Origin: Thermosulfuriphilus ammonigenes
GTDB lineage: Bacteria; Desulfobacterota; Thermodesulfobacteria; Thermodesulfobacteriales; ST65
Direction: 5' to 3'
Length of the DNA: 64,000 bases
Assembly: GCF_011207455.1 (NCBI RefSeq)
Contig: NZ_CP048877.1
Location: forward strand, 1,294,576 to 1,358,575
Made by a program: the position numbers and the translations under genes. Below the pieces are notes generated by a model. The model was given only the letters and a program-made list of their open reading frames with translations, was not told where the DNA came from and did not search any database. Below, in pieces: positions 1 to 64,000 of the stretch. Each line of letters begins with the position of its first letter. Position 1 is the first letter of the stretch.

Positions 1-1215
1 TCCTGCAACAAGAACATCAAAAGTTTCTGACTTTTTTCTAACTAATTCTCTAGCTCTTTTAGCTGCTTCACGGGCTCTAGCAGATTCAACCACTTTAGCT
101 ATTATCTTTCTAGCTACACTAGGATTTTCTTCTAGATAAATTGAAAGACCTTCTGCGACAATAGATTCAACAACAGACTTAATCTCACTATTACCTAACT
201 TTGTTTTAGTTTGACCCTCAAATTGAGGGTTAGGCATTCTTACAGAAACAACAGCAGAAAGACCTTCTCTTAAATCATCTCCTTCTAAACGAATTTTCAT
301 AGATTTTGGTAAATTTTTATCATTATTTATATATTTATTGATACATTTTGTTAAAGCAGCCCTAAAACCAGATACATGAGTTCCACCTTCTTTTGTATGA
401 ATATTATTTACATAAGAATATAGTTTTTCAGAGAAGCTATCATTATATTGAAAAGCGACCTCTACTTGTATAAAATCTCTATTACCAGAAATATATATAG
501 GTTTAGGATGAATAACATCTTTTTTACGATTTAAATATTGAACAAATTCAACAATACCGCCTTTATAATGAAAAACATCTTCAGCTCCGGTTCTTTCATC
601 TTTTAAAACAATTTTAATATTTTTATTTAAAAAAGCTAATTCCCTTAATCTAGATTGAAGAATTTCATATTTAAATTCTGTAGTTTCTTTAAAAATTTGA
701 GGGTCAGGTTTAAAAGTAATAGAAGTACCCGTCTTTTTTGTTTTACCAACTTTTAAAAGAGGAGTAACAGGTTTACCTCTTTTGTATTCTTGTTTCCAAA
801 TACAACCATCTCTTTTTACTTCAACTATTAACCATTCTGATAAAGCATTTACCACAGAAACACCAACACCATGGAGACCACCAGAAACTTTATAAATCTG
901 ATTATCAAATTTTCCACCTGCATGTAACTTGGTCATTACAACTTCTAAAGCTGATATACCTTCAGTAGGATGAATATCAACCGGAATTCCACGACCATTA
1001 TCCTCAACAGTAACAGAATTATTTTTATGGATAGTCACCTTTATAAAAGAACAATATCCAGCTAAGGCTTCATCTATACTATTATCAAGAACTTCATAAA
1101 CGAGATGATGAAGTCCATCTTCACCAGTAGATCCTATATACATAGCAGGCCTTTTTCTTACTGCTTCCAAACCTGCTAAAACTTTTATATGAGTAGCATC
1201 ATATTTTTTAATCAT
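1..1215 (-). CDS. gyrB: DNA gyrase subunit B (3' part beyond window)
   Basis: ATPase subunit of type II topoisomerase, which introduces negative supercoils with GyrA. The 405 visible residues cover the GHKL ATPase and most of the transducer domain. E41 and N45 (EVLDNSIDEA) are the expected catalytic and Mg-binding residues, DNGRG is at 72-76 and the ATP-lid motif GGLHGVG at 112-118. The sequence IPVDIHPTEGISALEVV favours GyrB over ParE. The C-terminal TOPRIM half is cut off by the window edge. The start ATG follows an AAGGTG ribosome site, and the dnaN stop lies 9 bases upstream, so the two are almost certainly co-transcribed. Codon use is very AT-rich (AAA, ATT, TTA), unlike genes beyond 10 kb. 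recF, which often separates dnaN and gyrB, is absent. Confidence 0.97.
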   Translation of the reverse strand, partial: MIKKYDATHIKVLAGLEAVRKRPAMYIGSTGEDGLHHLVYEVLDNSIDEALAGYCSFIKVTIHKNNSVTVEDNGRGIPVDIHPTEGISALEVVMTKLHAGGKFDNQIYKVSGGLHGVGVSVVNALSEWLIVEVKRDGCIWKQEYKRGKPVTPLLKVGKTKKTGTSITFKPDPQIFKETTEFKYEILQSRLRELAFLNKNIKIVLKDERTGAEDVFHYKGGIVEFVQYLNRKKDVIHPKPIYISGNRDFIQVEVAFQYNDSFSEKLYSYVNNIHTKEGGTHVSGFRAALTKCINKYINNDKNLPKSMKIRLEGDDLREGLSAVVSVRMPNPQFEGQTKTKLGNSEIKSVVESIVAEGLSIYLEENPSVARKIIAKVVESARAREAAKRARELVRKKSETFDVLVAG

Positions 1216-1224
1216 TTTTTCACC

Positions 1225-2340
1225 TTAATCATTTAATTTTATAGGCATAATTATACCTAAATAACCATAATCTTCAGGACCTAAAATAAGAGCAGGAGAA
1301 GAAGGACTATTCATAATTAAATCTATAACATCTGAAACCATAGAAGAACAAATATCAATTAAATATTTAGCATTGAAACCTATCTCAAAATCATCTCCGG
1401 TATAAGAAACATCTATTATTTCTTGAGCTTCACCTATATCTGAATATACAGAAGAGACTACCATTTGATTATTAGTAATACTTAATTTTATTGATTTAAA
1501 TCTATCAGGAGAAAGAATAGAAACTCTCTTTAGAGTATCAAGAAAGATGATCTTATCAACCGAGACGATTCTCTCCTTAGTTTCTGGAATAACAGCTTGA
1601 TAATCTGGATATTGACCTTCAATTAAGCGAACAATTAATATATCTTGATCGTTAGATATAAAAAAGTGATTATCTTTAATTCCAAGCAAAAAAATACCTT
1701 CAGAATCAGCTAATTTTTTTATCTCTTGGGCCGCCTTTTTAGGAAGAATTATTCCTTCATGGAGATCTAAATTATCTAAATTTTCAATATCTCTATCAAT
1801 AAGTGCTAAACGATGGCCATCTGATGCAACAAATCTTAATTTATTATTTATCTTATGAATAAAAATTCCAGACAATGTAAACCTTGTCTCTTCTGTAGAA
1901 ACGCAAAAAATGGTCTTTTCTATCATCTCTTTAAGAATATTTTTTTCAATGCTAACAGTATTTACACCATCTGTTGATGGTATAGAAGGAAAATCCTCAG
2001 CAGAATATCCAGATAACGTATATAGTATTTTTGAATCTTCAGAAGTTATTAGTAATCTATTAGTAGATTTTTCTTTTAATAAGATATCTTCCCTGGGAAA
2101 TTCTTTAATTATTTCATAAAATTTCCTAGCAGATATAGCAATTTGGCCGGGTTTTTCTATTTTTGCTATACAGAATCCTTTATAACTAACCTCTAAATCT
2201 GTAGCTATACAAGATAATTTTTCATCTTCAGCTGTTAAAAGAACATTTGATAAAATAGCCATTGTAGATCGTTTATCAGCTATAGTTTGAACCTTAGAAA
2301 GAACTTTTAGGAGATTTTCTTTTTTAATACGGATATTCAT
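1225..2340 (-). CDS. dnaN: DNA polymerase III beta sliding clamp
   Basis: Processivity clamp for the replicative polymerase. The 371-residue length fits the family, with three repeated clamp domains. Conserved stretches include FTLSGIF and ASDGHRLAL in domain II and the C-terminal IIMPIKL ending, close to the usual MPMRL ending of the clamp. The start ATG is preceded by GGAGATAAT, a good ribosome site. The gene is immediately upstream of gyrB. trpD, not dnaA, lies upstream across a 311-base AT-rich gap, so the classical dnaA-dnaN-recF-gyrB order is broken. Base composition is markedly AT-rich. Confidence 0.97.
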   Translation of the reverse strand: MNIRIKKENLLKVLSKVQTIADKRSTMAILSNVLLTAEDEKLSCIATDLEVSYKGFCIAKIEKPGQIAISARKFYEIIKEFPREDILLKEKSTNRLLITSEDSKILYTLSGYSAEDFPSIPSTDGVNTVSIEKNILKEMIEKTIFCVSTEETRFTLSGIFIHKINNKLRFVASDGHRLALIDRDIENLDNLDLHEGIILPKKAAQEIKKLADSEGIFLLGIKDNHFFISNDQDILIVRLIEGQYPDYQAVIPETKERIVSVDKIIFLDTLKRVSILSPDRFKSIKLSITNNQMVVSSVYSDIGEAQEIIDVSYTGDDFEIGFNAKYLIDICSSMVSDVIDLIMNSPSSPALILGPEDYGYLGIIMPIKLND

Positions 2341-2370
2341 TATTATCTCCTATTATTATTTTTTTTTATT

Positions 2371-2399
2371 TTTATAATTTTTGAGGAAAAGTTGAAAAA
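2371..2399 (-). promoter_or_regulatory. Possible sigma70-type promoter for dnaN
   Basis: On the minus strand a TATAAA -10-like element (2371-2376) lies 17 bases after a poor -35-like TTTTTC (2394-2399). Transcription would begin around 2364, giving a leader of about 24 bases before the dnaN ATG, with the ribosome site inside it. In such AT-rich DNA a chance match is quite possible. Confidence 0.3.
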
Positions 2400-2533
2400 G
2401 TCCTGAATTACTTATTATTTGAGCCCTAGTCTACACATTTATTTTGTTGATAAATTGGTGAAATTAGAGTTAAAAAATATATCCACTTTTTTATAAAAAT
2501 TTTAAACATATTTTTAAACAATACTATTAACGA

Positions 2534-2600
2534 AAAAAGCCTTTTTATTTTTACCAGAAATATCTAAAAACTCAATTAAAATAGGCTAAAAAGGCTTTTT
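2534..2600 (-). terminator. Long inverted repeat after trpD, probable terminator
   Basis: Arms at 2534-2547 and 2587-2600 are perfect 14-base reverse complements around a 39-base loop. Read on the minus strand, the second arm ends in TAAAAAGGCTTTTTT, giving a U-run about 110 bases after the trpD stop. A rho-independent terminator for trpD is the simplest reading. The large loop and AT-rich stem make it weaker than a classical one. Confidence 0.5.
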
Positions 2601-2651
2601 GGCTAGGGAGAATAAAAATGACTGGCAATTTTGGCCTTTTAAAAATTAAAA

Positions 2652-3674
2652 TTAGGTTAAATGCCGGCTAAGTTCTCGAAGCTCCTGAAGTTTTTTCCAG
2701 GCCTTTCCCCTATCAATGCTTTGAATAGCTTCCTCAAGAGAATGCTTAAAATCTTTATTTTTACTTAGATAAATGGCCGCTGCTGCATTAAGGACAACCA
2801 TATCTCTTCGAGGACCTTTTTCTTTTCCCGATAAAATTTTCTCTATAATCAAGGCCGATTCTTGCGGTGAATTTACCTCCAGATCCTCTGGATAGCCATA
2901 AGAAAGACCGAAGTCTTTAGGATCTAAAATATACTCTTTTATACAACCATTTTTTAATTCTGAAACGTAAGTTTTTCCAGTTATGGTTATTTCATCATAT
3001 CCTCCTTCTCCATACACAACCATGGCAGCTAGAGAACCCAATTCTTTGAGTACTCTAACCAATGTTGACAATAGTTTTTTATCAAAAACACCAAGAACTT
3101 GGATATTTGCCCCTGCTGGATTTGTCAATGGCCCCAAAATGTTGAAGATAGTTCTGAATCCCAACTCTCTTCGAGGAGAAATAGCATACTTCATCGCTGG
3201 ATGAAGAGATGGAGCGAAAAGAAAGCCTATTCCTACCTCTTGAATACATCTAACTACGGATTTGGGAGAAAGATCTATCTTTATACCTAAAGATTCTAGA
3301 ACATCAGCGCTTCCTGATTGGCTAGATATAGATCTATTCCCGTGTTTAGCAACTTTTAAATTTGTTCCAGCGACCACAAAGGCTGAAGCTGTAGAAATAT
3401 TAAAGGTTTTTTTATTATCTCCTCCTGTTCCACAAGTATCTATTAAAGGGGTCTCTGGTGTTAAATCAACTTTGATATTAAGAGATTTTTCCCTCATTAC
3501 TCTGGCCGCCGAGGCTATTTCTTCTATAGTTTCTCCTTTCATTCGAAGAGCGGTTAGAAATGAGGCTATTTGGGCAGGTGAAGCCTTCCCCTCCATTATT
3601 AATTTCATGGATAAGCTCATTTCTTCAGAAGATAAATTTTGAAAGTTGATCAACTTTTCCAAAATTTTTTTCAT
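2652..3674 (-). CDS. trpD: Anthranilate phosphoribosyltransferase
   Basis: Transfers the phosphoribosyl group of PRPP to anthranilate in tryptophan synthesis. At 340 residues it is the usual length. GTGGD (82-86), the N92-S-T segment and KHGNR (110-114) form the PRPP and anthranilate sites, and the SPRRELGFRTIFN segment is also diagnostic. The N-terminus matches the family, so the ATG at 3674 is probably right although no Shine-Dalgarno sequence precedes it: a strong hairpin ends only 15 bases upstream. No other trp gene adjoins it. A TrpB2 gene lies 20 kb away. It is co-directional with the HTH gene upstream and dnaN downstream. Confidence 0.96.
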   Translation of the reverse strand: MKKILEKLINFQNLSSEEMSLSMKLIMEGKASPAQIASFLTALRMKGETIEEIASAARVMREKSLNIKVDLTPETPLIDTCGTGGDNKKTFNISTASAFVVAGTNLKVAKHGNRSISSQSGSADVLESLGIKIDLSPKSVVRCIQEVGIGFLFAPSLHPAMKYAISPRRELGFRTIFNILGPLTNPAGANIQVLGVFDKKLLSTLVRVLKELGSLAAMVVYGEGGYDEITITGKTYVSELKNGCIKEYILDPKDFGLSYGYPEDLEVNSPQESALIIEKILSGKEKGPRRDMVVLNAAAAIYLSKNKDFKHSLEEAIQSIDRGKAWKKLQELRELSRHLT

Positions 3675-3689
3675 GGCATTAAAAAAGTT

Positions 3690-3722
3690 GTCGCCGACAG
3701 AGTAAAAAAACTCTTCGGCGAC
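3690..3722 (-). terminator. Hairpin with T-tract just before trpD
   Basis: Stem 3690-3697/3715-3722 (GTCGCCGA/TCGGCGAC) and inner stem 3699-3703/3710-3714 enclose a six-base loop, with one bulged base at 3698. On the minus strand it is followed by AACTTTTTT, so it has the form of an intrinsic terminator for the small HTH gene. It ends 15 bases before the trpD ATG, so it could also act as an attenuator or block ribosome access. Confidence 0.65.
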
Positions 3723-3756
3723 CTTAATAGATCTAATTTTTCTAACTTTTTAAAAG

Positions 3757-4017
3757 TTATTTTTTAGCTGCCTTTTTAGGTTTAAGTTGTACTCCTTTAG
3801 CTTCTAATTCTTTGACAAAAGCATCAATAGGATTCTCTTTTCGACCTATTTTCTTGGGAATATCAACTCCTCTTTTTCTGAGCTCACTTACAATTTTCAT
3901 TACCTGAAATCTGCTTATTCCTAATTTTTCTGCTATTTCTGAAGAGGCCATTTTTGCATAATTCTCATAAACAAATTTTACATCATCTTTGGTGATAGGT
4001 CGTGAACGCTTTTTCAT
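3757..4017 (-). CDS. Small helix-turn-helix protein
   Basis: This 86-residue protein has a clear helix-turn-helix at about residues 25-54 (SSEIAEKLGISRFQVMKIV), so it probably binds DNA. The rest is basic: an N-terminal KKRSRP and a Lys/Ala-rich tail ending PKKAAKK. There is no ligand-binding or dimerisation domain of a known regulator family. An AGGGGG ribosome site precedes the ATG. It sits between surE (50 bases) and trpD, and a terminator-like hairpin follows it. It might be a small regulator or nucleoid-associated protein. I cannot name the family, and its targets are unknown. Confidence 0.8.
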   Translation of the reverse strand: MKKRSRPITKDDVKFVYENYAKMASSEIAEKLGISRFQVMKIVSELRKRGVDIPKKIGRKENPIDAFVKELEAKGVQLKPKKAAKK

Positions 4018-4067
4018 TTCCGCCCCCTATTAAACTTTTTTTGATCTTTATAATAAAAGCTTTTTTC

Positions 4068-4841
4068 TTATGCAAGGGAAAAATCATCTATATTAATATT
4101 CCAGTATTTCATCTTTGCAAAGGCCGGATAATAGGTAAGGTCGTGATGGATAGGGGTTATACTTATATATCCCTCTCTTAAAGCTCTTGTATCCACATCC
4201 TCGGGCTCATCTTCTCTGATTATCTCTCCGGTCTGCCAATAATATACATTTCCGTGAGGATCGACTCTTTTTTCAAATTTTTCAATGAAAGGACTTATAT
4301 TTTGTCTAGTTATTTTTATGCCTCTTATTTTATGAGGTGGAAGATCGGGAATATTTATGTTTAAACAAATTCCGTTTATATCCATATCTTTTAAAGAATT
4401 TATAAATTGGCTAGCAAAATTACTAGCAAAGCAAAAATCAGGATCTTTGTAACTATTTAATGAGAAAGCTAAAGCCTTATATCCTAAAATAGCACCTTCA
4501 GTAGCGGCAGATACCGTGCCCGAATATAGGACATTTATACCCACATTGGCTCCTCTATTTATTCCTGAAATCACCATGTCGATATCCCTACCTATAAGTT
4601 CATGAATAGCTATTTTTACGCAATCTGCTGGAGTGCCATTTATGGCAAACCCTAAAAATTGTCTCCCAGCCTTTATTTTTTTAACTCTTAATGGATCTGA
4701 AAGAGTTATAGCATGTCCTACAGCGCTCCTTTCAGCCTCTGGAGCCACTACAATTACCTCATGTTCTTCTATTAGAGCATCATAAAGGGCACATATTCCC
4801 GGAGCATATATTCCATCGTCATTAGTTAATAATAATCTCAT
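4068..4841 (-). CDS. surE: 5'/3'-nucleotidase SurE
   Basis: Metal-dependent phosphatase acting on nucleoside 5'- and 3'-monophosphates, involved in survival and nucleotide salvage. At 257 residues it is of normal length. The metal ligands are visible: D8-D9 in LLTNDDG, S39 in PEAERSAVG and N94 in VISGINRGAN. GTPADCV and YSGTVSAATEG are also family-typical. The start ATG overlaps the stop of a 56-residue Cys-rich protein (ATGA), indicating translational coupling. Confidence 0.97.
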   Translation of the reverse strand: MRLLLTNDDGIYAPGICALYDALIEEHEVIVVAPEAERSAVGHAITLSDPLRVKKIKAGRQFLGFAINGTPADCVKIAIHELIGRDIDMVISGINRGANVGINVLYSGTVSAATEGAILGYKALAFSLNSYKDPDFCFASNFASQFINSLKDMDINGICLNINIPDLPPHKIRGIKITRQNISPFIEKFEKRVDPHGNVYYWQTGEIIREDEPEDVDTRALREGYISITPIHHDLTYYPAFAKMKYWNINIDDFSLA

Positions 4842-5008
4842 AAAGCTCCCTTCTTTTTTTCTTTAAATAGAAAATAAAGCATACATGCCTGTCTGTGGGG
4901 ACAATAATCTTTTGGATGACGGCATCCTTCATTTAGAGGAATTTCTTCCGAAAATTTTTGACAAAAACCCATTTCTACGGAATTTTTGTTTTTTTCTTCT
5001 TTCTTCAT
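4838..5008 (-). CDS. 56-residue Cys-rich protein coupled to surE
   Basis: A short open frame begins at the ATG at 5008 after an AGAGG ribosome-site-like sequence and encodes 56 residues. Its TGA overlaps the surE ATG. The N-terminus is Lys/Glu/Asn-rich. Four cysteines (C16, C29, C36, C42) and two histidines (H31, H38) occur around CRHPKDYCPHRQAC, a pattern that could bind zinc or an iron-sulfur cluster. I do not recognise a family. The four-base overlap with surE and the Cys/His spacing argue for a real gene. Confidence 0.7.
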   Translation of the reverse strand: MKKEEKNKNSVEMGFCQKFSEEIPLNEGCRHPKDYCPHRQACMLYFLFKEKKKGAL

Positions 5009-5070
5009 GTTCGATTCAGCCTCTTTTTGTGAAAAAATTTTCTAAAGTTTTTGAATTTAAGAGAATAAAT

Positions 5071-5100
5071 TTATGAAAACGAAAATTTTATTTTTTGCAA
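5071..5100 (-). promoter_or_regulatory. Possible promoter for the Cys-rich protein and surE
   Basis: In the 123-base gap after argJ the minus strand has TTGCAA (5095-5100), an 18-base spacer and TCATAA (5071-5076). The elements fit sigma70 only roughly and the gap is AT-rich, so this is tentative. Confidence 0.25.
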
Positions 5101-5131
5101 GATGATGAGGAGAGTATCTCTGGTAGGCAAA

Positions 5132-6316
5132 TCAGGTGCGATATTCGGCGTTTATTTTTACGTAATCATATGTCAAATCACATGTCCTTATTAGGGATAC
5201 AGCTTTCCCTATATTCAAATTTATTTTTATCTTGAAATAATCCTTTTTCATTACCAAATGGGCTTTTTTTTCTGCTTTTTCTCCACATCCTTTACCCTGA
5301 GAGACTATTTCAATGTCATCAAAACTAATGGATATACGAGAAGGATCTATTTGTATATCTGACCTTCCCAGAGCAGCCATTATTCTGCCCCAATTAGGAT
5401 CTTCTCCGAAGAGAGCTGTCTTTACCAAAAGGGAATTAGCTACGGTCTTGCTAGCCTTTAAGGCTTGGACTTCATCTTTAGCCCCTGTGACTATTATATC
5501 CACTACCTTTGTTGCCCCTTCACCATCTTTGACAATCATAAAAGATAGTTTGTCAAATATTTCCTCTAAAGCCTCATAGAATATTTTATATTCTTTGTCT
5601 TTATAAGAAATCATTTCATTTTTAGCTAAAGAGTTGGCCATAATAATTACTGAATCATTGGTACTAGTATCACCATCTACGGTAATTCGATTAAATGTTT
5701 GGGAAACAGCCTTTTTAAGGGCCTCTTTTAAAGATTCTTTTTCTATATTGATATCAGTAAGAGCAAAGGCCAACATAGTGGCCATGTTGGGAGCAATCAT
5801 TCCTGCCCCTTTGGCGACTGCTAAAATGGTAACTTCTTTTCCCTTTATATTTATTCGTTTAGCATAGACTTTCTTAAAGGTATCAGTGGTTAGGATAGCC
5901 TCAGCTACCTGAGATAAACCATCAGGAGATAAAGAAGCCACTAAAAAAGGTATTTTATTGATTATTTTATCTTTAGGTAAAGGAATACCAATTACCCCTG
6001 TAGAGGAGGTTATAACTAAATTTTCTGAAATTCTAAGATTTTTAGCGACATAAGCCGCCGTTTCTCGAGCTGCTATAAGACCTTCTTCTCCTGTACAGGC
6101 ATTGGCATTACCACTGTTTATAAGAATGGCCTGAAGTTTATTAGACAGAAGTCTCTCTTCTGCCAAAATTACCGGAGCGGCTTTAATTTTGTTGGTAGTA
6201 AAGACTCCCGCTGCCCTTGCTGGTACCTCTGAATAAATGAGGGCAAGATCTAGCCGGGATTCCTTTTTGATTCCAGCGCTGAGGGCAGAGAATAAAAAAC
6301 CCTTGGGAAGATCCAT
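5132..6316 (-). CDS. argJ: Glutamate N-acetyltransferase / amino-acid acetyltransferase ArgJ
   Basis: Transfers acetyl from N-acetylornithine to glutamate in arginine synthesis; many homologues also make N-acetylglutamate from acetyl-CoA. At 394 residues it is full length. The autocleavage site is in KGAGMIAPNMATML, with T180 as the new N-terminal nucleophile of the beta chain. TVDGDTSTND and the C-terminal YVKINAEYRT are also typical. The ATG lies 6 bases after the secA stop. A stand-alone ArgA-like GNAT lies two genes upstream. Its 3' half is distinctly AT-richer than its 5' half, following the composition gradient. Confidence 0.96.
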   Translation of the reverse strand: MDLPKGFLFSALSAGIKKESRLDLALIYSEVPARAAGVFTTNKIKAAPVILAEERLLSNKLQAILINSGNANACTGEEGLIAARETAAYVAKNLRISENLVITSSTGVIGIPLPKDKIINKIPFLVASLSPDGLSQVAEAILTTDTFKKVYAKRINIKGKEVTILAVAKGAGMIAPNMATMLAFALTDINIEKESLKEALKKAVSQTFNRITVDGDTSTNDSVIIMANSLAKNEMISYKDKEYKIFYEALEEIFDKLSFMIVKDGEGATKVVDIIVTGAKDEVQALKASKTVANSLLVKTALFGEDPNWGRIMAALGRSDIQIDPSRISISFDDIEIVSQGKGCGEKAEKKAHLVMKKDYFKIKINLNIGKAVSLIRTCDLTYDYVKINAEYRT

Positions 6317-6322
6317 TGGATT

Positions 6323-9061
6323 TTATACCTTTGTGGCCTGTGCCGGGGTTTTACCGCAACACTTTTTATATTTTTTACCACTACCACAGGGACAAGGGTC
6401 GTTCCGACCGATCTTTTTGGCTCTTCGTACAGGTTGGGGTTTCTTTGGTTCTTCAGCCTCTTCTCCTCGACTATAAACCAGTCTCAAAGGACGTCTTTGT
6501 CTGCTTTCTATTTTTTCTATTTCTTCTTCTCGAGAGACCTGGATTCGGAAGAGAATGGCCAAAGTCTGGGCCTTTATTCTCTCAACCAAGTCCATAAACA
6601 TATCAAAGGCCTCTTTTTTGTATTCCTGAAGAGGATCCCTTTGGCCATAACCTCTAAGTCCTATTCCCTCCCGAAGATGGTCCATGGCCAGGAGGTGTTC
6701 CTTCCAAAGATTATCTATAGTTTGAAGAAGAATCATTCTCTCTAAATAACGGAGAATCTCTGGTTCAACCTCTTTTTCTTTGGAGAGATAATAGTTTTTG
6801 GCCTCTTGAATGAGTCGCTTTTCCAGTTCTTCCCGATTAAGATCATCTTTTTCATTTATTGACGGCTTGAAACCAAATTGGGCCTGAAATTTTCCTGCGA
6901 GACCCTTCCAATCCCATTCACTGGGTGGAGTCTTTTCAGGAATAAAGGTATCGACGATGGAGAAGACCACATCTTCGATCATCTCCTCTATATCTTCTTT
7001 TATATTTTCGTTCTCCAGGACATGGCGTCGCTGAGCATAGACCACCTCTCGTTGCTTATTCATCACATCATCGTATTCCAAGAGGTGTTTTCGTATGTCA
7101 AAATTGTGGGCCTCAACCCTTTTTTGGGCTTGTTCAATGGCCTTAGAGAGGAAGCTGTGTTCAATGGGTTCGCCATCGGTCATCCCTAGTTTACCCATCA
7201 GCCCCTGAATCTTGTCTGAACCAAATATACGCAGGAGATCATCTTCTAAGGAGAGATAAAAACGCGAAGATCCAGGATCTCCCTGACGGCCCGCCCGTCC
7301 TCTAAGTTGATTGTCTATCCGTCTGGATTCATGACGTTCGGTTCCAATAATATGAAGGCCTCCCAGGGATTTGACCTTTTCATAGTCTTCCTGACAAAGT
7401 TTTACCTTCTCATAGAGAATCTCTGCCCAAATCTCTGGAAATTTATTGGTAGGATCCTCACCCCGCTTGGCCATTTCCAAGGCCTCTCTCCAGGCCAAAG
7501 GATCTATCTCCTCAAAGGATATTCCCTCGCGGGCCAATTCTTCTTTGGCCAGACCTTCAGGGTTTCCTCCCAGCAGGATATCTACTCCTCGACCAGCCAT
7601 ATTAGTGGCTATTGTTACAGATCCTGAACGGCCAGCCTGGGCAATAATGGCCGCCTCTCTTTCGTGATACTTGGCGTTTAAAACCTGATGGGGGATTTTG
7701 GCCTTCTTGAGAAGACGGGATAGTTTTTCACTTTTTTCAATAGAGATAGTTCCTACTAGAACCGGTCTTCCCTGGCGATAAAGTTCTTCTATTTCCTTGA
7801 CTACAGCCTGAAATTTTTCCCTTTCTGTGCGATAAACCACATCTGGATGATCTATCCGGATCATGGGTTTGTTGGTAGGAATAACCACCACATCTAGATC
7901 ATAAATTTCTTTGAACTCCTGGGCCTCTGTTTCGGCTGTTCCCGTCATTCCAGCCAATTTTTCATACATCCGGAAGAAATTTTGGAAGGTAATGGTGGCC
8001 AGAGTCTGATTTTCACTCTCTATGTGAACCCCTTCTTTGGCCTCTATGGCTTGATGAAGTCCATCACTCCAGCGTCTTCCTGGCATTAGCCTTCCGGTAA
8101 ACTCGTCAACAATTATTACCTTGCCTTCTTTGACTATATAGTCCACATCCCTCTTAAAGAGATGATGAGCCCTTAAAGCTTGGATGACATGATGAAGAAG
8201 GTTTACATGTCGGGGGTCGTATAAATTTTCTACCTTCAATAATTTCTCTGCTCGGGCGACCCCTTCTTCGGTAAGAATGACGCTTTTGGTCTTCTCTTCA
8301 ATGGTGAAATCTCTATCCTTTTTTAGGTGGCGAACTATTCGATCAACTACATAATAAAGATCTGTAGATTCCTCAGAGGGCCCCGAAATTATAAGCGGAG
8401 TTCGAGCTTCATCTATAAGAATGGAGTCCACTTCATCTACTATGGCATAATGGAATTCTCGCTGAACCATCTCCTCCAAACTGTACTTCATGTTGTCCCG
8501 AAGATAGTCAAACCCGAACTCATTATTAGTGCCATAGGTGATATCTGCTCTATAGGCCTCTTTGCGTTCGCTATCATTCAGACCATGAACAATCACTCCT
8601 ACAGATAGCCCTAAAAAACGATATATACTTCCCATCCACTCAGCATCTCGTTTGGCCAGATAATCATTAACCGTAACAATATGGACTCCCTTTCCGGTAA
8701 GGGCATTGAGATAAGCAGGAAGGGTGGCCACTAAAGTCTTTCCTTCACCTGTTTTCATCTCGGCGATCTTACCTTCATGAAGGACAACACCGCCCATGAG
8801 CTGGACATCAAAGTGTCTCATGCCCAGAGTCCGTCGCGAGGCCTCCCTCACCACAGCGAAGGCTTCAGGAAGAAGATGATCGAGGCTTTCTCCTTTCTCT
8901 AGTCTTTCTTTAAATTCAGCTGTTTTGGCCTGAAGCTGGCTATCTGAGAGTCTTTTAATCTCTGGCTCAAGGGCATTAATTTTTTCGACAATTGGTCGAA
9001 GACGTTTAAGCTCTCGATCGTTTTTGGTACCGACTATTTTGGCAACTAATTTTCCTAACAT
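6323..9061 (-). CDS. secA: Preprotein translocase ATPase SecA
   Basis: Motor ATPase that drives unfolded preproteins through SecYEG. Walker A MKTGEGKT is at 102-109, the DEAD-like [12 protein letters not shown] follows, and [13 protein letters not shown] belongs to the second motor domain. The C-terminus carries the zinc tail [13 protein letters not shown] (C-x-C-x8-C-C), which in the family contacts SecB and ribosomes. A GTG at 9067 is possible, but GGAAGG abuts it with no spacing. The ATG at 9061 is five bases after GGAAGG and gives the usual MLGKLV start, so I chose it. The pmbA stop at 9064 lies just upstream of the chosen ATG. The protein is about 912 residues. Confidence 0.97.
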
Positions 9062-9063
9062 CT

Positions 9064-10398
9064 TCACCTTCCACTAATATCGAGGCCGCCAATAAGAATA
9101 CTGGGGGCTCCTACAGAGCCATAAAAACAAAGATCTGAACAGACAACCTCGATTCGTTTGAATATATCGAAAATATTTCCAGAGATGGCCAGTCCTGTAA
9201 GGGAGGAGACAACCTCACCGTCTTTTACCAACAGACCTGCTGCTCCGACAGAAAAATCTCCACTTACCGGATCAGCGGTATGCATCCCCAGAACTTCTGT
9301 AATTATAACCCCTTTTGTTAAAGTTTTAATAAGCTCATTCGGAGAGATGTTGCCCGGTTGAAGACAAAGATTGGTTGTAGAGACCAGGGGTGGAGATTGA
9401 AAGCCTCCCCGAGCGGCATTACCGGTGGATCGTTCTCCGGCCCGCTGGGCCCAATAAGTATCAAAAAGAAAACCTTCTACCCGGCCTTCCACCACTAAAA
9501 GAGTGGTCTGTTGACCTACTCCTTCATCATCAAAGGCCCTGGTAGCCAGTCCCTTAGGGAGAAGACCATCATCGACGATATTTACTTGCTTAGCAAAGAG
9601 AGTTTCCCCTTTCTTTCCCGCTAATTGGCTTTTTCCTTTTACGATGTTGTCTCCACAAAAGGAGAAAGAAAGCAGTTCTAGAAAATCTACGGTGATATAA
9701 GGCCGAAAGATGGTTGGCAAATAAGAGCTTTCCGGTTTTATGGCCCCTAAGCGCTCTAGGGCTCGTTGGGCAGCAACTTGACCTACCCTCGAAGGGTTAA
9801 GATCAGAGAGAAAACGGCTGGCCTGGTACTCCCAGCCCATCTCCGAGGTATCTTTCTCTTCAGCCACAGCTACGCAGGAGAGAGAAAAATTGGTAGATAT
9901 GGCCTTACCAGAGACCCCTAGAGAGTTAAAAATGGCCACCTCTTGCAGGCCATCCTGATATTTGGCCTGCTGAACTTTTTTGATTCGAGGGTCGGTCTTG
10001 GTGGCCGCCTGGTGTATGGAAAGAGCGATTTCTATTTTTTCTTCTATTGATAAAGAATCTATGGTCTGGTCTCTGATTTCAGGTGCCTGAGGCAGAGACT
10101 CACCAGATGGCAGTCGATGGGCCTCGTCTCTTTCTGTTACCTGGGCATTTTCTAGGGCCTTTGCCGCCGTTTTTCGAACTATCTCCGGGTTTATCTGCGA
10201 GGTGTAGGCAAACCCCAGTCGCTGGCCGGTTATTACCCTTATGGAAAGACCTTCGGACTCTTGAGGTTGAAAGTTTTCTATCTTTCCTTCTTTGGTCTCT
10301 ATTTTCAGCCCTCGGCCGCGGGAGAAGTAAATCTCCCAGGCATCAGCTCGTTCCTTGAGGCTAATAGATACGATTTCAAAGATATCTTCCGGTTTCAT
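9064..10398 (-). CDS. pmbA: PmbA/TldE-type protease subunit
   Basis: Member of the TldD/PmbA family, which in other bacteria forms a TldD-TldE protease that matures peptides. At 444 residues it has the usual length. The opening segment ([18 protein letters not shown]) and the central [13 protein letters not shown] followed by the [18 protein letters not shown] segment are typical of the PmbA subunit. No HExxxH metal site is visible, as expected for TldE rather than TldD. The ATG overlaps the stop of the GNAT gene by four bases. No tldD is present in this window. Confidence 0.9.
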
Positions 10399-10853
10399 TT
10401 TATCTCCTTGATCATGGCCACTTCATCACAATCCGGAAACTTGAGGCATTTGACACAATCAGCCCATACCTTGTGGGGAAGAGTTCCTTTATCGATAAGA
10501 AAAAAACCCAATCTCTGAAAATAGTCAGGCACATTGGTTAAGACAAAGACCCGGCGGAGACCCAACTCCCGGGCCTCGGCCAGACAGTGTTCAATAAGGT
10601 CCTCGCCCACTCCCAGCCCTTGATACTCTTCGGCCACCGTCAGAGAACGAATCTCGGCTAGATCTTCCCAGGTGACGTGGAGGGCACAGGTGCCAGCAAT
10701 GATGGTTTCCCCCTCGGGAATAAAGACAAAAAAATCCCTCACGTACTCATATAGTTCGGATAGCGGACGCTGAAGCACCGAACCATGCCGGGAGAAATGG
10801 GTAATTAGACGGTGTATATCCCGAATGTCAGAGATCTTGGCCTTGCGAATCAT
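10395..10853 (-). CDS. ArgA-like GNAT acetyltransferase, probable small N-acetylglutamate synthase
   Basis: A 152-residue single-domain GNAT. The acetyl-CoA loop is QGLGVGEDL, followed by RVFVLTNVPDYFQRLGF. The C-terminal segment LPHKVWADCVKCLKFPDCDEVAM resembles the short stand-alone N-acetylglutamate synthases known from Mycobacterium and deltaproteobacteria. If so, it makes N-acetylglutamate from glutamate and acetyl-CoA, priming the ArgJ cycle. Three cysteines near the end could bind metal. It overlaps the SPOR gene and pmbA by four bases each. The substrate is inferred from similarity and from argJ nearby. Confidence 0.75.
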   Translation of the reverse strand: MIRKAKISDIRDIHRLITHFSRHGSVLQRPLSELYEYVRDFFVFIPEGETIIAGTCALHVTWEDLAEIRSLTVAEEYQGLGVGEDLIEHCLAEARELGLRRVFVLTNVPDYFQRLGFFLIDKGTLPHKVWADCVKCLKFPDCDEVAMIKEIK

Positions 10854-11512
10854 TCTTTAAGGGGAACAACAAAACTCTTGAGCCCCTCTTTTTGAGCCAG
10901 CTTTTTGGCAAAGCGAGAGGCTTCAGATAAAGAATTAAATCGACCTACGTGAACTCGATACCAAATACCCTTATCCTTAAGGTTTACCTTTCGTACAAAG
11001 GCCTCATATCCTCTAGCTCTTAACTTTCGGGCATAACGCTGAGCCTCTTGTGGATTCCTTAAAGAGGCTACCTGAAGGCTATAGAAAGTCTTAAGGATCT
11101 TTTTCTTGGTTTGACTCACCCTTGATTTTTGGCTGACATGAACCTCTGACTTCTTGGGGGCTACAGCCTTCTTTTGAGGCTTCGGTTCAGGGGCTGGAGG
11201 AGGCGTATAGGTCTCCGCTGGCTTTTCTTTGGTCTCTGGGAGGGGGGTCTCTATGAAGTTTCGATTAATAGGTGGTGTTTTGATTATTGTTGGAGGAGAC
11301 TCGGGTAAGGCCTTTTTGGCCTTAGGTGAAAGGGTCTTTTCGGCTACGGGAGAGGGAGCCTTTTTGGCTCGCCCGACCGCCAAATTCTGACCCAACCAAA
11401 GACCGAGTATAAACATCCAGACCATCAGGCAGATGGTCACCATAATGGTAAGAACAAGCCCCCCTAGTCCTAGTTCGATCCGAAATTTGATCCTTTTTTC
11501 CTTGGCCATCAC
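10850..11512 (-). CDS. Membrane-anchored SPOR-domain protein
   Basis: 220 residues. Residues 1-15 are basic and cytoplasmic, 16-41 form one transmembrane helix, 45-140 are a Pro/Lys-rich periplasmic linker, and about 143-220 form a SPOR domain (FYSLQVASLRNPQEAQRYA repeated as RVHVGRFNSLSEASRFA). SPOR domains bind denuded septal peptidoglycan, so a division or cell-wall role is likely. It overlaps argS upstream and the GNAT gene downstream by four bases each. Confidence 0.85.
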   Translation of the reverse strand: MMAKEKRIKFRIELGLGGLVLTIMVTICLMVWMFILGLWLGQNLAVGRAKKAPSPVAEKTLSPKAKKALPESPPTIIKTPPINRNFIETPLPETKEKPAETYTPPPAPEPKPQKKAVAPKKSEVHVSQKSRVSQTKKKILKTFYSLQVASLRNPQEAQRYARKLRARGYEAFVRKVNLKDKGIWYRVHVGRFNSLSEASRFAKKLAQKEGLKSFVVPLKE

Positions 11513-13170
11513 ATCTTCTCCGGTGCTGAGACCCCCAAAAGGGATAGTCCTCGGCCGATGACCCTCTGGGTAGCCAGGGCCAGGGCCAGCCGGGCCTGAG
11601 TCAGCCCTTCGTCTTCAGAGAGAAAACGATGTTTGGTGTAGTAGTTGTGAAAGACCGTAGCTACCTCGGTAAGGTAGAAGGTCAACCTGTGAGGTTCTAG
11701 ACTTTCGGCGGCCCCTTCCACGATATCTGGAAAGGCATCAAGGAGTTTTAGAAGCTCCAGCTCTTCCTCCTCCTTAAGGAACCCGAGATCTATTTCTTCT
11801 AAAGACTTAAGGGAAATTCCTCTTTCAGATGCCTTTTCAAAGACACTGGCCACCCGAGCATGGGCATATTGCACATAATAGACAGGATTTTCTTGAGATT
11901 GCTTTTTGGCCAGAGAGAGGTCAAAGTCCAGATGGCTGTTGCAGTGCCTGGTGAGGAAGATAAACCTTACGGCATCTCGACCAACTTCTTTTAGAACTTC
12001 TTTAAGAGGCACGAATTCGCCGCGTCTGGTGGACATGCTTTTCAGCTCACCTTCTTCCAGAAGGTTAACAAATTGGACTAGAAGAACCTTTAGTTTTTCG
12101 GGATCATAACCCAGAGCGGCCACGGCGGCCTTTACGCGAGGCACATAACCATGATGATCTGCTCCCCAAACATCTACCAAAAGATCATAACCGCGTTCGT
12201 ATTTGTGGCGGTGATAGGCAATATCAGAGGCAAAATAGGTGGTCTGGCCATTAGCTCGAACAACCACCCGATCTTTTTCGTCACCGAAGGCCGTAGAGCG
12301 AAACCAGAGGGCCCCATCCTTTTCATATAGGTAGCCGGAGTCCTTAAGGGCCTGGATAGTCTCTTCCACCAGCCCTTCTTGATAAAGACCGGCCTCGGAA
12401 AACCATTGATCGTAATGGACACCAAAATCTTCCAGATCTTTTCTGATGTCGGCCAAAATTACCGAAAGGGCATATTTTCGAAAGAAAGGAAGGGCCTCTT
12501 CTAACTCCAAATCTTTAAATTGAGCTCCATGTTTTTCTAAAATTTCCCGAGCGATATCCCGGATGTAGTCACCCTGATAGTAGTCTTCCGGAAAGTGTAT
12601 TTTCTTCCCTAGAAGTTCTAAATAGCGAAGATATACTGATGCCCCCAAGATATCCATTTGTTTGCCCACATCATTTACATAATACTCTCTTTCAACCTGA
12701 AACCCCGCCAGCTCCAGGATATTGGCCAGGCTATCGCCGACAGCCGCTCCTCGACCATGGCCTACGTGGAGAGGGCCTGTGGGGTTGGCACTGACAAACT
12801 CCAATAACACCCGCCGACCACCACCCAATTCACTTCGACCGTAATCAGGATCTAAGAGCACCCGGGCTACGGTCTTTTGCCAGTACTCTGGAGAGACAAA
12901 AAAATTTATGAATCCTGGTCCGGCTACCTCGACCCGGGAAAAAAGAGGGTCTTTTTGAAGAGAGTCCACAAACCAAAGGGCCAGGTTGCGAGGAGAAGTT
13001 TTATTTTTTCCCGCCAACACCAAGGCAATATTACTGGCGTAATCGCCAAAGTTTTTCTGTCTGGGAGGTTCAACGGTGAAACGGGGACAAATAGGGTCTG
13101 TTATCACTCCTTCATGGATGGCTTTCTGGTGTAGATCCTTCAGTCTTCGCTCGATCTCCTTCCTGATCAC
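11509..13170 (-). CDS. argS: Arginyl-tRNA synthetase
   Basis: Class I synthetase that charges tRNA-Arg. At 553 residues it is full length. The N-terminal Add-1 domain is followed by the HIGH-type motif in PTGPLHVGHGRGA. The KMSKS position reads SMSTRRG, the divergent form common in ArgRS. The C-terminal DALR anticodon domain includes YVQYAHARVASV. Its start overlaps the end of the upstream 65-residue Cys-rich gene by 59 bases in another frame. Its stop overlaps the SPOR gene start. Confidence 0.97.
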   Translation of the reverse strand: MIRKEIERRLKDLHQKAIHEGVITDPICPRFTVEPPRQKNFGDYASNIALVLAGKNKTSPRNLALWFVDSLQKDPLFSRVEVAGPGFINFFVSPEYWQKTVARVLLDPDYGRSELGGGRRVLLEFVSANPTGPLHVGHGRGAAVGDSLANILELAGFQVEREYYVNDVGKQMDILGASVYLRYLELLGKKIHFPEDYYQGDYIRDIAREILEKHGAQFKDLELEEALPFFRKYALSVILADIRKDLEDFGVHYDQWFSEAGLYQEGLVEETIQALKDSGYLYEKDGALWFRSTAFGDEKDRVVVRANGQTTYFASDIAYHRHKYERGYDLLVDVWGADHHGYVPRVKAAVAALGYDPEKLKVLLVQFVNLLEEGELKSMSTRRGEFVPLKEVLKEVGRDAVRFIFLTRHCNSHLDFDLSLAKKQSQENPVYYVQYAHARVASVFEKASERGISLKSLEEIDLGFLKEEEELELLKLLDAFPDIVEGAAESLEPHRLTFYLTEVATVFHNYYTKHRFLSEDEGLTQARLALALATQRVIGRGLSLLGVSAPEKM

Positions 13171-13309
13171 CTTTTTCTTCCTCCACTTTGATGGTCACGT
13201 CGCGAACGAAATCCGGGCATTTAATGGGGCCCTGGGAATCAAAAGAATACTTTTTTTTACAGGTTTCCCTCCAGGCACAAACAGCACAAATGGTCCTTTC
13301 TTCGGCCAT
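13112..13309 (-). CDS. 65-residue Cys-rich protein upstream of argS
   Basis: The ATG at 13309 is preceded by a strong AGGAGGT site with six-base spacing, so it is preferred over a longer frame that starts at 13342. The core CAVCAWRETCKKK and later IKCPDF give four cysteines in a C-x2-C-x5-C-x13-C pattern that probably binds a metal. The second half is acidic and low in complexity, and runs 59 bases into argS in another frame. I recognise it as the kind of small conserved protein seen in deltaproteobacteria, but know no function. Confidence 0.75.
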   Translation of the reverse strand: MAEERTICAVCAWRETCKKKYSFDSQGPIKCPDFVRDVTIKVEEEKGDQEGDRAKTEGSTPESHP

Positions 13310-13367
13310 ATTTGGACCTCCTAAAGGAAGATACCATACCACACCAGGACTTAAGGGCCAACGAAGA

Positions 13368-14561
13368 CTAAAGAAGGAGCCACTCTCTGGTCAAAGGAAG
13401 ATCAAACCGCGACCCTTTATAGTATAAAAGCTGGAAGACATGGAGATGGCCTTCGGAAAAGGAGACCCGGGAGCCATGAAGATAGAGACGCCACATTCGA
13501 TAAAAGGTTTTGTCGAACATCTTGATGATGGTTTCCCGGTGGGCTTCGAAACGTTTGGCCCAGTGGCTCAGGGTCAAATGATAGTGTGGTCTTAAGTCTT
13601 CAAGGTCAACAAACTGGAGCGAAGTCTTTTCTCCGGCCTCGACAATCTCTCCCAGAGCTGGAAGGTAACCACCCGGAAAGATGTATTTTCGGATCCAGGG
13701 GTCTGTTTCCTCCTCACGGAGTTTACCAATGGTGTGGAGGAGAAAGAGACCTTTGGGCCGGAGGAAGCGCTCCACCACCTCAAAGAAAATGGGAATATAT
13801 TCCTTGCCTACATGTTCGAACATTCCTACGGAGACGATCCGATCAAAGTCTTCTGAACAGACCTGAGGCAGTTCACGGTAGTCCCAAAGCTTAAAGCGTA
13901 TTCGGTCAGAGACCCCTTCTTTTTCTGCCCGTTCTTGGGCTAGTTTAAGTTGTTCTTCGGCCAGGGTGATTCCCAATCCCCTCAGATGAGGGAAGAGCCT
14001 GGCGGCCTCAAGAAGAAGACTTCCCCAGCCACTTCCGATATCCAGAAGATTCTCGGCCTCGCCGAGGCGGAGTTTACGAAAAATAAGATGAAGCTTGTTT
14101 TTCTGGGCGGTCTCTAAGTCTTCATCTGGATTCCGAAAGTAGGCACAGGAGTAGTTCATCTCCTGATCCAGCCAGAGGCGATAAAAATCATTTCCTCGAT
14201 CATAGTGGACCTTTATCTCCTCTCGAGCCTCCTTAAGGCTTTTTTTACGACAGAGATTAAGCCAGAGGAGACGGCCCTTTTCTTTGATGGACAGCTTTTG
14301 AAATAGATCTTTCTGATAGGCCAGGGCCACCACGGCCCCCAGGTCGCCTTCTACGTCAATATCTCCTCTCATGTATCCTTCCCCAAAGCCTGTGGAAGGA
14401 TCTAAAAGGATGTTTTCCAGGGCCTCTCGGGTCTTGAAGTAAATGGTAAAAAGGGGTCTTCCCTGGCCAAACAAGGATTCCTGGCCGTCCCAGTAACAAA
14501 CCTTAAAGGGTGGTTTCTGGTGGTCTTCCAGAATACCTTCGAGGATTTGCCGGGTATTCAT
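13368..14561 (-). CDS. cfa: Cyclopropane-fatty-acyl-phospholipid synthase family methyltransferase
   Basis: SAM-dependent enzyme that adds a methylene bridge to unsaturated lipid acyl chains. The frame is open to 14792, but the ATG at 14561 follows GAGAGGGG and starts MNTRQILEG, so the first 77 residues of the longer frame are rejected; they would overlap the upstream permease gene. The 397 residues include the N-terminal lipid-binding region, the SAM motif LLDIGSGWGSLL, YDRGNDFYRLWLD and the C-terminal YLHGSRVSFSEGHLHVFQ. It could modify membrane lipids for temperature adaptation. Confidence 0.93.
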   Translation of the reverse strand: MNTRQILEGILEDHQKPPFKVCYWDGQESLFGQGRPLFTIYFKTREALENILLDPSTGFGEGYMRGDIDVEGDLGAVVALAYQKDLFQKLSIKEKGRLLWLNLCRKKSLKEAREEIKVHYDRGNDFYRLWLDQEMNYSCAYFRNPDEDLETAQKNKLHLIFRKLRLGEAENLLDIGSGWGSLLLEAARLFPHLRGLGITLAEEQLKLAQERAEKEGVSDRIRFKLWDYRELPQVCSEDFDRIVSVGMFEHVGKEYIPIFFEVVERFLRPKGLFLLHTIGKLREEETDPWIRKYIFPGGYLPALGEIVEAGEKTSLQFVDLEDLRPHYHLTLSHWAKRFEAHRETIIKMFDKTFYRMWRLYLHGSRVSFSEGHLHVFQLLYYKGSRFDLPLTREWLLL

Positions 14562-14638
14562 GGCCCCCCTCTCATGCCCCTGACAAGTAAGAAGGGAATT
14601 AAACGATATTTCAAATTTTGGTCTCTCTACCGGCGATG

Positions 14639-15370
14639 TCAATTCCCTCTGGGGATCATCATTAGCCCCAAAACGACAAGAAGTCCGAAAATTAAGCGCC
14701 GGTAGGCGGTCTCCCCGAGACGGTGAAAGAGGATCTGACCAGATACAAGGCCTAGGGCCACCAAAGGTAGAGAGAGGAGAAACCATCGCCAAACAAAAGA
14801 AGAGATCAGTCCGCCAAGGAGATAGAGCCCGACAACAAAAACCCCTAAGATGGCAAAGAATCCCTGAAGGGCCACCTTCATCTCCTCTTTTTTAAGGCGG
14901 GAGAGGCTAATATAGATTACTACCGGAGGCCCAGGGGTGTTGAGGGCCGCCCCTAAGGCCCCGGCTATAAGACCAAAAAAGTAGCCCCAGGAAGGGCTAA
15001 GGGTTATTCGGGGATGGGGAGAGAAAAGACCAAAGAGGCCATAGCCGCCAAGCACAAGGGCCAGAAGCCACCGCAAAGGCCCTTCGGGGACTTTCTTTAA
15101 AATTACCACCCCGACTACTATTCCGGGAAGGGCTCCCAGGAGCAAGGGCTTGATTAGGGCTGGACGGAAGTGTCTCCTCAAAAGGCCAAAGAGGGCTAAA
15201 TTGATGACCAGTCCATTTAGGGCCACCAGAGGGACGATGAGCCTTAAGGGGTAAATCAAAGCCAGAAGGGGCACGGCCACTAAGGCGAAGCCAAACCCCG
15301 CCAGTCCGTGAACCAAGGCTCCCATCAAGAGTCCTAAGGGAATGATGATCTCTTGAGAAAAAGGGTTCAA
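14639..15370 (-). CDS. TauE/SafE-family membrane permease
   Basis: A 243-residue, very hydrophobic protein with about seven or eight membrane helices and the family pattern of two repeated halves (GLAGFGFALVAVPLL and GALGAALNTPGPPVVIY). Members export sulfite, sulfoacetate or other small anions. The substrate here is unknown. The frame starts with TTG at 15370, with an AAAGG element about 12 bases upstream. A later ATG at residue 16 would cut the first helix, so TTG is kept. It is the first gene of the long minus-strand run. Confidence 0.85.
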   Translation of the reverse strand: MNPFSQEIIIPLGLLMGALVHGLAGFGFALVAVPLLALIYPLRLIVPLVALNGLVINLALFGLLRRHFRPALIKPLLLGALPGIVVGVVILKKVPEGPLRWLLALVLGGYGLFGLFSPHPRITLSPSWGYFFGLIAGALGAALNTPGPPVVIYISLSRLKKEEMKVALQGFFAILGVFVVGLYLLGGLISSFVWRWFLLSLPLVALGLVSGQILFHRLGETAYRRLIFGLLVVLGLMMIPRGN

Positions 15371-15592
15371 TTATTTATCTACCTTTCTGAAAGCTTTTTC
15401 CGGGAAGAATCTATTTGGGTTTTAGGTGTTGTATCTTTGATTTTGGAGTCTTTATCGTCAAGAAAGTTTTGCAGGTCCTTTTTGATGAGGTCATTTTTTT
15501 TGACCTTCTGGCCTACAGGTGGTATTGCCCATAATGCCTGTTAAATTGATTAAAGAGATCCTTTAAAGCAAAGAATAAAGAGGTGGTGGTTC
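15371..15592. promoter_or_regulatory. Divergent promoter region, TauE-like gene / fmdB
   Basis: A 222-base gap between divergent genes must hold promoters for both. At 15496-15515 there is an AGGTCA/TGACCT inverted repeat around a T-run, overlapping a TTGACC that could be a -35 for fmdB, but no good -10 follows. No small gene or structured RNA was recognised. Confidence 0.35.
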
Positions 15593-15808
15593 ATGCCTAT
15601 CTATGAATTTGAATGTCAGAAGTGTCATGAGATTTTTGAGGAGCTGGTCTTAGGGTCTTCCAGTAAAGTGCGTTGTCCCAAGTGTCAGAGCGAGGACGTT
15701 CGCAAATGCCTTTCCGCCTTTGCCTTTAAGAGCGGGAGCCGTTTTGTCTCTAGCTCTGGAGGCGGCTGTTCTGGTTGCTCAGGGGGGAGCTGTTCTACAT
15801 GTCACTGA
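15593..15808 (+). CDS. FmdB-family zinc ribbon protein
   Basis: 71 residues. The N-terminus MPIYEFECQKCHEIFE with a later CPKCQS forms the two CxxC knuckles of an FmdB-type zinc ribbon. A Gly/Ser/Cys tail (GGCSGCSGGSCSTCH) adds five more cysteines. The family is named after a formamidase regulator, but the usual role is uncertain. GAGGTGGTGG precedes the ATG. The gene ends inside the start of hemC with a ten-base overlap, so the two are co-translated. Confidence 0.9.
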   Translation: MPIYEFECQKCHEIFEELVLGSSSKVRCPKCQSEDVRKCLSAFAFKSGSRFVSSSGGGCSGCSGGSCSTCH

Positions 15809-16737
15809 AGCGCGTTATTATCGGCACCCGAGGCAGTAAGCTGGCCCTCACCCAAACGGAGTGGGTCCGAGAGGCCCTTAAGACGCGTTATCCAGGCCTC
15901 TCTGTGGAGCTGGAGATTATCAAGACCAAGGGAGATAAAATCCTCGATGTTCCTCTGGCCAAAGTGGGGGGAAAGGGGTTGTTCGTCAAGGAGATTGAGG
16001 AAGCCCTTCTTTGCCGCCGGGTGGATCTGGCCGTCCACAGCTTAAAAGATGTGCCTACGGAGCTCCCGGAGGGCCTGGAAATCGCCATTGTTCCTCGGAG
16101 GGAGGATCCAAGAGATGTCCTTATCTCCCGCTCCGGTCAGGGTCTGAAGGATCTTCCTCCGGGAGGGCGTCTGGGCACCAGTAGCCTCCGGCGTCAGGCC
16201 CAGATCAGGGCCTTAAGGCCGGATCTAGTCATTGAACCCCTGCGAGGGAATGTCGATACCCGCCTGCGGAAGTTAGATGAAGGTCGCTATGAAGCCATTG
16301 TTCTGGCCGCGGCTGGCCTTAGACGTTTGGGGCAGATTCACCGGGCCACAGAGTTTATTTCCCCAGAGACCATAATTCCGGCCATCGGTCAGGGAGCTCT
16401 GGGGATAGAGGTCCGGGCAGATGATAAGGCCATCAAGGAACTACTTTCTTTTCTCCACCATCCAGAGACGGCCGTCTGCACCCAGGCTGAAAGGGCCTTT
16501 TTGGCCCGCCTTGAGGGAGGCTGTCAGGTTCCCCTGGCCGCCCACGCCACCTTAAAAGACGGAGAGATCCATCTTGCGGCCCTGGTAGCAGATCCCGAGG
16601 GCCGGCGGGTTATTCGGCGACATCGCTCTGGACCGGCCTCTGAGGCCGCCAAGATCGGGGTGGCGGTGGCTGAAGAGATCCTTGAGGCCGGGGGGCGACA
16701 GATTCTGGAAGAGGTTTATAAAATAGCGGAGGTATAA
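15799..16737 (+). CDS. hemC: Hydroxymethylbilane synthase
   Basis: Polymerises four porphobilinogens to hydroxymethylbilane in tetrapyrrole synthesis. The chosen ATG (MSLKRVIIGTRGSKLAL) overlaps the fmdB stop and follows a GGGGGGAG element. A longer frame starting at 15775 is less likely. The 312 residues include RGSKLALTQ, the LGTSSLRRQAQ segment and C242 in LEGGCQVPLAAH, which attaches the dipyrromethane cofactor. Its TAA overlaps the next ATG by one base. Confidence 0.96.
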   Translation: MSLKRVIIGTRGSKLALTQTEWVREALKTRYPGLSVELEIIKTKGDKILDVPLAKVGGKGLFVKEIEEALLCRRVDLAVHSLKDVPTELPEGLEIAIVPRREDPRDVLISRSGQGLKDLPPGGRLGTSSLRRQAQIRALRPDLVIEPLRGNVDTRLRKLDEGRYEAIVLAAAGLRRLGQIHRATEFISPETIIPAIGQGALGIEVRADDKAIKELLSFLHHPETAVCTQAERAFLARLEGGCQVPLAAHATLKDGEIHLAALVADPEGRRVIRRHRSGPASEAAKIGVAVAEEILEAGGRQILEEVYKIAEV

Positions 16738-18254
16738 TGGCCAGAGGCAAAGTCTATCTTGTGGGAGCAGGTCCTGGCGACCCGGGCCTTATCACCGTCA
16801 AGGCCATAGAGGCCATAAGAGAGGCGGACTGCATCGTTTATGACTATTTGGCCAATGAGGCCTTTTTGGTCCATGCCCGGCCTGAGGCGGAAATCATCTA
16901 TGTAGGTAAAAAGGGTGGAGACCATACCCTTTCTCAAGAGGAGATCAATCGTCTCCTGGTGGAGAAGGCCCGGCAAGGAAAGGTTGTCTGTCGTTTAAAG
17001 GGTGGAGATCCTTTTGTCTTTGGTCGAGGGGGAGAGGAGGCTGAAGAGATCGTTGCCGCAGGAATTCCCTTTGAGGTAGTACCCGGGGTCACGGCAGCGG
17101 TAGCCGTGCCGGCCTATGCCGGTATTCCTCTCACTCATCGGGAACTCACTTCGGCGGTGGCCTTTGTTACCGGGCACGAAGATCCTACCAAAGAGCGTTC
17201 CGCTATTGACTGGGCGGCCTTGGCCAGGGTGGGCACCTTGGTCTTTTTTATGGGGGTAAAGAATCTGCCTCATATTGCCCGGAGCCTTATCTCCGCCGGC
17301 AAATCTCCTCAGACGCCAGTGGCTGTTATTCGCTGGGGGACTTTGCCCCGCCAGAAAACCGTAGTTGGTCATTTAGAGAACATTGCCGAGGAGGTTCGCC
17401 GGGCCGGCCTTAAGGCCCCGGCCATTATCGTGGTAGGTGAAGTAGTCTCTCTCCGGGATAAGCTGGCCTGGTTTGAGAATCGTCCCCTCTTCGGCCTGCG
17501 GGTTCTGGTGACCCGCACCAGGGAGCAGGCCAGCGATCTTTCGGCCCGCCTTTACGCTCTGGGGGCCGAACCAGTAGAATTTCCGACCATAAAGACGGTT
17601 GCTCCAGACGATTACGGGCCTCTGGATGAGGCTATCTCGGCCCTGGAGTCCTTTTCCTGGGTTATCTTTACCAGTGCGAACGGAGTGCATTTTTTCTTTA
17701 AGCGCCTTTTTGCCTTGGGCCATGATGTCCGTCAGCTAAAAGGGGTTCGCTTAGCGGCTATTGGCGAAAAGACCGCCGAGGCCCTGAAAGGCTACGGTCT
17801 TGTGGCCGATCTGGTTCCCAAACAGTACCGGGCCGAGGGTCTTATAGAGGCGTTGGGCAAAGAGACCCTCTCTGGGGCCCGAATCCTTATTCCCCGAGCC
17901 CTTGAGGCCCGGGAGATTCTTCCCGTCAAACTTCGAGAGCAGGGGGCAGAGGTGGTGGTCGCCCCGGCCTACAAAACGGTTCGTCCTTCGGGCGGGGCAG
18001 AGAGGCTGAGGCGAATCCTGGAAGAGGGTTTAGATGTCGTAACCTTCACCAGTTCTTCGACGGTGCGCAATTTTGTGGCCATGGTTGGGGGGCCAGAGGC
18101 GGCATCTAACCTTCTCTCTGGGGTTAAGGTAGCCTCTATAGGCCCCATAACCAGCCAGACGGCCCGGGAGTTGGGGCTCAAGGTAGATATAGAACCGCAG
18201 ACTTACACTATTGCTGCCCTGGTGGAGGCCATAAGAGGTTATTTTAGTCGATGA
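16737..18254 (+). CDS. cobA-hemD: Uroporphyrinogen-III C-methyltransferase / uroporphyrinogen-III synthase fusion
   Basis: A 505-residue fusion. Residues 1-245 are SUMT (CobA): [31 protein letters not shown] and [22 protein letters not shown] are SAM and substrate sites; it makes precorrin-2. Residues 250-505 are HemD, which cyclises hydroxymethylbilane ([40 protein letters not shown]). With HemC it takes porphobilinogen to precorrin-2, the branch point to siroheme, cobalamin and the alternative heme route used by sulfate reducers. It overlaps hemC by one base and endoQ by four. Confidence 0.95.
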
Positions 18255-19540
18255 GTGTCTGCTGGCCCTCCTTTGAGGATAAAGAATTCTTTCTGGCTGA
18301 CCTCCATATTCACTCCAGGTATAGCCGGGCTACCAGCCGGCAAATGACCATCTCGGTGCTTGATCAGGTGGCCAAAGAAAAGGGCCTGGCCGTGCTTGGT
18401 ACGGGAGACTTCACCCATCCAGGCTATTTTAAGGAGCTGGAAGAAGAGCTTGAGCCCCTGGGTAACGGGCTTTTTGTTCGTCCTGAAGGAGCAGGGACAA
18501 AATTTATTCTCTCGGCAGAGATTTCCAATATCTTCTCTCAGCGAGGGAAGACCTATCGGGTTCATACCCTGGTTTTGGCCCCAGATCTGGGCACGGTTCG
18601 AGAGATAAACCGGGTCCTTTCCCGGCGAGGGAATATCTATGCCGATGGGCGGCCCATCTTTGGCTTTTCGGTTAAGGAGCTGGCCCGTCTTATTCGGGAG
18701 ATTGATTCCCGTTGCTTGGTTATTCCGGCCCATGCCTGGACGCCATGGTTTTCTATTTTCGGGGCGGCCAGCGGTTTTGACTCCCTTGAGGAGGCCTTTG
18801 AGGAGGAGCTGGAGTTTATCTACGCCATTGAAACCGGCCTTTCCTCTGATCCGGAGATGAACTGGCGCCTTTCGGCTTTAGACTCCATCACCCTGGTTTC
18901 CAACTCTGATGCCCACTCTCCGGCCAAGATCGGCCGGGAGGCCAATGCCTTTGAGGGAGAGCCCTCCTATGAGGCTATATCCAGGGCCATTCGAGAAAAG
19001 AGCCTCCTTTTCACGGTGGAGTTTTATCCTGAGGAGGGCAAATACCACTACGATGGCCATCGCTCCTGTGGAGTGGTTTTCTCTCCCCAAGAGACCAAGG
19101 CCCATAAAGGGCTCTGTCCGGTCTGCGGCCAGCCCTTAACTATTGGGGTCATGCACCGGGTAGAGGAGCTGGCCGACCGCCCTCCGGGCTTTCGGCCGGA
19201 GGGTGTGCCTGGGTCCATCCATCTGGTTCCTCTGCTGGAGATCATCGCGGAGGCCGAGGGCGTAAGGCCCACAGCTGCCAGGGTGGCTAAAATTTACAAA
19301 CAGCTGATCACCCTGGGGGGTAGCGAATTCGATATCCTTCTCCGTCTCTCCTACCAGACTCTGGGTGAATTTGTCCCCGAACGCATCCTGGAGGGAATTC
19401 GGCGGGTCAGAGAGGGGCGAATTTCCGTCCGTCCTGGCTATGACGGCCTCTATGGAGAGGTGCGCATATTTTCTGAGGCCCCAGGCCCGGAGTCTTCGGC
19501 CCAGTCCGGAACCTCTTCGCCTCAGCTTTCGCTTTTCTGA
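18251..19540 (+). CDS. Endonuclease Q-like PHP-domain nuclease
   Basis: 429 residues. The N-terminal PHP fold has LADLHIHSRYSRATS (H19, H21), GDFTHPG, PAHAWTPWFS and SNSDAHSPAKIG as metal-binding motifs. A four-Cys zinc module follows: one Cys in RSCGVV and a CPVCGQPL pair, then HRVEELADR. This architecture is that of EndoQ, which nicks DNA 5' to hypoxanthine, uracil or abasic sites and is known in archaea and some bacteria. It would suit repair of heat-driven deamination. The last 20 residues look like a disordered tail. It overlaps cobA-hemD by four bases and converges on mscS with a 19-base overlap. Confidence 0.88.
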   Translation: MSVCWPSFEDKEFFLADLHIHSRYSRATSRQMTISVLDQVAKEKGLAVLGTGDFTHPGYFKELEEELEPLGNGLFVRPEGAGTKFILSAEISNIFSQRGKTYRVHTLVLAPDLGTVREINRVLSRRGNIYADGRPIFGFSVKELARLIREIDSRCLVIPAHAWTPWFSIFGAASGFDSLEEAFEEELEFIYAIETGLSSDPEMNWRLSALDSITLVSNSDAHSPAKIGREANAFEGEPSYEAISRAIREKSLLFTVEFYPEEGKYHYDGHRSCGVVFSPQETKAHKGLCPVCGQPLTIGVMHRVEELADRPPGFRPEGVPGSIHLVPLLEIIAEAEGVRPTAARVAKIYKQLITLGGSEFDILLRLSYQTLGEFVPERILEGIRRVREGRISVRPGYDGLYGEVRIFSEAPGPESSAQSGTSSPQLSLF

Positions 19541-20760
19541 GCGGTTTCCAGGGCCACCAAGGCCCCTTTAAGGTCTTTTCCGGTGGGAATCTGAAAGACG
19601 GAGAGGCCGAATTCTGGAGCAGCGGCCAAAATATGATCAAAGATATCGGCCTGAATCTTCTCATAAGGAATCCATCTGGTCTCGGCGGCAAAACAGTAAA
19701 TCTCCAGTGGTAATCCCTGCGGAGTGGGGGCCAGTTGGCGAACCATCAAGGTCATATCCTGACGGATCCGGGGATGATGTCGGAGATACTCCTCAATGTA
19801 AATCCGGAATGTTCCGAGATTGGTCATCCGGCGGCCATTTAAGGGGGAGGCACTGGTGTCTATTCCCTGGCTCTGATTGTATTCTTCAATTTCTCGCATT
19901 TTTTGCTCAACATAAGGGCCAATGAGGTGGATCCTTCGGAAGCGCTGGAGCATTTCCTGGTCGCAAAAGCAGATGGTCTCCTGATCCACCAGGATGGCCC
20001 GCTTGATACGCCGGCCTCCGGCCATCTTCATGCCCCGCCAGTTTTTGAAGGATTCTTCTAAAAATCGGTAGGTGGGGATGCAGACAATGGTCTTGTCCCA
20101 GTTCTGGATCTTTACCGTATGAAGGGTCATATCCACGACCTCTCCGTCGGCTCCGTGCTGGGGCATCTCGATCCAGTCTCCCAGCCGGAAGAGATCTTGG
20201 GAAATAACCTGAAAACTGGCGACAAAGGAAAGGAGGGTGTGCCGAAAGACAAGAAGAAGCACAGCACTCAAGGCCCCCAGACCGCTCAAAAGCCCCCAGG
20301 GAGACTTTTCCAACAGTTGACAGAGGCCAACAATGAGGGCCGCGGCATAGATAAGGATCTTGGCTACCTGCACGTAACCCTTAAGGGGGCGCTTTCGAGA
20401 GATAGGGTGGCGTTCGTAAAGGTCGAGCCCTACGGAAAGCAGACGATCAGCCAGCAGGGCTACTAGAGCCACCAGGGAGACCGACACCAGACGCTGAAGG
20501 AGAATCGCGCCAGCGGGCATGAAGGCTGAGGCGTAGTGGATAATGACCAGGGGCAGGAGATAGGCCAGGGCATCAAAGACTCCATGGCGGGCGAGAAGGT
20601 CATCTATCTGGTTGCGAGAGCGCTGGGAGAAGTCATGGGCTAAGCGGACAAGGATTCGTTTGGCCAAAAAATAGGCCCCTCCAGCCAGCAGGAGAAGAAT
20701 GAGCCAGGGAAGAAGCCTTTCGGAAGCCAGCTCTTTCAGGTCTTGGAGGTGGATGTTCAT
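19522..20760 (-). CDS. YbdG/MscM-type mechanosensitive channel
   Basis: 412 residues. Several N-terminal membrane helices (about 18-35, 70-110, 130-190) are followed by the MscS core, with the pore helix near 165-190 and the beta domain DLFRLGDWIEMPQHGADGEV. The segment ESFKNWRGMKMAGGRRIKRAI is typical of the YbdG branch rather than MscS proper. It would release solutes during osmotic downshock. The start ATG overlaps the rnr stop by four bases. Confidence 0.9.
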   Translation of the reverse strand: MNIHLQDLKELASERLLPWLILLLLAGGAYFLAKRILVRLAHDFSQRSRNQIDDLLARHGVFDALAYLLPLVIIHYASAFMPAGAILLQRLVSVSLVALVALLADRLLSVGLDLYERHPISRKRPLKGYVQVAKILIYAAALIVGLCQLLEKSPWGLLSGLGALSAVLLLVFRHTLLSFVASFQVISQDLFRLGDWIEMPQHGADGEVVDMTLHTVKIQNWDKTIVCIPTYRFLEESFKNWRGMKMAGGRRIKRAILVDQETICFCDQEMLQRFRRIHLIGPYVEQKMREIEEYNQSQGIDTSASPLNGRRMTNLGTFRIYIEEYLRHHPRIRQDMTLMVRQLAPTPQGLPLEIYCFAAETRWIPYEKIQADIFDHILAAAPEFGLSVFQIPTGKDLKGALVALETAQKSES

Positions 20761-22952
20761 GGATTAGCTTTTTTCTTTTTGGAGCGGCGCTTGCGGCGCC
20801 TGCCGGATTTTTTGCCATTCTCTTTTCGGCTTTCTATCAGCTCAAAATTGATGTGTCGGCGGGCTATATCTACCGCCTTGACTCTCACTCGAACGACGTC
20901 TCCGATCTGAAAAACTCTCCCTGTGCGGGTGCCCACCAGCCGGTGATGTTTCTCGTCGAGGATGTAATAGTCATCGGAGAGGTCCACCAGGCGAACCACA
21001 CCGGAGACAAAGACCTCAAAGAGCTCAACAAAAAAGCCAAAGGCAGCCACTCCGGAGATGACCCCTTCATATTCCTCACCCAGACGTTCGGCCATCAGCC
21101 GAACCCTTACCCGGTCGATCATCTCCCGTTCGGCCTCCATGGCCACCCGTTCCCGGTGAGAAAGATGCTGGCCCATCTTCTTAAGATCTTCTAAGCGATA
21201 GGGGGGCTTTCGCCCTTCAAGGAGGGCCTTTAGGGCCCGGTGGACGACCAAATCCGGGTAGCGTCTAATGGGGGAGGTAAAGTGACAATAGCATTCTGAG
21301 GCCAGGCCGAAGTGGCCCAGATTGTAAGGATCGTAACTGGCCTGCTTCATGGTGCGCAAAAGGATCGTATTGACAATATAGGCATAGGGCTTTCCTTCTA
21401 TCTCTTTTAACACCTGCTGAAACCAGGCCGGAGAAAGCCTTCGGGGGACCTTTAAATCCAACCCCAGGCTGGCGGCAAACTCCACAAACTCTTTTACCCT
21501 CTCAAGGTCTGGGGCCTCATGGACGCGATAAAGTATGGGATACTCTCTTTCGGTGAGATGCCGGGCTACGGCTTCGTTGGCGGCGATCATGAATTCTTCG
21601 ATGATCATATGGGCCAGATTACGCTCCCGGCGAACGATATCCTCAAGCTCCCCTTTGAAGCTGAGGATGATTTGAGGTTCGGGAAGGTCAAAGTCGATGG
21701 AGCCTCGGGCCTCCCGCTGGGCCTTGATCTCCATAGCCAGCTCGGCCATCCACTTGAGAGAGGTGAGAAAGGGCTTGTGCTCCCGGCGAAGATCCCGATC
21801 TCTGTCTACCAGAATCTTTTTGACCTCCGTGTAGCTGAACCGGTGATGGCTTCTAATGACGGCTTTGGTGAAGCGGGATCGCTTAACCCGTCCCTGTCGG
21901 TCAAAATCGATGATGACCGCCAAGGCCAGTCGTTCCACCTCCGGGTTTAGGGAGCAAAGGTTGTTGGAGAGTTTTTCTGGAAACATGGGAACCACTGCGT
22001 TGGGGAAATAAACGCTGGTTCCTCGTCTATAGGCCTCTTCATCCAGGGCTGATCCTTGGGGGACATAGTGGCTGACATCGGCGATGGCGACATAGAGGCG
22101 CCAGCCCTGACGGCGCTTGGCCACATAAACGGCGTCATCGAAGTCTCGGGCTGTCTCTCCGTCGATGGTCACCAACGGAATCTCGGTGAGGTCCTCCCGG
22201 CCGGCCTTGTCTTCCTCCCGGACTTCATCTGGAATCTGCTGCAGCTCTTTCTTTGCGGCCTCAGAGAGTTCATGGGGAAGGTCGTATTTGTGAATGACGA
22301 TCTTGGTCTGGACACTTAGGTCTTTGGGATCACCCAGAACTTCTATTACCCGACCTTCGGGATTGCGCCGCTCCGGACGAAAGTCGATGAGCTCCGCTAC
22401 CACTATTTGGCCGCTCCGGGCCCCCTTGCCTAGCCCCTTGGGGATAAAGACCTCAAAGAAGAGATTTTCTTCTTCGGGAATAACGGTGGAGACATGTCGG
22501 CCACGATGAAAATAGCCGATAATCTTTCGACGACCTCGCTCCAGGATCCGGATAATAGAACCCTCGGGGCGGCGTCCGGACTTTTCGATTCGGACAACTA
22601 CCCGGTCTCCGTCCACGGCCCCTTTGAGCTTTCCGGGAGGGATGAAGACATCCGGCTGGCCTTTTTCTCCTGTCTCCACAAAGCCGTATCCATCGCGATG
22701 AACGGTGAGACGGCCGGTGACCAGACGCATCTTCTCTGGTAGCCCATAACGCTTACCCTTGAGGTGAACCAGCCGTCCCTGAGAGGTGAGCCTCTGGATA
22801 AGCTCCCGAACCTTTTTCCGCTCTTCAGAAGGAATATGAAGGGCGTGATAGATTTCTCGTAACAGCAGGGGCCGTCCCCGCTCTTCCATGATCTTGATAA
22901 TGTTTTTTTCCGTAGGGGGAATGGAGGGCTTCTTTTTGATCTTTTTTCCCAT
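20757..22952 (-). CDS. rnr: Ribonuclease R
   Basis: 3'-5' exoribonuclease of the RNase II/RNB family that degrades structured RNA. The frame opens at a TTG (22991) without a ribosome site. The ATG at 22952 (MGKKIKKKPSIPP) gives a normal N-terminus and about 731 residues. It has an N-terminal winged helix (about 15-75), cold-shock domains, the RNB catalytic segment DGETARDFDDAVYV, a C-terminal S1 domain (VISGVAAFGFFVELFEVFVSG) and a Lys/Arg-rich tail. It is coupled to the downstream mscS. Confidence 0.95.
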   Translation of the reverse strand: MGKKIKKKPSIPPTEKNIIKIMEERGRPLLLREIYHALHIPSEERKKVRELIQRLTSQGRLVHLKGKRYGLPEKMRLVTGRLTVHRDGYGFVETGEKGQPDVFIPPGKLKGAVDGDRVVVRIEKSGRRPEGSIIRILERGRRKIIGYFHRGRHVSTVIPEEENLFFEVFIPKGLGKGARSGQIVVAELIDFRPERRNPEGRVIEVLGDPKDLSVQTKIVIHKYDLPHELSEAAKKELQQIPDEVREEDKAGREDLTEIPLVTIDGETARDFDDAVYVAKRRQGWRLYVAIADVSHYVPQGSALDEEAYRRGTSVYFPNAVVPMFPEKLSNNLCSLNPEVERLALAVIIDFDRQGRVKRSRFTKAVIRSHHRFSYTEVKKILVDRDRDLRREHKPFLTSLKWMAELAMEIKAQREARGSIDFDLPEPQIILSFKGELEDIVRRERNLAHMIIEEFMIAANEAVARHLTEREYPILYRVHEAPDLERVKEFVEFAASLGLDLKVPRRLSPAWFQQVLKEIEGKPYAYIVNTILLRTMKQASYDPYNLGHFGLASECYCHFTSPIRRYPDLVVHRALKALLEGRKPPYRLEDLKKMGQHLSHRERVAMEAEREMIDRVRVRLMAERLGEEYEGVISGVAAFGFFVELFEVFVSGVVRLVDLSDDYYILDEKHHRLVGTRTGRVFQIGDVVRVRVKAVDIARRHINFELIESRKENGKKSGRRRKRRSKKKKANP

Positions 22953-23119
22953 ATGCAGGCCCACTATAGACGCACTTCTGCCTAAAAACAACGATCCGAA
23001 ACGGTTGACTCTTCCCTTGGGGCTTTATCCATCCTTGCTTCTTGACTTGATAGTTCTGACGCTTTCTTGTATAGGCCAGAATTGACTTTGGGGTAACCGT
23101 TATTCTTTAAGGAGGGGCC
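22953..23119. promoter_or_regulatory. Divergent promoter region rnr / trpB2
   Basis: A 167-base gap between divergent genes. TTGACT occurs twice on the plus strand (23043-23048 and 23082-23087), and TATAGG lies between them, but no pair has both good elements and 16-18 spacing. The ribosome site AAGGAGGGG precedes trpB2. No structured leader was recognised. Confidence 0.35.
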
Positions 23120-24499
23120 ATGTCTTCAGAGGCCAAAATTCTTCTTCCGGAAAGTGAGCTTCCCCGGGCCTGGTTTAATATCATTCCTCGGCTACCTAAC
23201 CCCCCGGCCCCTCCCCTTGACCCTAAAACCGGCCGCCCTTTGGATCCAGAGGCCCTGCGGGCCATCTTTCCCCGGTCTCTCATCGAGCAGGAGATGAGTC
23301 CGGAGCCCTGGATAGAGATTCCTGAAGAGATTCGGGAGGTCTATCGACTCTGGCGCCCCACCCCTTTGCGTCGGGCCTGGCGCCTTGAGCAGGCCCTCAA
23401 GACACCGGCACGAATCTACTATAAAGATGAAAGTGTCAGCCCCCCCGGAAGTCACAAACCTAACACCGCTGTGGCCCAGGCCTATTACAACAAAAAGGAG
23501 GGTATCAGGCGTCTGGCTACCGAAACAGGGGCCGGTCAATGGGGCAGTGCCCTTTCCTTTGCCTGCAAACTCTTCGGCCTGGACTGCACGGTTTATATGG
23601 TAAAGGTCAGCTTTTATCAAAAACCTTTCCGCAAAAGTCTTATGCATATCTGGGGGGCGGAGGTCTTTCCCTCTCCCACGGAGCGGACGGAGTCTGGCCG
23701 GCGTATCCTGGCCCAAAACCCAGAGAGTAGGGGCAGTCTGGGCATAGCCATATCGGAGGCGGTGGAGGATGCCGCCACCCATGAAGACACCAACTACGCC
23801 CTGGGTAGCGTCTTAAACCACGTTCTTCTGCACCAGACGGTTATCGGTCTGGAGACCAAAAAACAGCTTGAGTTGGTGGATGAACGTCCGGATGTCCTCA
23901 TCGGTTGTGTTGGAGGAGGAAGCAACTTCGGAGGGTTTGTTTTTCCCTTTGTGGGCGATATCCTGGCCGGAGATTTAGAGGCTGAGGTAATCGCCGTTGA
24001 ACCCACCAGCTGTCCGACCCTTACCAAGGGTCTTTATCGTTACGACTATGGTGATACCGCTGGCTTGACCCCCCTGCTGCTGATGCACACCCTGGGACAC
24101 ACCTTTGAGCCTCCGGGTATTCACGCCGGGGGGCTCAGATACCACGGAGATGCGCCCCTGGTCTGTCAGCTGGTGGCCGATGGGCTGGTAAAGGCCCGGG
24201 CCTATCCTCAAAACCCCTGTTTTGAGGCCGCCGTTCTTTTTGCCCAGACCGAGGGCATCATTCCTGCTCCAGAGACCAGCCATGCCGTACGGGCGGCCAT
24301 TGATGAGGCCCTAAAATGCCGGGAGACTGGAGAGGAGAAGGTCATTGTCTTTAACTTTAGTGGCCATGGCCACTTTGATCTGGCGGCCTACGATGATTTC
24401 TTAGAAGGGAAGCTCGAAGATTACGAGTATCCCGAAGAAAAGATCCTCGAGGCCCTGGAGCAGTTGCCAAGGATTTCGGCCCCCAAAGATGATGATTGA
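23120..24499 (+). CDS. trpB2: TrpB2-type tryptophan synthase beta chain
   Basis: PLP enzyme that joins serine and indole to tryptophan. At 459 residues it is longer than classical TrpB and has the TrpB2 N-terminal extension ([17 protein letters not shown]). The cofactor lysine is K113 in [33 protein letters not shown] and [11 protein letters not shown] are further family motifs. TrpB2 is common in archaea and thermophiles, often without a partner TrpA, and is thought to salvage indole or serve as sole TrpB. Here no trpA is adjacent. AAGGAGGGG precedes the ATG. Confidence 0.95.
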
Positions 24500-24532
24500 C
24501 TTTAATTAATAAAGACAATAAAAAGCTTCGTT

Positions 24533-25657
24533 ATGGCTGAGTCGAGATGGTCGTGTAATCCCCCGCCCCTTAAGATAGGTGATTTGGTAGCCAGGGTGCC
24601 CATCGTCCAGGGAGGGATGGGTGTAGGCATCTCCCTGGCCGGCCTGGCCTCGGCTGTAGCCCGAGCCGGTGGCATAGGTGTTATCTCGGCCGCCTTGGTG
24701 GGAGTATTTGAGGGAGAGGCCCTCTTTTTTAAGAACCCTACGGCGGCCAATGTGCAGGGTCTAAAGCGTCAGATCTCCCTGGCCAAGGAAAAGGCCCCCG
24801 AGGGGATAATCGGGGTCAATATTATGGTAGCCCTGACAGATTTTGACCCCCTTTGCCAGGCAGCCTGTGAGGCCGGGGCCGATATTCTCTTCTGTGGGGC
24901 CGGCCTTCCCCTTCACCTTCCAGAGCTTCGGCCAGCCGGATCCCGGACTAAACTCTCCCCTATTGTCTCTTCTCCCCGGGCCGCCAAATTGATCGCCAAA
25001 CGCTGGTGGAGTCGATACCACTGTGTTCCCGACGCGGTGGTGGTGGAAGGTCCCAAGGCCGGCGGTCATCTGGGGTTTTCTCCAGACAAGATCGAAGCTC
25101 AAGAGTCCCGTCTAGAGGTTCTTGTCCCCCAGGTGATAGAGGCCATGAAGCCCTTTGAAGACCTGGCCGGGCAGGCCATTCCCGTTATTCCGGCCGGGGG
25201 TATCTATACCGGAGCCGACATCTATTTTTATATTCACAAGTTAGGGGCGGCCGGGGTTCAGATGGCCACCCGTTTTGTGGCCACCTATGAATGTGATGCC
25301 TCCGAGGCCTTTAAGGAAGCCTATATCAAGGCCAGTCGAGAGGATTTGGCCATCATCCGGAGCCCAGTGGGGCTTCCCGGGCGAGCCATTCGGGGAAAGT
25401 TTATTCAGGAGGTGGAGGCTGGCAAGCGCTCACCTTATAAGTGCATCTATCATTGTCTTAAGACCTGCGATTACCGTAAGAGCCCTTACTGCATCGCGGC
25501 GGCCCTGATAAACGCCCAGCGGGGGCGTCTTGATGCCGGATTTGTCTTTGCCGGGGCCAATGCCTGGCGGGTGGAAAAGATAGTTTCGGTTCAGGAGCTT
25601 ATTGACGAGCTCATCGAAGAGTACTGTCAGGTGCGCCGCAAAGAAGAGGGGGCCTAG
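24533..25657 (+). CDS. Nitronate monooxygenase-like flavoprotein with Cys cluster
   Basis: A 374-residue TIM-barrel flavoprotein of the 2-nitropropane dioxygenase/FabK superfamily. VPIVQGGMGVGIS at the N-terminus and the phosphate-binding IPAGGIYTG, followed by GAAGVQMATRFV, are FMN-site motifs. Near the C-terminus four cysteines (C304, C308, C312, C320) lie in C-x3-C-x3-C-x7-C, which suggests an iron-sulfur cluster not present in simple nitronate monooxygenases. It could be a nitronate oxidase, an enoyl-ACP reductase or another redox enzyme. It follows trpB2 by 33 bases. No clear Shine-Dalgarno sequence was seen. Confidence 0.85.
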   Translation: MAESRWSCNPPPLKIGDLVARVPIVQGGMGVGISLAGLASAVARAGGIGVISAALVGVFEGEALFFKNPTAANVQGLKRQISLAKEKAPEGIIGVNIMVALTDFDPLCQAACEAGADILFCGAGLPLHLPELRPAGSRTKLSPIVSSPRAAKLIAKRWWSRYHCVPDAVVVEGPKAGGHLGFSPDKIEAQESRLEVLVPQVIEAMKPFEDLAGQAIPVIPAGGIYTGADIYFYIHKLGAAGVQMATRFVATYECDASEAFKEAYIKASREDLAIIRSPVGLPGRAIRGKFIQEVEAGKRSPYKCIYHCLKTCDYRKSPYCIAAALINAQRGRLDAGFVFAGANAWRVEKIVSVQELIDELIEEYCQVRRKEEGA

Positions 25658-25678
25658 ATCTGCCTGTTCAGGCGCTCC

Positions 25679-26488
25679 ATGGCCATCATCACCCTGACCA
25701 CAGACTTTGGCCTGCGCGATTCTTATGTCGCCGAGATGAAGGGAGTCATTCTCTCTCTGGCTCCGGAGACCGTCTTGGTGGATATCACCCACGAGGTCAG
25801 CCCTCAGAGCGTTCTGGAAGGGGCCCTTATTCTGGCCTCGGCCTTTGGCTTCTATCCTCAGGGCACCATTCACCTGGCGGTGGTTGATCCGGGGGTCGGT
25901 GGTCCTCGGCGGCCTTTGGTGGTTGAGGCCGGAGGCTACTTCTTTGTTGGCCCAGACAATGGCCTTTTTTCCCTGGCCTTGCAGAAAGCCGGGGCCTTTA
26001 AGGCCTATGAAATTCGCCATCGGGATTATCTTCGTCCAGAGATAAGCCCCACCTTTCATGGGCGGGATATCTTTGCTCCGGTAGCGGCCCATCTGGCTCG
26101 GGGGCTTGAGCCTCAACGTCTGGGGCCTCCGGTCTCGGAGATCGAGGTTCTGGATTTTCCTCAACCGCAACAAGAAGGCTCCCGAATCCTGGGCCAGATT
26201 GTCCATGTCGATCATTTCGGTAATCTAGTGACCAACATCCCCTTGGGGCTCCTTAAGTCGTTTCCTCCCTCCCGTTTGGTGGTGGAGGTGGCTGGGCGCC
26301 GCATTTTAGGGCTTCGAAGGGCCTATGTGGAGGCCCCGGTCGGGGTTCTCTTGGCCTTGGTAGGAAGCCATGGCTTTCTGGAGATAGCCGCCAATCGCGC
26401 CTCCGCCGCCGCTACTCTGGAGGTGGGGCCCGGGGCCCCGGTAATTATCTATCTAGATAACCCTCCAGCTGGAGAAGGAACCGCTTGA
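25679..26488 (+). CDS. SAM hydroxide adenosyltransferase (DUF62 family)
   Basis: 269 residues of the chlorinase/fluorinase-like family. LTTDFGLRDSYVAEMKG, AVVDPGVGG and HVDHFGNLVTNI supply the SAM and Asp/His residues typical of the hydroxide-using members that split SAM to adenosine and methionine. True halogenases carry a special substrate loop, and I see no evidence for one. It follows the flavoprotein gene by 21 bases. Its 3' end overlaps the convergent ogt gene by 44 bases. Confidence 0.92.
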   Translation: MAIITLTTDFGLRDSYVAEMKGVILSLAPETVLVDITHEVSPQSVLEGALILASAFGFYPQGTIHLAVVDPGVGGPRRPLVVEAGGYFFVGPDNGLFSLALQKAGAFKAYEIRHRDYLRPEISPTFHGRDIFAPVAAHLARGLEPQRLGPPVSEIEVLDFPQPQQEGSRILGQIVHVDHFGNLVTNIPLGLLKSFPPSRLVVEVAGRRILGLRRAYVEAPVGVLLALVGSHGFLEIAANRASAAATLEVGPGAPVIIYLDNPPAGEGTA

Positions 26489-26903
26489 TCTCCAGGCCGG
26501 CGGAAAAGCCACCCAGGCTACGACTACCCACCACCCGATGACAGGGAATAATAATGGGGATAGGATTCCGGGCCAGGGCCAGACCGACGGCCCGGGCCCC
26601 CCGGGGACAGCCGAGCCGACGAGCAAGCTCTCCATAGGTGATGGCCCTTCCGTAAGGAATCTCCCGCAACCCATCCCAGACCTTTTTCATAAAGGCCGTG
26701 CCGGTCGGGGCTATTGGGGTTCTAAAAACTATGGCCTCTCCGGCTAGGTAGCGACTGAGCTCTTCAAAAAGGCTTGCGGCTCGGCCTTTGGCTGGAGGAA
26801 AGGATGACCTCCCTTCGGAGATTTCGAGGCGGACGAGAAAGGCCCCTTCGAAATGGGCTACGAAAGAAAGGGGGGCGATACCAAAAGAAATAATCTCGGA
26901 CAT
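26445..26903 (-). CDS. ogt: Methylated-DNA-protein-cysteine methyltransferase
   Basis: Repairs O6-alkylguanine by moving the alkyl group to its own cysteine. 152 residues. The acceptor is C121 in IPCHRVVGS, preceded by the helix-turn-helix ITYGELARRLGCPRGARAVG that binds DNA. It ends with LGGFSAGLEIKRFLL. The short N-terminal domain fits Ogt rather than Ada. It converges on the SAM hydrolase gene with a 44-base overlap. Confidence 0.95.
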   Translation of the reverse strand: MSEIISFGIAPLSFVAHFEGAFLVRLEISEGRSSFPPAKGRAASLFEELSRYLAGEAIVFRTPIAPTGTAFMKKVWDGLREIPYGRAITYGELARRLGCPRGARAVGLALARNPIPIIIPCHRVVGSRSLGGFSAGLEIKRFLLQLEGYLDR

Positions 26904-26936
26904 TAAGGCTTAGAATGCCTGTTTTTGAGAGTCTTG

Positions 26937-26974
26937 CAAGCCTTGAGGGGGCTCCAAGCCCCCCCCAAGGCTTG
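26937..26974. terminator. GC-rich hairpin downstream of the PEP-CTERM gene
   Basis: Arms 26937-26953 and 26957-26974 pair over about 17 bases with one mismatch and one extra C, around a three-base loop. It lies 9 bases past the end of the minus-strand PEP-CTERM gene. On the minus strand no U-run follows; on the plus strand GGTTTTGAG follows. It is probably a terminator or an mRNA-end stabiliser. Confidence 0.6.
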
Positions 26975-26983
26975 GGTTTTGAG

Positions 26984-27979
26984 TTAAGTCCTTTTGCGAC
27001 GCCGAGCCAGACCGGCCAGCCCCAGCCCGGAGCCAAAGAGGATTAAAGTGGCCGGTTCAGGAACAGGATGGACATCCAGGGCATCAACATTGACCTGTAG
27101 CTGGGGGTCAAAGTAGAGCCCGCCGCTACCCGTGGCGCTGTACCAGTAGATGTTGTCTCCCACAGGATCAAAGCCGCCCTGTCTGGGAGCCAGAGAGAAG
27201 AAGATGGTATCGCTGTTAAGGAAGTTGTTCCCCACATCGAAGCTATCTTCCCCTCCATTAAGGTCAAAAACAATCAGGGCGTCTATTTGTTCCAGATCGG
27301 GGTCAAAGCCAATTACCGGTCCAAAAACATTGTCATCAAGATAAAGGCTGAAATTTCCAGACGGCCCACCAGAAGAAGTATAGATATCGCCGTTATCAAG
27401 AAGAGAGGCCCGCTCCACCGAAAAATAGGCGTTGCCGATATCGTGCCCAGGGAAGGGGTTGGGATAGGAATTGGAATTGGAAGGAGATGGATGGGCTCCC
27501 GATTCTACGGCATCAAGGTCATACTGGCTGAGACCGAGGTCATTTTCGTCGTCATGGACAAGAGGCCCGAGGGCTTGATGGGGGGGTAGGTTAGGAAAAT
27601 GCCCGTCTAGGGAGCCGCTTCTTGGAGGCGGTGGCCCATAAATTACCCATTCGTAAAGGTCTGAGTCTCCATCAATAGAGAAGATCATGTTCACCCTGCC
27701 AAAGAACATATCCGGCAAATCTACTGTAGGATGAGAAGGAGAAGAGAGGGCATCAATCTCTGCCGTGCTGTCGTTGTTCTCTGGAAGATTGATGTGGGAG
27801 TTGAAGCCGAAGGTCCCGTCTTCTGTGCTTAGGTAGATATCTCCATTGTTTCCGCCGGCCGCCGTGTCTGGATCAAGGGAGAAGTAATGTTTTCCATCAT
27901 CAGGGCCAGCTCGCGAGGTACTACTCAACAAAAAAAGCCATCCTACTATCAGGAAGGTTAAAAAAAGTAGCCGTTTCAT
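26984..27979 (-). CDS. PEP-CTERM secreted protein with internal repeats
   Basis: 331 residues from the ATG at 27979, which follows a strong AGGAGGTGA site; an earlier frame start is rejected. Residues 1-24 are a signal peptide (MKRLLFLTFLIVGWLFLLSS). The C-terminus has the sorting signal VPEPATLILFGSGLGLAGL with RRRKR, recognised by exosortase. The mature part contains three similar blocks, each with an FSL-like start, a GDIY or NIY element and an IDAL or VDAL end (about 33-78, 185-235, 259-301). It is Asp/Gly/Ser-rich and probably cell-surface or matrix-associated. No exosortase gene is in the window. Function unknown. Confidence 0.88.
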   Translation of the reverse strand: MKRLLFLTFLIVGWLFLLSSTSRAGPDDGKHYFSLDPDTAAGGNNGDIYLSTEDGTFGFNSHINLPENNDSTAEIDALSSPSHPTVDLPDMFFGRVNMIFSIDGDSDLYEWVIYGPPPPRSGSLDGHFPNLPPHQALGPLVHDDENDLGLSQYDLDAVESGAHPSPSNSNSYPNPFPGHDIGNAYFSVERASLLDNGDIYTSSGGPSGNFSLYLDDNVFGPVIGFDPDLEQIDALIVFDLNGGEDSFDVGNNFLNSDTIFFSLAPRQGGFDPVGDNIYWYSATGSGGLYFDPQLQVNVDALDVHPVPEPATLILFGSGLGLAGLARRRKRT

Positions 27980-28295
27980 TGTCACCTCCTTAAAAAATGG
28001 GCTAAAAAGTTTCAAAATAAAGAAATTCTTCTAATATCACCCCCCCCTTTCTCTTAATACTTCTGTTTTTTCTGCAAGAGCTATTCCGGCTAAAAGCGGG
28101 AAGCCCGGGCTATCAAAGATCAGAAAAAAGGAAATAATCTCAAAGAGTTATTTAAGGTGAGGTTTTAAGAAATTCTTTACCAAAGATTGGGAAAAACTTT
28201 TCTCAGTGGGAAGTTTTTTTCTTTTTGTTTGGGAGTTTCTTTCTAGGGGCGGTTCTGGTAAAGGTTTCCCTTCGAGAAGAATCAGGAGGCCGCAG
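27980..28295. other. Intergenic region between the PEP-CTERM gene and hisD
   Basis: A 316-base gap between divergent genes. It is AT-rich with a seven-C run (28041-28047). An imperfect GC-rich hairpin is at 28085-28113, followed by AT-rich sequence. Ribosome sites for both genes are at its edges (AGGAGGTGA and AGGAGGCC). No tRNA or convincing riboswitch was found; promoters for both genes must be here but none stands out. Confidence 0.5.
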
Positions 28296-29600
28296 ATGAT
28301 CCCCATTTATTTTCTCTCAGAGGACTTGGGACAAGAAAGACTTCAGAGACTTAAGCAGCGCTTCTCCTCTGAAGGCGGGGAATACGAGGTTCGGGTTCGG
28401 GAAATTTTGGCCAGGATTCGAGAGGAGGGCGATACGGCCCTGGTGGAATATACCCGACAGTTTGATTGTCCGGGGTTTCAGCGGTCGGATCTCCGGGTCC
28501 GGCCGGAAGAGATAGAAGCGGCCCTGGTTAAGGTGGACAGGTCTTTTCAGGAGGCCTTGGAGATCGCTCGCCAGAACATTGAGAACTTTCATCGTCGTCA
28601 GCTTCCTCATTCCTGGTTTGAGACCAGAGATTCCGGGGCGGTGGTAGGTCAGATGGTGCGTCCGGTCTCCGCCGCTGGTCTTTATGTGCCCGGTGGCAAA
28701 GGGGGTGAGACCCCTTTAGTATCCACAGTGCTTATGAATGCCATCCCGGCCAAGGTAGCTGGTGTCCAACGTTTGGTTATGGTTACCCCTCCCGGGAGGG
28801 ATGGGCGAGTGTCTCCTCATCTTCTGGTGGCTGCATCGTTGGTGGGTATCGAGGAAATCTATCGAGTGGGTAGTGCCTGGGCCATTGGGGCCCTGGCCTA
28901 TGGCACCGAGACCATTTCTCCGGTGGAGGTTATCTGCGGGCCTGGTAATATTTACGTGGCTTTGGCCAAGCGTCTGGTGGCCGGTGAGGTGGGTATAGAT
29001 CTGGTGGCCGGCCCCAGCGAGATCCTGATTATTGCTGATGAAACAGCTGATCCAGATTATATTGCGGCGGATCTTCTCTCTCAGGCCGAGCATGATCCCC
29101 TTGCCCTCTCCCTTTTAGTGACTACCAGTGAGGCCGTGGCCCGGGCCGTGGCCGAAAGGCTGCCGGTGAGGCTTTCCTGGCTGCCGCGAAAAGAGATTGC
29201 CGAGAAGGCCCTGAAGGACAGAGGGGCCATCTTTATTGCTGAAGATATCGATCAGGCAGTCTGGGCCGCCAACCAAATTGCCCCCGAGCATCTGGAACTC
29301 TTGGTGGCGGATCCCTTTGCCCTTCTTCCGATCATCAAAAATGCCGGGGCCGTCTTCATGGGCCCCTATAGCCCCGAACCTGTAGGCGACTATCTGGCTG
29401 GACCGAATCATGTTCTTCCCACCATGGGTACGGCCAGATATGCTTCGGCCCTCTCCGTGGAAAATTTTCTCAAGAAAACCAGTCTCATCTTCTACACCCA
29501 GAAAGCCCTTCGCCTGGAGGCTGAAGCCATTGTTCGTCTGGCAGAAATAGAAGGCCTTTCGGCCCATGCGGAGGCCGTTCGGGTCCGTTTAAAGGTCTGA
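28296..29600 (+). CDS. hisD: Histidinol dehydrogenase
   Basis: Last enzyme of histidine synthesis, oxidising histidinol to histidine with two NAD and a zinc ion. The ATG at 28296 (MIPIYFLSED) follows AGGAGGCC; a longer frame is rejected. About 434 residues. Family motifs include VPGGKGGETPLVSTVLMNAIPA, ICGPGNIYVA, LVAGPSEILIIAD and the QAEHDPLAL zinc-site segment. GPNHVLPTMGTARYAS is near the end. No other his genes adjoin it; a FliK-like gene follows by 27 bases. Confidence 0.96.
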   Translation: MIPIYFLSEDLGQERLQRLKQRFSSEGGEYEVRVREILARIREEGDTALVEYTRQFDCPGFQRSDLRVRPEEIEAALVKVDRSFQEALEIARQNIENFHRRQLPHSWFETRDSGAVVGQMVRPVSAAGLYVPGGKGGETPLVSTVLMNAIPAKVAGVQRLVMVTPPGRDGRVSPHLLVAASLVGIEEIYRVGSAWAIGALAYGTETISPVEVICGPGNIYVALAKRLVAGEVGIDLVAGPSEILIIADETADPDYIAADLLSQAEHDPLALSLLVTTSEAVARAVAERLPVRLSWLPRKEIAEKALKDRGAIFIAEDIDQAVWAANQIAPEHLELLVADPFALLPIIKNAGAVFMGPYSPEPVGDYLAGPNHVLPTMGTARYASALSVENFLKKTSLIFYTQKALRLEAEAIVRLAEIEGLSAHAEAVRVRLKV

Positions 29601-29627
29601 GTTAATCTCCCCGAACTTAACTTTAGA

Positions 29628-31166
29628 ATGCAAATCTTTTCTTTTGATCCCCAGAGCCTGGATCTGGCCCGGGGGCAGACTCCCCGACGTCTCCTTCTCC
29701 AGCTTGGCGAGACCATTGTGGCCACGGTCATCGGTCGCGAAGATGAGGGCCTGATAATATCAGTAAAGGGTAAGCTCCTTCGGGCCCAGGTAGAAAATGA
29801 AAACTTTCCTCCCGGCACCCGTTTGCGACTGGAGGTCATCGATGATGGGGTGCCGGTAAGGCTTAAACTTTTAGAGACCCTGGCCCCTGAGGGGAGAAAA
29901 GATCCTCTTCTTCTGGCCTTAAAGGGCCTCAAAGGCTCTCTGGCCGCCGGCCATAAGGTCCTTAAGGGATTACCTGGTGCGGCGGAAAGATTTTCTCTGG
30001 CCGGTGATCCTCAGCCGCTAAAAATACTTTTGGTCCAGGCCCTGACCAAGGAGCCACAAGGGTTTTCCTCCGGGGTCTTAAAGGCCCTTAAATCCCTGTT
30101 TAAAGTCATTCCTGACCCACCATCGGAGGGCTCTCCGGCCCCCGGGGCTCTGCTTAAAGCCTCAGATCCCCCTTCCTCCTCCCCAGGGAAGGTTCTATCG
30201 CCGGAGACAACCTCTTTGCCCAAGGCCCCTCTTAAAGGGAATCTGGATCCAGTAGAGACCGGACAGAGGCCCCCGGAGATAAAGGCCACCCCCCAGGGGG
30301 AGGTCTCTTTCTCCCGGCCGTCGTTTAATAAGGAGCCTCTTTTAGAGGCCTCTTCATCTATAAGTTCTCAGATAAATTCTCAGAGAGTAGCCTCTAAGAG
30401 AGCGGGGCTGGCTTCAGGATCCCCTGTGGAGACATCTCGGATCAATCCCTCTGAGGCCTCCTGGGGCCCTCAAAAAATCTTAAAGCCACCGGCTAAAGGG
30501 GAGTTTCTGGCTGATCCTCCGGCCTCCGAACAGGTTAATTCTCTCTCCGATACCCCTCGAGAGTCTCCGCCAGGAAGGAGGCCTTTAGGGAAGGCCGGAG
30601 CTCCGGTGTCTCTTTCTTCCTCCTCTAAAAAGGGGGTCGAAAAGCCCGAACTTACCCTTCCCCAAACATCTTCTGGGCCTGAGCCCGCTTCCTCATTAAG
30701 GGCTGATTCTAAAAGATCCTCCTCGCGGCTTGAGGCCCTTCAGGATCTTTTGCTTCAGACGGCCTCCTCCCTTCAGAGACTCCAGTATCTTTTGGCCTCC
30801 TCCACCGGGCTGGAGATGCTCTTTATCCCCCTTTGGTTTCGAGATGGTAGTCAGGGATATCTGGCCACCTTTGCCGAGGAAGAAGGAGAGCGGCCCGTTC
30901 GGTATCTGTTGTTTAACCTCCATCTTTCCGGTTTGGGAGAGCTAGGTATTGAGCTTCGCCTGGAGGCGGAGGTCTTTGATCTTGAGATTCGCGTGGCCCA
31001 TTCGAGCGTAAAATCCGCTGTGGAGTCGGCCCTTCCTGAACTCCTGGATCGCCTCACCCTTCTGGGCTATCGTCCCCGGGGAGTCAGGGTTTTGGTGGCC
31101 GCTACCGATCCTCTGGTGTCTCGTTGGCGAGAAGGCCCTAAGGCCGTGGTAGATCTGTTTGCCTGA
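29628..31166 (+). CDS. FliK-like flagellar hook-length control protein
   Basis: 512 residues in three parts. The N-terminal part (1-120) is a small beta-rich domain with VATVIGREDEGLIISV. Residues 120-370 are a Pro/Ser/Lys-rich low-complexity linker. The C-terminal part (about 380-512) resembles the FliK/Flg_hook domain (GLEMLFIPLWFRDGSQGYL, SGLGELGIELRLE). FliK proteins measure hook length and switch export specificity through FlhB. The stop overlaps the start of an FlhB-C-domain gene by one base, which supports the call. The identification rests on architecture and the neighbour. Confidence 0.7.
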   Translation: MQIFSFDPQSLDLARGQTPRRLLLQLGETIVATVIGREDEGLIISVKGKLLRAQVENENFPPGTRLRLEVIDDGVPVRLKLLETLAPEGRKDPLLLALKGLKGSLAAGHKVLKGLPGAAERFSLAGDPQPLKILLVQALTKEPQGFSSGVLKALKSLFKVIPDPPSEGSPAPGALLKASDPPSSSPGKVLSPETTSLPKAPLKGNLDPVETGQRPPEIKATPQGEVSFSRPSFNKEPLLEASSSISSQINSQRVASKRAGLASGSPVETSRINPSEASWGPQKILKPPAKGEFLADPPASEQVNSLSDTPRESPPGRRPLGKAGAPVSLSSSSKKGVEKPELTLPQTSSGPEPASSLRADSKRSSSRLEALQDLLLQTASSLQRLQYLLASSTGLEMLFIPLWFRDGSQGYLATFAEEEGERPVRYLLFNLHLSGLGELGIELRLEAEVFDLEIRVAHSSVKSAVESALPELLDRLTLLGYRPRGVRVLVAATDPLVSRWREGPKAVVDLFA

Positions 31167-31441
31167 TGAAAAGAAACAAAGCCATTGCCCTTAAATATCA
31201 GCCCAAGAAGGATTCGGCTCCCCGGGTAGTGGCCAAGGGGGCTGGAAAGCTGGCGGAAAAGATCCTCCAGGCCGCCCGGGAGGCCGGGGTTCCCATTCGG
31301 GAAGAGCCGGATCTTCTTGAAGTCCTTTACCGCCTGGAGATAAACCAGGAAATCCCTCCAGAGACCTACATCTTGGTGGCCGAGATTCTGGCCTGGGCGT
31401 GGCGGCTTAGCGGACGTTTGAAGGAAACCTCCGGGGCCTAG
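31166..31441 (+). CDS. FlhB C-terminal-domain protein (FlhX type)
   Basis: 91 residues matching only the cytoplasmic C-domain of FlhB/YscU export-gate proteins: IALKYQPKKDSAPRVVAKGAG, IPIREEPDLLEVLY-like and IPPETYILVAEILAW. The autocleavage NPTH sequence is replaced, and the N-terminal membrane part is absent, as in FlhX proteins that can stand in for the FlhB C-fragment. It is fused translationally (one-base overlap) to the FliK-like gene. It converges on nagZ with a four-base overlap. Confidence 0.85.
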   Translation: MKRNKAIALKYQPKKDSAPRVVAKGAGKLAEKILQAAREAGVPIREEPDLLEVLYRLEINQEIPPETYILVAEILAWAWRLSGRLKETSGA

Positions 31442-32457
31442 AGGCTCCCACACCGGTCAAGCCAGGCCCGAAGCTGTCTTTGGCGAGTCAAAGCCTCCAG
31501 AAGTCGCCCCTCGGGGATCTCCCCTCGGGAAAGGTCCCCGGCCAGGGCCTCGACGGCTTCGGCGGCCTGCTCCAGATGGTGGCAGAAGAGCAGAAGGTCA
31601 TGGCCTACGTAAAAGGCCCCCTCGGCGGCCTCTGTCAGAGAGTAATTTTGGGCAATGGCTCCCATCTCCAGGTCATCACTTAAAAGCAGTCCCTGGAAAC
31701 CAAGACCCTTTCGAAGAAGCTGGACAATCTTTCGGGAGAAGGTGGCCGGTTGTTCTGGATCAAGGGCGGGATAGATTACATGGGAGGTCATAATGGCCGG
31801 GACCTCAGCGGCGATAGCCTGCCTGAAAGGTTCAAGCTCCCGGCCCAGGAGAGTTTCACGGGAAACATAGGCCCGCGGGAGGTCAAGGTGGGGATCGAGA
31901 CTCACCTCTCCCAGACCAGGGAAGTGCTTGCCACAGGTGGCTACTCCCATTTGAGCCATGGTCCGGATATAGATTCTTCCCAATCTTCCTACCTGTGAGG
32001 GCTCCTTTCCAAAGGAGCGTTCATAGATAAAAGATTTTTCCCCCAGGGTGGCCAGATCAAGGACGGGGACCAGGTTAAAATTGATGCCCAGCCCTTTTAG
32101 ACAGGAGGCAGTCTGCTTGGCCAAAATTTGAACGCTCTTTTCTGGACGGTTGCTGTGGCCCAGGCTTCTTGCCGAAGGAAGGGGGGCACAGGGCCCTCTT
32201 AACCTCTGAACCGGCCCTCCTTCTTCATCCACCATAATAAGAGGGGGCTCCAATCCTTCAGAAAGACAACATTTTCGCAGGGCTTGACAGAGCAGGCCCA
32301 CCTGTCTTCCCGAAGAAACATTGCGCGAAAAGAGGATGAAGTTGTTAAAGCCGCAGGTCCTAATAAGCTCTTCTTCCTCTCTGGTTAATGTCTCTTCAGA
32401 GAGTCCAACGACAAAAAGACGGCCAACTTGCCGGAGAAGTTTCGTCATCTGGGCCAT
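31438..32457 (-). CDS. nagZ: Beta-N-acetylhexosaminidase NagZ
   Basis: Family 3 glycoside hydrolase that removes N-acetylglucosamine from muropeptides during cell-wall recycling. 339 residues. The motif KHFPGLGEVSLDPHLDLP carries the catalytic His/Asp loop. The nucleophile is the aspartate in LSDDLEMGAI. MVDEEGGPVQRLRGP is the sugar-binding segment. An internal ATG three codons later is a possible alternative start. It converges on the FlhX-type gene. Confidence 0.93.
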   Translation of the reverse strand: MAQMTKLLRQVGRLFVVGLSEETLTREEEELIRTCGFNNFILFSRNVSSGRQVGLLCQALRKCCLSEGLEPPLIMVDEEGGPVQRLRGPCAPLPSARSLGHSNRPEKSVQILAKQTASCLKGLGINFNLVPVLDLATLGEKSFIYERSFGKEPSQVGRLGRIYIRTMAQMGVATCGKHFPGLGEVSLDPHLDLPRAYVSRETLLGRELEPFRQAIAAEVPAIMTSHVIYPALDPEQPATFSRKIVQLLRKGLGFQGLLLSDDLEMGAIAQNYSLTEAAEGAFYVGHDLLLFCHHLEQAAEAVEALAGDLSRGEIPEGRLLEALTRQRQLRAWLDRCGSL

Positions 32458-32476
32458 TTGGCTTTTTCTCCCTTTT

Positions 32477-32504
32477 TAAAGAAGGCCCCTTTGGCGGCCG
32501 AATA
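32477..32504 (+). promoter_or_regulatory. Possible sigma28 (FliA) promoter for the chemoreceptor
   Basis: TAAA at 32477-32480 and GCCGAATA at 32497-32504 match the flagellar sigma28 consensus TAAA-N15-GCCGATAA, but spaced by 16 rather than 15 bases. It lies about 180 bases before a chemoreceptor gene, a typical sigma28 target. Confidence 0.3.
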
Positions 32505-32687
32505 TTTCTCTTTGTGAGGTGGAGTTTAACCAATAGCTCCTGACTGACAAAGTCCTTTGGGATTGGGTTACGAAAATGTGACTATTGTGTCACGATTTTT
32601 TGATCTTTAATTTCCGGGGCTTTTCTTCCGAAAGGAAATTTAAGTTTCATTCAAAAATAATCTTTCTAAAATCATTGGAGGGGGAAT

Positions 32688-35093
32688 ATGTCGTGGCGCA
32701 ATCTTTTTCGCCTCTCTATTGCCGGTCGGTTGAGATTCTCCATTATTGGTGGGGTTCTTCTTCTCACCCTGGCTTCAGTTTTAGTGGCCTACTTTAAGGG
32801 GCGAGCCCTTCTTCTTAATAGCACCTCTGAACATCTTGTTTCCTTAAGAGAGGCCAAGGCCCAGGAAATTACCCATTACTTTGAGTTTCTGGGAGACAGT
32901 CTGAGCGTGATGGCCTCCAACGAGGAGGTTAAGACGGCTTTGATAGATTTCTCACAGGCCTTTAAAAAGGCAGCCGCGGTGGTGGATCTCGATCTGGCCC
33001 GTCGGCGTCTCCTTGAACACTATCAGAGCCACTTTCTGCCCCGGATAAACACGGAGGTTCCCGGAGTGGCCCCACTCCGCGGGGCCAGCGCCCTTTTGCC
33101 CCGGGATCCAAATGCCTTGGCCCTTCAATATCTTTATATTCACGAGGACTTCAACCGGGCCCCGGTGGGAGAGAAGGACCGTCTGGTTTCCCTGAGGCTT
33201 GATTTCCCTTACAACCGTCTTCATGCCCGTCATCATCCCTGGTTTCGACAGGTGCTAGAGAGGCTGGAGCTATACGATATTTTTCTTATCGATACCCAGG
33301 GCAATGTGGTCTATACGGTCTTTAAAGAGAAGGATTTCGCCACCAACCTTCGCCATGGGCCTTATGCCCGAAGCGGGCTGGCCGAGGCCTTTCGCCGAGC
33401 CAGTCAGGCCGGGGCTGACGAGCTGGTAATTGTCGATTTTGCTCCCTATGAGCCCAGCTACAACCTGCCGGCGGCCTTTATGGCTACCCCGGTCTTTAAG
33501 GCTGGTCAGCGAATTGGTGTTCTCTGCATCCAGCTTTCAACGGCCACTATTGACGAAATTATGAGCTTTCACCGGCGCTGGGCCGATGTCGGCCTAGGCC
33601 AGACTGGAGAAGTTTATCTGGTGGGCCCAGACAAGTTTATGCGTAACGACAGTCGTTTCCTTGATGATCTGGGGCCTCTGGTCAAAAAGGTGGGTACCAC
33701 GATTGGAATAATCCGGGTAGACACCCCGGCGGTGGCCAAAGCCCTCTCTGGCCAAAGAGGCGTGGAAATGGTTACTGGTTATCGAGGTCTCCCGGTCTTC
33801 TCTGCCTATGCTCCCCTTGAACTTCCCGGTGGCCTCCACTGGGCTATTGTGGCCGAGGAGGCCAAAGAGGAAATCATGGCCGGTCCTCATCGTCTGGCCG
33901 TTTATCTCCTCGGGGCGGGCCTCACTCTGGGAGTGATTGTCTTGGCCCTTATCGGGCTGCTGGTGGATCGATCTGTCATCAGGCCCCTTAAAGAGCTGGT
34001 GGTCACCCTTAAAGACTCCATTGTCAACGCCGACCTTACCCGGGAGATCTCCGATACCAAGGTAAATTGCTCAGAGATTCAGGACTGCGGCCAGGAAGCC
34101 TGTCCTTCTTTTGGCCGTGAGGGCCAGTGCTGGTATGAAACCGGTAGCTATGCCCGGAGGATCCACTGCATAAAACTCAAAGACGGGACCTACAAAAGCT
34201 GTGAGGAATGTCCTGTTTACCGGCAGGCCATTGTCACCGAAATCGATGAAATAACCACCTTCCTCCATGGTTTTTTCCGTCGCCTTCGAGAGCTGTTGAA
34301 TCAGGTCCGCCATCAGGGACAAAAGGTAGTAGAAGAATCGGAGATGATGATCCATGCGGCCGCGGAGATGGTCACCAGTGCTCAAACCACCGAGGAACGC
34401 AGTCAACAGATCAACCAGGCCTCTCAGCTGGCCAGCGAAAATGTCAGTGGCATGGCCGCCGCCCTGGAGGAAATGACAGCTACCATCTCCGAGGTGGCTA
34501 AAAATACCGGTGAGGCCAATGCCGTCGCCCAGGAGGCGGCTCAGGAGGCCGGTTCAGCCCAGGAAGTTATTGTCCACCTCCAGGAAGCCTCCAAAAAGAT
34601 TGGGCAGATAAGCCATCTTATCGGTGAGATTGCCGAGCAGACCAATCTTTTGGCCCTAAACGCCACCATTGAGGCGGCCCGGGCCGGGGAGGCCGGCAAG
34701 GGCTTTGCCGTGGTGGCCGGCGAGGTCAAGGAGCTGGCCCGCCAGACTAGCCAGTCGGTGGAAGAAATAGACCAGGTCGTTCGGGGCCTTCAAGAGCGGG
34801 CCAGCCAGGCCGTAGCCGCTGTAGAACGGATCGTCTCCGTTATCCAGAAGGTAGCTGATTTTTCTACCAATGTGGCTACGGCCATCGAAGAGCAGACTTC
34901 GGTGATCAACGAACTGAGCGGCAACGCCCAGAACGTGAGCACCGAAGTCTCAGGGGTGAGCCGCATGAGTGAAGAGATAGTAGCCGTGGTAAGTCAAGCT
35001 TCCTCCGGGGCCAGGGAGGTAGAGCGGGCAGCCAGAGATCTGCGGCAGCTATCTGAGAAGCTGGAAGAAGAACTTAACAACTTTCGTATTTAA
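32688..35093 (+). CDS. Methyl-accepting chemotaxis protein with Cys-rich insert
   Basis: 801 residues. TM1 is at about 17-36, then a periplasmic Cache-like sensor to about 400, then TM2 (about 402-426) and a HAMP-like linker. At about 461-513 there is a Cys-rich insert: [24 protein letters not shown] and [10 protein letters not shown], with C-x5-C and C-x2-C spacing. The rest is the signalling coiled coil, with the hairpin tip [24 protein letters not shown] that binds CheA/CheW. The insert resembles the two-CW-type motif found in deltaproteobacterial sensors and might bind metal or sense redox state. GGAGGGGG precedes the ATG. Confidence 0.93.
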
Positions 35094-35103
35094 AACTAGC
35101 GCT

Positions 35104-35165
35104 GGGCCGGAAGCAGTCTAATCGGAAAAGTCCGGTCCAAGGCTTGCCCTTTACCTCCCGGGAGG
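35104..35165 (+). terminator. Inverted repeats after the chemoreceptor gene
   Basis: GGGCCGGA (35104-35111) pairs with TCCGGTCC (35131-35138) with one mismatch, and CCTCCCGGGAGG (35154-35165) is a perfect 12-base palindrome. Neither is followed by a T-run. They could terminate the chemoreceptor transcript with Rho or stabilise its 3' end. Confidence 0.35.
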
Positions 35166-35205
35166 CTAGCCTGAACTTACTGATTTAACCAAAGGAGGTT
35201 TGGCC

Positions 35206-35520
35206 TTGAAGGTCGTTGATCTTAAAGAAACAAGGGTTTTTGAGGGAGATATAAAGAAGTTCTGGCTCCATGATTCTCCTTATTTCCGGATCATTAATTT
35301 TAATATCAAGGCCGGAAAGACCTTTCCTGTCCATTCGCATCAAGTAGAGGGGCAGTTGAGTATCCTGGTCCTGGAGGGAGAGGGAGAATTTCTGGGAGAG
35401 GGGGACAAGGCTATCCCGGCCCGGGCCGGGGAGATGCTTATCTGTGATATCAGTGAGCCCCATGGTGTTCGGGCCCGGACTGATATGCGGATCTTGGTGA
35501 CTATTGCTCCGCCCTTCTAG
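35206..35520 (+). CDS. Small cupin-domain protein
   Basis: 104 residues forming one cupin barrel. Motif 1 is IKAGKTFPVHSHQVEGQLSILVLEGEGEF and motif 2 GEMLICDISEPHGVRA, with three histidines likely to bind a metal. A TTG at 35206 lies seven bases after AAGGAGG and is taken as start; an earlier TTG at 35200 is too close to the ribosome site. Substrate unknown. Neighbours do not define a pathway. Confidence 0.8.
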   Translation: MKVVDLKETRVFEGDIKKFWLHDSPYFRIINFNIKAGKTFPVHSHQVEGQLSILVLEGEGEFLGEGDKAIPARAGEMLICDISEPHGVRARTDMRILVTIAPPF

Positions 35521-35548
35521 GGCCTGCTAAAAATTCTCCGGGGTCCTT

Positions 35549-35585
35549 GGGCCGCTGATCTCTCAGTCCTTGAGCCGGCCCTTTT
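35549..35585 (+). terminator. Possible terminator after the cupin gene
   Basis: GGGCCG (35549-35554) pairs with CGGCCC (35576-35581) around a 21-base loop, followed directly by TTTT. It is 28 bases after the cupin stop. Short stem and large loop make it moderate. Confidence 0.4.
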
Positions 35586-35633
35586 AGTTCAAGGGGTTTA
35601 GGCCGTGGCCTTTAAATATGGAGCAAGAGATGA

Positions 35634-35663
35634 GGTAAGGGGGGTATGCCCCCTTACCCTTTT
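35634..35663. terminator. Bidirectional hairpin terminator, cupin / CGGC genes
   Basis: GGTAAGGGGG (35634-35643) pairs perfectly with CCCCCTTACC (35649-35658) around a five-base loop. CTTTT follows on the plus strand and overlaps the CGGC stop at 35662. It is placed to end the minus-strand CGGC transcript and any plus-strand readthrough from the cupin gene. Confidence 0.7.
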
Positions 35664-36012
35664 AACCATAATTGTGGGTAGTCTTGATCACCGGCACTCC
35701 GTACTTTTCTTCCAGCATCTTACAGAGTTCATCCATGTTGTGGTTCTTGCATTCCGGCTTAGCGTTGACCATACAGGTAGAAAGATGAATAGCGTCAAAG
35801 TCAGCATTTTTCTTCACATAGCCTACATTGGCTACCAGAGCGCGGCCCGGGCAGCGGCATCGCAGAAAGCCGACCACCTTTAGCTCTTCGTCATAGTCAG
35901 CAAAAGTTCCTTCGTTTTTGGCCGCCGCCAGAAAACACTTCCAGTCTCCCGGGCAACCATATCCAGTCTCAATGTAGGAGCCGCAACCAATGATGAGGAT
36001 GTTTTTGGCCAT
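35662..36012 (-). CDS. CGGC-domain protein
   Basis: 116 residues with a Cys-rich N-terminal half: GCGSYIETGYGCPGDWKC and GFLRCRCPGR, then CMVNAKPECKNHNMDELC. The CxCPGR element corresponds to the CGGC motif that names this family of presumed metal-binding proteins found in anaerobes. The C-terminal part reads like the end of a Rossmann-type fold (GVPVIKTTHNYG). The role is unknown; metal or redox sensing is a guess. A short gap separates it from the sugar aminotransferase, and a hairpin follows. Confidence 0.8.
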   Translation of the reverse strand: MAKNILIIGCGSYIETGYGCPGDWKCFLAAAKNEGTFADYDEELKVVGFLRCRCPGRALVANVGYVKKNADFDAIHLSTCMVNAKPECKNHNMDELCKMLEEKYGVPVIKTTHNYG

Positions 36013-36080
36013 CTCTCCCTCCTTCTGAAAGAAGCAATAGATTCGAGTTTAATTATTTCAGATTTATAGCCTGTTGAGCA

Positions 36081-37202
36081 TTAGGTGCCAAGGGCAAAAA
36101 AGTCTTCGATGGCCCCGGCAACCAGCTCTATCTCCTCTTGGGTAAGATAGGGGTGGAAAGGAAGGGAGAGAATCTCCTGGCTGACAGCTTCGGCTACCGG
36201 AAAATCCCCCTGGCGATAGCCCAGAGAGGCAAAGGCCGGCTGGAGATGAAGGGGCACAGGGTAGTGAATGGCTGTAGGAATGCCCCTCTCTTTGAGATAC
36301 CGGGCCAGGGCATCCCTCTCCGGGACCCTAATGGAATACTGGGCAAAGACGCTGGTGTTCCCCGGGGCAATGAAGGGTGGAGTTACCGGCGATATCTTTG
36401 CCAGGCGCTGGTCGTAGGCCTTGGCCCAGTGCTGCCGCAGGGCGATCTCCTGGGGGAAGTGCTTCAACTTTACCAGCAGAACCGCCGCCTGGAGGGCATC
36501 CAGGCGGGCATTGAGGCCGATCTCCTCGTGGCGATAGCGCTCTCTCTGGCCGTGGACCCTAAGGGCCCGCAGCCGGGCCCCCAATCCCTGGTGGCGGCAA
36601 AAAATCATTCCCCCGTCGCCGTAAGCCCCCAAGGGTTTGGCCGGAAAAAAGGACGTTACGGCCAGCTCGGTAATGCCTCCGGAAGGTCGCCCTTTGTAAG
36701 TGGCCCCTAAAGATTGACAGGCATCTTCAATAAGAAAAAGTCCGGCTTCTTCGGCCACCTCCGTCAGGGCATCAAGGTCTGCACACTGACCAAAAAGACT
36801 CACCGCAATTATGCCCCGAAGTTTTCCCCGGGCTCGCCGCGCCCTGACAACCTCTTCTACCGCCGCCGGATCCAGATTGTAGGTTTGGGGGTCAATGTCG
36901 GCAAAGACAACCCTGGCACCAAGAAGAGAGATCACCTCGGCGGTGGCGATGAAGGTAAAAGGGGTGGTGATTATCTCTTCCCCGGGCCGGACATCAAGGG
37001 CCATGAGGCTGAGGAGGAGGCCATCGGTACCCGAGGAGACCCCGATGGCCTCCGGAACCCCTACAAAGCCGGCCAGTTCTTCCTCCAGCCTCCGAACTGG
37101 CTCCCCGAGGATAAATCGTCCGCTCTTGACTACAGAGGCCAGGGCTTGGTCTATCTCGCCCTTCATCCTTTGGTATTGTCGCTTAAGATCAATAAACTCC
37201 AT
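36081..37202 (-). CDS. DegT/DnrJ/EryC1-family sugar aminotransferase (WbpE-like)
   Basis: PLP-dependent transamination of nucleotide-linked 3-keto sugars for O-antigen or surface glycans. The ATG at 37202 (MEFIDLKRQYQRMK) follows AAGGAGAAG; a longer frame is rejected. 373 residues. The PLP lysine is in TSFFPAKPLGAYGDGGM. LIEDACQSLGATYKG holds the cofactor aspartate. The overall pattern is close to WbpE, which makes UDP-GlcNAc(3NH2)A. It follows the NifS-like gene by 13 bases. No other glycan genes are beside it. Confidence 0.9.
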   Translation of the reverse strand: MEFIDLKRQYQRMKGEIDQALASVVKSGRFILGEPVRRLEEELAGFVGVPEAIGVSSGTDGLLLSLMALDVRPGEEIITTPFTFIATAEVISLLGARVVFADIDPQTYNLDPAAVEEVVRARRARGKLRGIIAVSLFGQCADLDALTEVAEEAGLFLIEDACQSLGATYKGRPSGGITELAVTSFFPAKPLGAYGDGGMIFCRHQGLGARLRALRVHGQRERYRHEEIGLNARLDALQAAVLLVKLKHFPQEIALRQHWAKAYDQRLAKISPVTPPFIAPGNTSVFAQYSIRVPERDALARYLKERGIPTAIHYPVPLHLQPAFASLGYRQGDFPVAEAVSQEILSLPFHPYLTQEEIELVAGAIEDFFALGT

Positions 37203-37215
37203 ATTCTTCTCCTTT

Positions 37216-38358
37216 TTAGCCCCCACCAGAGGCTCCATGGCTCTTAAGGCATCTTTCTAAAATCTCTAAGGTCTGGTCAATTTCTTCTTTGGTGGTCGGG
37301 CGTCCTAAAGAAAAACGAATAGTTCCTTTGCCCTCTTCAGGCCCTCGTCCCATGGCCGCCAGCACATGGCTTACAGAGACGGAACGATCATGACAGGCAG
37401 CTCCGGTGGTGGCCATGATCGCTGGAGCCCGGGAGAGTATCTCTGAGGCCTCAAGGCCCAGGAAAGAGACATTCAATGTGTTGGGCAAGCGCTGCTTAGG
37501 GTGGCCATTAAGGATAAGACGGGGCCAGAGGGCCAGAAGGCCCTCATGGAGTTGATCCCTTAGGGCCTTCTGGCGCTGAGCTTCCTGGGCCAGGTCTTTG
37601 GTGACCAGTTCTGCGGCCCGACTGAGACCAACGGCCAGGGCCACAGGTTCGGTGCCCGGACGGCGCCCCTTTTCCTGGCCGGCTCCAGAAAGAAGGGGAG
37701 AAAAGGGAGCCCCTTCCCGAATGTAGAGGGCCCCAATGCCTTTGGGAGCATAGAACTTGTGGCCGGCCAGGGTGAGGTAGTCGCAGAGGAGTTCATCAGG
37801 GCGAACCGGAATCTTACCCATTGCCTGAGCGGCGTCTACGTGGAAGGGAACGCCAGCCTCCCGGGCTAAGGCTCCGATCTCAGCTATGGGTTCAATGGTT
37901 CCTACCTCGTTGTTGGCCTGCATAATGGTAATGAGCCCGGTGTCGCGGCGAATGGCCCGACGAATATCATCAGGATCCACTAGGCCAGTCTCATCAACCG
38001 AGACAAAGGTAACCTCATAGCCCCTTTCCAGAAGCCGCAAACAGGGGTTGAGCACCGAAGGGTGTTCCACCTGGCTGGTAATAATGTGTCTTTTCTGGGG
38101 CTGGGCCATCAGGGAGCCGAAAATAGCGGCGTTGTTGGCCTCTGTTCCCCCGCTTAAGAAAACCACCTCTTCAGGGCGGACTCCAAGGACCTGAGCCAGT
38201 CGCCTTCGGGCCTCTTCAAGGGCCTCTCGAGCTGCCTGTCCCCATCGATGGCCCGAAGAGGGGTTTCCAAAGTAACGACTGAAATAAGGCTCCATGGCCC
38301 GAATCACCTCTTCGGCCACGGGGCAGGTGGCATTGTAGTCTAGATAAACTTCCTTCAT
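37216..38358 (-). CDS. NifS-family cysteine desulfurase, selenocysteine-lyase-like
   Basis: 380-residue class V aminotransferase. The PLP lysine is in TLAGHKFYAPKGIGAL, and VYLDYNATCPV and LSGGTEANNAAI are cofactor-site motifs. The catalytic loop has cysteine near residue 322 in ATTGAACHDRSV. Bacterial NifS/IscS usually have SSGSACTS, while GAACH resembles eukaryotic selenocysteine lyase. It could supply sulfur for Fe-S clusters or tRNA, or selenium. No IscU is adjacent. It is divergent from rlpA across 79 bases. Confidence 0.9.
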   Translation of the reverse strand: MKEVYLDYNATCPVAEEVIRAMEPYFSRYFGNPSSGHRWGQAAREALEEARRRLAQVLGVRPEEVVFLSGGTEANNAAIFGSLMAQPQKRHIITSQVEHPSVLNPCLRLLERGYEVTFVSVDETGLVDPDDIRRAIRRDTGLITIMQANNEVGTIEPIAEIGALAREAGVPFHVDAAQAMGKIPVRPDELLCDYLTLAGHKFYAPKGIGALYIREGAPFSPLLSGAGQEKGRRPGTEPVALAVGLSRAAELVTKDLAQEAQRQKALRDQLHEGLLALWPRLILNGHPKQRLPNTLNVSFLGLEASEILSRAPAIMATTGAACHDRSVSVSHVLAAMGRGPEEGKGTIRFSLGRPTTKEEIDQTLEILERCLKSHGASGGG

Positions 38359-38437
38359 AAAAAACCTCCAATTTTTTCAGCTTATGTCTCCTTTTCCGGC
38401 TTGTCTATAAGGCCCTTGGCCTTTACATTAGGATCCT

Positions 38438-39190
38438 GTGCGGTACCTTCTCTGGGTAGGAATTTTGGCCCTTATTCTGGTCGGTTGTGCCCCCCGATTA
38501 AGCTATATTCCCTCTCCCCCCGGCCCGAAGCCTCCAGCTACTCAGCGTCCCTACACCGTAAATGGTAAGACTTATTATCCTCTGCCTTCGTCTAAAGGTT
38601 TTGTGGAAGAGGGTCTGGCCAGCTGGTATGGTCCCGGGTTTCATGGTCGCCGGACAGCCAATGGAGAGCGTTATGATATGTACCAATTCACCGCGGCCCA
38701 TAAAGTTCTACCTATGAACACCTATGTGTTGGTGACCAATCTGGAAAATGGCCGGCAGACCATTGTCCGTATCAACGATCGGGGGCCCTTTGTCAAGGGA
38801 CGAATCATTGATCTCTCCTATGCGGCGGCCCGGGCCCTGGGAATGCATCGTCAGGGGGTGGCCAGAGTGCGTCTGGTGGCCTTGGGTGAGGGCCACGAAA
38901 TAAAGACGGCTCGGGGGCCTAAAATTGTCTTTGATAAGATTCCTGATCTTACTCGGGGCCGCTTCTATGTACAGGTGGGGGCTTTCCGCTCTCTCAAAAA
39001 TGCCCGTCGCTTCAGCCGACAGCTCCGCCGTCTTTATCCTCGGGTAGAGGTGGTCCGATACCGTCGTCCTGACGGGCAGATCTTCTATCGGGTGCAGATC
39101 TTTGCGGCCACCTCCTACAAGGCTGCCAAGCGGTTTGAGGCCGTCCTTGAGGCCGCCGGTTTTTCCGGGGCCTTTGTGGTGGCCCGTTAG
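38438..39190 (+). CDS. rlpA: RlpA-like septal lytic transglycosylase with SPOR domain
   Basis: 250 residues. A lipoprotein signal ends at C17 (LILVGC). The double-psi barrel (about 57-150) has GLASWYGPGFHGRRTANGE and IRINDRGPF-type motifs with the catalytic Asp, and the SPOR domain (about 172-250) begins RGRFYVQVGAFRSLKNARRF. RlpA cleaves naked glycan strands at the septum. The start is GTG with weak AGGAT upstream. This is the second SPOR protein in the window. Confidence 0.92.
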   Translation: MRYLLWVGILALILVGCAPRLSYIPSPPGPKPPATQRPYTVNGKTYYPLPSSKGFVEEGLASWYGPGFHGRRTANGERYDMYQFTAAHKVLPMNTYVLVTNLENGRQTIVRINDRGPFVKGRIIDLSYAAARALGMHRQGVARVRLVALGEGHEIKTARGPKIVFDKIPDLTRGRFYVQVGAFRSLKNARRFSRQLRRLYPRVEVVRYRRPDGQIFYRVQIFAATSYKAAKRFEAVLEAAGFSGAFVVAR

Positions 39191-39191
39191 T

Positions 39192-39203
39192 TGTCTAGCG
39201 ACA
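39192..39203 (+). promoter_or_regulatory. TGTC-N4-GACA palindrome upstream of recA
   Basis: TGTCTAGCGACA is a 4+4 inverted repeat about 56 bases before the recA ATG, right after the rlpA stop. Its position suits an operator, perhaps SOS, but the sequence is not a LexA box I know for deltaproteobacteria. A TTGGTGG/CCACCAA repeat also lies between it and recA. Confidence 0.25.
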
Positions 39204-39258
39204 GGGGAGAGTTGGTGGTAAAAAACGAAGAAATCCCACCCACCAAGGAGGTTTTTTT

Positions 39259-40293
39259 ATGGCTGTAATGGACAAAAAGAAGGCCATGGAGTTGGCCATC
39301 TCCCAGATAGAGAAACAGTTTGGCAAAGGGGCCATTATGCGCCTGGGGGAGGGGGGGCGGATAGCCGAGGTTCCGGTGATTCCTACCGGATCACTGAGCC
39401 TGGATATCGCCACTGGCATAGGCGGTATCCCCCGAGGAAGAATTACGGAGATTTTTGGTCCAGAGTCTTCGGGTAAGACAACTCTGGCCCTTCACGCTAT
39501 TGCCGAGGCCCAGAAGGCGGGAGGGGCGGCAGCCTTTATTGATGCCGAACACGCTCTGGATGTCTCTTACGCCCAGCGTTTAGGGGTTAACCTGGATGAA
39601 CTTCTGGTCTCCCAGCCAGATACCGGGGAACAGGCCCTGGAGATCGCTGAGGTCTTAACCAGATCCGGGGCGGTGGACATCATTGTCATTGATTCCGTGG
39701 CCGCCCTGGTTCCCCGGGCCGAACTGGAGGGAGAGATGGGCGATATGCAGGTTGGCCTTCAGGCCCGCCTGATGTCTCAGGCCCTCCGTAAGCTTACGGC
39801 GGCTATCAATCGTTCAAAAACGGCCGTTGTCTTTATCAACCAGATCCGGATGAAGATCGGCGGCTTTGGTTATGGCAGCCCGGAGACCACCACGGGAGGT
39901 AACGCCCTTAAATTCTACGCCACCATGCGCCTGGATATTCGCCGTATCGGGGCCATTAAAGACGGCACCCAGTCCTTGGGTAACCGCACCCGGGTCAAGG
40001 TGGTCAAGAACAAGCTGGCTCCACCTTTTAAGGAGGCGGAGTTTGATATTTACTACGGTGAGGGTATCTCCCGGGCCGCGGAGATACTTGATCTGGGGGT
40101 GGCCATGTCCATCATCGACAAGGCTGGCTCTTGGTACTCTTACCAGGGAGAGCGCCTCGGTCAGGGCCGGGAGGCGGTTCGGCGCCATCTGCGCGACACC
40201 CCGGAGCTGGCCGCCGAAATCGAAGAAAAGATTCGCCTCTCTGCTGGTCTGAAGCCGACAAAGGGGCAAGAGGCCCAGGTCGCGGAAGGCTAA
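39259..40293 (+). CDS. recA: Recombinase RecA
   Basis: Strand-exchange ATPase for homologous recombination and SOS induction. 344 residues. Walker A is GPESSGKT (67-74), Walker [13 protein letters not shown], and the MAW motif and L2 loop are in [32 protein letters not shown] lies seven bases before the ATG. alaS follows closely. Confidence 0.98.
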
Positions 40294-40315
40294 GGTTTTT
40301 CTCAGGAGGTCTGTG

Positions 40316-42961
40316 GTGCAAGCACTCAAGGGAGCGGAAATACGCCGCCTATTTCTGGATTTTTTTGCTGATCGAGGTCATGAGATTGTTCCCAGTTCTT
40401 CCCTGATCCCCGCGGATGATCCAACTCTCCTTTTTACCAATGCCGGCATGGTCCAGTTTAAAAAGGTCTTTTTGGGCCAGGAGCGGCGTAGCTATCGTCG
40501 GGCAGCCTCCTGCCAGAAGTGCATTAGGGCCGGCGGCAAACACAACGACCTGGAAAACGTAGGTTATACGGCCCGCCATCACACCTTCTTTGAGATGTTG
40601 GGCAACTTTTCCTTTGGTGACTACTTCAAGGCCGAGGCCATAGAGTTCGCCTGGGAGTTCCTGACAGAGGTTCTAAAGCTGCCCCGGGAGCGTCTGTGGG
40701 TGACTGTCTTTCGTGACGACGACGAGGCCGCTGAACTCTGGATGAAGATCGCCAAGGTGCCGGCAGACCGCATCGTCCGCCTGGGAGAGAAAGACAACTT
40801 CTGGTCCATGGGAGACACGGGTCCCTGCGGGCCCTGTTCGGAGATCATCTTTGATCAGGGGCCTAAGGTGGGCTGTGGCCGGCCCGAGTGTGCCGTGGGT
40901 TGTGACTGCGATCGCTACCTTGAGCTCTGGAACCTGGTCTTTATGCAATACAACCGGACCAAAGACGGCCGTCTGGAGCCTCTGCCCCGTCCTTCAATAG
41001 ATACAGGTATGGGGCTTGAGCGCATTACGGCCACGGTTCAAGGCAAGACCAGTAATTACGAAAGCGATCTTTTTGCCGGTCTTCTTCGTCGTCTGGAGGA
41101 TCTCTCCGGGCGCCACTATGGCCAGGAGGAAAAATTTGACATTGCCATGCGGGTCATTGCTGATCATAGCCGGGCGGCGGCCTTTCTTATTGCCGATGGA
41201 GTCCTGCCCTCTAACGAGGGGCGGGGCTATGTCCTCCGGCGTATTATTCGGCGGGCGGCCCGTTTTGGAAAGATTCTTGAGCTGACCTCTCCCTTTCTTT
41301 TTTCGGTGGCCAGAGTAGTCATCGAAGAGATGGGGCAAGTCTATCCCGAACTGAATCAAAATCAGATGACCATAGAGAAGGTCTTAGAACACGAAGAGCA
41401 ACGTTTTGCCGAAACCCTTGAATTCGGCCTTCGGCTACTTTCACAGGAGATAGCCCGTCTCCGGAGCCGGGGAGAGGAGGTAATCCCCGGAGAATTTATC
41501 TTTCGCCTCTACGACACCTACGGCTTTCCCTACGATATTGTTCGCGATGTGGCCATAGAGGCCGGCCTAAAGCTTGATATGGAGGGGTTTTCCCGGGAAA
41601 TGGAAGCCCAGCGAGCCCGTAGCCGGGCCGCCCGGAGAGCGGCTGATATTTCGGCCGCGACGATCTACCAGGAAATGGCCCAGCGGGGTCAGGGTGTCCG
41701 ATTTGTGGGTTATGAGACCACAGAGGCACAGTCCCGGCTTTTAGCTATCGTCAAAGAGGGCCGGGAGCAGCCTGAGGCCCGGGTCAAGGAGACCGTAGAG
41801 CTAATTTTTGAAGAAACGCCCTTTTATGGGGAGGCCGGGGGTCAGGTGGGCGACACCGGCTTGGTGGTTGCTCCAAAGGGGCGGGCTCGGGTTGAAGACA
41901 CCGTTCGGGTGGGTGATGTCTTTGTTCATCGGGCCAAGGTGGAGGAGGGGCGCCTGGCAGTAGGAGATGTCTGTCAGCTGGTTGTCCTTTCCGACCGCCG
42001 GCGGGCTATTGCCTGCAACCATACAGCCACCCATCTTCTTCATGCTGCTCTCAGGCAAGTTCTGGGAGAGCATGTTAAGCAGTCTGGCAGCTTGGTGGCC
42101 CCGGACCGGCTTCGTTTTGACTTCAGCCACTTTGAGGCTTTGACTCTGGAGCAGATCTTTGCCATTGAAGACCTGGTCAACGAAAAAATTCGTCAGGATC
42201 TGCCTCTTCAGGTGGAGATACTGCCTCTCAAAGAGGCCCTTTCGCGGGGGGCCGTGGCCCTTTTCGGGGAAAAGTATGGAGAGACGGTTCGTCTGGTCTC
42301 CATCCCCGGGTTTTCCCAGGAGCTGTGCGGTGGGACCCATGTCTCCCGGACAGGAGAGATCGGTTTTTTTAAGATTGTGGCCGAGTCTAGCGTGGCCGCG
42401 GGCATCCGACGTATTGAGGCTGTTACCGCCCAAAAGGCCGTAGACTTTGTCCACACCTTGGAGAAAGAGCGTCTTGAGCTGGCGGCCCTCCTTAAGACCT
42501 CTCCCCGGGAGTTGATAGGCCGGGCCGAGCGGCTTTTAGCCGAGATTAAAGACCTGGAGCGCAAGCTCGAGCACCTGGCCACCCAGGGGGTCATGCCCGA
42601 TGTGGATAAGCTTATCGCCGCCGCTCCCGAGGTCTCCGGGGTAAAGGTGGTCTGGGCTAAGGTGCCCCTTGATGATCCCAAGCTTCTCCGGGAAGTGGGA
42701 GATCGATTCCGTGACCGTCTTGGTTCTGGCGTGGTGGTTCTGGGAGCTGAGGCCCGGGGCAAGGCCCATCTTCTGGTTATGGTTACCCCGGATCTTACGG
42801 CCCGCCTCAAGGCAGGAGAGATTATCCGGGAGCTGGCCAAGATAGTCGGTGGTGGTGGAGGGGGGCGTCCAGAGATGGCCCAGGCCGGGGGCCCCAAGGT
42901 AGCCAAGCTTTCGGAGGCCCTTGAGCAGGCCCCGAAGGTTGTTGCTGAAAGGCTTGGTTGA
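40316..42961 (+). CDS. alaS: Alanyl-tRNA synthetase
   Basis: Class II synthetase with editing function. About 881 residues. Catalytic motifs are in LLFTNAGMVQFK and HHTFFEMLGNFSFGDYFK. The editing-domain zinc ligands are HTATHLLH and CGGTH (in ELCGGTHVSRTG). The DHHA1-type C-terminal domain has VVVLGAEARGKAHLLVM and ends near GGGGGGRPEMAQAGG. Two GTG codons (40313, 40316) follow AGGAGGT; the second has better spacing and is chosen. It lies about 22 bases after recA, a common recA-alaS order. Confidence 0.97.
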   Translation: MQALKGAEIRRLFLDFFADRGHEIVPSSSLIPADDPTLLFTNAGMVQFKKVFLGQERRSYRRAASCQKCIRAGGKHNDLENVGYTARHHTFFEMLGNFSFGDYFKAEAIEFAWEFLTEVLKLPRERLWVTVFRDDDEAAELWMKIAKVPADRIVRLGEKDNFWSMGDTGPCGPCSEIIFDQGPKVGCGRPECAVGCDCDRYLELWNLVFMQYNRTKDGRLEPLPRPSIDTGMGLERITATVQGKTSNYESDLFAGLLRRLEDLSGRHYGQEEKFDIAMRVIADHSRAAAFLIADGVLPSNEGRGYVLRRIIRRAARFGKILELTSPFLFSVARVVIEEMGQVYPELNQNQMTIEKVLEHEEQRFAETLEFGLRLLSQEIARLRSRGEEVIPGEFIFRLYDTYGFPYDIVRDVAIEAGLKLDMEGFSREMEAQRARSRAARRAADISAATIYQEMAQRGQGVRFVGYETTEAQSRLLAIVKEGREQPEARVKETVELIFEETPFYGEAGGQVGDTGLVVAPKGRARVEDTVRVGDVFVHRAKVEEGRLAVGDVCQLVVLSDRRRAIACNHTATHLLHAALRQVLGEHVKQSGSLVAPDRLRFDFSHFEALTLEQIFAIEDLVNEKIRQDLPLQVEILPLKEALSRGAVALFGEKYGETVRLVSIPGFSQELCGGTHVSRTGEIGFFKIVAESSVAAGIRRIEAVTAQKAVDFVHTLEKERLELAALLKTSPRELIGRAERLLAEIKDLERKLEHLATQGVMPDVDKLIAAAPEVSGVKVVWAKVPLDDPKLLREVGDRFRDRLGSGVVVLGAEARGKAHLLVMVTPDLTARLKAGEIIRELAKIVGGGGGGRPEMAQAGGPKVAKLSEALEQAPKVVAERLG

Positions 42962-43022
42962 CGCCGGAGAGGTAAAAAACTTTTGTCCTTTGTGAAGAAA
43001 GGATTTATATTGAATTCATCCT

Positions 43023-43565
43023 ATGAATTGGTTCTCTCTTTTGTTAGCCTTTCTCTTTTTAGTTTTGGGCCCCTGGCCGGTCCAGGGAGGTGAAACCATG
43101 AGGATAACCTCGCCGGCCTTTGTAGATGGCGGCCGCATTCCCACCAAATATGTTATGCCTCGGGCCGGAGGAGAGAACCTCTCCCCTCCGCTTAGCTGGG
43201 AGGGAGAGCCTGAAGGGACAAAATCTTTTGCCATCTCCTGTGTCGATCCGCATCCTATTGCTAGAAATTGGGTCCATTGGCTGGTGATTAATATTCCGGC
43301 CTCAGTTCACCGTCTGCCGGAAGGAGCTTCGGGGCGGTCTATGCCGGCTTCGGCCCGGGAGCTTAAGAATTCCTTTGGGTTTGTGGGCTATGGAGGTCCT
43401 CAGCCACCGCCGGGAACAGGAGATCATCCTTACGTCTTTACCGTCTATGCCCTCTCGGTGGAGGTTCTCGATTTGCCCGAGGATATTTCTTTGGAAGAGT
43501 TTTTGGGGGCTATAGAGCCCTATATACTCGACAAAGTAAGCCTAACCGGTTACTACAGTCGATAA
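43023..43565 (+). CDS. Secreted YbhB/YbcL-family PEBP-like protein
   Basis: 180 residues. The N-terminal 22-24 residues are a signal peptide (LLLAFLFLVLGPWPVQGG). The rest is a PEBP fold with YVMPRAGGENLSPPLSW, AISCVDPHPIARNWVHWLVINIP and GYGGPQPPPGTGDHPYVF, the anion-pocket motifs. The biochemical role in bacteria is unclear. It precedes a zinc-ribbon gene by 36 bases. Confidence 0.92.
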   Translation: MNWFSLLLAFLFLVLGPWPVQGGETMRITSPAFVDGGRIPTKYVMPRAGGENLSPPLSWEGEPEGTKSFAISCVDPHPIARNWVHWLVINIPASVHRLPEGASGRSMPASARELKNSFGFVGYGGPQPPPGTGDHPYVFTVYALSVEVLDLPEDISLEEFLGAIEPYILDKVSLTGYYSR

Positions 43566-43601
43566 TATTGAAAGGGACCAATCATCTTCAAGGGGCGCAG
43601 G

Positions 43602-43883
43602 ATGAAAAAGGTCACTAACAACGCTACTCACCGAATTAAGTGTAAACTTTTGCCGGGCAATCTGGCCATGCGGGTGGTCTGCCCGGACTGTGGCAATGAT
43701 ACCGACTTTTATGAAGTGGCCGAGAATGTCATCATGACCACCCATTACGTCCAGAATGAAGACGGAAGCTTTACCCCCCTGAGCGATGATTCTCAGGTGA
43801 TAGGGGAGGTCCGGCTCTATTGTGGCCACTGTAATGCCGACCTTACCAAGTATCATCGACGTTTTATGGAAATGCTCTTTTGA
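43602..43883 (+). CDS. Zinc-ribbon protein of unknown function
   Basis: 93 residues. Two CxxC pairs, VVCPDCGND and YCGHCNADL, about 47 residues apart, should bind one zinc ion. Between them is a strand-rich segment (YEVAENVIMTTHYVQNEDG). The ribosome site is weak (GCAGG). It lies 8 bases before an ATP-grasp gene. I know no name for it; nucleic acid or protein binding is possible. Confidence 0.7.
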   Translation: MKKVTNNATHRIKCKLLPGNLAMRVVCPDCGNDTDFYEVAENVIMTTHYVQNEDGSFTPLSDDSQVIGEVRLYCGHCNADLTKYHRRFMEMLF

Positions 43884-43891
43884 GCCCATAG

Positions 43892-44683
43892 ATGTCCGCC
43901 CCTCGGGTCATCTCTTCCAACAAGGCCTTCCGGGAACACTATCATGATCTGACTCGGGGGGATCTTGTTCTCGGAGTTCTTAACCTTACCCCCTGTGAGG
44001 AGACCCTCTTTGTTGATCTTCTCACCCGAGGGGTGAGGTTTATCCCCTCTGCTTTAAGTCAACTTCTTTCCAAATCCAAGGCCTTTCAGGCTCAGGTCTA
44101 TCAGAGCATCATGTTCCCCCGAACAAAAGTCATCCGTAACCGTTATGATCTTATCCTGGCCATCAACGAATACCAGGAGGCCGGGGTGGGGGAGGTGGTC
44201 ACCAAGCAGGATCGGGCCAACTGTGGCCTGGGCATTCATCGCTGGCGGCACGTGGAAGATGTCTATAACCAGGCCTGCTTCGGGACTTTGGCCTACCCCT
44301 TTGTGCTCCAGCCCTTTGTCCCTGGGGTAAGGGATGTCCGGGTAATAATCCTGGATGATTACGTCGAGGCCTACTGGCGCCACAATCCAGTCAATTTTCG
44401 CAACAATCTCTATCATGGAGGGCTCTCCGGGCCTTATGACCTTTCAGATGAGGAGCTGACCTTTTGTCGCCAGGCTATGAAAAGGGGGGGCTTTCCTTAT
44501 GCCCACCTCGATCTCATGCTTCCTGAAGGTGGCGGCCTTTATCTTTCGGAGATCAGCTTAAGGGGCGGTCTCAAGGGGGCCCGGATCGGCAAGGAAGAGT
44601 ATCGTCGTCGTATTGAGGCCATTCACCAGGGCCTGGCCGAGAAATACCTGGCTTCCGTCTCATCTCCTTCTCGGGTAGAGTAA
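43892..44683 (+). CDS. Orphan ATP-grasp domain protein
   Basis: 263 residues. The segment VVTKQDRANCGLGIHRW resembles the ATP-grasp phosphate-binding loop; VLQPFVPGVRDVRVIILDDYVEAYWR and AHLDLMLPEGGGLYLSEISLRGG carry the usual Arg, Asp, Glu and Asn-position residues that bind Mg-ATP. It is like RimK and glutathione-synthetase folds but has no carrier or peptide partner beside it. It might ligate an amino acid to a small acceptor. It lies between the zinc-ribbon gene and parA. Confidence 0.8.
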   Translation: MSAPRVISSNKAFREHYHDLTRGDLVLGVLNLTPCEETLFVDLLTRGVRFIPSALSQLLSKSKAFQAQVYQSIMFPRTKVIRNRYDLILAINEYQEAGVGEVVTKQDRANCGLGIHRWRHVEDVYNQACFGTLAYPFVLQPFVPGVRDVRVIILDDYVEAYWRHNPVNFRNNLYHGGLSGPYDLSDEELTFCRQAMKRGGFPYAHLDLMLPEGGGLYLSEISLRGGLKGARIGKEEYRRRIEAIHQGLAEKYLASVSSPSRVE

Positions 44684-44692
44684 GTTCAAAAA

Positions 44693-44708
44693 CGTTTCAC
44701 GTGGAACA
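44693..44708. promoter_or_regulatory. parS centromere-like site at the parA start
   Basis: CGTTTCACGTGGAACA matches the ParB/Spo0J site TGTTTCACGTGAAACA at 14 of 16 bases, with the CACGTG core intact. The GTG at 44701 that could start parA lies inside it. ParB bound here would load and spread on the chromosome and could also repress parAB. Confidence 0.88.
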
Positions 44709-45504
44709 CGTGCGCATTTTCGCCATTGCCAATCAGAAGGGAGGAGTAGGGAAGACCACCACGGCCATCAATCTGGCCGCTGGGGTGGCCATTTTGGGCA
44801 AGCGGGTTCTGTTGATTGACAGTGACCCCCAGGCCAACGCCACCAGTGGTCTGGGGGCGGAGGTGGCGGAAGGGCATCTTTATCATCTCTTGTTGGGGGA
44901 GATTCAGGCCCAGGAGCTTCTCCGGGAGACAGAGGTTCCCGGCCTTTTGTTGCTACCGGCCCAGATAGACCTTATTGGGGTGGAGGCCGAGCTTTTGGGT
45001 TTTAAGGGGCGGGAGCGGTGTTTGGCTCAGGGGTTGTTTCCTCTGGCAGAAAGATTTGACTATTGCTTTATTGATTGTCCCCCCTCCCTTGGGCTTCTTA
45101 CTATCAATGCCCTCTCTGCGGCCCATGGGGTGATTATTCCTCTTCAGTGTGAATACTATGCCCTAGAGGGGCTGGGCCTTCTGGTTCAGACCATTCGTCG
45201 GGTAAAACAGAGCCTTAATCCCCGGCTTTTTATCCAGGGTCTAGTGCTGACCATGTATGATAAACGTAACCGGCTTACCCATCAGGTGCGCCGGGAGGTC
45301 ACCAACCACTTTGGCCAGCTTGTCTATCAGACAGTCATCCCCCGCAACGTGCGTTTGAGTGAGGCTCCCAGTCATGGTAAGCCCATCTTCCTCTACGATG
45401 TGCATTCCCGGGGAGCCATGGCCTACATGGAGCTGGCCAAGGAATTCCTGAAAAGGGAGATGATCAGGCGTGAAAAAAAGAAATCCGCTGGGAAGAGGTC
45501 TTGA
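44701..45504 (+). CDS. parA: Chromosome partitioning ATPase ParA
   Basis: 267 residues (GTG at 44701) or 264 (GTG at 44710). The deviant Walker A is QKGGVGKTTTAINLA, Walker B CFIDCPPSLGLLTINAL, and the C-terminal part has QTVIPRNVRLSEAPSHGKP, all typical of Soj/ParA. It moves ParB-parS complexes along the nucleoid. No clear Shine-Dalgarno sequence precedes either GTG because the parS palindrome occupies that position; the second GTG gives the usual MRIFAIANQKGG start. parB overlaps its end by 35 bases. Confidence 0.96.
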   Translation: MEHVRIFAIANQKGGVGKTTTAINLAAGVAILGKRVLLIDSDPQANATSGLGAEVAEGHLYHLLLGEIQAQELLRETEVPGLLLLPAQIDLIGVEAELLGFKGRERCLAQGLFPLAERFDYCFIDCPPSLGLLTINALSAAHGVIIPLQCEYYALEGLGLLVQTIRRVKQSLNPRLFIQGLVLTMYDKRNRLTHQVRREVTNHFGQLVYQTVIPRNVRLSEAPSHGKPIFLYDVHSRGAMAYMELAKEFLKREMIRREKKKSAGKRS

Positions 45505-46345
45505 TGCCCTTTTACCTTCGGAAGAGGTCTTTGGGGCCCAGCCCCAGGAGAGCTATTTTCTCTGTCCATTAGAGGCCATAAGGGCCAATCCCTATCAGCC
45601 GCGTCGGCGGATCGACGAGGGAGAGCTTAAGGAGCTGGCCAACTCTATTAAAGAGAAGGGACTTCTTCAGCCCCTGGTGGTCCGGGAGATCTCTCCGGGC
45701 ACTTATGAGCTTATCGCTGGAGAGCGACGCTGGCGGGCGGCCCAGCTGGCCGGGCTTGACCGGGTTCCGGTGGTTATCAAAGACGTCTCGCCGGCGGAGG
45801 TTCTGGAGCTGGCCCTCATCGAGAATATCCAGCGGGCTGATCTCAACCCCTTAGAGGAGGCGGAGGCCTACGCCCGTCTGATTGATGAATTCGGCCTAAC
45901 CCAGGAGGAGGTGGCCCGACGGGTGGGCAAGGACCGTTCTACGGTGGCCAATTTTCTTCGCCTGCTTAAGCTCCCAGGTTATCTGCAAGAGGATCTACTG
46001 GAGGGCCGCCTTTCCATGGGACACGCTCGGGCCCTGCTGGCCGTCAAGGACCCCTCCCGCCAGCGGCAGCTGCGAGATATGGTTCTAGAGAAGGGGCTCT
46101 CGGTGCGCCAGTTGGAGCGTCTTGTTGCGACAACCCCTGAAACCCGCTCTCGAGCGGTCTCCGAAGACCCCAACCTCCGGGCCCTCTCTGAGGAACTCTC
46201 TCATATTTTGGGTTCCCGGGTGAGGATTATCTCTGGTCGAAAGAAGGGGCGATTGCTTATAGAATTTTCCTCTCCTGATGAGTTTGAGCGAATTGTCGCC
46301 CGCTTAAGAGGCCTTAAAGGTGAGGATTCATGGGAATCCATCTGA
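45470..46345 (+). CDS. parB: Chromosome partitioning protein ParB
   Basis: 291 residues. The N-terminal NPLGRGLDALL is the ParA-activating peptide. The CTPase/parS-loading region has IRANPYQPRR and GERRWRAAQLAG, followed by ALIENIQRADLNPLEEA and the helix-turn-helix LTQEEVARRVGKDRSTVANFLRL. The C-terminal dimer domain follows. GTG start with a GGGAG element upstream, overlapping parA by 35 bases and yacP by 16. Confidence 0.97.
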   Translation: MKKRNPLGRGLDALLPSEEVFGAQPQESYFLCPLEAIRANPYQPRRRIDEGELKELANSIKEKGLLQPLVVREISPGTYELIAGERRWRAAQLAGLDRVPVVIKDVSPAEVLELALIENIQRADLNPLEEAEAYARLIDEFGLTQEEVARRVGKDRSTVANFLRLLKLPGYLQEDLLEGRLSMGHARALLAVKDPSRQRQLRDMVLEKGLSVRQLERLVATTPETRSRAVSEDPNLRALSEELSHILGSRVRIISGRKKGRLLIEFSSPDEFERIVARLRGLKGEDSWESI

Positions 46346-46830
46346 TAATCGACGGCTATAATCTTATCCGTCAGTCTCCGGCCCTTCGGGCGGCGGAGGC
46401 CGAGGCCATTGAGAGCGGGCGAGAAGCCCTCTTAGACCTCTTGTGGCGTTATAAAAAGGTCAAGGGACACCAGGTTACCGTTGTCTTTGATGCCTGGGGA
46501 TCTAGAGAGGCCCGACGCCAGCGGCAGACCATAAAGGGAATCAAGGTTATCTATTCCCGGGCCGGAGAGACGGCAGATGAGGTTATCAGGGAGCTGGTCC
46601 GTAAGGAGGGTCAGCGGGCGATAGTTGTCTCCTCAGATCGAGAGGTGCAGGCCTATGCCGAACGCTTCGGAGCGACAAGCATCTCATCTCCGGAGTTTGA
46701 GTCTCGGCTGGAGCTGGCCCTTTATCAGGACCTGAAAGGCCTTGAGGAAGACGATCTGCCCCCTCAGGGCCGGGGCAAAAAGCTACCCAAAAAGTTACGT
46801 CGCCGTCAGGCCCGGTTGCGCAAGCTTTAG
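46330..46830 (+). CDS. YacP/Rae1-like NYN-domain nuclease
   Basis: 166 residues. The NYN PIN-like fold starts IHLIIDGYNLIRQ (first Asp), with VVFDAWGS and AGETADEVIREL giving further acidic residues and VVSSDREVQAYAERFGA near the end of the domain. Members such as Rae1 cleave mRNA in the ribosomal A site. The last 30 residues are Lys/Arg-rich and may bind RNA. It overlaps parB and is followed by a radical SAM gene two bases later. Confidence 0.85.
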   Translation: MGIHLIIDGYNLIRQSPALRAAEAEAIESGREALLDLLWRYKKVKGHQVTVVFDAWGSREARRQRQTIKGIKVIYSRAGETADEVIRELVRKEGQRAIVVSSDREVQAYAERFGATSISSPEFESRLELALYQDLKGLEEDDLPPQGRGKKLPKKLRRRQARLRKL

Positions 46831-46832
46831 TT

Positions 46833-47858
46833 ATGCCGTATTACCTTCGAGCCATTGACTCCTGTGGTCTTATCCTCAGCTATCGTTGTCAGTGTGCCTG
46901 CCGTCACTGTCTCTACGCCGCCGGCCCTGCTTGGTCGGAGTGGATGGCGCCCGATTTTCTGGATGAACTCCTGAGGGGAATAAAGCGGGTCTGGAAGCGC
47001 CCTCGCGGGCTTCATCTGGCCGGGGGAGAGCCTTTCCTCAACTTTGAGCTCCTCCTTCTGGGAGTCTCGCGCTGTCGGGAGCTCGGTTTGCCGATAGAGT
47101 ATGTGGAGACTAATGGGGGCTGGGCTGTAGATGAAGCCCGGGCCCGGGAGCGCCTGGTCCTTCTCCGCGAGGCCGGCTTGGAGCGCCTTCTTATAAGTCT
47201 GAGCCCCTTTCATGCGGAGACTATCCCCCTTCAGGTTACTTTGCGGGCCATCGCTCTGGCTCGAGAGGTCTTCGGAGAGGAAAACATCATTGTCTATCTG
47301 CCTCATCTTGAGCCAATTATGGCCCAGCTAGGCAAGGAGAGGCCGGTCTGTCTCTCAAAATACCTCCAACGTTTTGGCCCCCGGGAGACGGGGCGTATCC
47401 TGTTTGAGGGCTACGGTCTTATTCCTGGCGGTCGGGCCGGACTCCTCTTGGGGGCCTTGCTAGAGGGCCGCCCCTTATCTCGCTTTGCGGGACAGAACTG
47501 TCTGCGAGAGATCATCTTCTCGCGCCATGCCCATTTTGATCCTTATGGGAATTATATCCCCCTTTTCTGTGGCGGGCTTTCCCTGGGAAGATTTAGAGAC
47601 CTTTATCGTTTCGTTAAAGAACTTGATGTCCAGACTCTGCCTCTGGCCAGAATTCTTGTAGAAGAAGGCCCTTATGGTCTGGCCCAAATGGCTATGGTTG
47701 ACTATGGCTTTGAACCTGCCCCGGAAGGCTATGTGGGTAAGTGCCATCTGTGTGTAGATGTCAGGCGGCATCTGGTGGCCCGGGGAGCCGATTTTCAGGA
47801 GTTGGCTCCCAAGGCCTTCTATGAGCACCTCTTTGACCGCCCCCCTCTTCGGCCTTAG
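46833..47858 (+). CDS. Radical SAM enzyme of unknown substrate
   Basis: 341 residues. The cluster motif C19-x3-C23-x2-C26 is in YRCQCACRHCLY, and LAGGEPFLN is the SAM-binding GGE motif. The C-terminal part has C residues at QNCLREI, LFCGG and KCHLCVD, which could bind an auxiliary Fe-S cluster. It has the layout of SPASM-like enzymes but I cannot assign it. It is translationally linked to the parAB-yacP run and converges on the DUF429 gene. Confidence 0.85.
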   Translation: MPYYLRAIDSCGLILSYRCQCACRHCLYAAGPAWSEWMAPDFLDELLRGIKRVWKRPRGLHLAGGEPFLNFELLLLGVSRCRELGLPIEYVETNGGWAVDEARARERLVLLREAGLERLLISLSPFHAETIPLQVTLRAIALAREVFGEENIIVYLPHLEPIMAQLGKERPVCLSKYLQRFGPRETGRILFEGYGLIPGGRAGLLLGALLEGRPLSRFAGQNCLREIIFSRHAHFDPYGNYIPLFCGGLSLGRFRDLYRFVKELDVQTLPLARILVEEGPYGLAQMAMVDYGFEPAPEGYVGKCHLCVDVRRHLVARGADFQELAPKAFYEHLFDRPPLRP

Positions 47859-48547
47859 AACCAGATGGCCATGCTCAGCCCCCGGCTATCTCGAGGAGGG
47901 CACCTGGGAATTCTCCGCGCCCGGCCGCAAAAAATGCGCCAGGCCGTCCAGAGGGCGGCTAGGGAATCAGCAATGTCGTGGCCTTTGACCCCTGGAAGGC
48001 GAGTATTCAGTAGCCAAAAGGGGAAGAGGCCGCTGCGCTGGAGAAGCTGGAGGCGAGACAGGTGCCCCTCCGGGGAATGTTTGCTGGCCTTAAGGGGGCC
48101 AAGGGCCAGGGCCCAAAAAGAGACTTCTGGATGGACCTCGTAGATCCGCACCCCCTTTGGCAAAAGGGGGATGAGCTCGTCCACCTCCTTTATGCGTTTA
48201 AGGAGACCATAGGCCTGCCGATTAAGACGGCCCCCAGAGAGCTTGCGAGCCTGCGGAAAATCTTTGGCGGTCAAGGCCGGACGGGTCGGTGGACTAAATA
48301 TGCTGGCCCTCCGGGGATGCCCTAGGATCTTGCGGGCCAGCTGGTCGCAGACTCTTCCCCCTGGCCGGGGGCTTTCCAGGAGTCCGATGGGAATATCAAT
48401 GGCCAAGATGGCCGCCTCGGTCAGCCCGGCCAGAACTTTTAGCGAGCTGACAACCTTAAGGAGATGGTCTTTGAGGCCCTGAGGGGTTGGTCGGGCCGAA
48501 GCGATGATCCAGCCCTGAGGACAACCGTCGATTCCCAGAAGTATCAT
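47855..48547 (-). CDS. DUF429 family protein
   Basis: 230 residues. LGIDGCPQGWI at the N-terminus, AIDIPIGL and RVCDQLARKILGHPRRASIFSPP are the DUF429 signature; the fold is predicted to be RNase H-like. Acidic residues in the first two motifs and at IYEVHPEVSFWAL could bind metal, but no activity is established to my knowledge. The start overlaps the tail of the M48 protease gene by 92 bases. Confidence 0.85.
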   Translation of the reverse strand: MILLGIDGCPQGWIIASARPTPQGLKDHLLKVVSSLKVLAGLTEAAILAIDIPIGLLESPRPGGRVCDQLARKILGHPRRASIFSPPTRPALTAKDFPQARKLSGGRLNRQAYGLLKRIKEVDELIPLLPKGVRIYEVHPEVSFWALALGPLKASKHSPEGHLSRLQLLQRSGLFPFWLLNTRLPGVKGHDIADSLAALWTAWRIFCGRARRIPRCPPRDSRGLSMAIWF

Positions 48548-49943
48548 GACCTTCTTTTGGGGGCTGGGGGGCCCTTAAGGCCTTTCCCAAAATCCTGGTT
48601 ACCTCTTTTCTTAAGGGGTCATTTGGCGGCAGGAGCCTGGCGGCCTGACGATAGTGGTAGAGGGCCGTGGCGTTGTCGCCTATGGTTTTGTAATAGCGTC
48701 CGAAGTAAAAATGGGATCGGCCGTCTTCTTTAAGAGAGGCATAAGCCCAGCCCAGGCGGTAATAGATCTCGGTGTTTTCTGGAAGACGCCGGGATAACTC
48801 CTCGAAGATGGCGATAGCCTTTCTAAAATCTCCCACCTCAGCCAGGGCCTTGGCCAGATTGAGACGGGCGGAGAGATCCAGAGGATACCGGGCTGTATAG
48901 GGAGAGAGAATCCTGATGGCCTCTTGATAACGCCCGGCTTCCAGAAAGGCCTGGCCGAGATCGGCTTTTAATTCCTCGCGCTGGGGGAGGAGCTTGATGG
49001 TCAGCTTTAGTTCCTCTATCGCCCGACGATATTCCTTGGCTTTGAGAAGGGCCAGCCCCAGGCCATAGTGGAGAAGGGCGTCCTGGGGGTTGTCCACCAA
49101 CTCTCGCTCATAGCGGGCAATAAGCTGATAGGGGTCATGACTGAGAACCCGAACTCTCATCTGAACCCGGCGCAACTCAAAGCTGTCGTGAGCGACAAGA
49201 TGTTGGGGGGGAAAGTTCTGGATGAGGGATTCCAGGTAGGTTAGGCGTTCGCTGCTGCCCGGGTGGGTAAGAAGATAGCTGGGAACATTGTCTGAAACCA
49301 GCCAGCGATGTCGTTGCATTTTTTTCAGAATACTGATCAACCCTCGGGGATCATAACCGGAGGCCAGAATGTATTCATAACCCACCCGGTCTGCCTCTTC
49401 TTCATCGGCCCGGCTGTATCGCAAGGCCAGGGTGGTGGCCAGGGCGCTACTGGTAGAAAAAAGCATAGAGCTAGTCTGTCCCTTGCCGAAGAAGGCTCCG
49501 GCAATGGCCACCGCCGCCGTGGCCAGATTGAGTCGGCTGAGCTTTTCAATCCTTTTGGCTACATGGCGACACTGGACATGGGCAAATTCGTGGGCCAAAA
49601 CGTCGGCCAGTTCATCTTCGCTGTCTAGGACTTCAAGGAGCCCGGTGTGGACAAATACCAGGCCGCCGGGAGCGGCAAAGGCGTTAAGGGTGCGATCCTT
49701 GACCACAAAGAATCGATAGCTAAAGTAGCGGGGTTTTACGTGGGCCAGGACACGACGACCAACCTTCTCTACGTAACCAATGATGACCGGATCGTGGACT
49801 AAGGTGAAGCGGGCCTCTACTTGTTCTAAGATCTTTTCTCCAAGCTTGCGCTCTTCAGGAATAGAAAGAATTCCCTGGGCCGGGGAGACCAGGCTCAGGA
49901 TCCAAAAGAATATGGCCAGGGTGATCTTTAGCGTTCTGGACAT
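48456..49943 (-). CDS. M48 metalloprotease with TPR repeats (BepA-like)
   Basis: 495 residues. A signal peptide covers about 1-24 (ITLAIFFWILSLVSPAQG). The zinc site is HEFAH (VLAHEFAHVQCRH) with a later Glu in YSRADEEEADRVGYEY. Residues 270-460 form several TPR repeats (LGLALLKAKEYRRAIEELK, LGQAFLEAGRYQEAI, LGWAYASLKEDGRSHF). It resembles BepA, which guards outer-membrane protein assembly. The last 30 residues run into the DUF429 gene and look non-conserved. It overlaps the DUF190 gene by 16 bases. Confidence 0.9.
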   Translation of the reverse strand: MSRTLKITLAIFFWILSLVSPAQGILSIPEERKLGEKILEQVEARFTLVHDPVIIGYVEKVGRRVLAHVKPRYFSYRFFVVKDRTLNAFAAPGGLVFVHTGLLEVLDSEDELADVLAHEFAHVQCRHVAKRIEKLSRLNLATAAVAIAGAFFGKGQTSSMLFSTSSALATTLALRYSRADEEEADRVGYEYILASGYDPRGLISILKKMQRHRWLVSDNVPSYLLTHPGSSERLTYLESLIQNFPPQHLVAHDSFELRRVQMRVRVLSHDPYQLIARYERELVDNPQDALLHYGLGLALLKAKEYRRAIEELKLTIKLLPQREELKADLGQAFLEAGRYQEAIRILSPYTARYPLDLSARLNLAKALAEVGDFRKAIAIFEELSRRLPENTEIYYRLGWAYASLKEDGRSHFYFGRYYKTIGDNATALYHYRQAARLLPPNDPLRKEVTRILGKALRAPQPPKEGHDTSGNRRLSSGLDHRFGPTNPSGPQRPSP

Positions 49944-50269
49944 TGACTACACTTTATCACGTCTACCTCAGAGGTCACTATCAGTCCCTTGGTGACCATG
50001 GCCTCAAGTTCAGGAAGAATCTTTTCCAGGACTTCTTCTCTTTCGATGATGTCAATCATGATGGGCAGAGACTCCTGTAGGCGAAGAATCTTTATGGAGT
50101 GAAAGACACCATCGGCTCCGTATCCGGCAATTCCTCGAAAGAGAGTCACTCCGGAGACCTTGTGCTTGAAGAGAAAGTGGACAATGGCTTCATAGACGGG
50201 CTTGCCCTGGTAGCGGTCCCCTTCATCAACATAAATGGTCAGGCGTTTGGCCTTGCCTTTTATCAGCAT
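49928..50269 (-). CDS. DUF190 family protein (PII-like fold)
   Basis: 113 residues. RLTIYVDEGDRYQGKPVYEAIV and GVTLFRGIAGYG followed by PIMIDIIEREEVLEKILPEL are the DUF190 pattern. Structures of relatives show a PII-like trimer, and some accompany fluoride or other ion transporters. None is seen here. A CxxC (KCSQC) ends the protein. It overlaps the M48 protease gene by 16 bases and follows UPF0280 by 11. Confidence 0.88.
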   Translation of the reverse strand: MLIKGKAKRLTIYVDEGDRYQGKPVYEAIVHFLFKHKVSGVTLFRGIAGYGADGVFHSIKILRLQESLPIMIDIIEREEVLEKILPELEAMVTKGLIVTSEVDVIKCSQCPER

Positions 50270-50280
50270 CTTTACCTCCT

Positions 50281-51030
50281 TTAGTCCAAGGCAACCAGTT
50301 CCAGGGCCTTACCTTGGGCCCCAATTCGATCGCCAATGATGACCACCACCCCTAAAAGATCCGGGATTTGGCTGGCGGCTTTAAGGGCCCGGGGAATATC
50401 GGCCGTTTTGCGGACTACGTTTCCTATGGCCGTGGCTGCGGCATCGGCCAGGGCGGCCTCTTTGGCCAGCACCGTAACTGCCTCGGCCTGCCCTAGGGAG
50501 AGAGAATGGCCGATCTTTCCGGAAGAGGTGCAGACCGAAAGGGGTTGAAGGTGGGCGGGAATCTTTAGCCCCAGCCTTCCCGAAAAGGGAGATTTCCCGG
50601 CATAGATGGCCACAATTAGATCTTGGCGGCCCATAAGAAAGCAGTCTCCTCCATTTTCTATAAAGATCTCCTGGGTTAGCCCCCGGGCGACGGCCTCTCT
50701 GGCCGCTGCCTCGGCAATGGCTCCGGCAACAGCGGCCATAGGCCCCACCCCGGCCTTAAGGCCGGCGGCCAACATCTTCTGAACTATCGGAGGAGCGAGA
50801 GGATCTGATGGCAGAGGGGCCAGGGACTCCAGAAAGAGGGGGTAACGCTGGATGTAGCTTTCTATCTGGCTTCGGAGGGATAGAACCAGGGCGGTTATCT
50901 CCGAGCGCAGATCCTCTTGGGCGAGGATGAAGAGATCCGTCTCCTTTACCTGAACCTGAAAAGAGATTAGATCCCGCCGGTTGATCCAGCGGCGATAGAA
51001 ACGTTCCCTTGAAGGTTTTAAGAGCGCCAT
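50281..51030 (-). CDS. UPF0280 family protein
   Basis: 249 residues. SFQVQVKETDLFI near the start and GPMAAVAGAIAEAAA, ENGGDCFLMG, VCTSSGKIGHSLSLGQAEAVTV and DAAATAIGN are the family signature, related to the flavin-transfer protein ApbE. The TSSG and DAAATAIGN segments correspond to the ApbE FMN-transfer site. The family often sits near tetrahydromethanopterin or one-carbon genes; here it is translationally linked to the fumarase beta subunit by a 13-base overlap. Confidence 0.88.
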   Translation of the reverse strand: MALLKPSRERFYRRWINRRDLISFQVQVKETDLFILAQEDLRSEITALVLSLRSQIESYIQRYPLFLESLAPLPSDPLAPPIVQKMLAAGLKAGVGPMAAVAGAIAEAAAREAVARGLTQEIFIENGGDCFLMGRQDLIVAIYAGKSPFSGRLGLKIPAHLQPLSVCTSSGKIGHSLSLGQAEAVTVLAKEAALADAAATAIGNVVRKTADIPRALKAASQIPDLLGVVVIIGDRIGAQGKALELVALD

Positions 51031-51587
51031 TTCTCGCGGGCTAGCTGATAGTAGTCTTGCCCTATCAGATCGTTGATGACCACCGCCGGAAAGTCTTCTA
51101 CCTCTAAAAGCAAAAGGGCTTCCGGGCCAAGCTCTTCAAAGGCCAGGGGGGTGGCGTCCTTGATACACCGGGAAAGATAAGCTCCGGCTCCACCTATAGC
51201 CGCCAGGTATATGGCCTGGTGCTGGAGCATGGCCTTTCGGACTTCTGGCCCTCGGGGTCCTTTACCCATGGTAGCGGCCACGCCAAGCTCTAGAAGTCTG
51301 GGGGTATAAGCATCCATTCGGTAGCTGGTAGTGGGGCCGGCTGAGCCAATGGGGCGGCCAGGAGGGGCGGGGGTGGGGCCAACATAATAGATGAGCTGAC
51401 CTTGGGGGTTGAAGGGGAGAGGCCGGTCGGCCTCAAGAAGCTCCAAGAGACGGCGGTGTGTCTGGTCTCGTCCGGCCAGGATTTTTCCCGATATAAGAAT
51501 CCAGTCGCCAGCCCTTAAGGATGCCAGGGGGCTCTTATCCTTAAGGGGGAAGGCCAGCCTTGTCTTTACCGGAAGCTCTATCTTCAC
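51018..51587 (-). CDS. Fumarate hydratase, beta subunit (Fe-S class I)
   Basis: 189 residues from the GTG at 51587, which follows GAGGTGAGC and overlaps the alpha-subunit stop by four bases; a longer start would run deep into that gene. The beta subunit has the swivel domain with ISGKILAGRDQTHRRL, GPTPAPPGRPIGSAGPTTSYRMD and GATMGKG-like VAATMGKGPRG. With the alpha subunit it interconverts fumarate and malate. Tartrate dehydratase shares the fold, so the substrate is inferred. Confidence 0.88.
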   Translation of the reverse strand: MKIELPVKTRLAFPLKDKSPLASLRAGDWILISGKILAGRDQTHRRLLELLEADRPLPFNPQGQLIYYVGPTPAPPGRPIGSAGPTTSYRMDAYTPRLLELGVAATMGKGPRGPEVRKAMLQHQAIYLAAIGGAGAYLSRCIKDATPLAFEELGPEALLLLEVEDFPAVVINDLIGQDYYQLAREKWRS

Positions 51588-52420
51588 AGGCTCACCTCTT
51601 TTAGCCGGGCGGCATGACACTGGATATTGACTGCTACCGGCAAACTGGCGATGTGACAGGGAGCAGTCTCTATGTTGACGGAGAGGGCCGTTTGGCGGCC
51701 GCCAAGGCCCAGAGGGCCAATGCCCAAGGCGTTTATCTTCTCCAGAATTGTCTCTTCCAGCAAGGCTACATCTGTTCGGGGGTTGCGGCTCCCTAAAGGG
51801 CGCAGAAGGGCCCTTTTGGCCATGAGGGCGGCCAGCTCAAAGTCGCCTCCAAGCCCCACCCCTACGGTGACTGGAGGGCAGGGATTAGCTCCAGCCCGGG
51901 AGACTGTCTCCACCACAAAGTCAATTATTCCGGCCTTCCCTACCGAAGGAGGGAGCATCCGGATGGCACTCATGTTTTCACTACCACAACCTTTGGGCAG
52001 GAGAGAAATTGTTAGATCCTCTCCGGGAGCGAGTTCTAGGTGGATTATGGCTGGGGTGTTGTCACCCGTATTTTTCCGGGTTAAGGGATCGGCCACGGAA
52101 GGCCGCAGGCGTCCTTGGCTATATCCTCGGGCTATTCCTCGGTTTATGGCTTCATAGAGATCTCCTTGAAGGCAAATCTCCTGCCCCAGGCGGACAAAGA
52201 TGACGGCCACACCAGTGTCTTGGCAGATAGGAAGACCAGCTTCTCTGGCCAAGCGGGCATTCTCTAAAAGAATAGAAAGGGCCATCTTCCCGGTGGGGGA
52301 GACCTCTTTTTGTCGGGCATCCCGCAGGGCCTTCTCCACCTCCGGGGGAAGGTCAACATTGGCCTCTATGGCCAAACGGGCTACGGCCTCAATGACCTCT
52401 TCTTGGGAGATGATCTTCAT
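51584..52420 (-). CDS. Fumarate hydratase, alpha subunit (Fe-S class I)
   Basis: 278 residues. The [4Fe-4S] cysteines are expected in PICQDTGVAV, PKGCGSENMS and PPVTVGVGLGGDF-adjacent ANPCPPV, all present. This is the two-subunit fumarase found in anaerobes and archaea. It serves the TCA cycle, oxidative or reductive. The stop overlaps the beta subunit GTG. It lies downstream of the EF-G gene on the same strand, 31 bases away. Confidence 0.9.
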   Translation of the reverse strand: MKIISQEEVIEAVARLAIEANVDLPPEVEKALRDARQKEVSPTGKMALSILLENARLAREAGLPICQDTGVAVIFVRLGQEICLQGDLYEAINRGIARGYSQGRLRPSVADPLTRKNTGDNTPAIIHLELAPGEDLTISLLPKGCGSENMSAIRMLPPSVGKAGIIDFVVETVSRAGANPCPPVTVGVGLGGDFELAALMAKRALLRPLGSRNPRTDVALLEETILEKINALGIGPLGLGGRQTALSVNIETAPCHIASLPVAVNIQCHAARLKEVSL

Positions 52421-52451
52421 TCTTTTTGGTTAGCAGAAAGGGCCAGGGCCT

Positions 52452-54494
52452 TCAATGACCGGGTTGCTCCTCGACTATGTCGTAATGGGAAAAGCGCATA
52501 GTAAAGGTGGCCCTTCCCTGGCTGGCCGAACGAAGGGTGGTAGAGTAACCAAAGAGGCGAGAAAGAGGGGCCTCGGCGCGTATAACCTGGACCGGCCCTC
52601 GGGCCTCAATAGTCTCCACTTTTCCTCCGCGAGCGGTAAGGTCGCCGATTATATCACCCATGAACTCTCCCGGGGTGAGAATCTCTAGGGCCATAATGGG
52701 TTCAAGAAGCACCGGTCCGGCCGCCTCTAAAGCCTGCTTGAGGGCTGCTGTAATGGCGGCCTTGATGGCCAAGTTCCCGGCGGTTTCGGCGAAGAAGAGC
52801 CTCTTTAGGCGAATCTCTATGTCCCAGACGGGGTAGCCAGCCACACCGGCCTCAAGGCTCTGGTAAAGGGTTTCCTCTAGCTCCTGACGCAGGGCTTCCG
52901 GAAGCTCCTCGGCCAGGGGGGGCTCAATTCGGATTTGACGTCCGGCTCCCCTGGGAAGGGGGGCTATGGCCAGGGTGGCTTCTACTTTTTGTCTTACGCC
53001 GGCGATATCTCGGTCAAAGACCTCCGTGGCCTCAGCCGGCCGGGTGATGGTCTCTCGATAGACTACCTGGGGGCGGCCAACATTGATGGGCAGATGATAT
53101 TCTCGTTTTATCCGCTGGAGAATAACCTCCAGGTGGAGTTCGCCCATACCAGAGACGATAGTCTGGCCGGTTTCTTCGTCAAAGCGGACCCGGAAGGTGG
53201 GATCCTCTTCGGCTACCCGAGAGAGCACCTGGTGGACCTTTTCTTCGTCGGCTCGGGTTTTGGGCTCCACCGCAATGGAGATGACAGGTTCATAGGTTTC
53301 AATGGGTTCAAGGAGGATGGGATGCTCCGGATCAGCCAGGGTATCCCCGGTGGCCGTGCCTTTTAGACCCATGACGGCCACGATGGCTCCGGGGCCGGCC
53401 TCCTCCAGGCGTTCGCGTTTGTTGGCATGGACCCGAAAGATCCGGGCCACCTTTTCCTTGAGCCCCTTGCCTACATTGAGGACCGCCTTTCCTACCTCAA
53501 GACGGCCAGAGTAGATGCGAACATAGACCATCTTGCGACCTTCGAACATCTGGACCTTGAAAGCCAGGGCAGCAAGGGGCCCTCCCTCTTTGGGGGGCCG
53601 GCTCTCAAGCTCTCCGGTTTTGGGGTTAAGGCCCTCTACCGGAGGAACATCTAAGGGGCTGGGTAAATAGCGGACGATGCCGTCAATAAGCGGCTGGACT
53701 CCTTTGTTCTTTAAGGCTGCCCCGGCAAAAACTGGTACCCCTTTAAGCCCTAAGGTGGCCCGGCGGATGGCCTGGTGTATCTCCGCTTCCGTGATTTCTT
53801 CTTCGGCCAGATATTTTTCCATGATGGAATCATCGATATCCGCCAGGGTCTCTAAGAGGGCCTCCCGATAGTCTCTGGCCTCGGCTATCAGTTCATCGGG
53901 TAGGGGGTGGTAGGTAAACTTTTCCCCCTGGCTGGCCTCATCCCAGAGGATGAGTCTCTGGGCGATGACATCCACCACCCCCTGGAAGCGATCTTCGGCC
54001 CCATAAGGAAAGGTGATCACCAAGGGATTGGCCGCCAGTTTGTCCCTCATCTCTTGAAGAACCTTGGTAAAATCGGCCCCTAAGCGATCCATCTTGTTGA
54101 CGAAGGCCACCTTAGGGACCCGGTACTTGTCTGCCTGGTGCCAGACCGTTTCACTTTGAGGCTCTACTCCTCCCACGGCACAAAAGACCCCTACCGCTCC
54201 ATCAAGAACCCTCAGGGATCGTTCCACCTCTATGGTGAAGTCCACGTGACCGGGGGTGTCGATAATATGTATTTCGTGTCCCTGCCAATAACACGTGGTC
54301 ACTGCCGAAGAGATGGTGATGCCCCGTTCTTGTTCCTCTGGCATCCAGTCCATCTGAGCGGCTCCTTCGTGAACTTCTCCCATGCGATGGATCTTGCCGG
54401 TGTAATAGAGGATGCGTTCGGTAAGGGTGGTTTTCCCGGCGTCGATGTGGGCAATGATACCGATGTTCCGAATTCTCTCCAGCCTGACGGCCAT
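52452..54494 (-). CDS. fusA: Elongation factor G (probable EF-G2 paralogue)
   Basis: Translocation GTPase. The ATG at 54494 ([13 protein letters not shown]) follows GGGGGAAGAG; the longer frame is rejected because it would overlap plsY upstream. About 680 residues. G1 is [10 protein letters not shown]3 [10 protein letters not shown]4 NKMD. The C-terminal domains IV and V have [16 protein letters not shown] and [12 protein letters not shown]. It is not in an rpsL-rpsG-tuf operon, so it may be the second, mitochondrial-like EF-G. Divergent from plsY. Confidence 0.9.
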
Positions 54495-54572
54495 CTCTTC
54501 CCCCGCCTTTCTGGTATTGGTGAACCAAAACCCTTGCCTGAACCAATCCCTTGATATTACACTCGGGCGCAA

Positions 54573-55193
54573 ATGATAGAAAGTCTCTGGAGTCCTAGAG
54601 TACTGGTCATCATCTTGGCCGCTTATCTTTTGGGGGCCGTTCCTTTTGGCCTTCTGATCGGTTTTCTCAGGGGCAAGGATATTCGCCAGATGGGTTCTGG
54701 TAACATCGGGGCCACCAATGTAGCCCGGTGTGTGGGTAAAACCTGGGGAGTTATAACCCTTGTCCTAGATGTGGCCAAGGCCGCCCTTCCCGTCTATCTG
54801 GCCAGCCGTCTGGCGCCGGAGGCCCTCAGGGAGGTCCTTCCGGCTCTGGCAGGTCTGGCAGCCTTTTTGGGGCATCTTTATCCGGTGTACCTGGGCTTCC
54901 GGGGGGGCAAGGGCGTGGCCACGGCGGTGGGGGTCTATCTATTTCTCTGCCCGGTGGCCCTGGCCATCAATGTGATCATCTTTGTGGCCGTGGTGGCTAA
55001 AAGCGGTTATGTTTCTCTGGGCTCGCTGCTTACCTCTCTTCTTATGCCGGCCCTGGTCTGGTTTACCTGCCACAGTCTTTCGGTGACCCTCCTGGCCTCG
55101 GTGATGGCCCTTCTCATCTGGTGGCGTCATAGAGAAAACATCGCCCGCCTCCTTCGGGGAGAAGAAAAAAGCTGGCGAGGAGCCAGAGAATAA
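54573..55193 (+). CDS. plsY: Glycerol-3-phosphate acyltransferase PlsY
   Basis: Membrane enzyme that uses acyl-phosphate to acylate glycerol-3-phosphate, the first step of phospholipid synthesis. 206 residues with about five membrane helices. [34 protein letters not shown] and [14 protein letters not shown] are the three conserved motifs. Divergent from fusA with a 78-base gap. A 107-base gap follows. Confidence 0.95.
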
Positions 55194-55300
55194 GTCCTCT
55201 TTTTAGTCAGTCTTTTAGTCAATCTCCTGGTCCGCTAAAAAAGAAAGATTTCAGGCGAAAACTTTAGGAATCTTCCTTCCGGCCGAAAAGTTAAAAAGAG

Positions 55301-56761
55301 ATGTCCGAGCAACAGGGTCGCCAAAGTCTGTTTAAAGAGGGGGTGCCCGTCCTTGACGGGCGTTTCCGGCTTTTTGTTTCCTCAGATGAGCTGGTGGCCT
55401 TTTTGCGCAAAGATGCTCCAGGTCCTGATCTTATCCCCGATGACTATCCAGCCCTTAAGTCCGAGCTTAAAAAGCATGGGATTGTTTTTGGGCTCCTTGA
55501 GGAGCCAGAGGTTGATTCTGGGAGGTTGATCGTCGCCCGGGGCCGGCCGCCGGTCAAGGGTGAAGACGCCCGAATAGAGCTTTTGGTGGATCTTGAGAAA
55601 GGGCCACGAGAGGAGGGAAACGATCGGGTTGACCTCCGAGAAATGAACACCATTGTCTGCGTTACTGCCGGCCAGCCTGTGGCCCGGAAGATTCCGCCAG
55701 GGCCCGGGGAGCCAGGGATGAACGTCTTCGGAGAGCCGCTGCCTACCTTTCCCGGAAAGGACATCCCTTTTCGCTACGGTTCCGGACTCAAACCCGATGA
55801 GGAGGGAGTTCTTTTGATTTCTGAAGTGGAGGGGGCCCTGATTTCCGAGGGTGACAAGCTTCGGGTCAGTCCGGTCTTTGAGCTCAACTCCGATGTCAAC
55901 TGGGATGTAGGTAATATCCACTTCCTGGGAGAGAAGCTGCTCATAAATGGTGTGGTCCACCGGGGGTTTGAAATTGATTGCTCGGGAGATCTGGAGATAA
56001 ATGGTGCGGTGGAAGACAATGTTCTTATCAGGGTCAAGGGGGATCTTATCATCAGTGGCCTTGTACACGGTGAGGAGACTCGGATTGAGTGTCAGGGGCA
56101 GGCCACCATCGGGGCGATAGAGTACGCCCAGGTCTTTGTCTGCGGAGACCTTACTGTCTCTGACTATATACTTCAGGCCTTCTGTGAGGTTGGTGGCCAC
56201 CTGAGCGTTACCGAAGGGGTGGGGACTATCGTTGGCGGAGACTCTCTCGTTCGGGGGTCGGCTGAGGTGAGGATCCTGGGCAGCAGTGCCCACGTGACCA
56301 CCGTCCTCAGGGTGGGTTATGAACGCAGTCTTTCCGAACAGCTGGAAGATGTTAGAGCTAAACTGACCGTGCTTGAGGATCAGATGACGGCCCTCTATAA
56401 GGCCCTTAAGGCCGGGGCCAGGCTCCTTAAAGAGGGGCGTCTTCCGTCAGAGAAAATCCCGATTTTTAATAAAGTAAAGGAAAAGCTTACAGAGCTAGAG
56501 CTCGAAGCCCAAAAACTCAAAGAAAAGGAAAGAGAGCTACGGGAAAGGGTTAAAGCGCTTCGTCAGACAACGGTTAAGGTCCTGGGGCGCTGCTTTCCCG
56601 GGGTGAGGATTGGCATCGCCGATCGAGAGATAACTGTCAACCGGCCCCTCGAAATGGGCACCTTTTATCTTAAAGAGGCTCAGGTAACCTTCCGCGCTGG
56701 AAGCCTGAATCTAGAAGAAGAGAGCCCTGAGGAAAAGGGGGCCTCCGAAGGGCCTGAATAG
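55301..56761 (+). CDS. FapA/DUF342-domain protein
   Basis: 486 residues. The N-terminal region includes GRLIVARGRPPVKGEDARIELLVD, then PGPGEPGMNVFGEPLP-like KIPPGPGEPGMNVFGE typical of DUF342. The centre (about 210-330) is a parallel beta-helix with repeated Gly-Asp turns (CSGDLEINGAVEDNVLIRV, VKGDLIISGLVHG). Residues 345-420 are a coiled coil (LEDVRAKLTVLEDQMTALYKAL). Members are linked to polymer or envelope assembly in flagellated bacteria, but the role is unsettled. Confidence 0.85.
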   Translation: MSEQQGRQSLFKEGVPVLDGRFRLFVSSDELVAFLRKDAPGPDLIPDDYPALKSELKKHGIVFGLLEEPEVDSGRLIVARGRPPVKGEDARIELLVDLEKGPREEGNDRVDLREMNTIVCVTAGQPVARKIPPGPGEPGMNVFGEPLPTFPGKDIPFRYGSGLKPDEEGVLLISEVEGALISEGDKLRVSPVFELNSDVNWDVGNIHFLGEKLLINGVVHRGFEIDCSGDLEINGAVEDNVLIRVKGDLIISGLVHGEETRIECQGQATIGAIEYAQVFVCGDLTVSDYILQAFCEVGGHLSVTEGVGTIVGGDSLVRGSAEVRILGSSAHVTTVLRVGYERSLSEQLEDVRAKLTVLEDQMTALYKALKAGARLLKEGRLPSEKIPIFNKVKEKLTELELEAQKLKEKERELRERVKALRQTTVKVLGRCFPGVRIGIADREITVNRPLEMGTFYLKEAQVTFRAGSLNLEEESPEEKGASEGPE

Positions 56762-56762
56762 A

Positions 56763-56975
56763 CTACCTTAGCCGCCGATAGGGAAACCGCTGGCGGATGT
56801 GACGATTGAAGAACCGGCCATGGGAGCTGGCCGAGATAAGTCCTCTGAAGACCTCCTCCGGCACCTGGTAAAATTCATAAAGGGCTCCATTGCGAAACTC
56901 CACCAAAAGAGTCTGCCTTTGCGGATCGTAGGCCACTGATTTAAGATGACTGGAGTAAAGTTCTTGGAGTCTCAT
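56763..56975 (-). CDS. KTSC-domain protein
   Basis: 70 residues. The pattern SSHLKSVAYDPQRQTLLVEFRNG, LYEFYQVPEEVFRGLISA and SHGRFFNRHIR is the KTSC domain, usually associated with nucleases or toxin-like operons or standing alone. Its ATG shares the palindromic CATG with the ATG of the divergent HD-domain gene, so the two genes start two bases apart on opposite strands. Function unknown. Confidence 0.85.
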   Translation of the reverse strand: MRLQELYSSHLKSVAYDPQRQTLLVEFRNGALYEFYQVPEEVFRGLISASSHGRFFNRHIRQRFPYRRLR

Positions 56976-58140
56976 GGTGGAGCTAGACTTTCAAAAGATC
57001 CGGCAGAAGATAGAAAATATTCTTAATGAGAGACTTTCTCCTTGGGCCACCCCTCATTCGGCGGCCCGGAGAGAACGCCCCGAAGAGCTTCTGGCCGGAG
57101 ACTATCGTCTGCCCTTTTCGATAGATACCGATCGGATTCTTCATTCTCTGGCCTATACCCGCTACATCGATAAGACCCAGGTCTTCTCCCTGTCTGATAA
57201 TATTCACATTACTCGAAGAGTTATCCATGTTCAGCTAGTCTCCAAGATTGCCAGGACCATTGGCCGGTATCTGGGGCTGAATGAAGATCTCATTGAGGCT
57301 ATCTCCCTGGGGCATGACATCGGCCATCCCCCTTTTGGCCATGAGGGGGAGCGCTTTCTTGATCGTCTGGCCCGGATGCATAATCTGCCCTCATTTCAGC
57401 ACAATATTCAGGGAGTGCGGGCCTTGAGGCATCTAGAACGCGGAGGCCAGGGTTGGAATCTTACCCTTCAGGTCTATGATGGTATCCTTTGTCATGATGG
57501 CGAAAGCGACACTTACAGTCTTGTCCCGGAGAAGGAAAAAGATTTTTCCCGTCTGGATGAAGAGATCATCCGGCGTGCTCAGGATCCTTCCTATCCTTTG
57601 CGGCCTATGACCCTTGAGGGCTGTGTCGTCCGGCTGGCCGACACCATAAGCTACATAGGGCGGGACATAGAAGACGCCATCCTTGTCGGTCTTATTCGTC
57701 GGGAAGATATTCCCCCACGCTGTCAGAAGGTCTTAGGGCGGACCAACGGGAGTATTGTCTTCCGCTTGGTGACGGATCTCATCGCCCACAGTTGGGGAAA
57801 GGGCTCTGTTTCCTTCAGCCCCGAAGTAGCCGAGGCCCTCAAGGAACTTAAGGCCTTCAACCTGGAGCACATCTATCTTAACGAGGCCATCAAAAAAGAT
57901 ATGGATAAGATTGCCTGGCTCTTTGAGCGACTTTTTGAGCGATGTTTAGAAGACCTTCATCAGGGGCGGAGGGAGGCCCCAATCTTTCGAGATTTTCTGA
58001 TCCATATGCCCGAAAGCTATCTTCAGGAAACCCCTCCTCCGCAGATAGTCATTGACTTCATTGCCGGGATGACCGACGAGTATTTTGTCTCTCTGGCCCG
58101 AGAGCTCTTTTTCCCGGGCCGTCTGAGGGCCTTTCTTTAA
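56974..58140 (+). CDS. HD-domain dNTP triphosphohydrolase (dGTPase-like)
   Basis: 388 residues. H114-D115 in LGHDIGHPPFGHEGERFLD is the HD motif that binds metal, with further His (DNIHITRRVIHVQLV) and Asp (LADTISYIGRD) ligands. The N-terminal RILHSLAYTRYIDKTQVF resembles the substrate-binding segment of dGTPases. It would hydrolyse dNTPs to the nucleoside and triphosphate. GGAG is four bases before the ATG; GTG at 56977 is an alternative. Confidence 0.9.
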   Translation: MVELDFQKIRQKIENILNERLSPWATPHSAARRERPEELLAGDYRLPFSIDTDRILHSLAYTRYIDKTQVFSLSDNIHITRRVIHVQLVSKIARTIGRYLGLNEDLIEAISLGHDIGHPPFGHEGERFLDRLARMHNLPSFQHNIQGVRALRHLERGGQGWNLTLQVYDGILCHDGESDTYSLVPEKEKDFSRLDEEIIRRAQDPSYPLRPMTLEGCVVRLADTISYIGRDIEDAILVGLIRREDIPPRCQKVLGRTNGSIVFRLVTDLIAHSWGKGSVSFSPEVAEALKELKAFNLEHIYLNEAIKKDMDKIAWLFERLFERCLEDLHQGRREAPIFRDFLIHMPESYLQETPPPQIVIDFIAGMTDEYFVSLARELFFPGRLRAFL

Positions 58141-59765
58141 ATTTCTGGATCAAAAAGAAAGTCTCCCAGCCTCTTTTTCACCTGAGAGAGGATCTCCTCT
58201 ACCGGGGCCAGGGTCTCTACCTTCATCAACCCCGGAAGTTCCTTTACTGGTGCAAAGACTTCTTTCTGGCGGAGATAAATCTCCCAGCGTCCATCGGAGA
58301 CCTCTCCAGTCTTATCTAGACGGCGGGCGAGGCGGTGCTTAATTTCCTCTTCCGGGCAGGTGCAGAGTATGAACCGGACCGGAACGTTGGCCGCCGAGGC
58401 GGCCTTTAAGACGGCCTGACGGTATTCCTCGTCTTTAAAGGTGGCGTCTAAAATGACCGTCTCTCCCAGGCTGGCCAGCTCTCGGGCCTCATCCACCATG
58501 GCCATGTAAGTCTTTTGGGTCATCTCCGGCGAGTAGATTCCCTGGCCAAAGGGTTCGAAGTGGTGCTCTTGGGGGGCGATTCCCAGAAGTCTCTTGCGGA
58601 CAATATCAGAGTTAAGATAAATGGCTCCCTGGTCGTTAGCCAGGGCCCGGGCCAGAGTGGACTTGCCAGTGCCAGAAAGGCCAAATATGACGATTATCCG
58701 TCCTTGGGGAGATTTTCCGGCATAATGATGGGCCAGGGCGAAATAGCGCCTGGCCTCTGATAAGGCCTGGCGGCGTACCTCAGGAGGAACTTCCGGAGCC
58801 GACCAGGTAAAACAGCCAATTTTTCCCCGGACATAAGCCCGGTAACACTTGTAAAAATCCAGAAGTTTAAGAAGTTCTTGATCCCCAGACAGGGAGACAA
58901 ATCCATTTATGAAGTACCCGGAAAGATCTTTTAAACCATGGTAGTCAAGATCCATGGCCAAAAAGGCGATATCGCAGGCCACATCGCCACATCGGAAGCG
59001 ATCGTTGAATTCGATACAGTCGAAGATATAGACATCTTGTCGGGGCTCATCAAAACAGATGTTGGCCGAATATAGATCTCCATGACCGTCGCGAATTCGG
59101 CCCTCTTTTACCCGGCGAGCAAAAAGTTCCGCCTTCTCTTCCATGAATTTCCGGGCATAGGCCATGATCTCCCGATATCTTTTGGCCGAGAGGGCTTCGC
59201 CTACAAAGGCCTCCGTCTGAGAGAAGTTTTCATTAACGTTAAAGGCCACTGTCTCCAGGCTGCCATGTTCGTCAACTCCTGGTCCGGTAGCGGCCTGCTG
59301 ATAGAAGGGAACCAGCTTTTTTACGACCTGATCGATGTGTCTTTGAGTCAGCTGCCCCTCCCGGATGATCCGGCCCATCATGCCCTCTTCGGGCATGCGC
59401 CGCATCTTGACGGCATACTCCAGAACCTTACCTTGGCCTTCAAAGCAGATTTTCCCCTCGGGGGTGCGAACGACCTCTACCACCCCAAGGTAGAGATCCG
59501 GACAAAGGCGGCGGTTAAGTTCAACCTCTCGCTGACAGAAGTAATGTCGTTTCTCCAAAGTGGTGAAATCCAAAAAGCCGAAGTCCACCGGTTTTTTGAC
59601 CTTGTAAACGTAATTGCCGGCTAGAAAGACGTAAGAAATGTGGGTCTGGATAAGATGAATCTCCTCGACCTTATAGGGATAGGCTTGAGGGTCCTTAAGG
59701 GCGACAATAAACTCTGGCAGCCGGGACATAGCTTCCTCCCACTTTCTTTTTTCTTCCTGGGTCAT
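58137..59765 (-). CDS. Two-domain kinase: aminoglycoside-phosphotransferase-like plus P-loop ATPase
   Basis: About 542 residues from the ATG at 59765. The earlier start would overlap the divergent dus gene and lacks a ribosome site. Residues 1-340 form an APH-like kinase with the catalytic loop RIRDGHGDLYSANICFDE and metal loop FDCIEFNDRFRCGDV. Residues 365-540 are a P-loop kinase with Walker A IFGLSGTGKSTLARAL, resembling gluconate kinase or chloramphenicol phosphotransferase-like P-loop enzymes. Such fusions are widespread and of unknown substrate. It converges on the HD gene with a four-base overlap. Confidence 0.82.
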   Translation of the reverse strand: MTQEEKRKWEEAMSRLPEFIVALKDPQAYPYKVEEIHLIQTHISYVFLAGNYVYKVKKPVDFGFLDFTTLEKRHYFCQREVELNRRLCPDLYLGVVEVVRTPEGKICFEGQGKVLEYAVKMRRMPEEGMMGRIIREGQLTQRHIDQVVKKLVPFYQQAATGPGVDEHGSLETVAFNVNENFSQTEAFVGEALSAKRYREIMAYARKFMEEKAELFARRVKEGRIRDGHGDLYSANICFDEPRQDVYIFDCIEFNDRFRCGDVACDIAFLAMDLDYHGLKDLSGYFINGFVSLSGDQELLKLLDFYKCYRAYVRGKIGCFTWSAPEVPPEVRRQALSEARRYFALAHHYAGKSPQGRIIVIFGLSGTGKSTLARALANDQGAIYLNSDIVRKRLLGIAPQEHHFEPFGQGIYSPEMTQKTYMAMVDEARELASLGETVILDATFKDEEYRQAVLKAASAANVPVRFILCTCPEEEIKHRLARRLDKTGEVSDGRWEIYLRQKEVFAPVKELPGLMKVETLAPVEEILSQVKKRLGDFLFDPEI

Positions 59766-59828
59766 ACCCAAAAAAGCGTTTCGATGATAGCCTTTTTGTT
59801 TCAAACTTGGCCTTGAGAGAGCCCCTTT

Positions 59829-60866
59829 ATGGTCGGAGTTTCCCTTGACCAAGTTCCTAGAGAATTTCGGCTAGGATCTTTAAGGATTAGTCCACCATTG
59901 GTCCTGGCCCCCTTAGCTGACTACACCCATGCGGCCTTTCGTACCTTGGTGGCAGACTATGGTGGGGTGGGGCTCTTTTACACGGAGATGCTCAATAGCC
60001 GGATTCTGGCCTTCGGGTCGGCGGCAAGGGATCCATATCTTCTGCCAGGACGGGGGGATCGTCCCTTGGTGGCCCAGGTGGTAGGAGGAGATCCGGATGT
60101 TGTCTTCCGGGCCGTGGCCCGATTGGTGAGCCTGGGACATTTTTCGGCCATAGACATTAACATGGCCTGCACCCGGGGAGCCATCCAGCGTTTTGGCTGG
60201 GGTGTCTCCCTGATGAAAGATAGCTTTCGGGCCCGGGAAATTCTCCGGGCGGTCCGGGATGCTGCTGCCGGTCTGCCGCTTACGGTCAAGATTCGCTCCG
60301 GCTGGGAACATGATCTTCCAGAACTCCTCCGTTTTGTTCGCCTTCTGGAGGAGGAAGGGGCCTCGGCCATTGTCCTTCATCCCCGTTCGGCCAGGGAGGG
60401 ATTTCGACGTCGGGCTCGTTGGGAGGAGATCCGGGCGGTGGTCAGGGAGGTTTCTATTCCGGTAATTGGCTCCGGTGATGTCTTCTCCCCCGAAGATGCC
60501 CGGCGGATGTTTCTGGAGACCGGTTGTGCCGGGGTAATGATCGGCCGGGCGGCCCTCCTGAGGCCCTGGATCTTTCGGGACACAGAAGCCCTCCTTCGGA
60601 ATGAGCTTCCCCCTGGCCCCCCGGATCCCTTTTCACCCCTGGGCCGGCTGGCCGATCTTATGAAGGAGTTCCTCCCCGAAGATATGGCTTTTAAGCGTTT
60701 TCGACTCTATTGTTTCTGGTATCTTCAGAACTTTCCCTTTGGGTTCCACTATCTAAAGCTTATTCAGAAGGAGACCGACCTTAATAGTATGCTTAAACGC
60801 CTCCAGGGGCTTCTGGCCGGAGAACGCTTTCCAGCCTATCCGGCCCGGCCGGTGATGATTCGTTAA
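59829..60866 (+). CDS. tRNA-dihydrouridine synthase family protein
   Basis: 345 residues. FMN TIM barrel with VLAPLADYTHAAFRTL at the start, VAQVVGGDPDVV, the active-site cysteine near residue 114 in DINMACTRGAIQRF, VKIRSGWEHD, and VIGSGDVFSPEDARR with GVMIGRAALLRPW for phosphate binding. In the family the cysteine is usually within NMGCP; here it reads NMACT, a divergent form. It reduces uridine in tRNA D-loops, or may be a paralogue of altered specificity. Confidence 0.88.
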   Translation: MVGVSLDQVPREFRLGSLRISPPLVLAPLADYTHAAFRTLVADYGGVGLFYTEMLNSRILAFGSAARDPYLLPGRGDRPLVAQVVGGDPDVVFRAVARLVSLGHFSAIDINMACTRGAIQRFGWGVSLMKDSFRAREILRAVRDAAAGLPLTVKIRSGWEHDLPELLRFVRLLEEEGASAIVLHPRSAREGFRRRARWEEIRAVVREVSIPVIGSGDVFSPEDARRMFLETGCAGVMIGRAALLRPWIFRDTEALLRNELPPGPPDPFSPLGRLADLMKEFLPEDMAFKRFRLYCFWYLQNFPFGFHYLKLIQKETDLNSMLKRLQGLLAGERFPAYPARPVMIR

Positions 60867-60911
60867 CTTGATAAGAAAGGTCTTCCCCTACCTGGATATC
60901 AAGGCTATATA

Positions 60912-61382
60912 ATGAGCATGATGCAGAGTAAGGTTACCGATCGCGCTCCGGTAATGTTCCTGCTGGCCGGTGGCCGGATTATGGTCGCTCTGGTGGGGTG
61001 GAACCGACAATTTGAAACCCTCCAGTATGTGTTGGAGAAGAAGGAGCACATCCCGGTAGAGTGCCCTGTTTTTCTCAAGTTTGCCTCTACAGAGAGCGGA
61101 CAGGCCCTGCTTGATTTTGATCTCTCTCTTCTTCAGTGTCTTAAGCCCCCGGATTTTCATTTTCTTCTTAACCGCAATCAGATCCTTGGCTTCACGGAGG
61201 CCAAGTACATCTTTCCCCATGTCATCCAGCAATACTCACTGCTTATCAAGCAGATAGGCTTCTTGCCCGAGCCACTCAAGGCTGATCCCTCTCCCAAACC
61301 GACGTTGGTGGAGAAGGATGAAGGGAAGATAGTCCCTTTACGTTTCCGTCGGGAAGAAGAGGAAGATAACCAAGAAGACTAA
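60912..61382 (+). CDS. Hypothetical protein
   Basis: 156 residues that I do not recognise. The first 115 residues have alternating hydrophobic segments (FLLAGGRIMVALVGW, LLDFDLSLLQCLKP, FHFLLNRNQILGF) and are probably globular. The last 40 are Pro/Lys/Glu-rich and acidic at the end (REEEEDNQED). There is no signal peptide. It follows the dus gene by 45 bases and abuts the convergent uvrA stop directly. Confidence 0.65.
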   Translation: MSMMQSKVTDRAPVMFLLAGGRIMVALVGWNRQFETLQYVLEKKEHIPVECPVFLKFASTESGQALLDFDLSLLQCLKPPDFHFLLNRNQILGFTEAKYIFPHVIQQYSLLIKQIGFLPEPLKADPSPKPTLVEKDEGKIVPLRFRREEEEDNQED

Positions 61383-64000
61383 TTACCTCCTGGTTTCTAG
61401 GTATCGTCGTAGGAACCGGGCCGTGGGCGTGTCCTGATAGACGAATTCCTCTGGAGGCCCCTGGAAGAGAACCTTACCCCCCTTGCGTCCGCCCCCGGGG
61501 CCGAGGTCTATGATCCAGTCCGCCTCCTTGATGACCTCCAGGTTGTGTTCGATCACCACCACCGTATCCCCTCGATCAACCAGTCGGTGAAGAAGCCCCA
61601 GGAGACAGGCGATATCAGCCAGATGAAGTCCGGTGGTGGGTTCATCAAGGACTATAAGCGTCCCCCCTCCCGAACGCTTAACGAATTCATGAGCCAACTT
61701 TATGCGCTGGGCCTCTCCCCCAGATAGTGTTGGGCTGGCCTGCCCCAGGGTGAGATAGCCGAGTCCCAGACGTTGAAGGATCTCCAGTTTATGGGCCAGA
61801 CTGGGGACAGCGGCGAAGAACTCGGCGGCCTCGGCCACGGTTAGAGCCAGCACCTGGGCGATATTTTTCCCTTTGTAGTGGACAGAGAGAGTCTCAGGAT
61901 TGTAACGGGCTCCGTTGCAGGCCTCACAGGGGATATAGATCTCTGGCAAAAAGCGCATCTCTACCTTGATGCGTCCTTGTCCCTGGCAATGAGGACAGCG
62001 TCCTTCGGGTAGATTGAAGGAGAAACGTCGGGGGGAAAATCCTTTAGCTCGAGCCTCTGGGGTTTCGGCAAAAAGACGGCGGATATCATCCATAAGCCCT
62101 ACGTAAGTGGCCGGAGTGGAGCGGGGGGTGCGGCCAATAGGGCTATGATCTACCTCCAGGATCCGGAGAATCTGTTCGTGGCCGACAATTTCTTGACAAC
62201 CGATAGGAGAAAGACCGGTCTTGAGACGTTTAAGTGAGGCGTATAAGACTTCCAAAAGGAGGGTAGATTTGCCACTACCTGAGGGGCCGGTAAGACATAT
62301 CAGGGTTTTGAGGGGCAGAGAGACGTTAATTCCCTTGAGGTTTCGGGCCCGGGCTTTTCTTATCTCCAGCTGACCCTCTCCTTGGCGTCTTCGAGAGGTC
62401 AGGTGATAACGACTTTGATCGGCTAAAAACCGTCCGGTAAGGGAGCGAGGCTCCCGCAGGATATCTTCTAAGCGTCCCTGGGCGACAATTTGACCTCCTT
62501 GGCGTCCGCCCCCGGGGCCGAGGTCGATGATCCAGTCCGCCTCCCGAATGGTCTCCTCGTCGTGTTCTACGACGCATATGGTGTTGCCTCGGTCCCGAAG
62601 TTGCTTAAGGGCCCTGATAAGAAGGAGATTATCTTGAGGATGAAGACCAACGGTGGGCTCATCAAGCACGTAGCAGACACCGGTAAGATTAGAGCCCAGT
62701 TCAGCGGCCAGCCGGACCCGCTGGGCCTCTCCTCCGGAGAGGGAGTCTCCGCTACGGTCAAGTTCCAGGTAAGAGAGCCCCACCTGGCAGAGAAACTCCA
62801 GCTTAGCCTGGATTTCTCTCACCAGAGGGACGGCAACAGGGAGTTGACGGCCTCGGAAGCGGAGGCCCCTTATCCACCTAAGGGCCTCTTCGGCTGACAT
62901 CCGGCTGACTTCAGCGATGCTTAACCCCTCTATTCGCCAGGCCAGAGCCTCTGCTCGGAGCCGGCTTCCCCCACAAGAGGGACACGTCTTGCCGGCCTGG
63001 TTCCCCAGCCCACCACACTGCGGACAGGCCCCGGCTTCGGTATTAAAGGAAAACAACAGGGGATCTGGTTCGCTGAGGGAGAGACGGCAGTCCGGGCAAT
63101 AGAGATGCTGGCTAAGGTGTATTTCCTTCTGGCCATCGCTGACTATGGCCTCTCCGCTCCCCTCTTTAAGGGCTAGTTCTATGGCTGCACGTAGCCCGGC
63201 CGCCCTGGATTCAGAGGCCACCAGGCGGGCCACCTCTACCTCAATTTGGTGCTCCCGGTAACGGGAAAGCTCCGGGATGGGAGGAACCTTGAGCATCCGG
63301 CCATCTACCCGTACCCAGTTATAGCCGGCCTTTAGAGCGGCTTCAAAAACCGCTCGATGGAAGCCTTTTCGGCGTCGAACCTTGGGAGAGAGTAAAGAGA
63401 TCTCCTGGCTGGAGAAGGCATCCAGAATTCGGGTTAGCATTTCCTCCACTCGCTGGGCCTCCAAAGGCCGACTGCAGCGAGGACAGAAGGGCCGGGATAG
63501 CCGGGCAAATAGAAGCCGGAGGTAGTGATAGACTTCAGTAATGGTGCCCACGGTGGAGCGAGGTCCGGCCCGGCTGGTCCGCTGTTCTATGGCCACCGTC
63601 GGAGGTAGGCCGCGTATAAGGTCCACTTCTGGGCGTTCATGGAGGGGAATGAACTGACGGATATAGGTTGAGAGACACTCCAGGTAGCGACGCTGTCCCT
63701 CTACGAAGATAGTATCAAAGGCCAGGGTGGATTTGCCGCTACCCGAAGGCCCGGTGAAGACCACCAGTCGCCCCCGGGGGATGGTAAGATCCAGCCCCTG
63801 GAGGTTGTGATGTCTGGCGCCTCGGATCTCTATCCCCCGGGGAGCCGGGGGCAAGACGGTGGTCTTTAAGGGAGAAGGACGAAGGCCGGAGAAAAGGTAT
63901 TTCTTTAAGGCCCGGCCAGTGGGGCAATCCTGGCTGGCTATCTCCTCTGGAGGACCTTGGGCAACTAAGTAGCCTCCTTCTTCACCTGCTCCGGGTCCCA
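61383..64000 (-). CDS. uvrA: Tandem UvrA excinuclease subunit (5' part beyond window)
   Basis: DNA-damage recognition ATPase of nucleotide excision repair. 871 residues are visible. The last 823 are one UvrA unit: Walker [14 protein letters not shown], zinc fingers around CPRC, CPDC and CPQCGGLG, signature [14 protein letters not shown], then a second Walker [21 protein letters not shown] and CEAC, and [15 protein letters not shown]. Upstream of the nominal TTG at 63854 the frame stays open to the window edge. It reads [20 protein letters not shown] and TGRALKKYL, which parallels this protein's own C-terminal [20 protein letters not shown] and [10 protein letters not shown] preceding UvrA unit is therefore fused in frame. 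The first half of this unit is shorter than usual, lacking about 100 residues near the zinc finger. Confidence 0.93.

Follow-up and report, generated by a model that had tools for sequence, protein, structure and literature searches.

A divergent two-CW-type cysteine module, predicted to split the HAMP domain of a Thermosulfuriphilus ammonigenes chemoreceptor, as a candidate cytoplasmic sensor

HAMP domains are among the commonest signal relays of bacteria and are usually viewed as converters of signals that arise elsewhere. According to the available text of PMC3570549, which we also follow for the HAMP roles of the AS1 proline, HR1, and HR2, HR2 of the connector and the DExG position set HAMP output and the response to extracellular ligand, and mutation of HR2 moves the output to an activating state. 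A second point of reference is the two-CW domain, which is already catalogued as NCBIfam NF045718. A literature search, for which subscription papers were mostly out of reach and which is weak evidence in this respect, returned no publication on the two-CW domain and no description of an insertion in the HAMP connector, so the architecture reported below is undescribed in the literature searched. Among chemoreceptor-associated input domains, CZB (chemoreceptor zinc-binding) is a helical His/Cys zinc domain. It resembles the module reported here as a metal- or redox-linked input domain that occurs with chemoreceptor and other signalling domains (available text of PMC8262984); however, our module conserves cysteines and appears to lie inside HAMP, and is thereby set apart from CZB by description. 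Furthermore, the Geobacter heme-c MCPs GSU0582 and GSU0935 are chemoreceptors that carry a cofactor and have HAMP and MCP domains, but their heme resides in the periplasmic sensor, whereas the putative cofactor site discussed here would be cytoplasmic and within HAMP; the available text of this Geobacter chemotaxis review (PMC8396549) yielded no HAMP-inserted cysteine module.

The receptor described here is encoded in the window, a 64,000-nucleotide stretch of DNA from Thermosulfuriphilus ammonigenes, and has the following features (window coordinates, strand, description):

32688..35093, + strand: chemoreceptor (MCP) gene, 801 aa, an open reading frame with Pfam matches to dCache_1 (7.7e-14) and MCPsignal (1.6e-31)
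33267..33854, + strand: dCache_1 match (Pfam), residues 194-389, inferred to be periplasmic, the side being assigned by eye from flanking hydrophobic stretches
33900..33965, + strand: predicted second transmembrane helix, residues ~405-426, a hydrophobic stretch found by eye, within the first long helix of the AF2 model
33966..34064, + strand: predicted HAMP AS1 and first part of the connector, residues 427-459, from alignment to a same-genome paralogue with an uninterrupted HAMP
34065..34235, + strand: predicted inserted two-CW-like cysteine module, residues 460-516, boundaries +/- ~3 residues
34236..34322, + strand: predicted HAMP AS2, residues ~517-545, placed by the start of homology to ordinary MCPs, with E518 at the DExG position
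34509..35000, + strand: MCP signalling domain, residues 608-771 (Pfam PF00015)

An earlier note on this DNA had pointed to a cysteine-rich segment with a CW pair at 34068-34230, situated between the membrane and the signalling coiled coil. Such a segment is indeed present, starting at residue 461, in a chemoreceptor reading frame with dCache_1 and MCPsignal matches; the second membrane helix precedes it, and the coiled coil follows. The number of eight cysteines given in that note has to be corrected to seven (461, 467, 472, 481, 494, 505, and 508, here C1 to C7), with W482 giving the C481-W482 pair; C280, the eighth cysteine of the receptor, belongs to the dCache_1 match and lies outside the module. 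Seven cysteines inside 49 residues were found in 1 of 100,000 shuffles of the window protein, so this clustering exceeds chance.

The segment had also been placed downstream of a HAMP-like linker. Alignments to paralogues and other MCPs indicate that it instead splits the HAMP domain into an N-terminal part (AS1 and connector) and a C-terminal part (AS2); in the window receptor, the connector residues L450 and I454 precede the insert, and AS2 begins behind it with E518. The most direct comparison is provided by an MCP paralogue from the same genome (L128) that lacks the insert; its HAMP reads GEADLTKRIPVRG-KTELDELASLVNSF and is matched by Pfam HAMP across the GEADLTKRIPVRG-KTELDELASLVNSF junction (1.2e-7, 32.3 bits, cut-off 25). 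In the window family, the cysteine module stands between the two HAMP halves that are contiguous in L128. The same uninterrupted arrangement is seen by alignment in L020, L021, and L023. Of the three uninterrupted paralogues that were scanned, L020 and L021 had no Pfam HAMP match at E<=0.01. Moreover, the homology of ordinary MCPs to the window protein begins at residue 515-520, in AS2, for 16 of the 26 aligned proteins, which were drawn from 28 loci examined. E518, the Glu in the DExG position where connector and AS2 meet, is invariant (30/30), and a predicted helix starts there in the AF2 model, at low confidence. C1 and the AS2 motif are separated by 55-57 residues in all 30 carriers, as determined with a pattern that requires the core cysteines and that also underlies the module-only profiles and the 18-locus placement survey described below. 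Among the matches listed in a phylum-wide profile search, 21 weak ones span only columns within 1-35 of 134 and 10 span only columns within 93-133, which correspond to the HAMP halves flanking the module. Compared with canonical HAMP (PF00672), the window receptor thus has AS1, connector, and AS2 flanking the module and a conserved Glu at the AS2 start, but its HAMP is broken by ~57 residues between connector and AS2. As judged from these alignments, the position of the cysteine module is within the HAMP domain, between the connector and AS2.

This placement was also examined by a splice test, in which the segment beginning directly ahead of C1 and ending directly ahead of AS2 was cut out and the product was scanned with Pfam. 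The 30 carriers comprised the window, nine MCP loci from metagenome contigs, and 20 kinase loci, the latter chosen among the matches of a profile in which the HAMP flanks are included, which biases their HAMP placement; L078, the locus of which ends at the contig end, was excluded. With the module removed, a HAMP match was obtained in 27/30 carriers (E<=0.1, best 8.2e-12) versus 21/30 for the native full-length proteins (E<=0.1, best 1.4e-7), a comparison of 88-residue stretches with full-length proteins. In an earlier trial, spliced L013 and L015 gave HAMP matches of 6e-5 (23.7 bits) and 0.0027 (18.4 bits), respectively, which are below the cut-off of 25; neither native stretch was matched. 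The window protein showed a Pfam HAMP match in neither native nor spliced form, and its HAMP assignment therefore rests on the alignment to relatives and to L128. Since the separate halves and the mis-joined control came from the window protein alone, the correct splice of which was unmatched as well, these controls are uninformative.

With regard to its family, the isolated window segment scored 12.2 bits against NF045718 (E 0.19), under the curated cut-off of 35, and the full window protein gave no NF045718 match at E<=0.1; the model matched 21 of the 30 carriers at this threshold. If the two-CW motif criterion is read from the family name alone, as was done here, the window module has one CW (C481-W482), with C461 preceding Ser. 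The first CW is CS in all ten MCP modules, and both Trp are present in all 20 histidine kinase (HK) relatives. The cysteine framework C1-C2-C3-C4-(C5)-C6xxC7 is found in the window module. In a comparison of module-only profiles, the ten MCP modules matched twenty HAMP-embedded kinase modules with a probability of 98.5% (E 1.7e-15). For 24 other two-CW modules, kept from 31 loci examined and mostly occurring on their own or N-terminally in their proteins, the probability was 93.4% (E 2.6e-7). Controls against the kinase profile reached at most 2.6% for five column shuffles and 0.7% for the reversed profile. On this profile evidence, the window module is homologous to two-CW modules, and since its score is below the cut-off and it has a single CW, yet shows homology at the profile level, we regard it as a divergent two-CW relative. 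The order C1..C2..C3..C4W..C5..C6xxC7-x-(F/Y) is common to both, whereas the MCP modules have CS for the first CW and the window segment remains under the family cut-off.

Poor conservation of the cysteines in relatives, which the earlier note had named as counting against its reading, was not seen: C1 to C7 are kept in 28, 28, 29, 30, 26, 30, and 30 of 30 sequences, respectively, and the Trp of the CW pair in 29. These rows are the best 30 loci of the phylum profile search, which applied no cysteine filter, and include the window; L059 begins after C1 and accounts for one of the missing C1s, and L058 has an internal stop. None of the seven cysteines is missing from the window protein or its six nearest relatives, and among 19 sequences (window included) C1 to C4, C6, C7, W482, and E518 are invariant, with C5 absent once. 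These two sets were likewise free of a cysteine filter; overall, the sequence sets overlap and are not independent, as the printed stretches of L069/L042, L073/L046, L075/L013, and L076/L012 look identical. C5 is a residue other than Cys in 4/30 rows, and L065 lacks C2. Furthermore, L064 (1495-1896, minus strand) represents a natural cysteine-poor version, in which the insert persists and C1 to C3 are lost (S, Y, and F there). Together, the gaps at C5 and the losses in L064 and L065 indicate that not all carriers need seven cysteines. Besides the cysteines, Pro follows C3 in 8/10 MCP, 18/20 kinase, and 21/24 other two-CW modules, and it also comes after C5 in 9/10 MCP modules, all but that of the window. 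His occupies two positions in 7/10 MCP modules, and mixed ligands are therefore possible in this set.

Across the phylum, the AS1-module-AS2 profile matched 103 of 395 genomes at E<=0.001, ordinary HAMP-half matches included, and a match that covers all or most of the module and extends at least to column 100, into AS2, was counted by hand in at least 75 of the 395. NF045718 matched 132 of these genomes, 116 of them over the cut-off, and none of 14 control genomes. Nine of ten relatives come from Thermodesulfobacteriota/Deltaproteobacteria metagenome contigs, and the tenth, L078, has the MCP module on a contig filed under a Heimdallarchaeota metagenome bin and is perhaps misbinned or transferred. 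A plasmid tblastn search with the window region and one HK relative as queries returned no match.

The genome of the window itself has five carriers: the window MCP, L004, L005, L006, and L008. Of these, L004, a stand-alone two-CW protein, and L005, a HisKA/HATPase kinase with the module at its C-terminus, score over the NF045718 cut-off; nine further loci have a module that ends a HisKA/HATPase kinase. L006 is a PAS-HisKA-HATPase kinase that stays under the cut-off (26.5 bits); its HAMP match extends over profile positions 2-27 of 53, the AS1 half only. The fifth carrier, L008, has 11.3 bits (E 1.11) and was assigned by its cysteine pattern. It (L008:1459-1947; C1:1513656-1513796 in its own genome) is a MerR-type regulator with a weakly scoring, C-terminal two-CW-like cysteine pattern and a possible soluble counterpart of the window module. 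In other genomes, the module is fused to cNMP-binding and protein kinase domains (L087, L092, and L102), to a SCO4226-like domain (L104), and, from an N-terminal position, to an adenylate cyclase (L091), which has a complete HAMP match outside the module.

The placement of two-CW modules was surveyed in 18 loci (L133-L150), comprising the two-CW matches listed with open frames of at least 500 aa, with G157:C2 and previously examined loci excluded. Nine modules are those at the C-terminus of HisKA/HATPase kinases noted above, five are near the N-terminus, one lies inside HAMP, and three (L133-L135) are off pattern, with the HAMP share being lowered by leaving out the previously examined L067, L068, L111, L117, and L127, all HAMP-embedded by eye. 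The possibility that two-CW modules are always embedded in HAMP was thus ruled out, as this holds for 1 of 18 loci, the kinase L150, whose HAMP match is confined to profile positions 1-23 of 53. The occurrence of two-CW modules outside HAMP implies that the HAMP position is not essential to the role of the module. L144-L148 (752-762 aa, PAS/HATPase) have the module near the N-terminus and show an odd pairing of helix-turn-helix and kinase-type ATPase, with a weak HTH_3 match, under the cut-off, directly before the module in four of the five. Among the 30 carriers, HisKA and HATPase are found in 20, MCPsignal in 10, and sCache_3 in 19; the window protein has dCache_1, and no Pfam sensor family was matched in the nine other MCP relatives at E<=0.001. 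With periplasmic sensors differing in this way, the module goes with the cytoplasmic relay and not with one recognisable periplasmic sensor.

We consider it somewhat more probable than the alternatives combined (roughly 0.55) that this divergent two-CW-type module of ~57 residues in the HAMP connector is a cofactor-binding (Fe-S or Zn) cytoplasmic sensor. A role as sensor or regulatory input, as suggested in the earlier note, fits with the fusion of related modules to several different signalling outputs, and six of the cysteines are almost invariant and include a CxxC, which points to a bound cofactor. The lineages of the identified carriers are known to be rich in anaerobes. Because of this and because Pro often follows some of the cysteines, which is a weak pointer to Fe-S, the conserved cysteines would be more likely to bind Fe-S than Zn. 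AF2 models of the window AS1-module-AS2 stretch (as a monomer; mean pLDDT 65, module blocks 41-65) and of the isolated module of the relative L069 (pLDDT 45) were uninformative and, at such low pLDDT, provide no fold supporting metal binding. Pfam gave no credible match for the native window segment. The best match of a PDB sequence search (E 0.53) was judged to be chance, leaving no solved relative by sequence, and a Pfam FeS match in L013 (9.4 bits, cut-off 23, E 1.2) was likewise taken as chance.

The cysteine-rich composition, the CxxC, and a length that, at ~57 residues, is near-constant in the 30 carriers and in the range of small Zn folds would also suit a structural zinc knuckle, which binds Zn constitutively, replaces or stiffens the HAMP connector, and senses nothing. 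However, the paralogue manages with a HAMP that lacks the insert, and related modules are found within Ser/Thr kinases, as the C-terminal part of HKs, in a MerR-type protein, and as stand-alone proteins. These varied settings look like those of a portable input rather than of a connector brace, and we consider a purely structural role unlikely. A cofactor-free thiol switch, in which disulfides form and break with oxidants, would agree with the numerous conserved cysteines and with the HK and stand-alone sets, where no position is His in at least 70%. Yet a simple thiol switch requires only two cysteines, while the six core cysteines, the CxxC, and the conserved Gly/Trp resemble a ligand shell, and the two positions that are His in 7/10 of the MCP set may provide His ligands; such a switch is accordingly rather improbable. 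Still less probable is that the module acts as a protein docking surface that recruits a partner to the receptor: while the stand-alone two-CW protein L004, encoded in the same genome, would be a candidate, no partner is known, and docking alone does not explain the conservation of the cysteines. Finally, that the module merely follows a degenerate linker, with the AS2-like sequence being ordinary coiled coil, is hardly credible, since the failure of Pfam HAMP to recognise the window protein (native and spliced) and the uninterrupted L020 and L021 is set against the HAMP match of L128 across the site, the Glu invariant in 30/30, and the HAMP matches of 27/30 spliced carriers.

If the module is indeed a cofactor-binding sensor, its position suggests how it might act. 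P433, L450, and I454, assigned by eye, are the putative AS1 Pro, HR1, and HR2 of the window receptor, and E518 would by position be the DExG Glu, such that the module would stand between HR2 and DExG. The fold of the module could change when the cofactor is loaded, lost, or altered in its redox state, which might in turn tighten or loosen the connector-AS2 junction at the DExG position; HAMP would then shift between two conformers, and CheA activity would change. In this way, the receptor could combine the input from its dCache ligand with an intracellular signal (redox, metal, or gas) at the level of the HAMP relay. As a tentative generalisation, for which the odds appear somewhat less than even, chemoreceptors and histidine kinases with a cofactor-bearing module in the HAMP connector might represent a receptor class in which HAMP is both relay and sensor. 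If true, the HAMP relay gains a cytoplasmic redox or metal input of its own, and the presence of the module where connector and AS2 meet, in chemoreceptors as well as in HKs, would be a natural experiment on connector control of HAMP. Moreover, the two-CW domain, for which no published function was found in the literature searched, gains a testable setting.

Further genes lie in the vicinity of the receptor gene. Upstream, a FliK-like gene (Flg_hook) is followed by a short FlhB C-terminal-like gene (29628-31441), and a glycosyl hydrolase family 3 gene is located in between on the opposite strand. On the other side, a gene for a small, cysteine-bearing CGGC-domain protein (PF08821; 35662-36012, minus strand) lies near the MCP gene, with a cupin gene (35200-35520) between the two.
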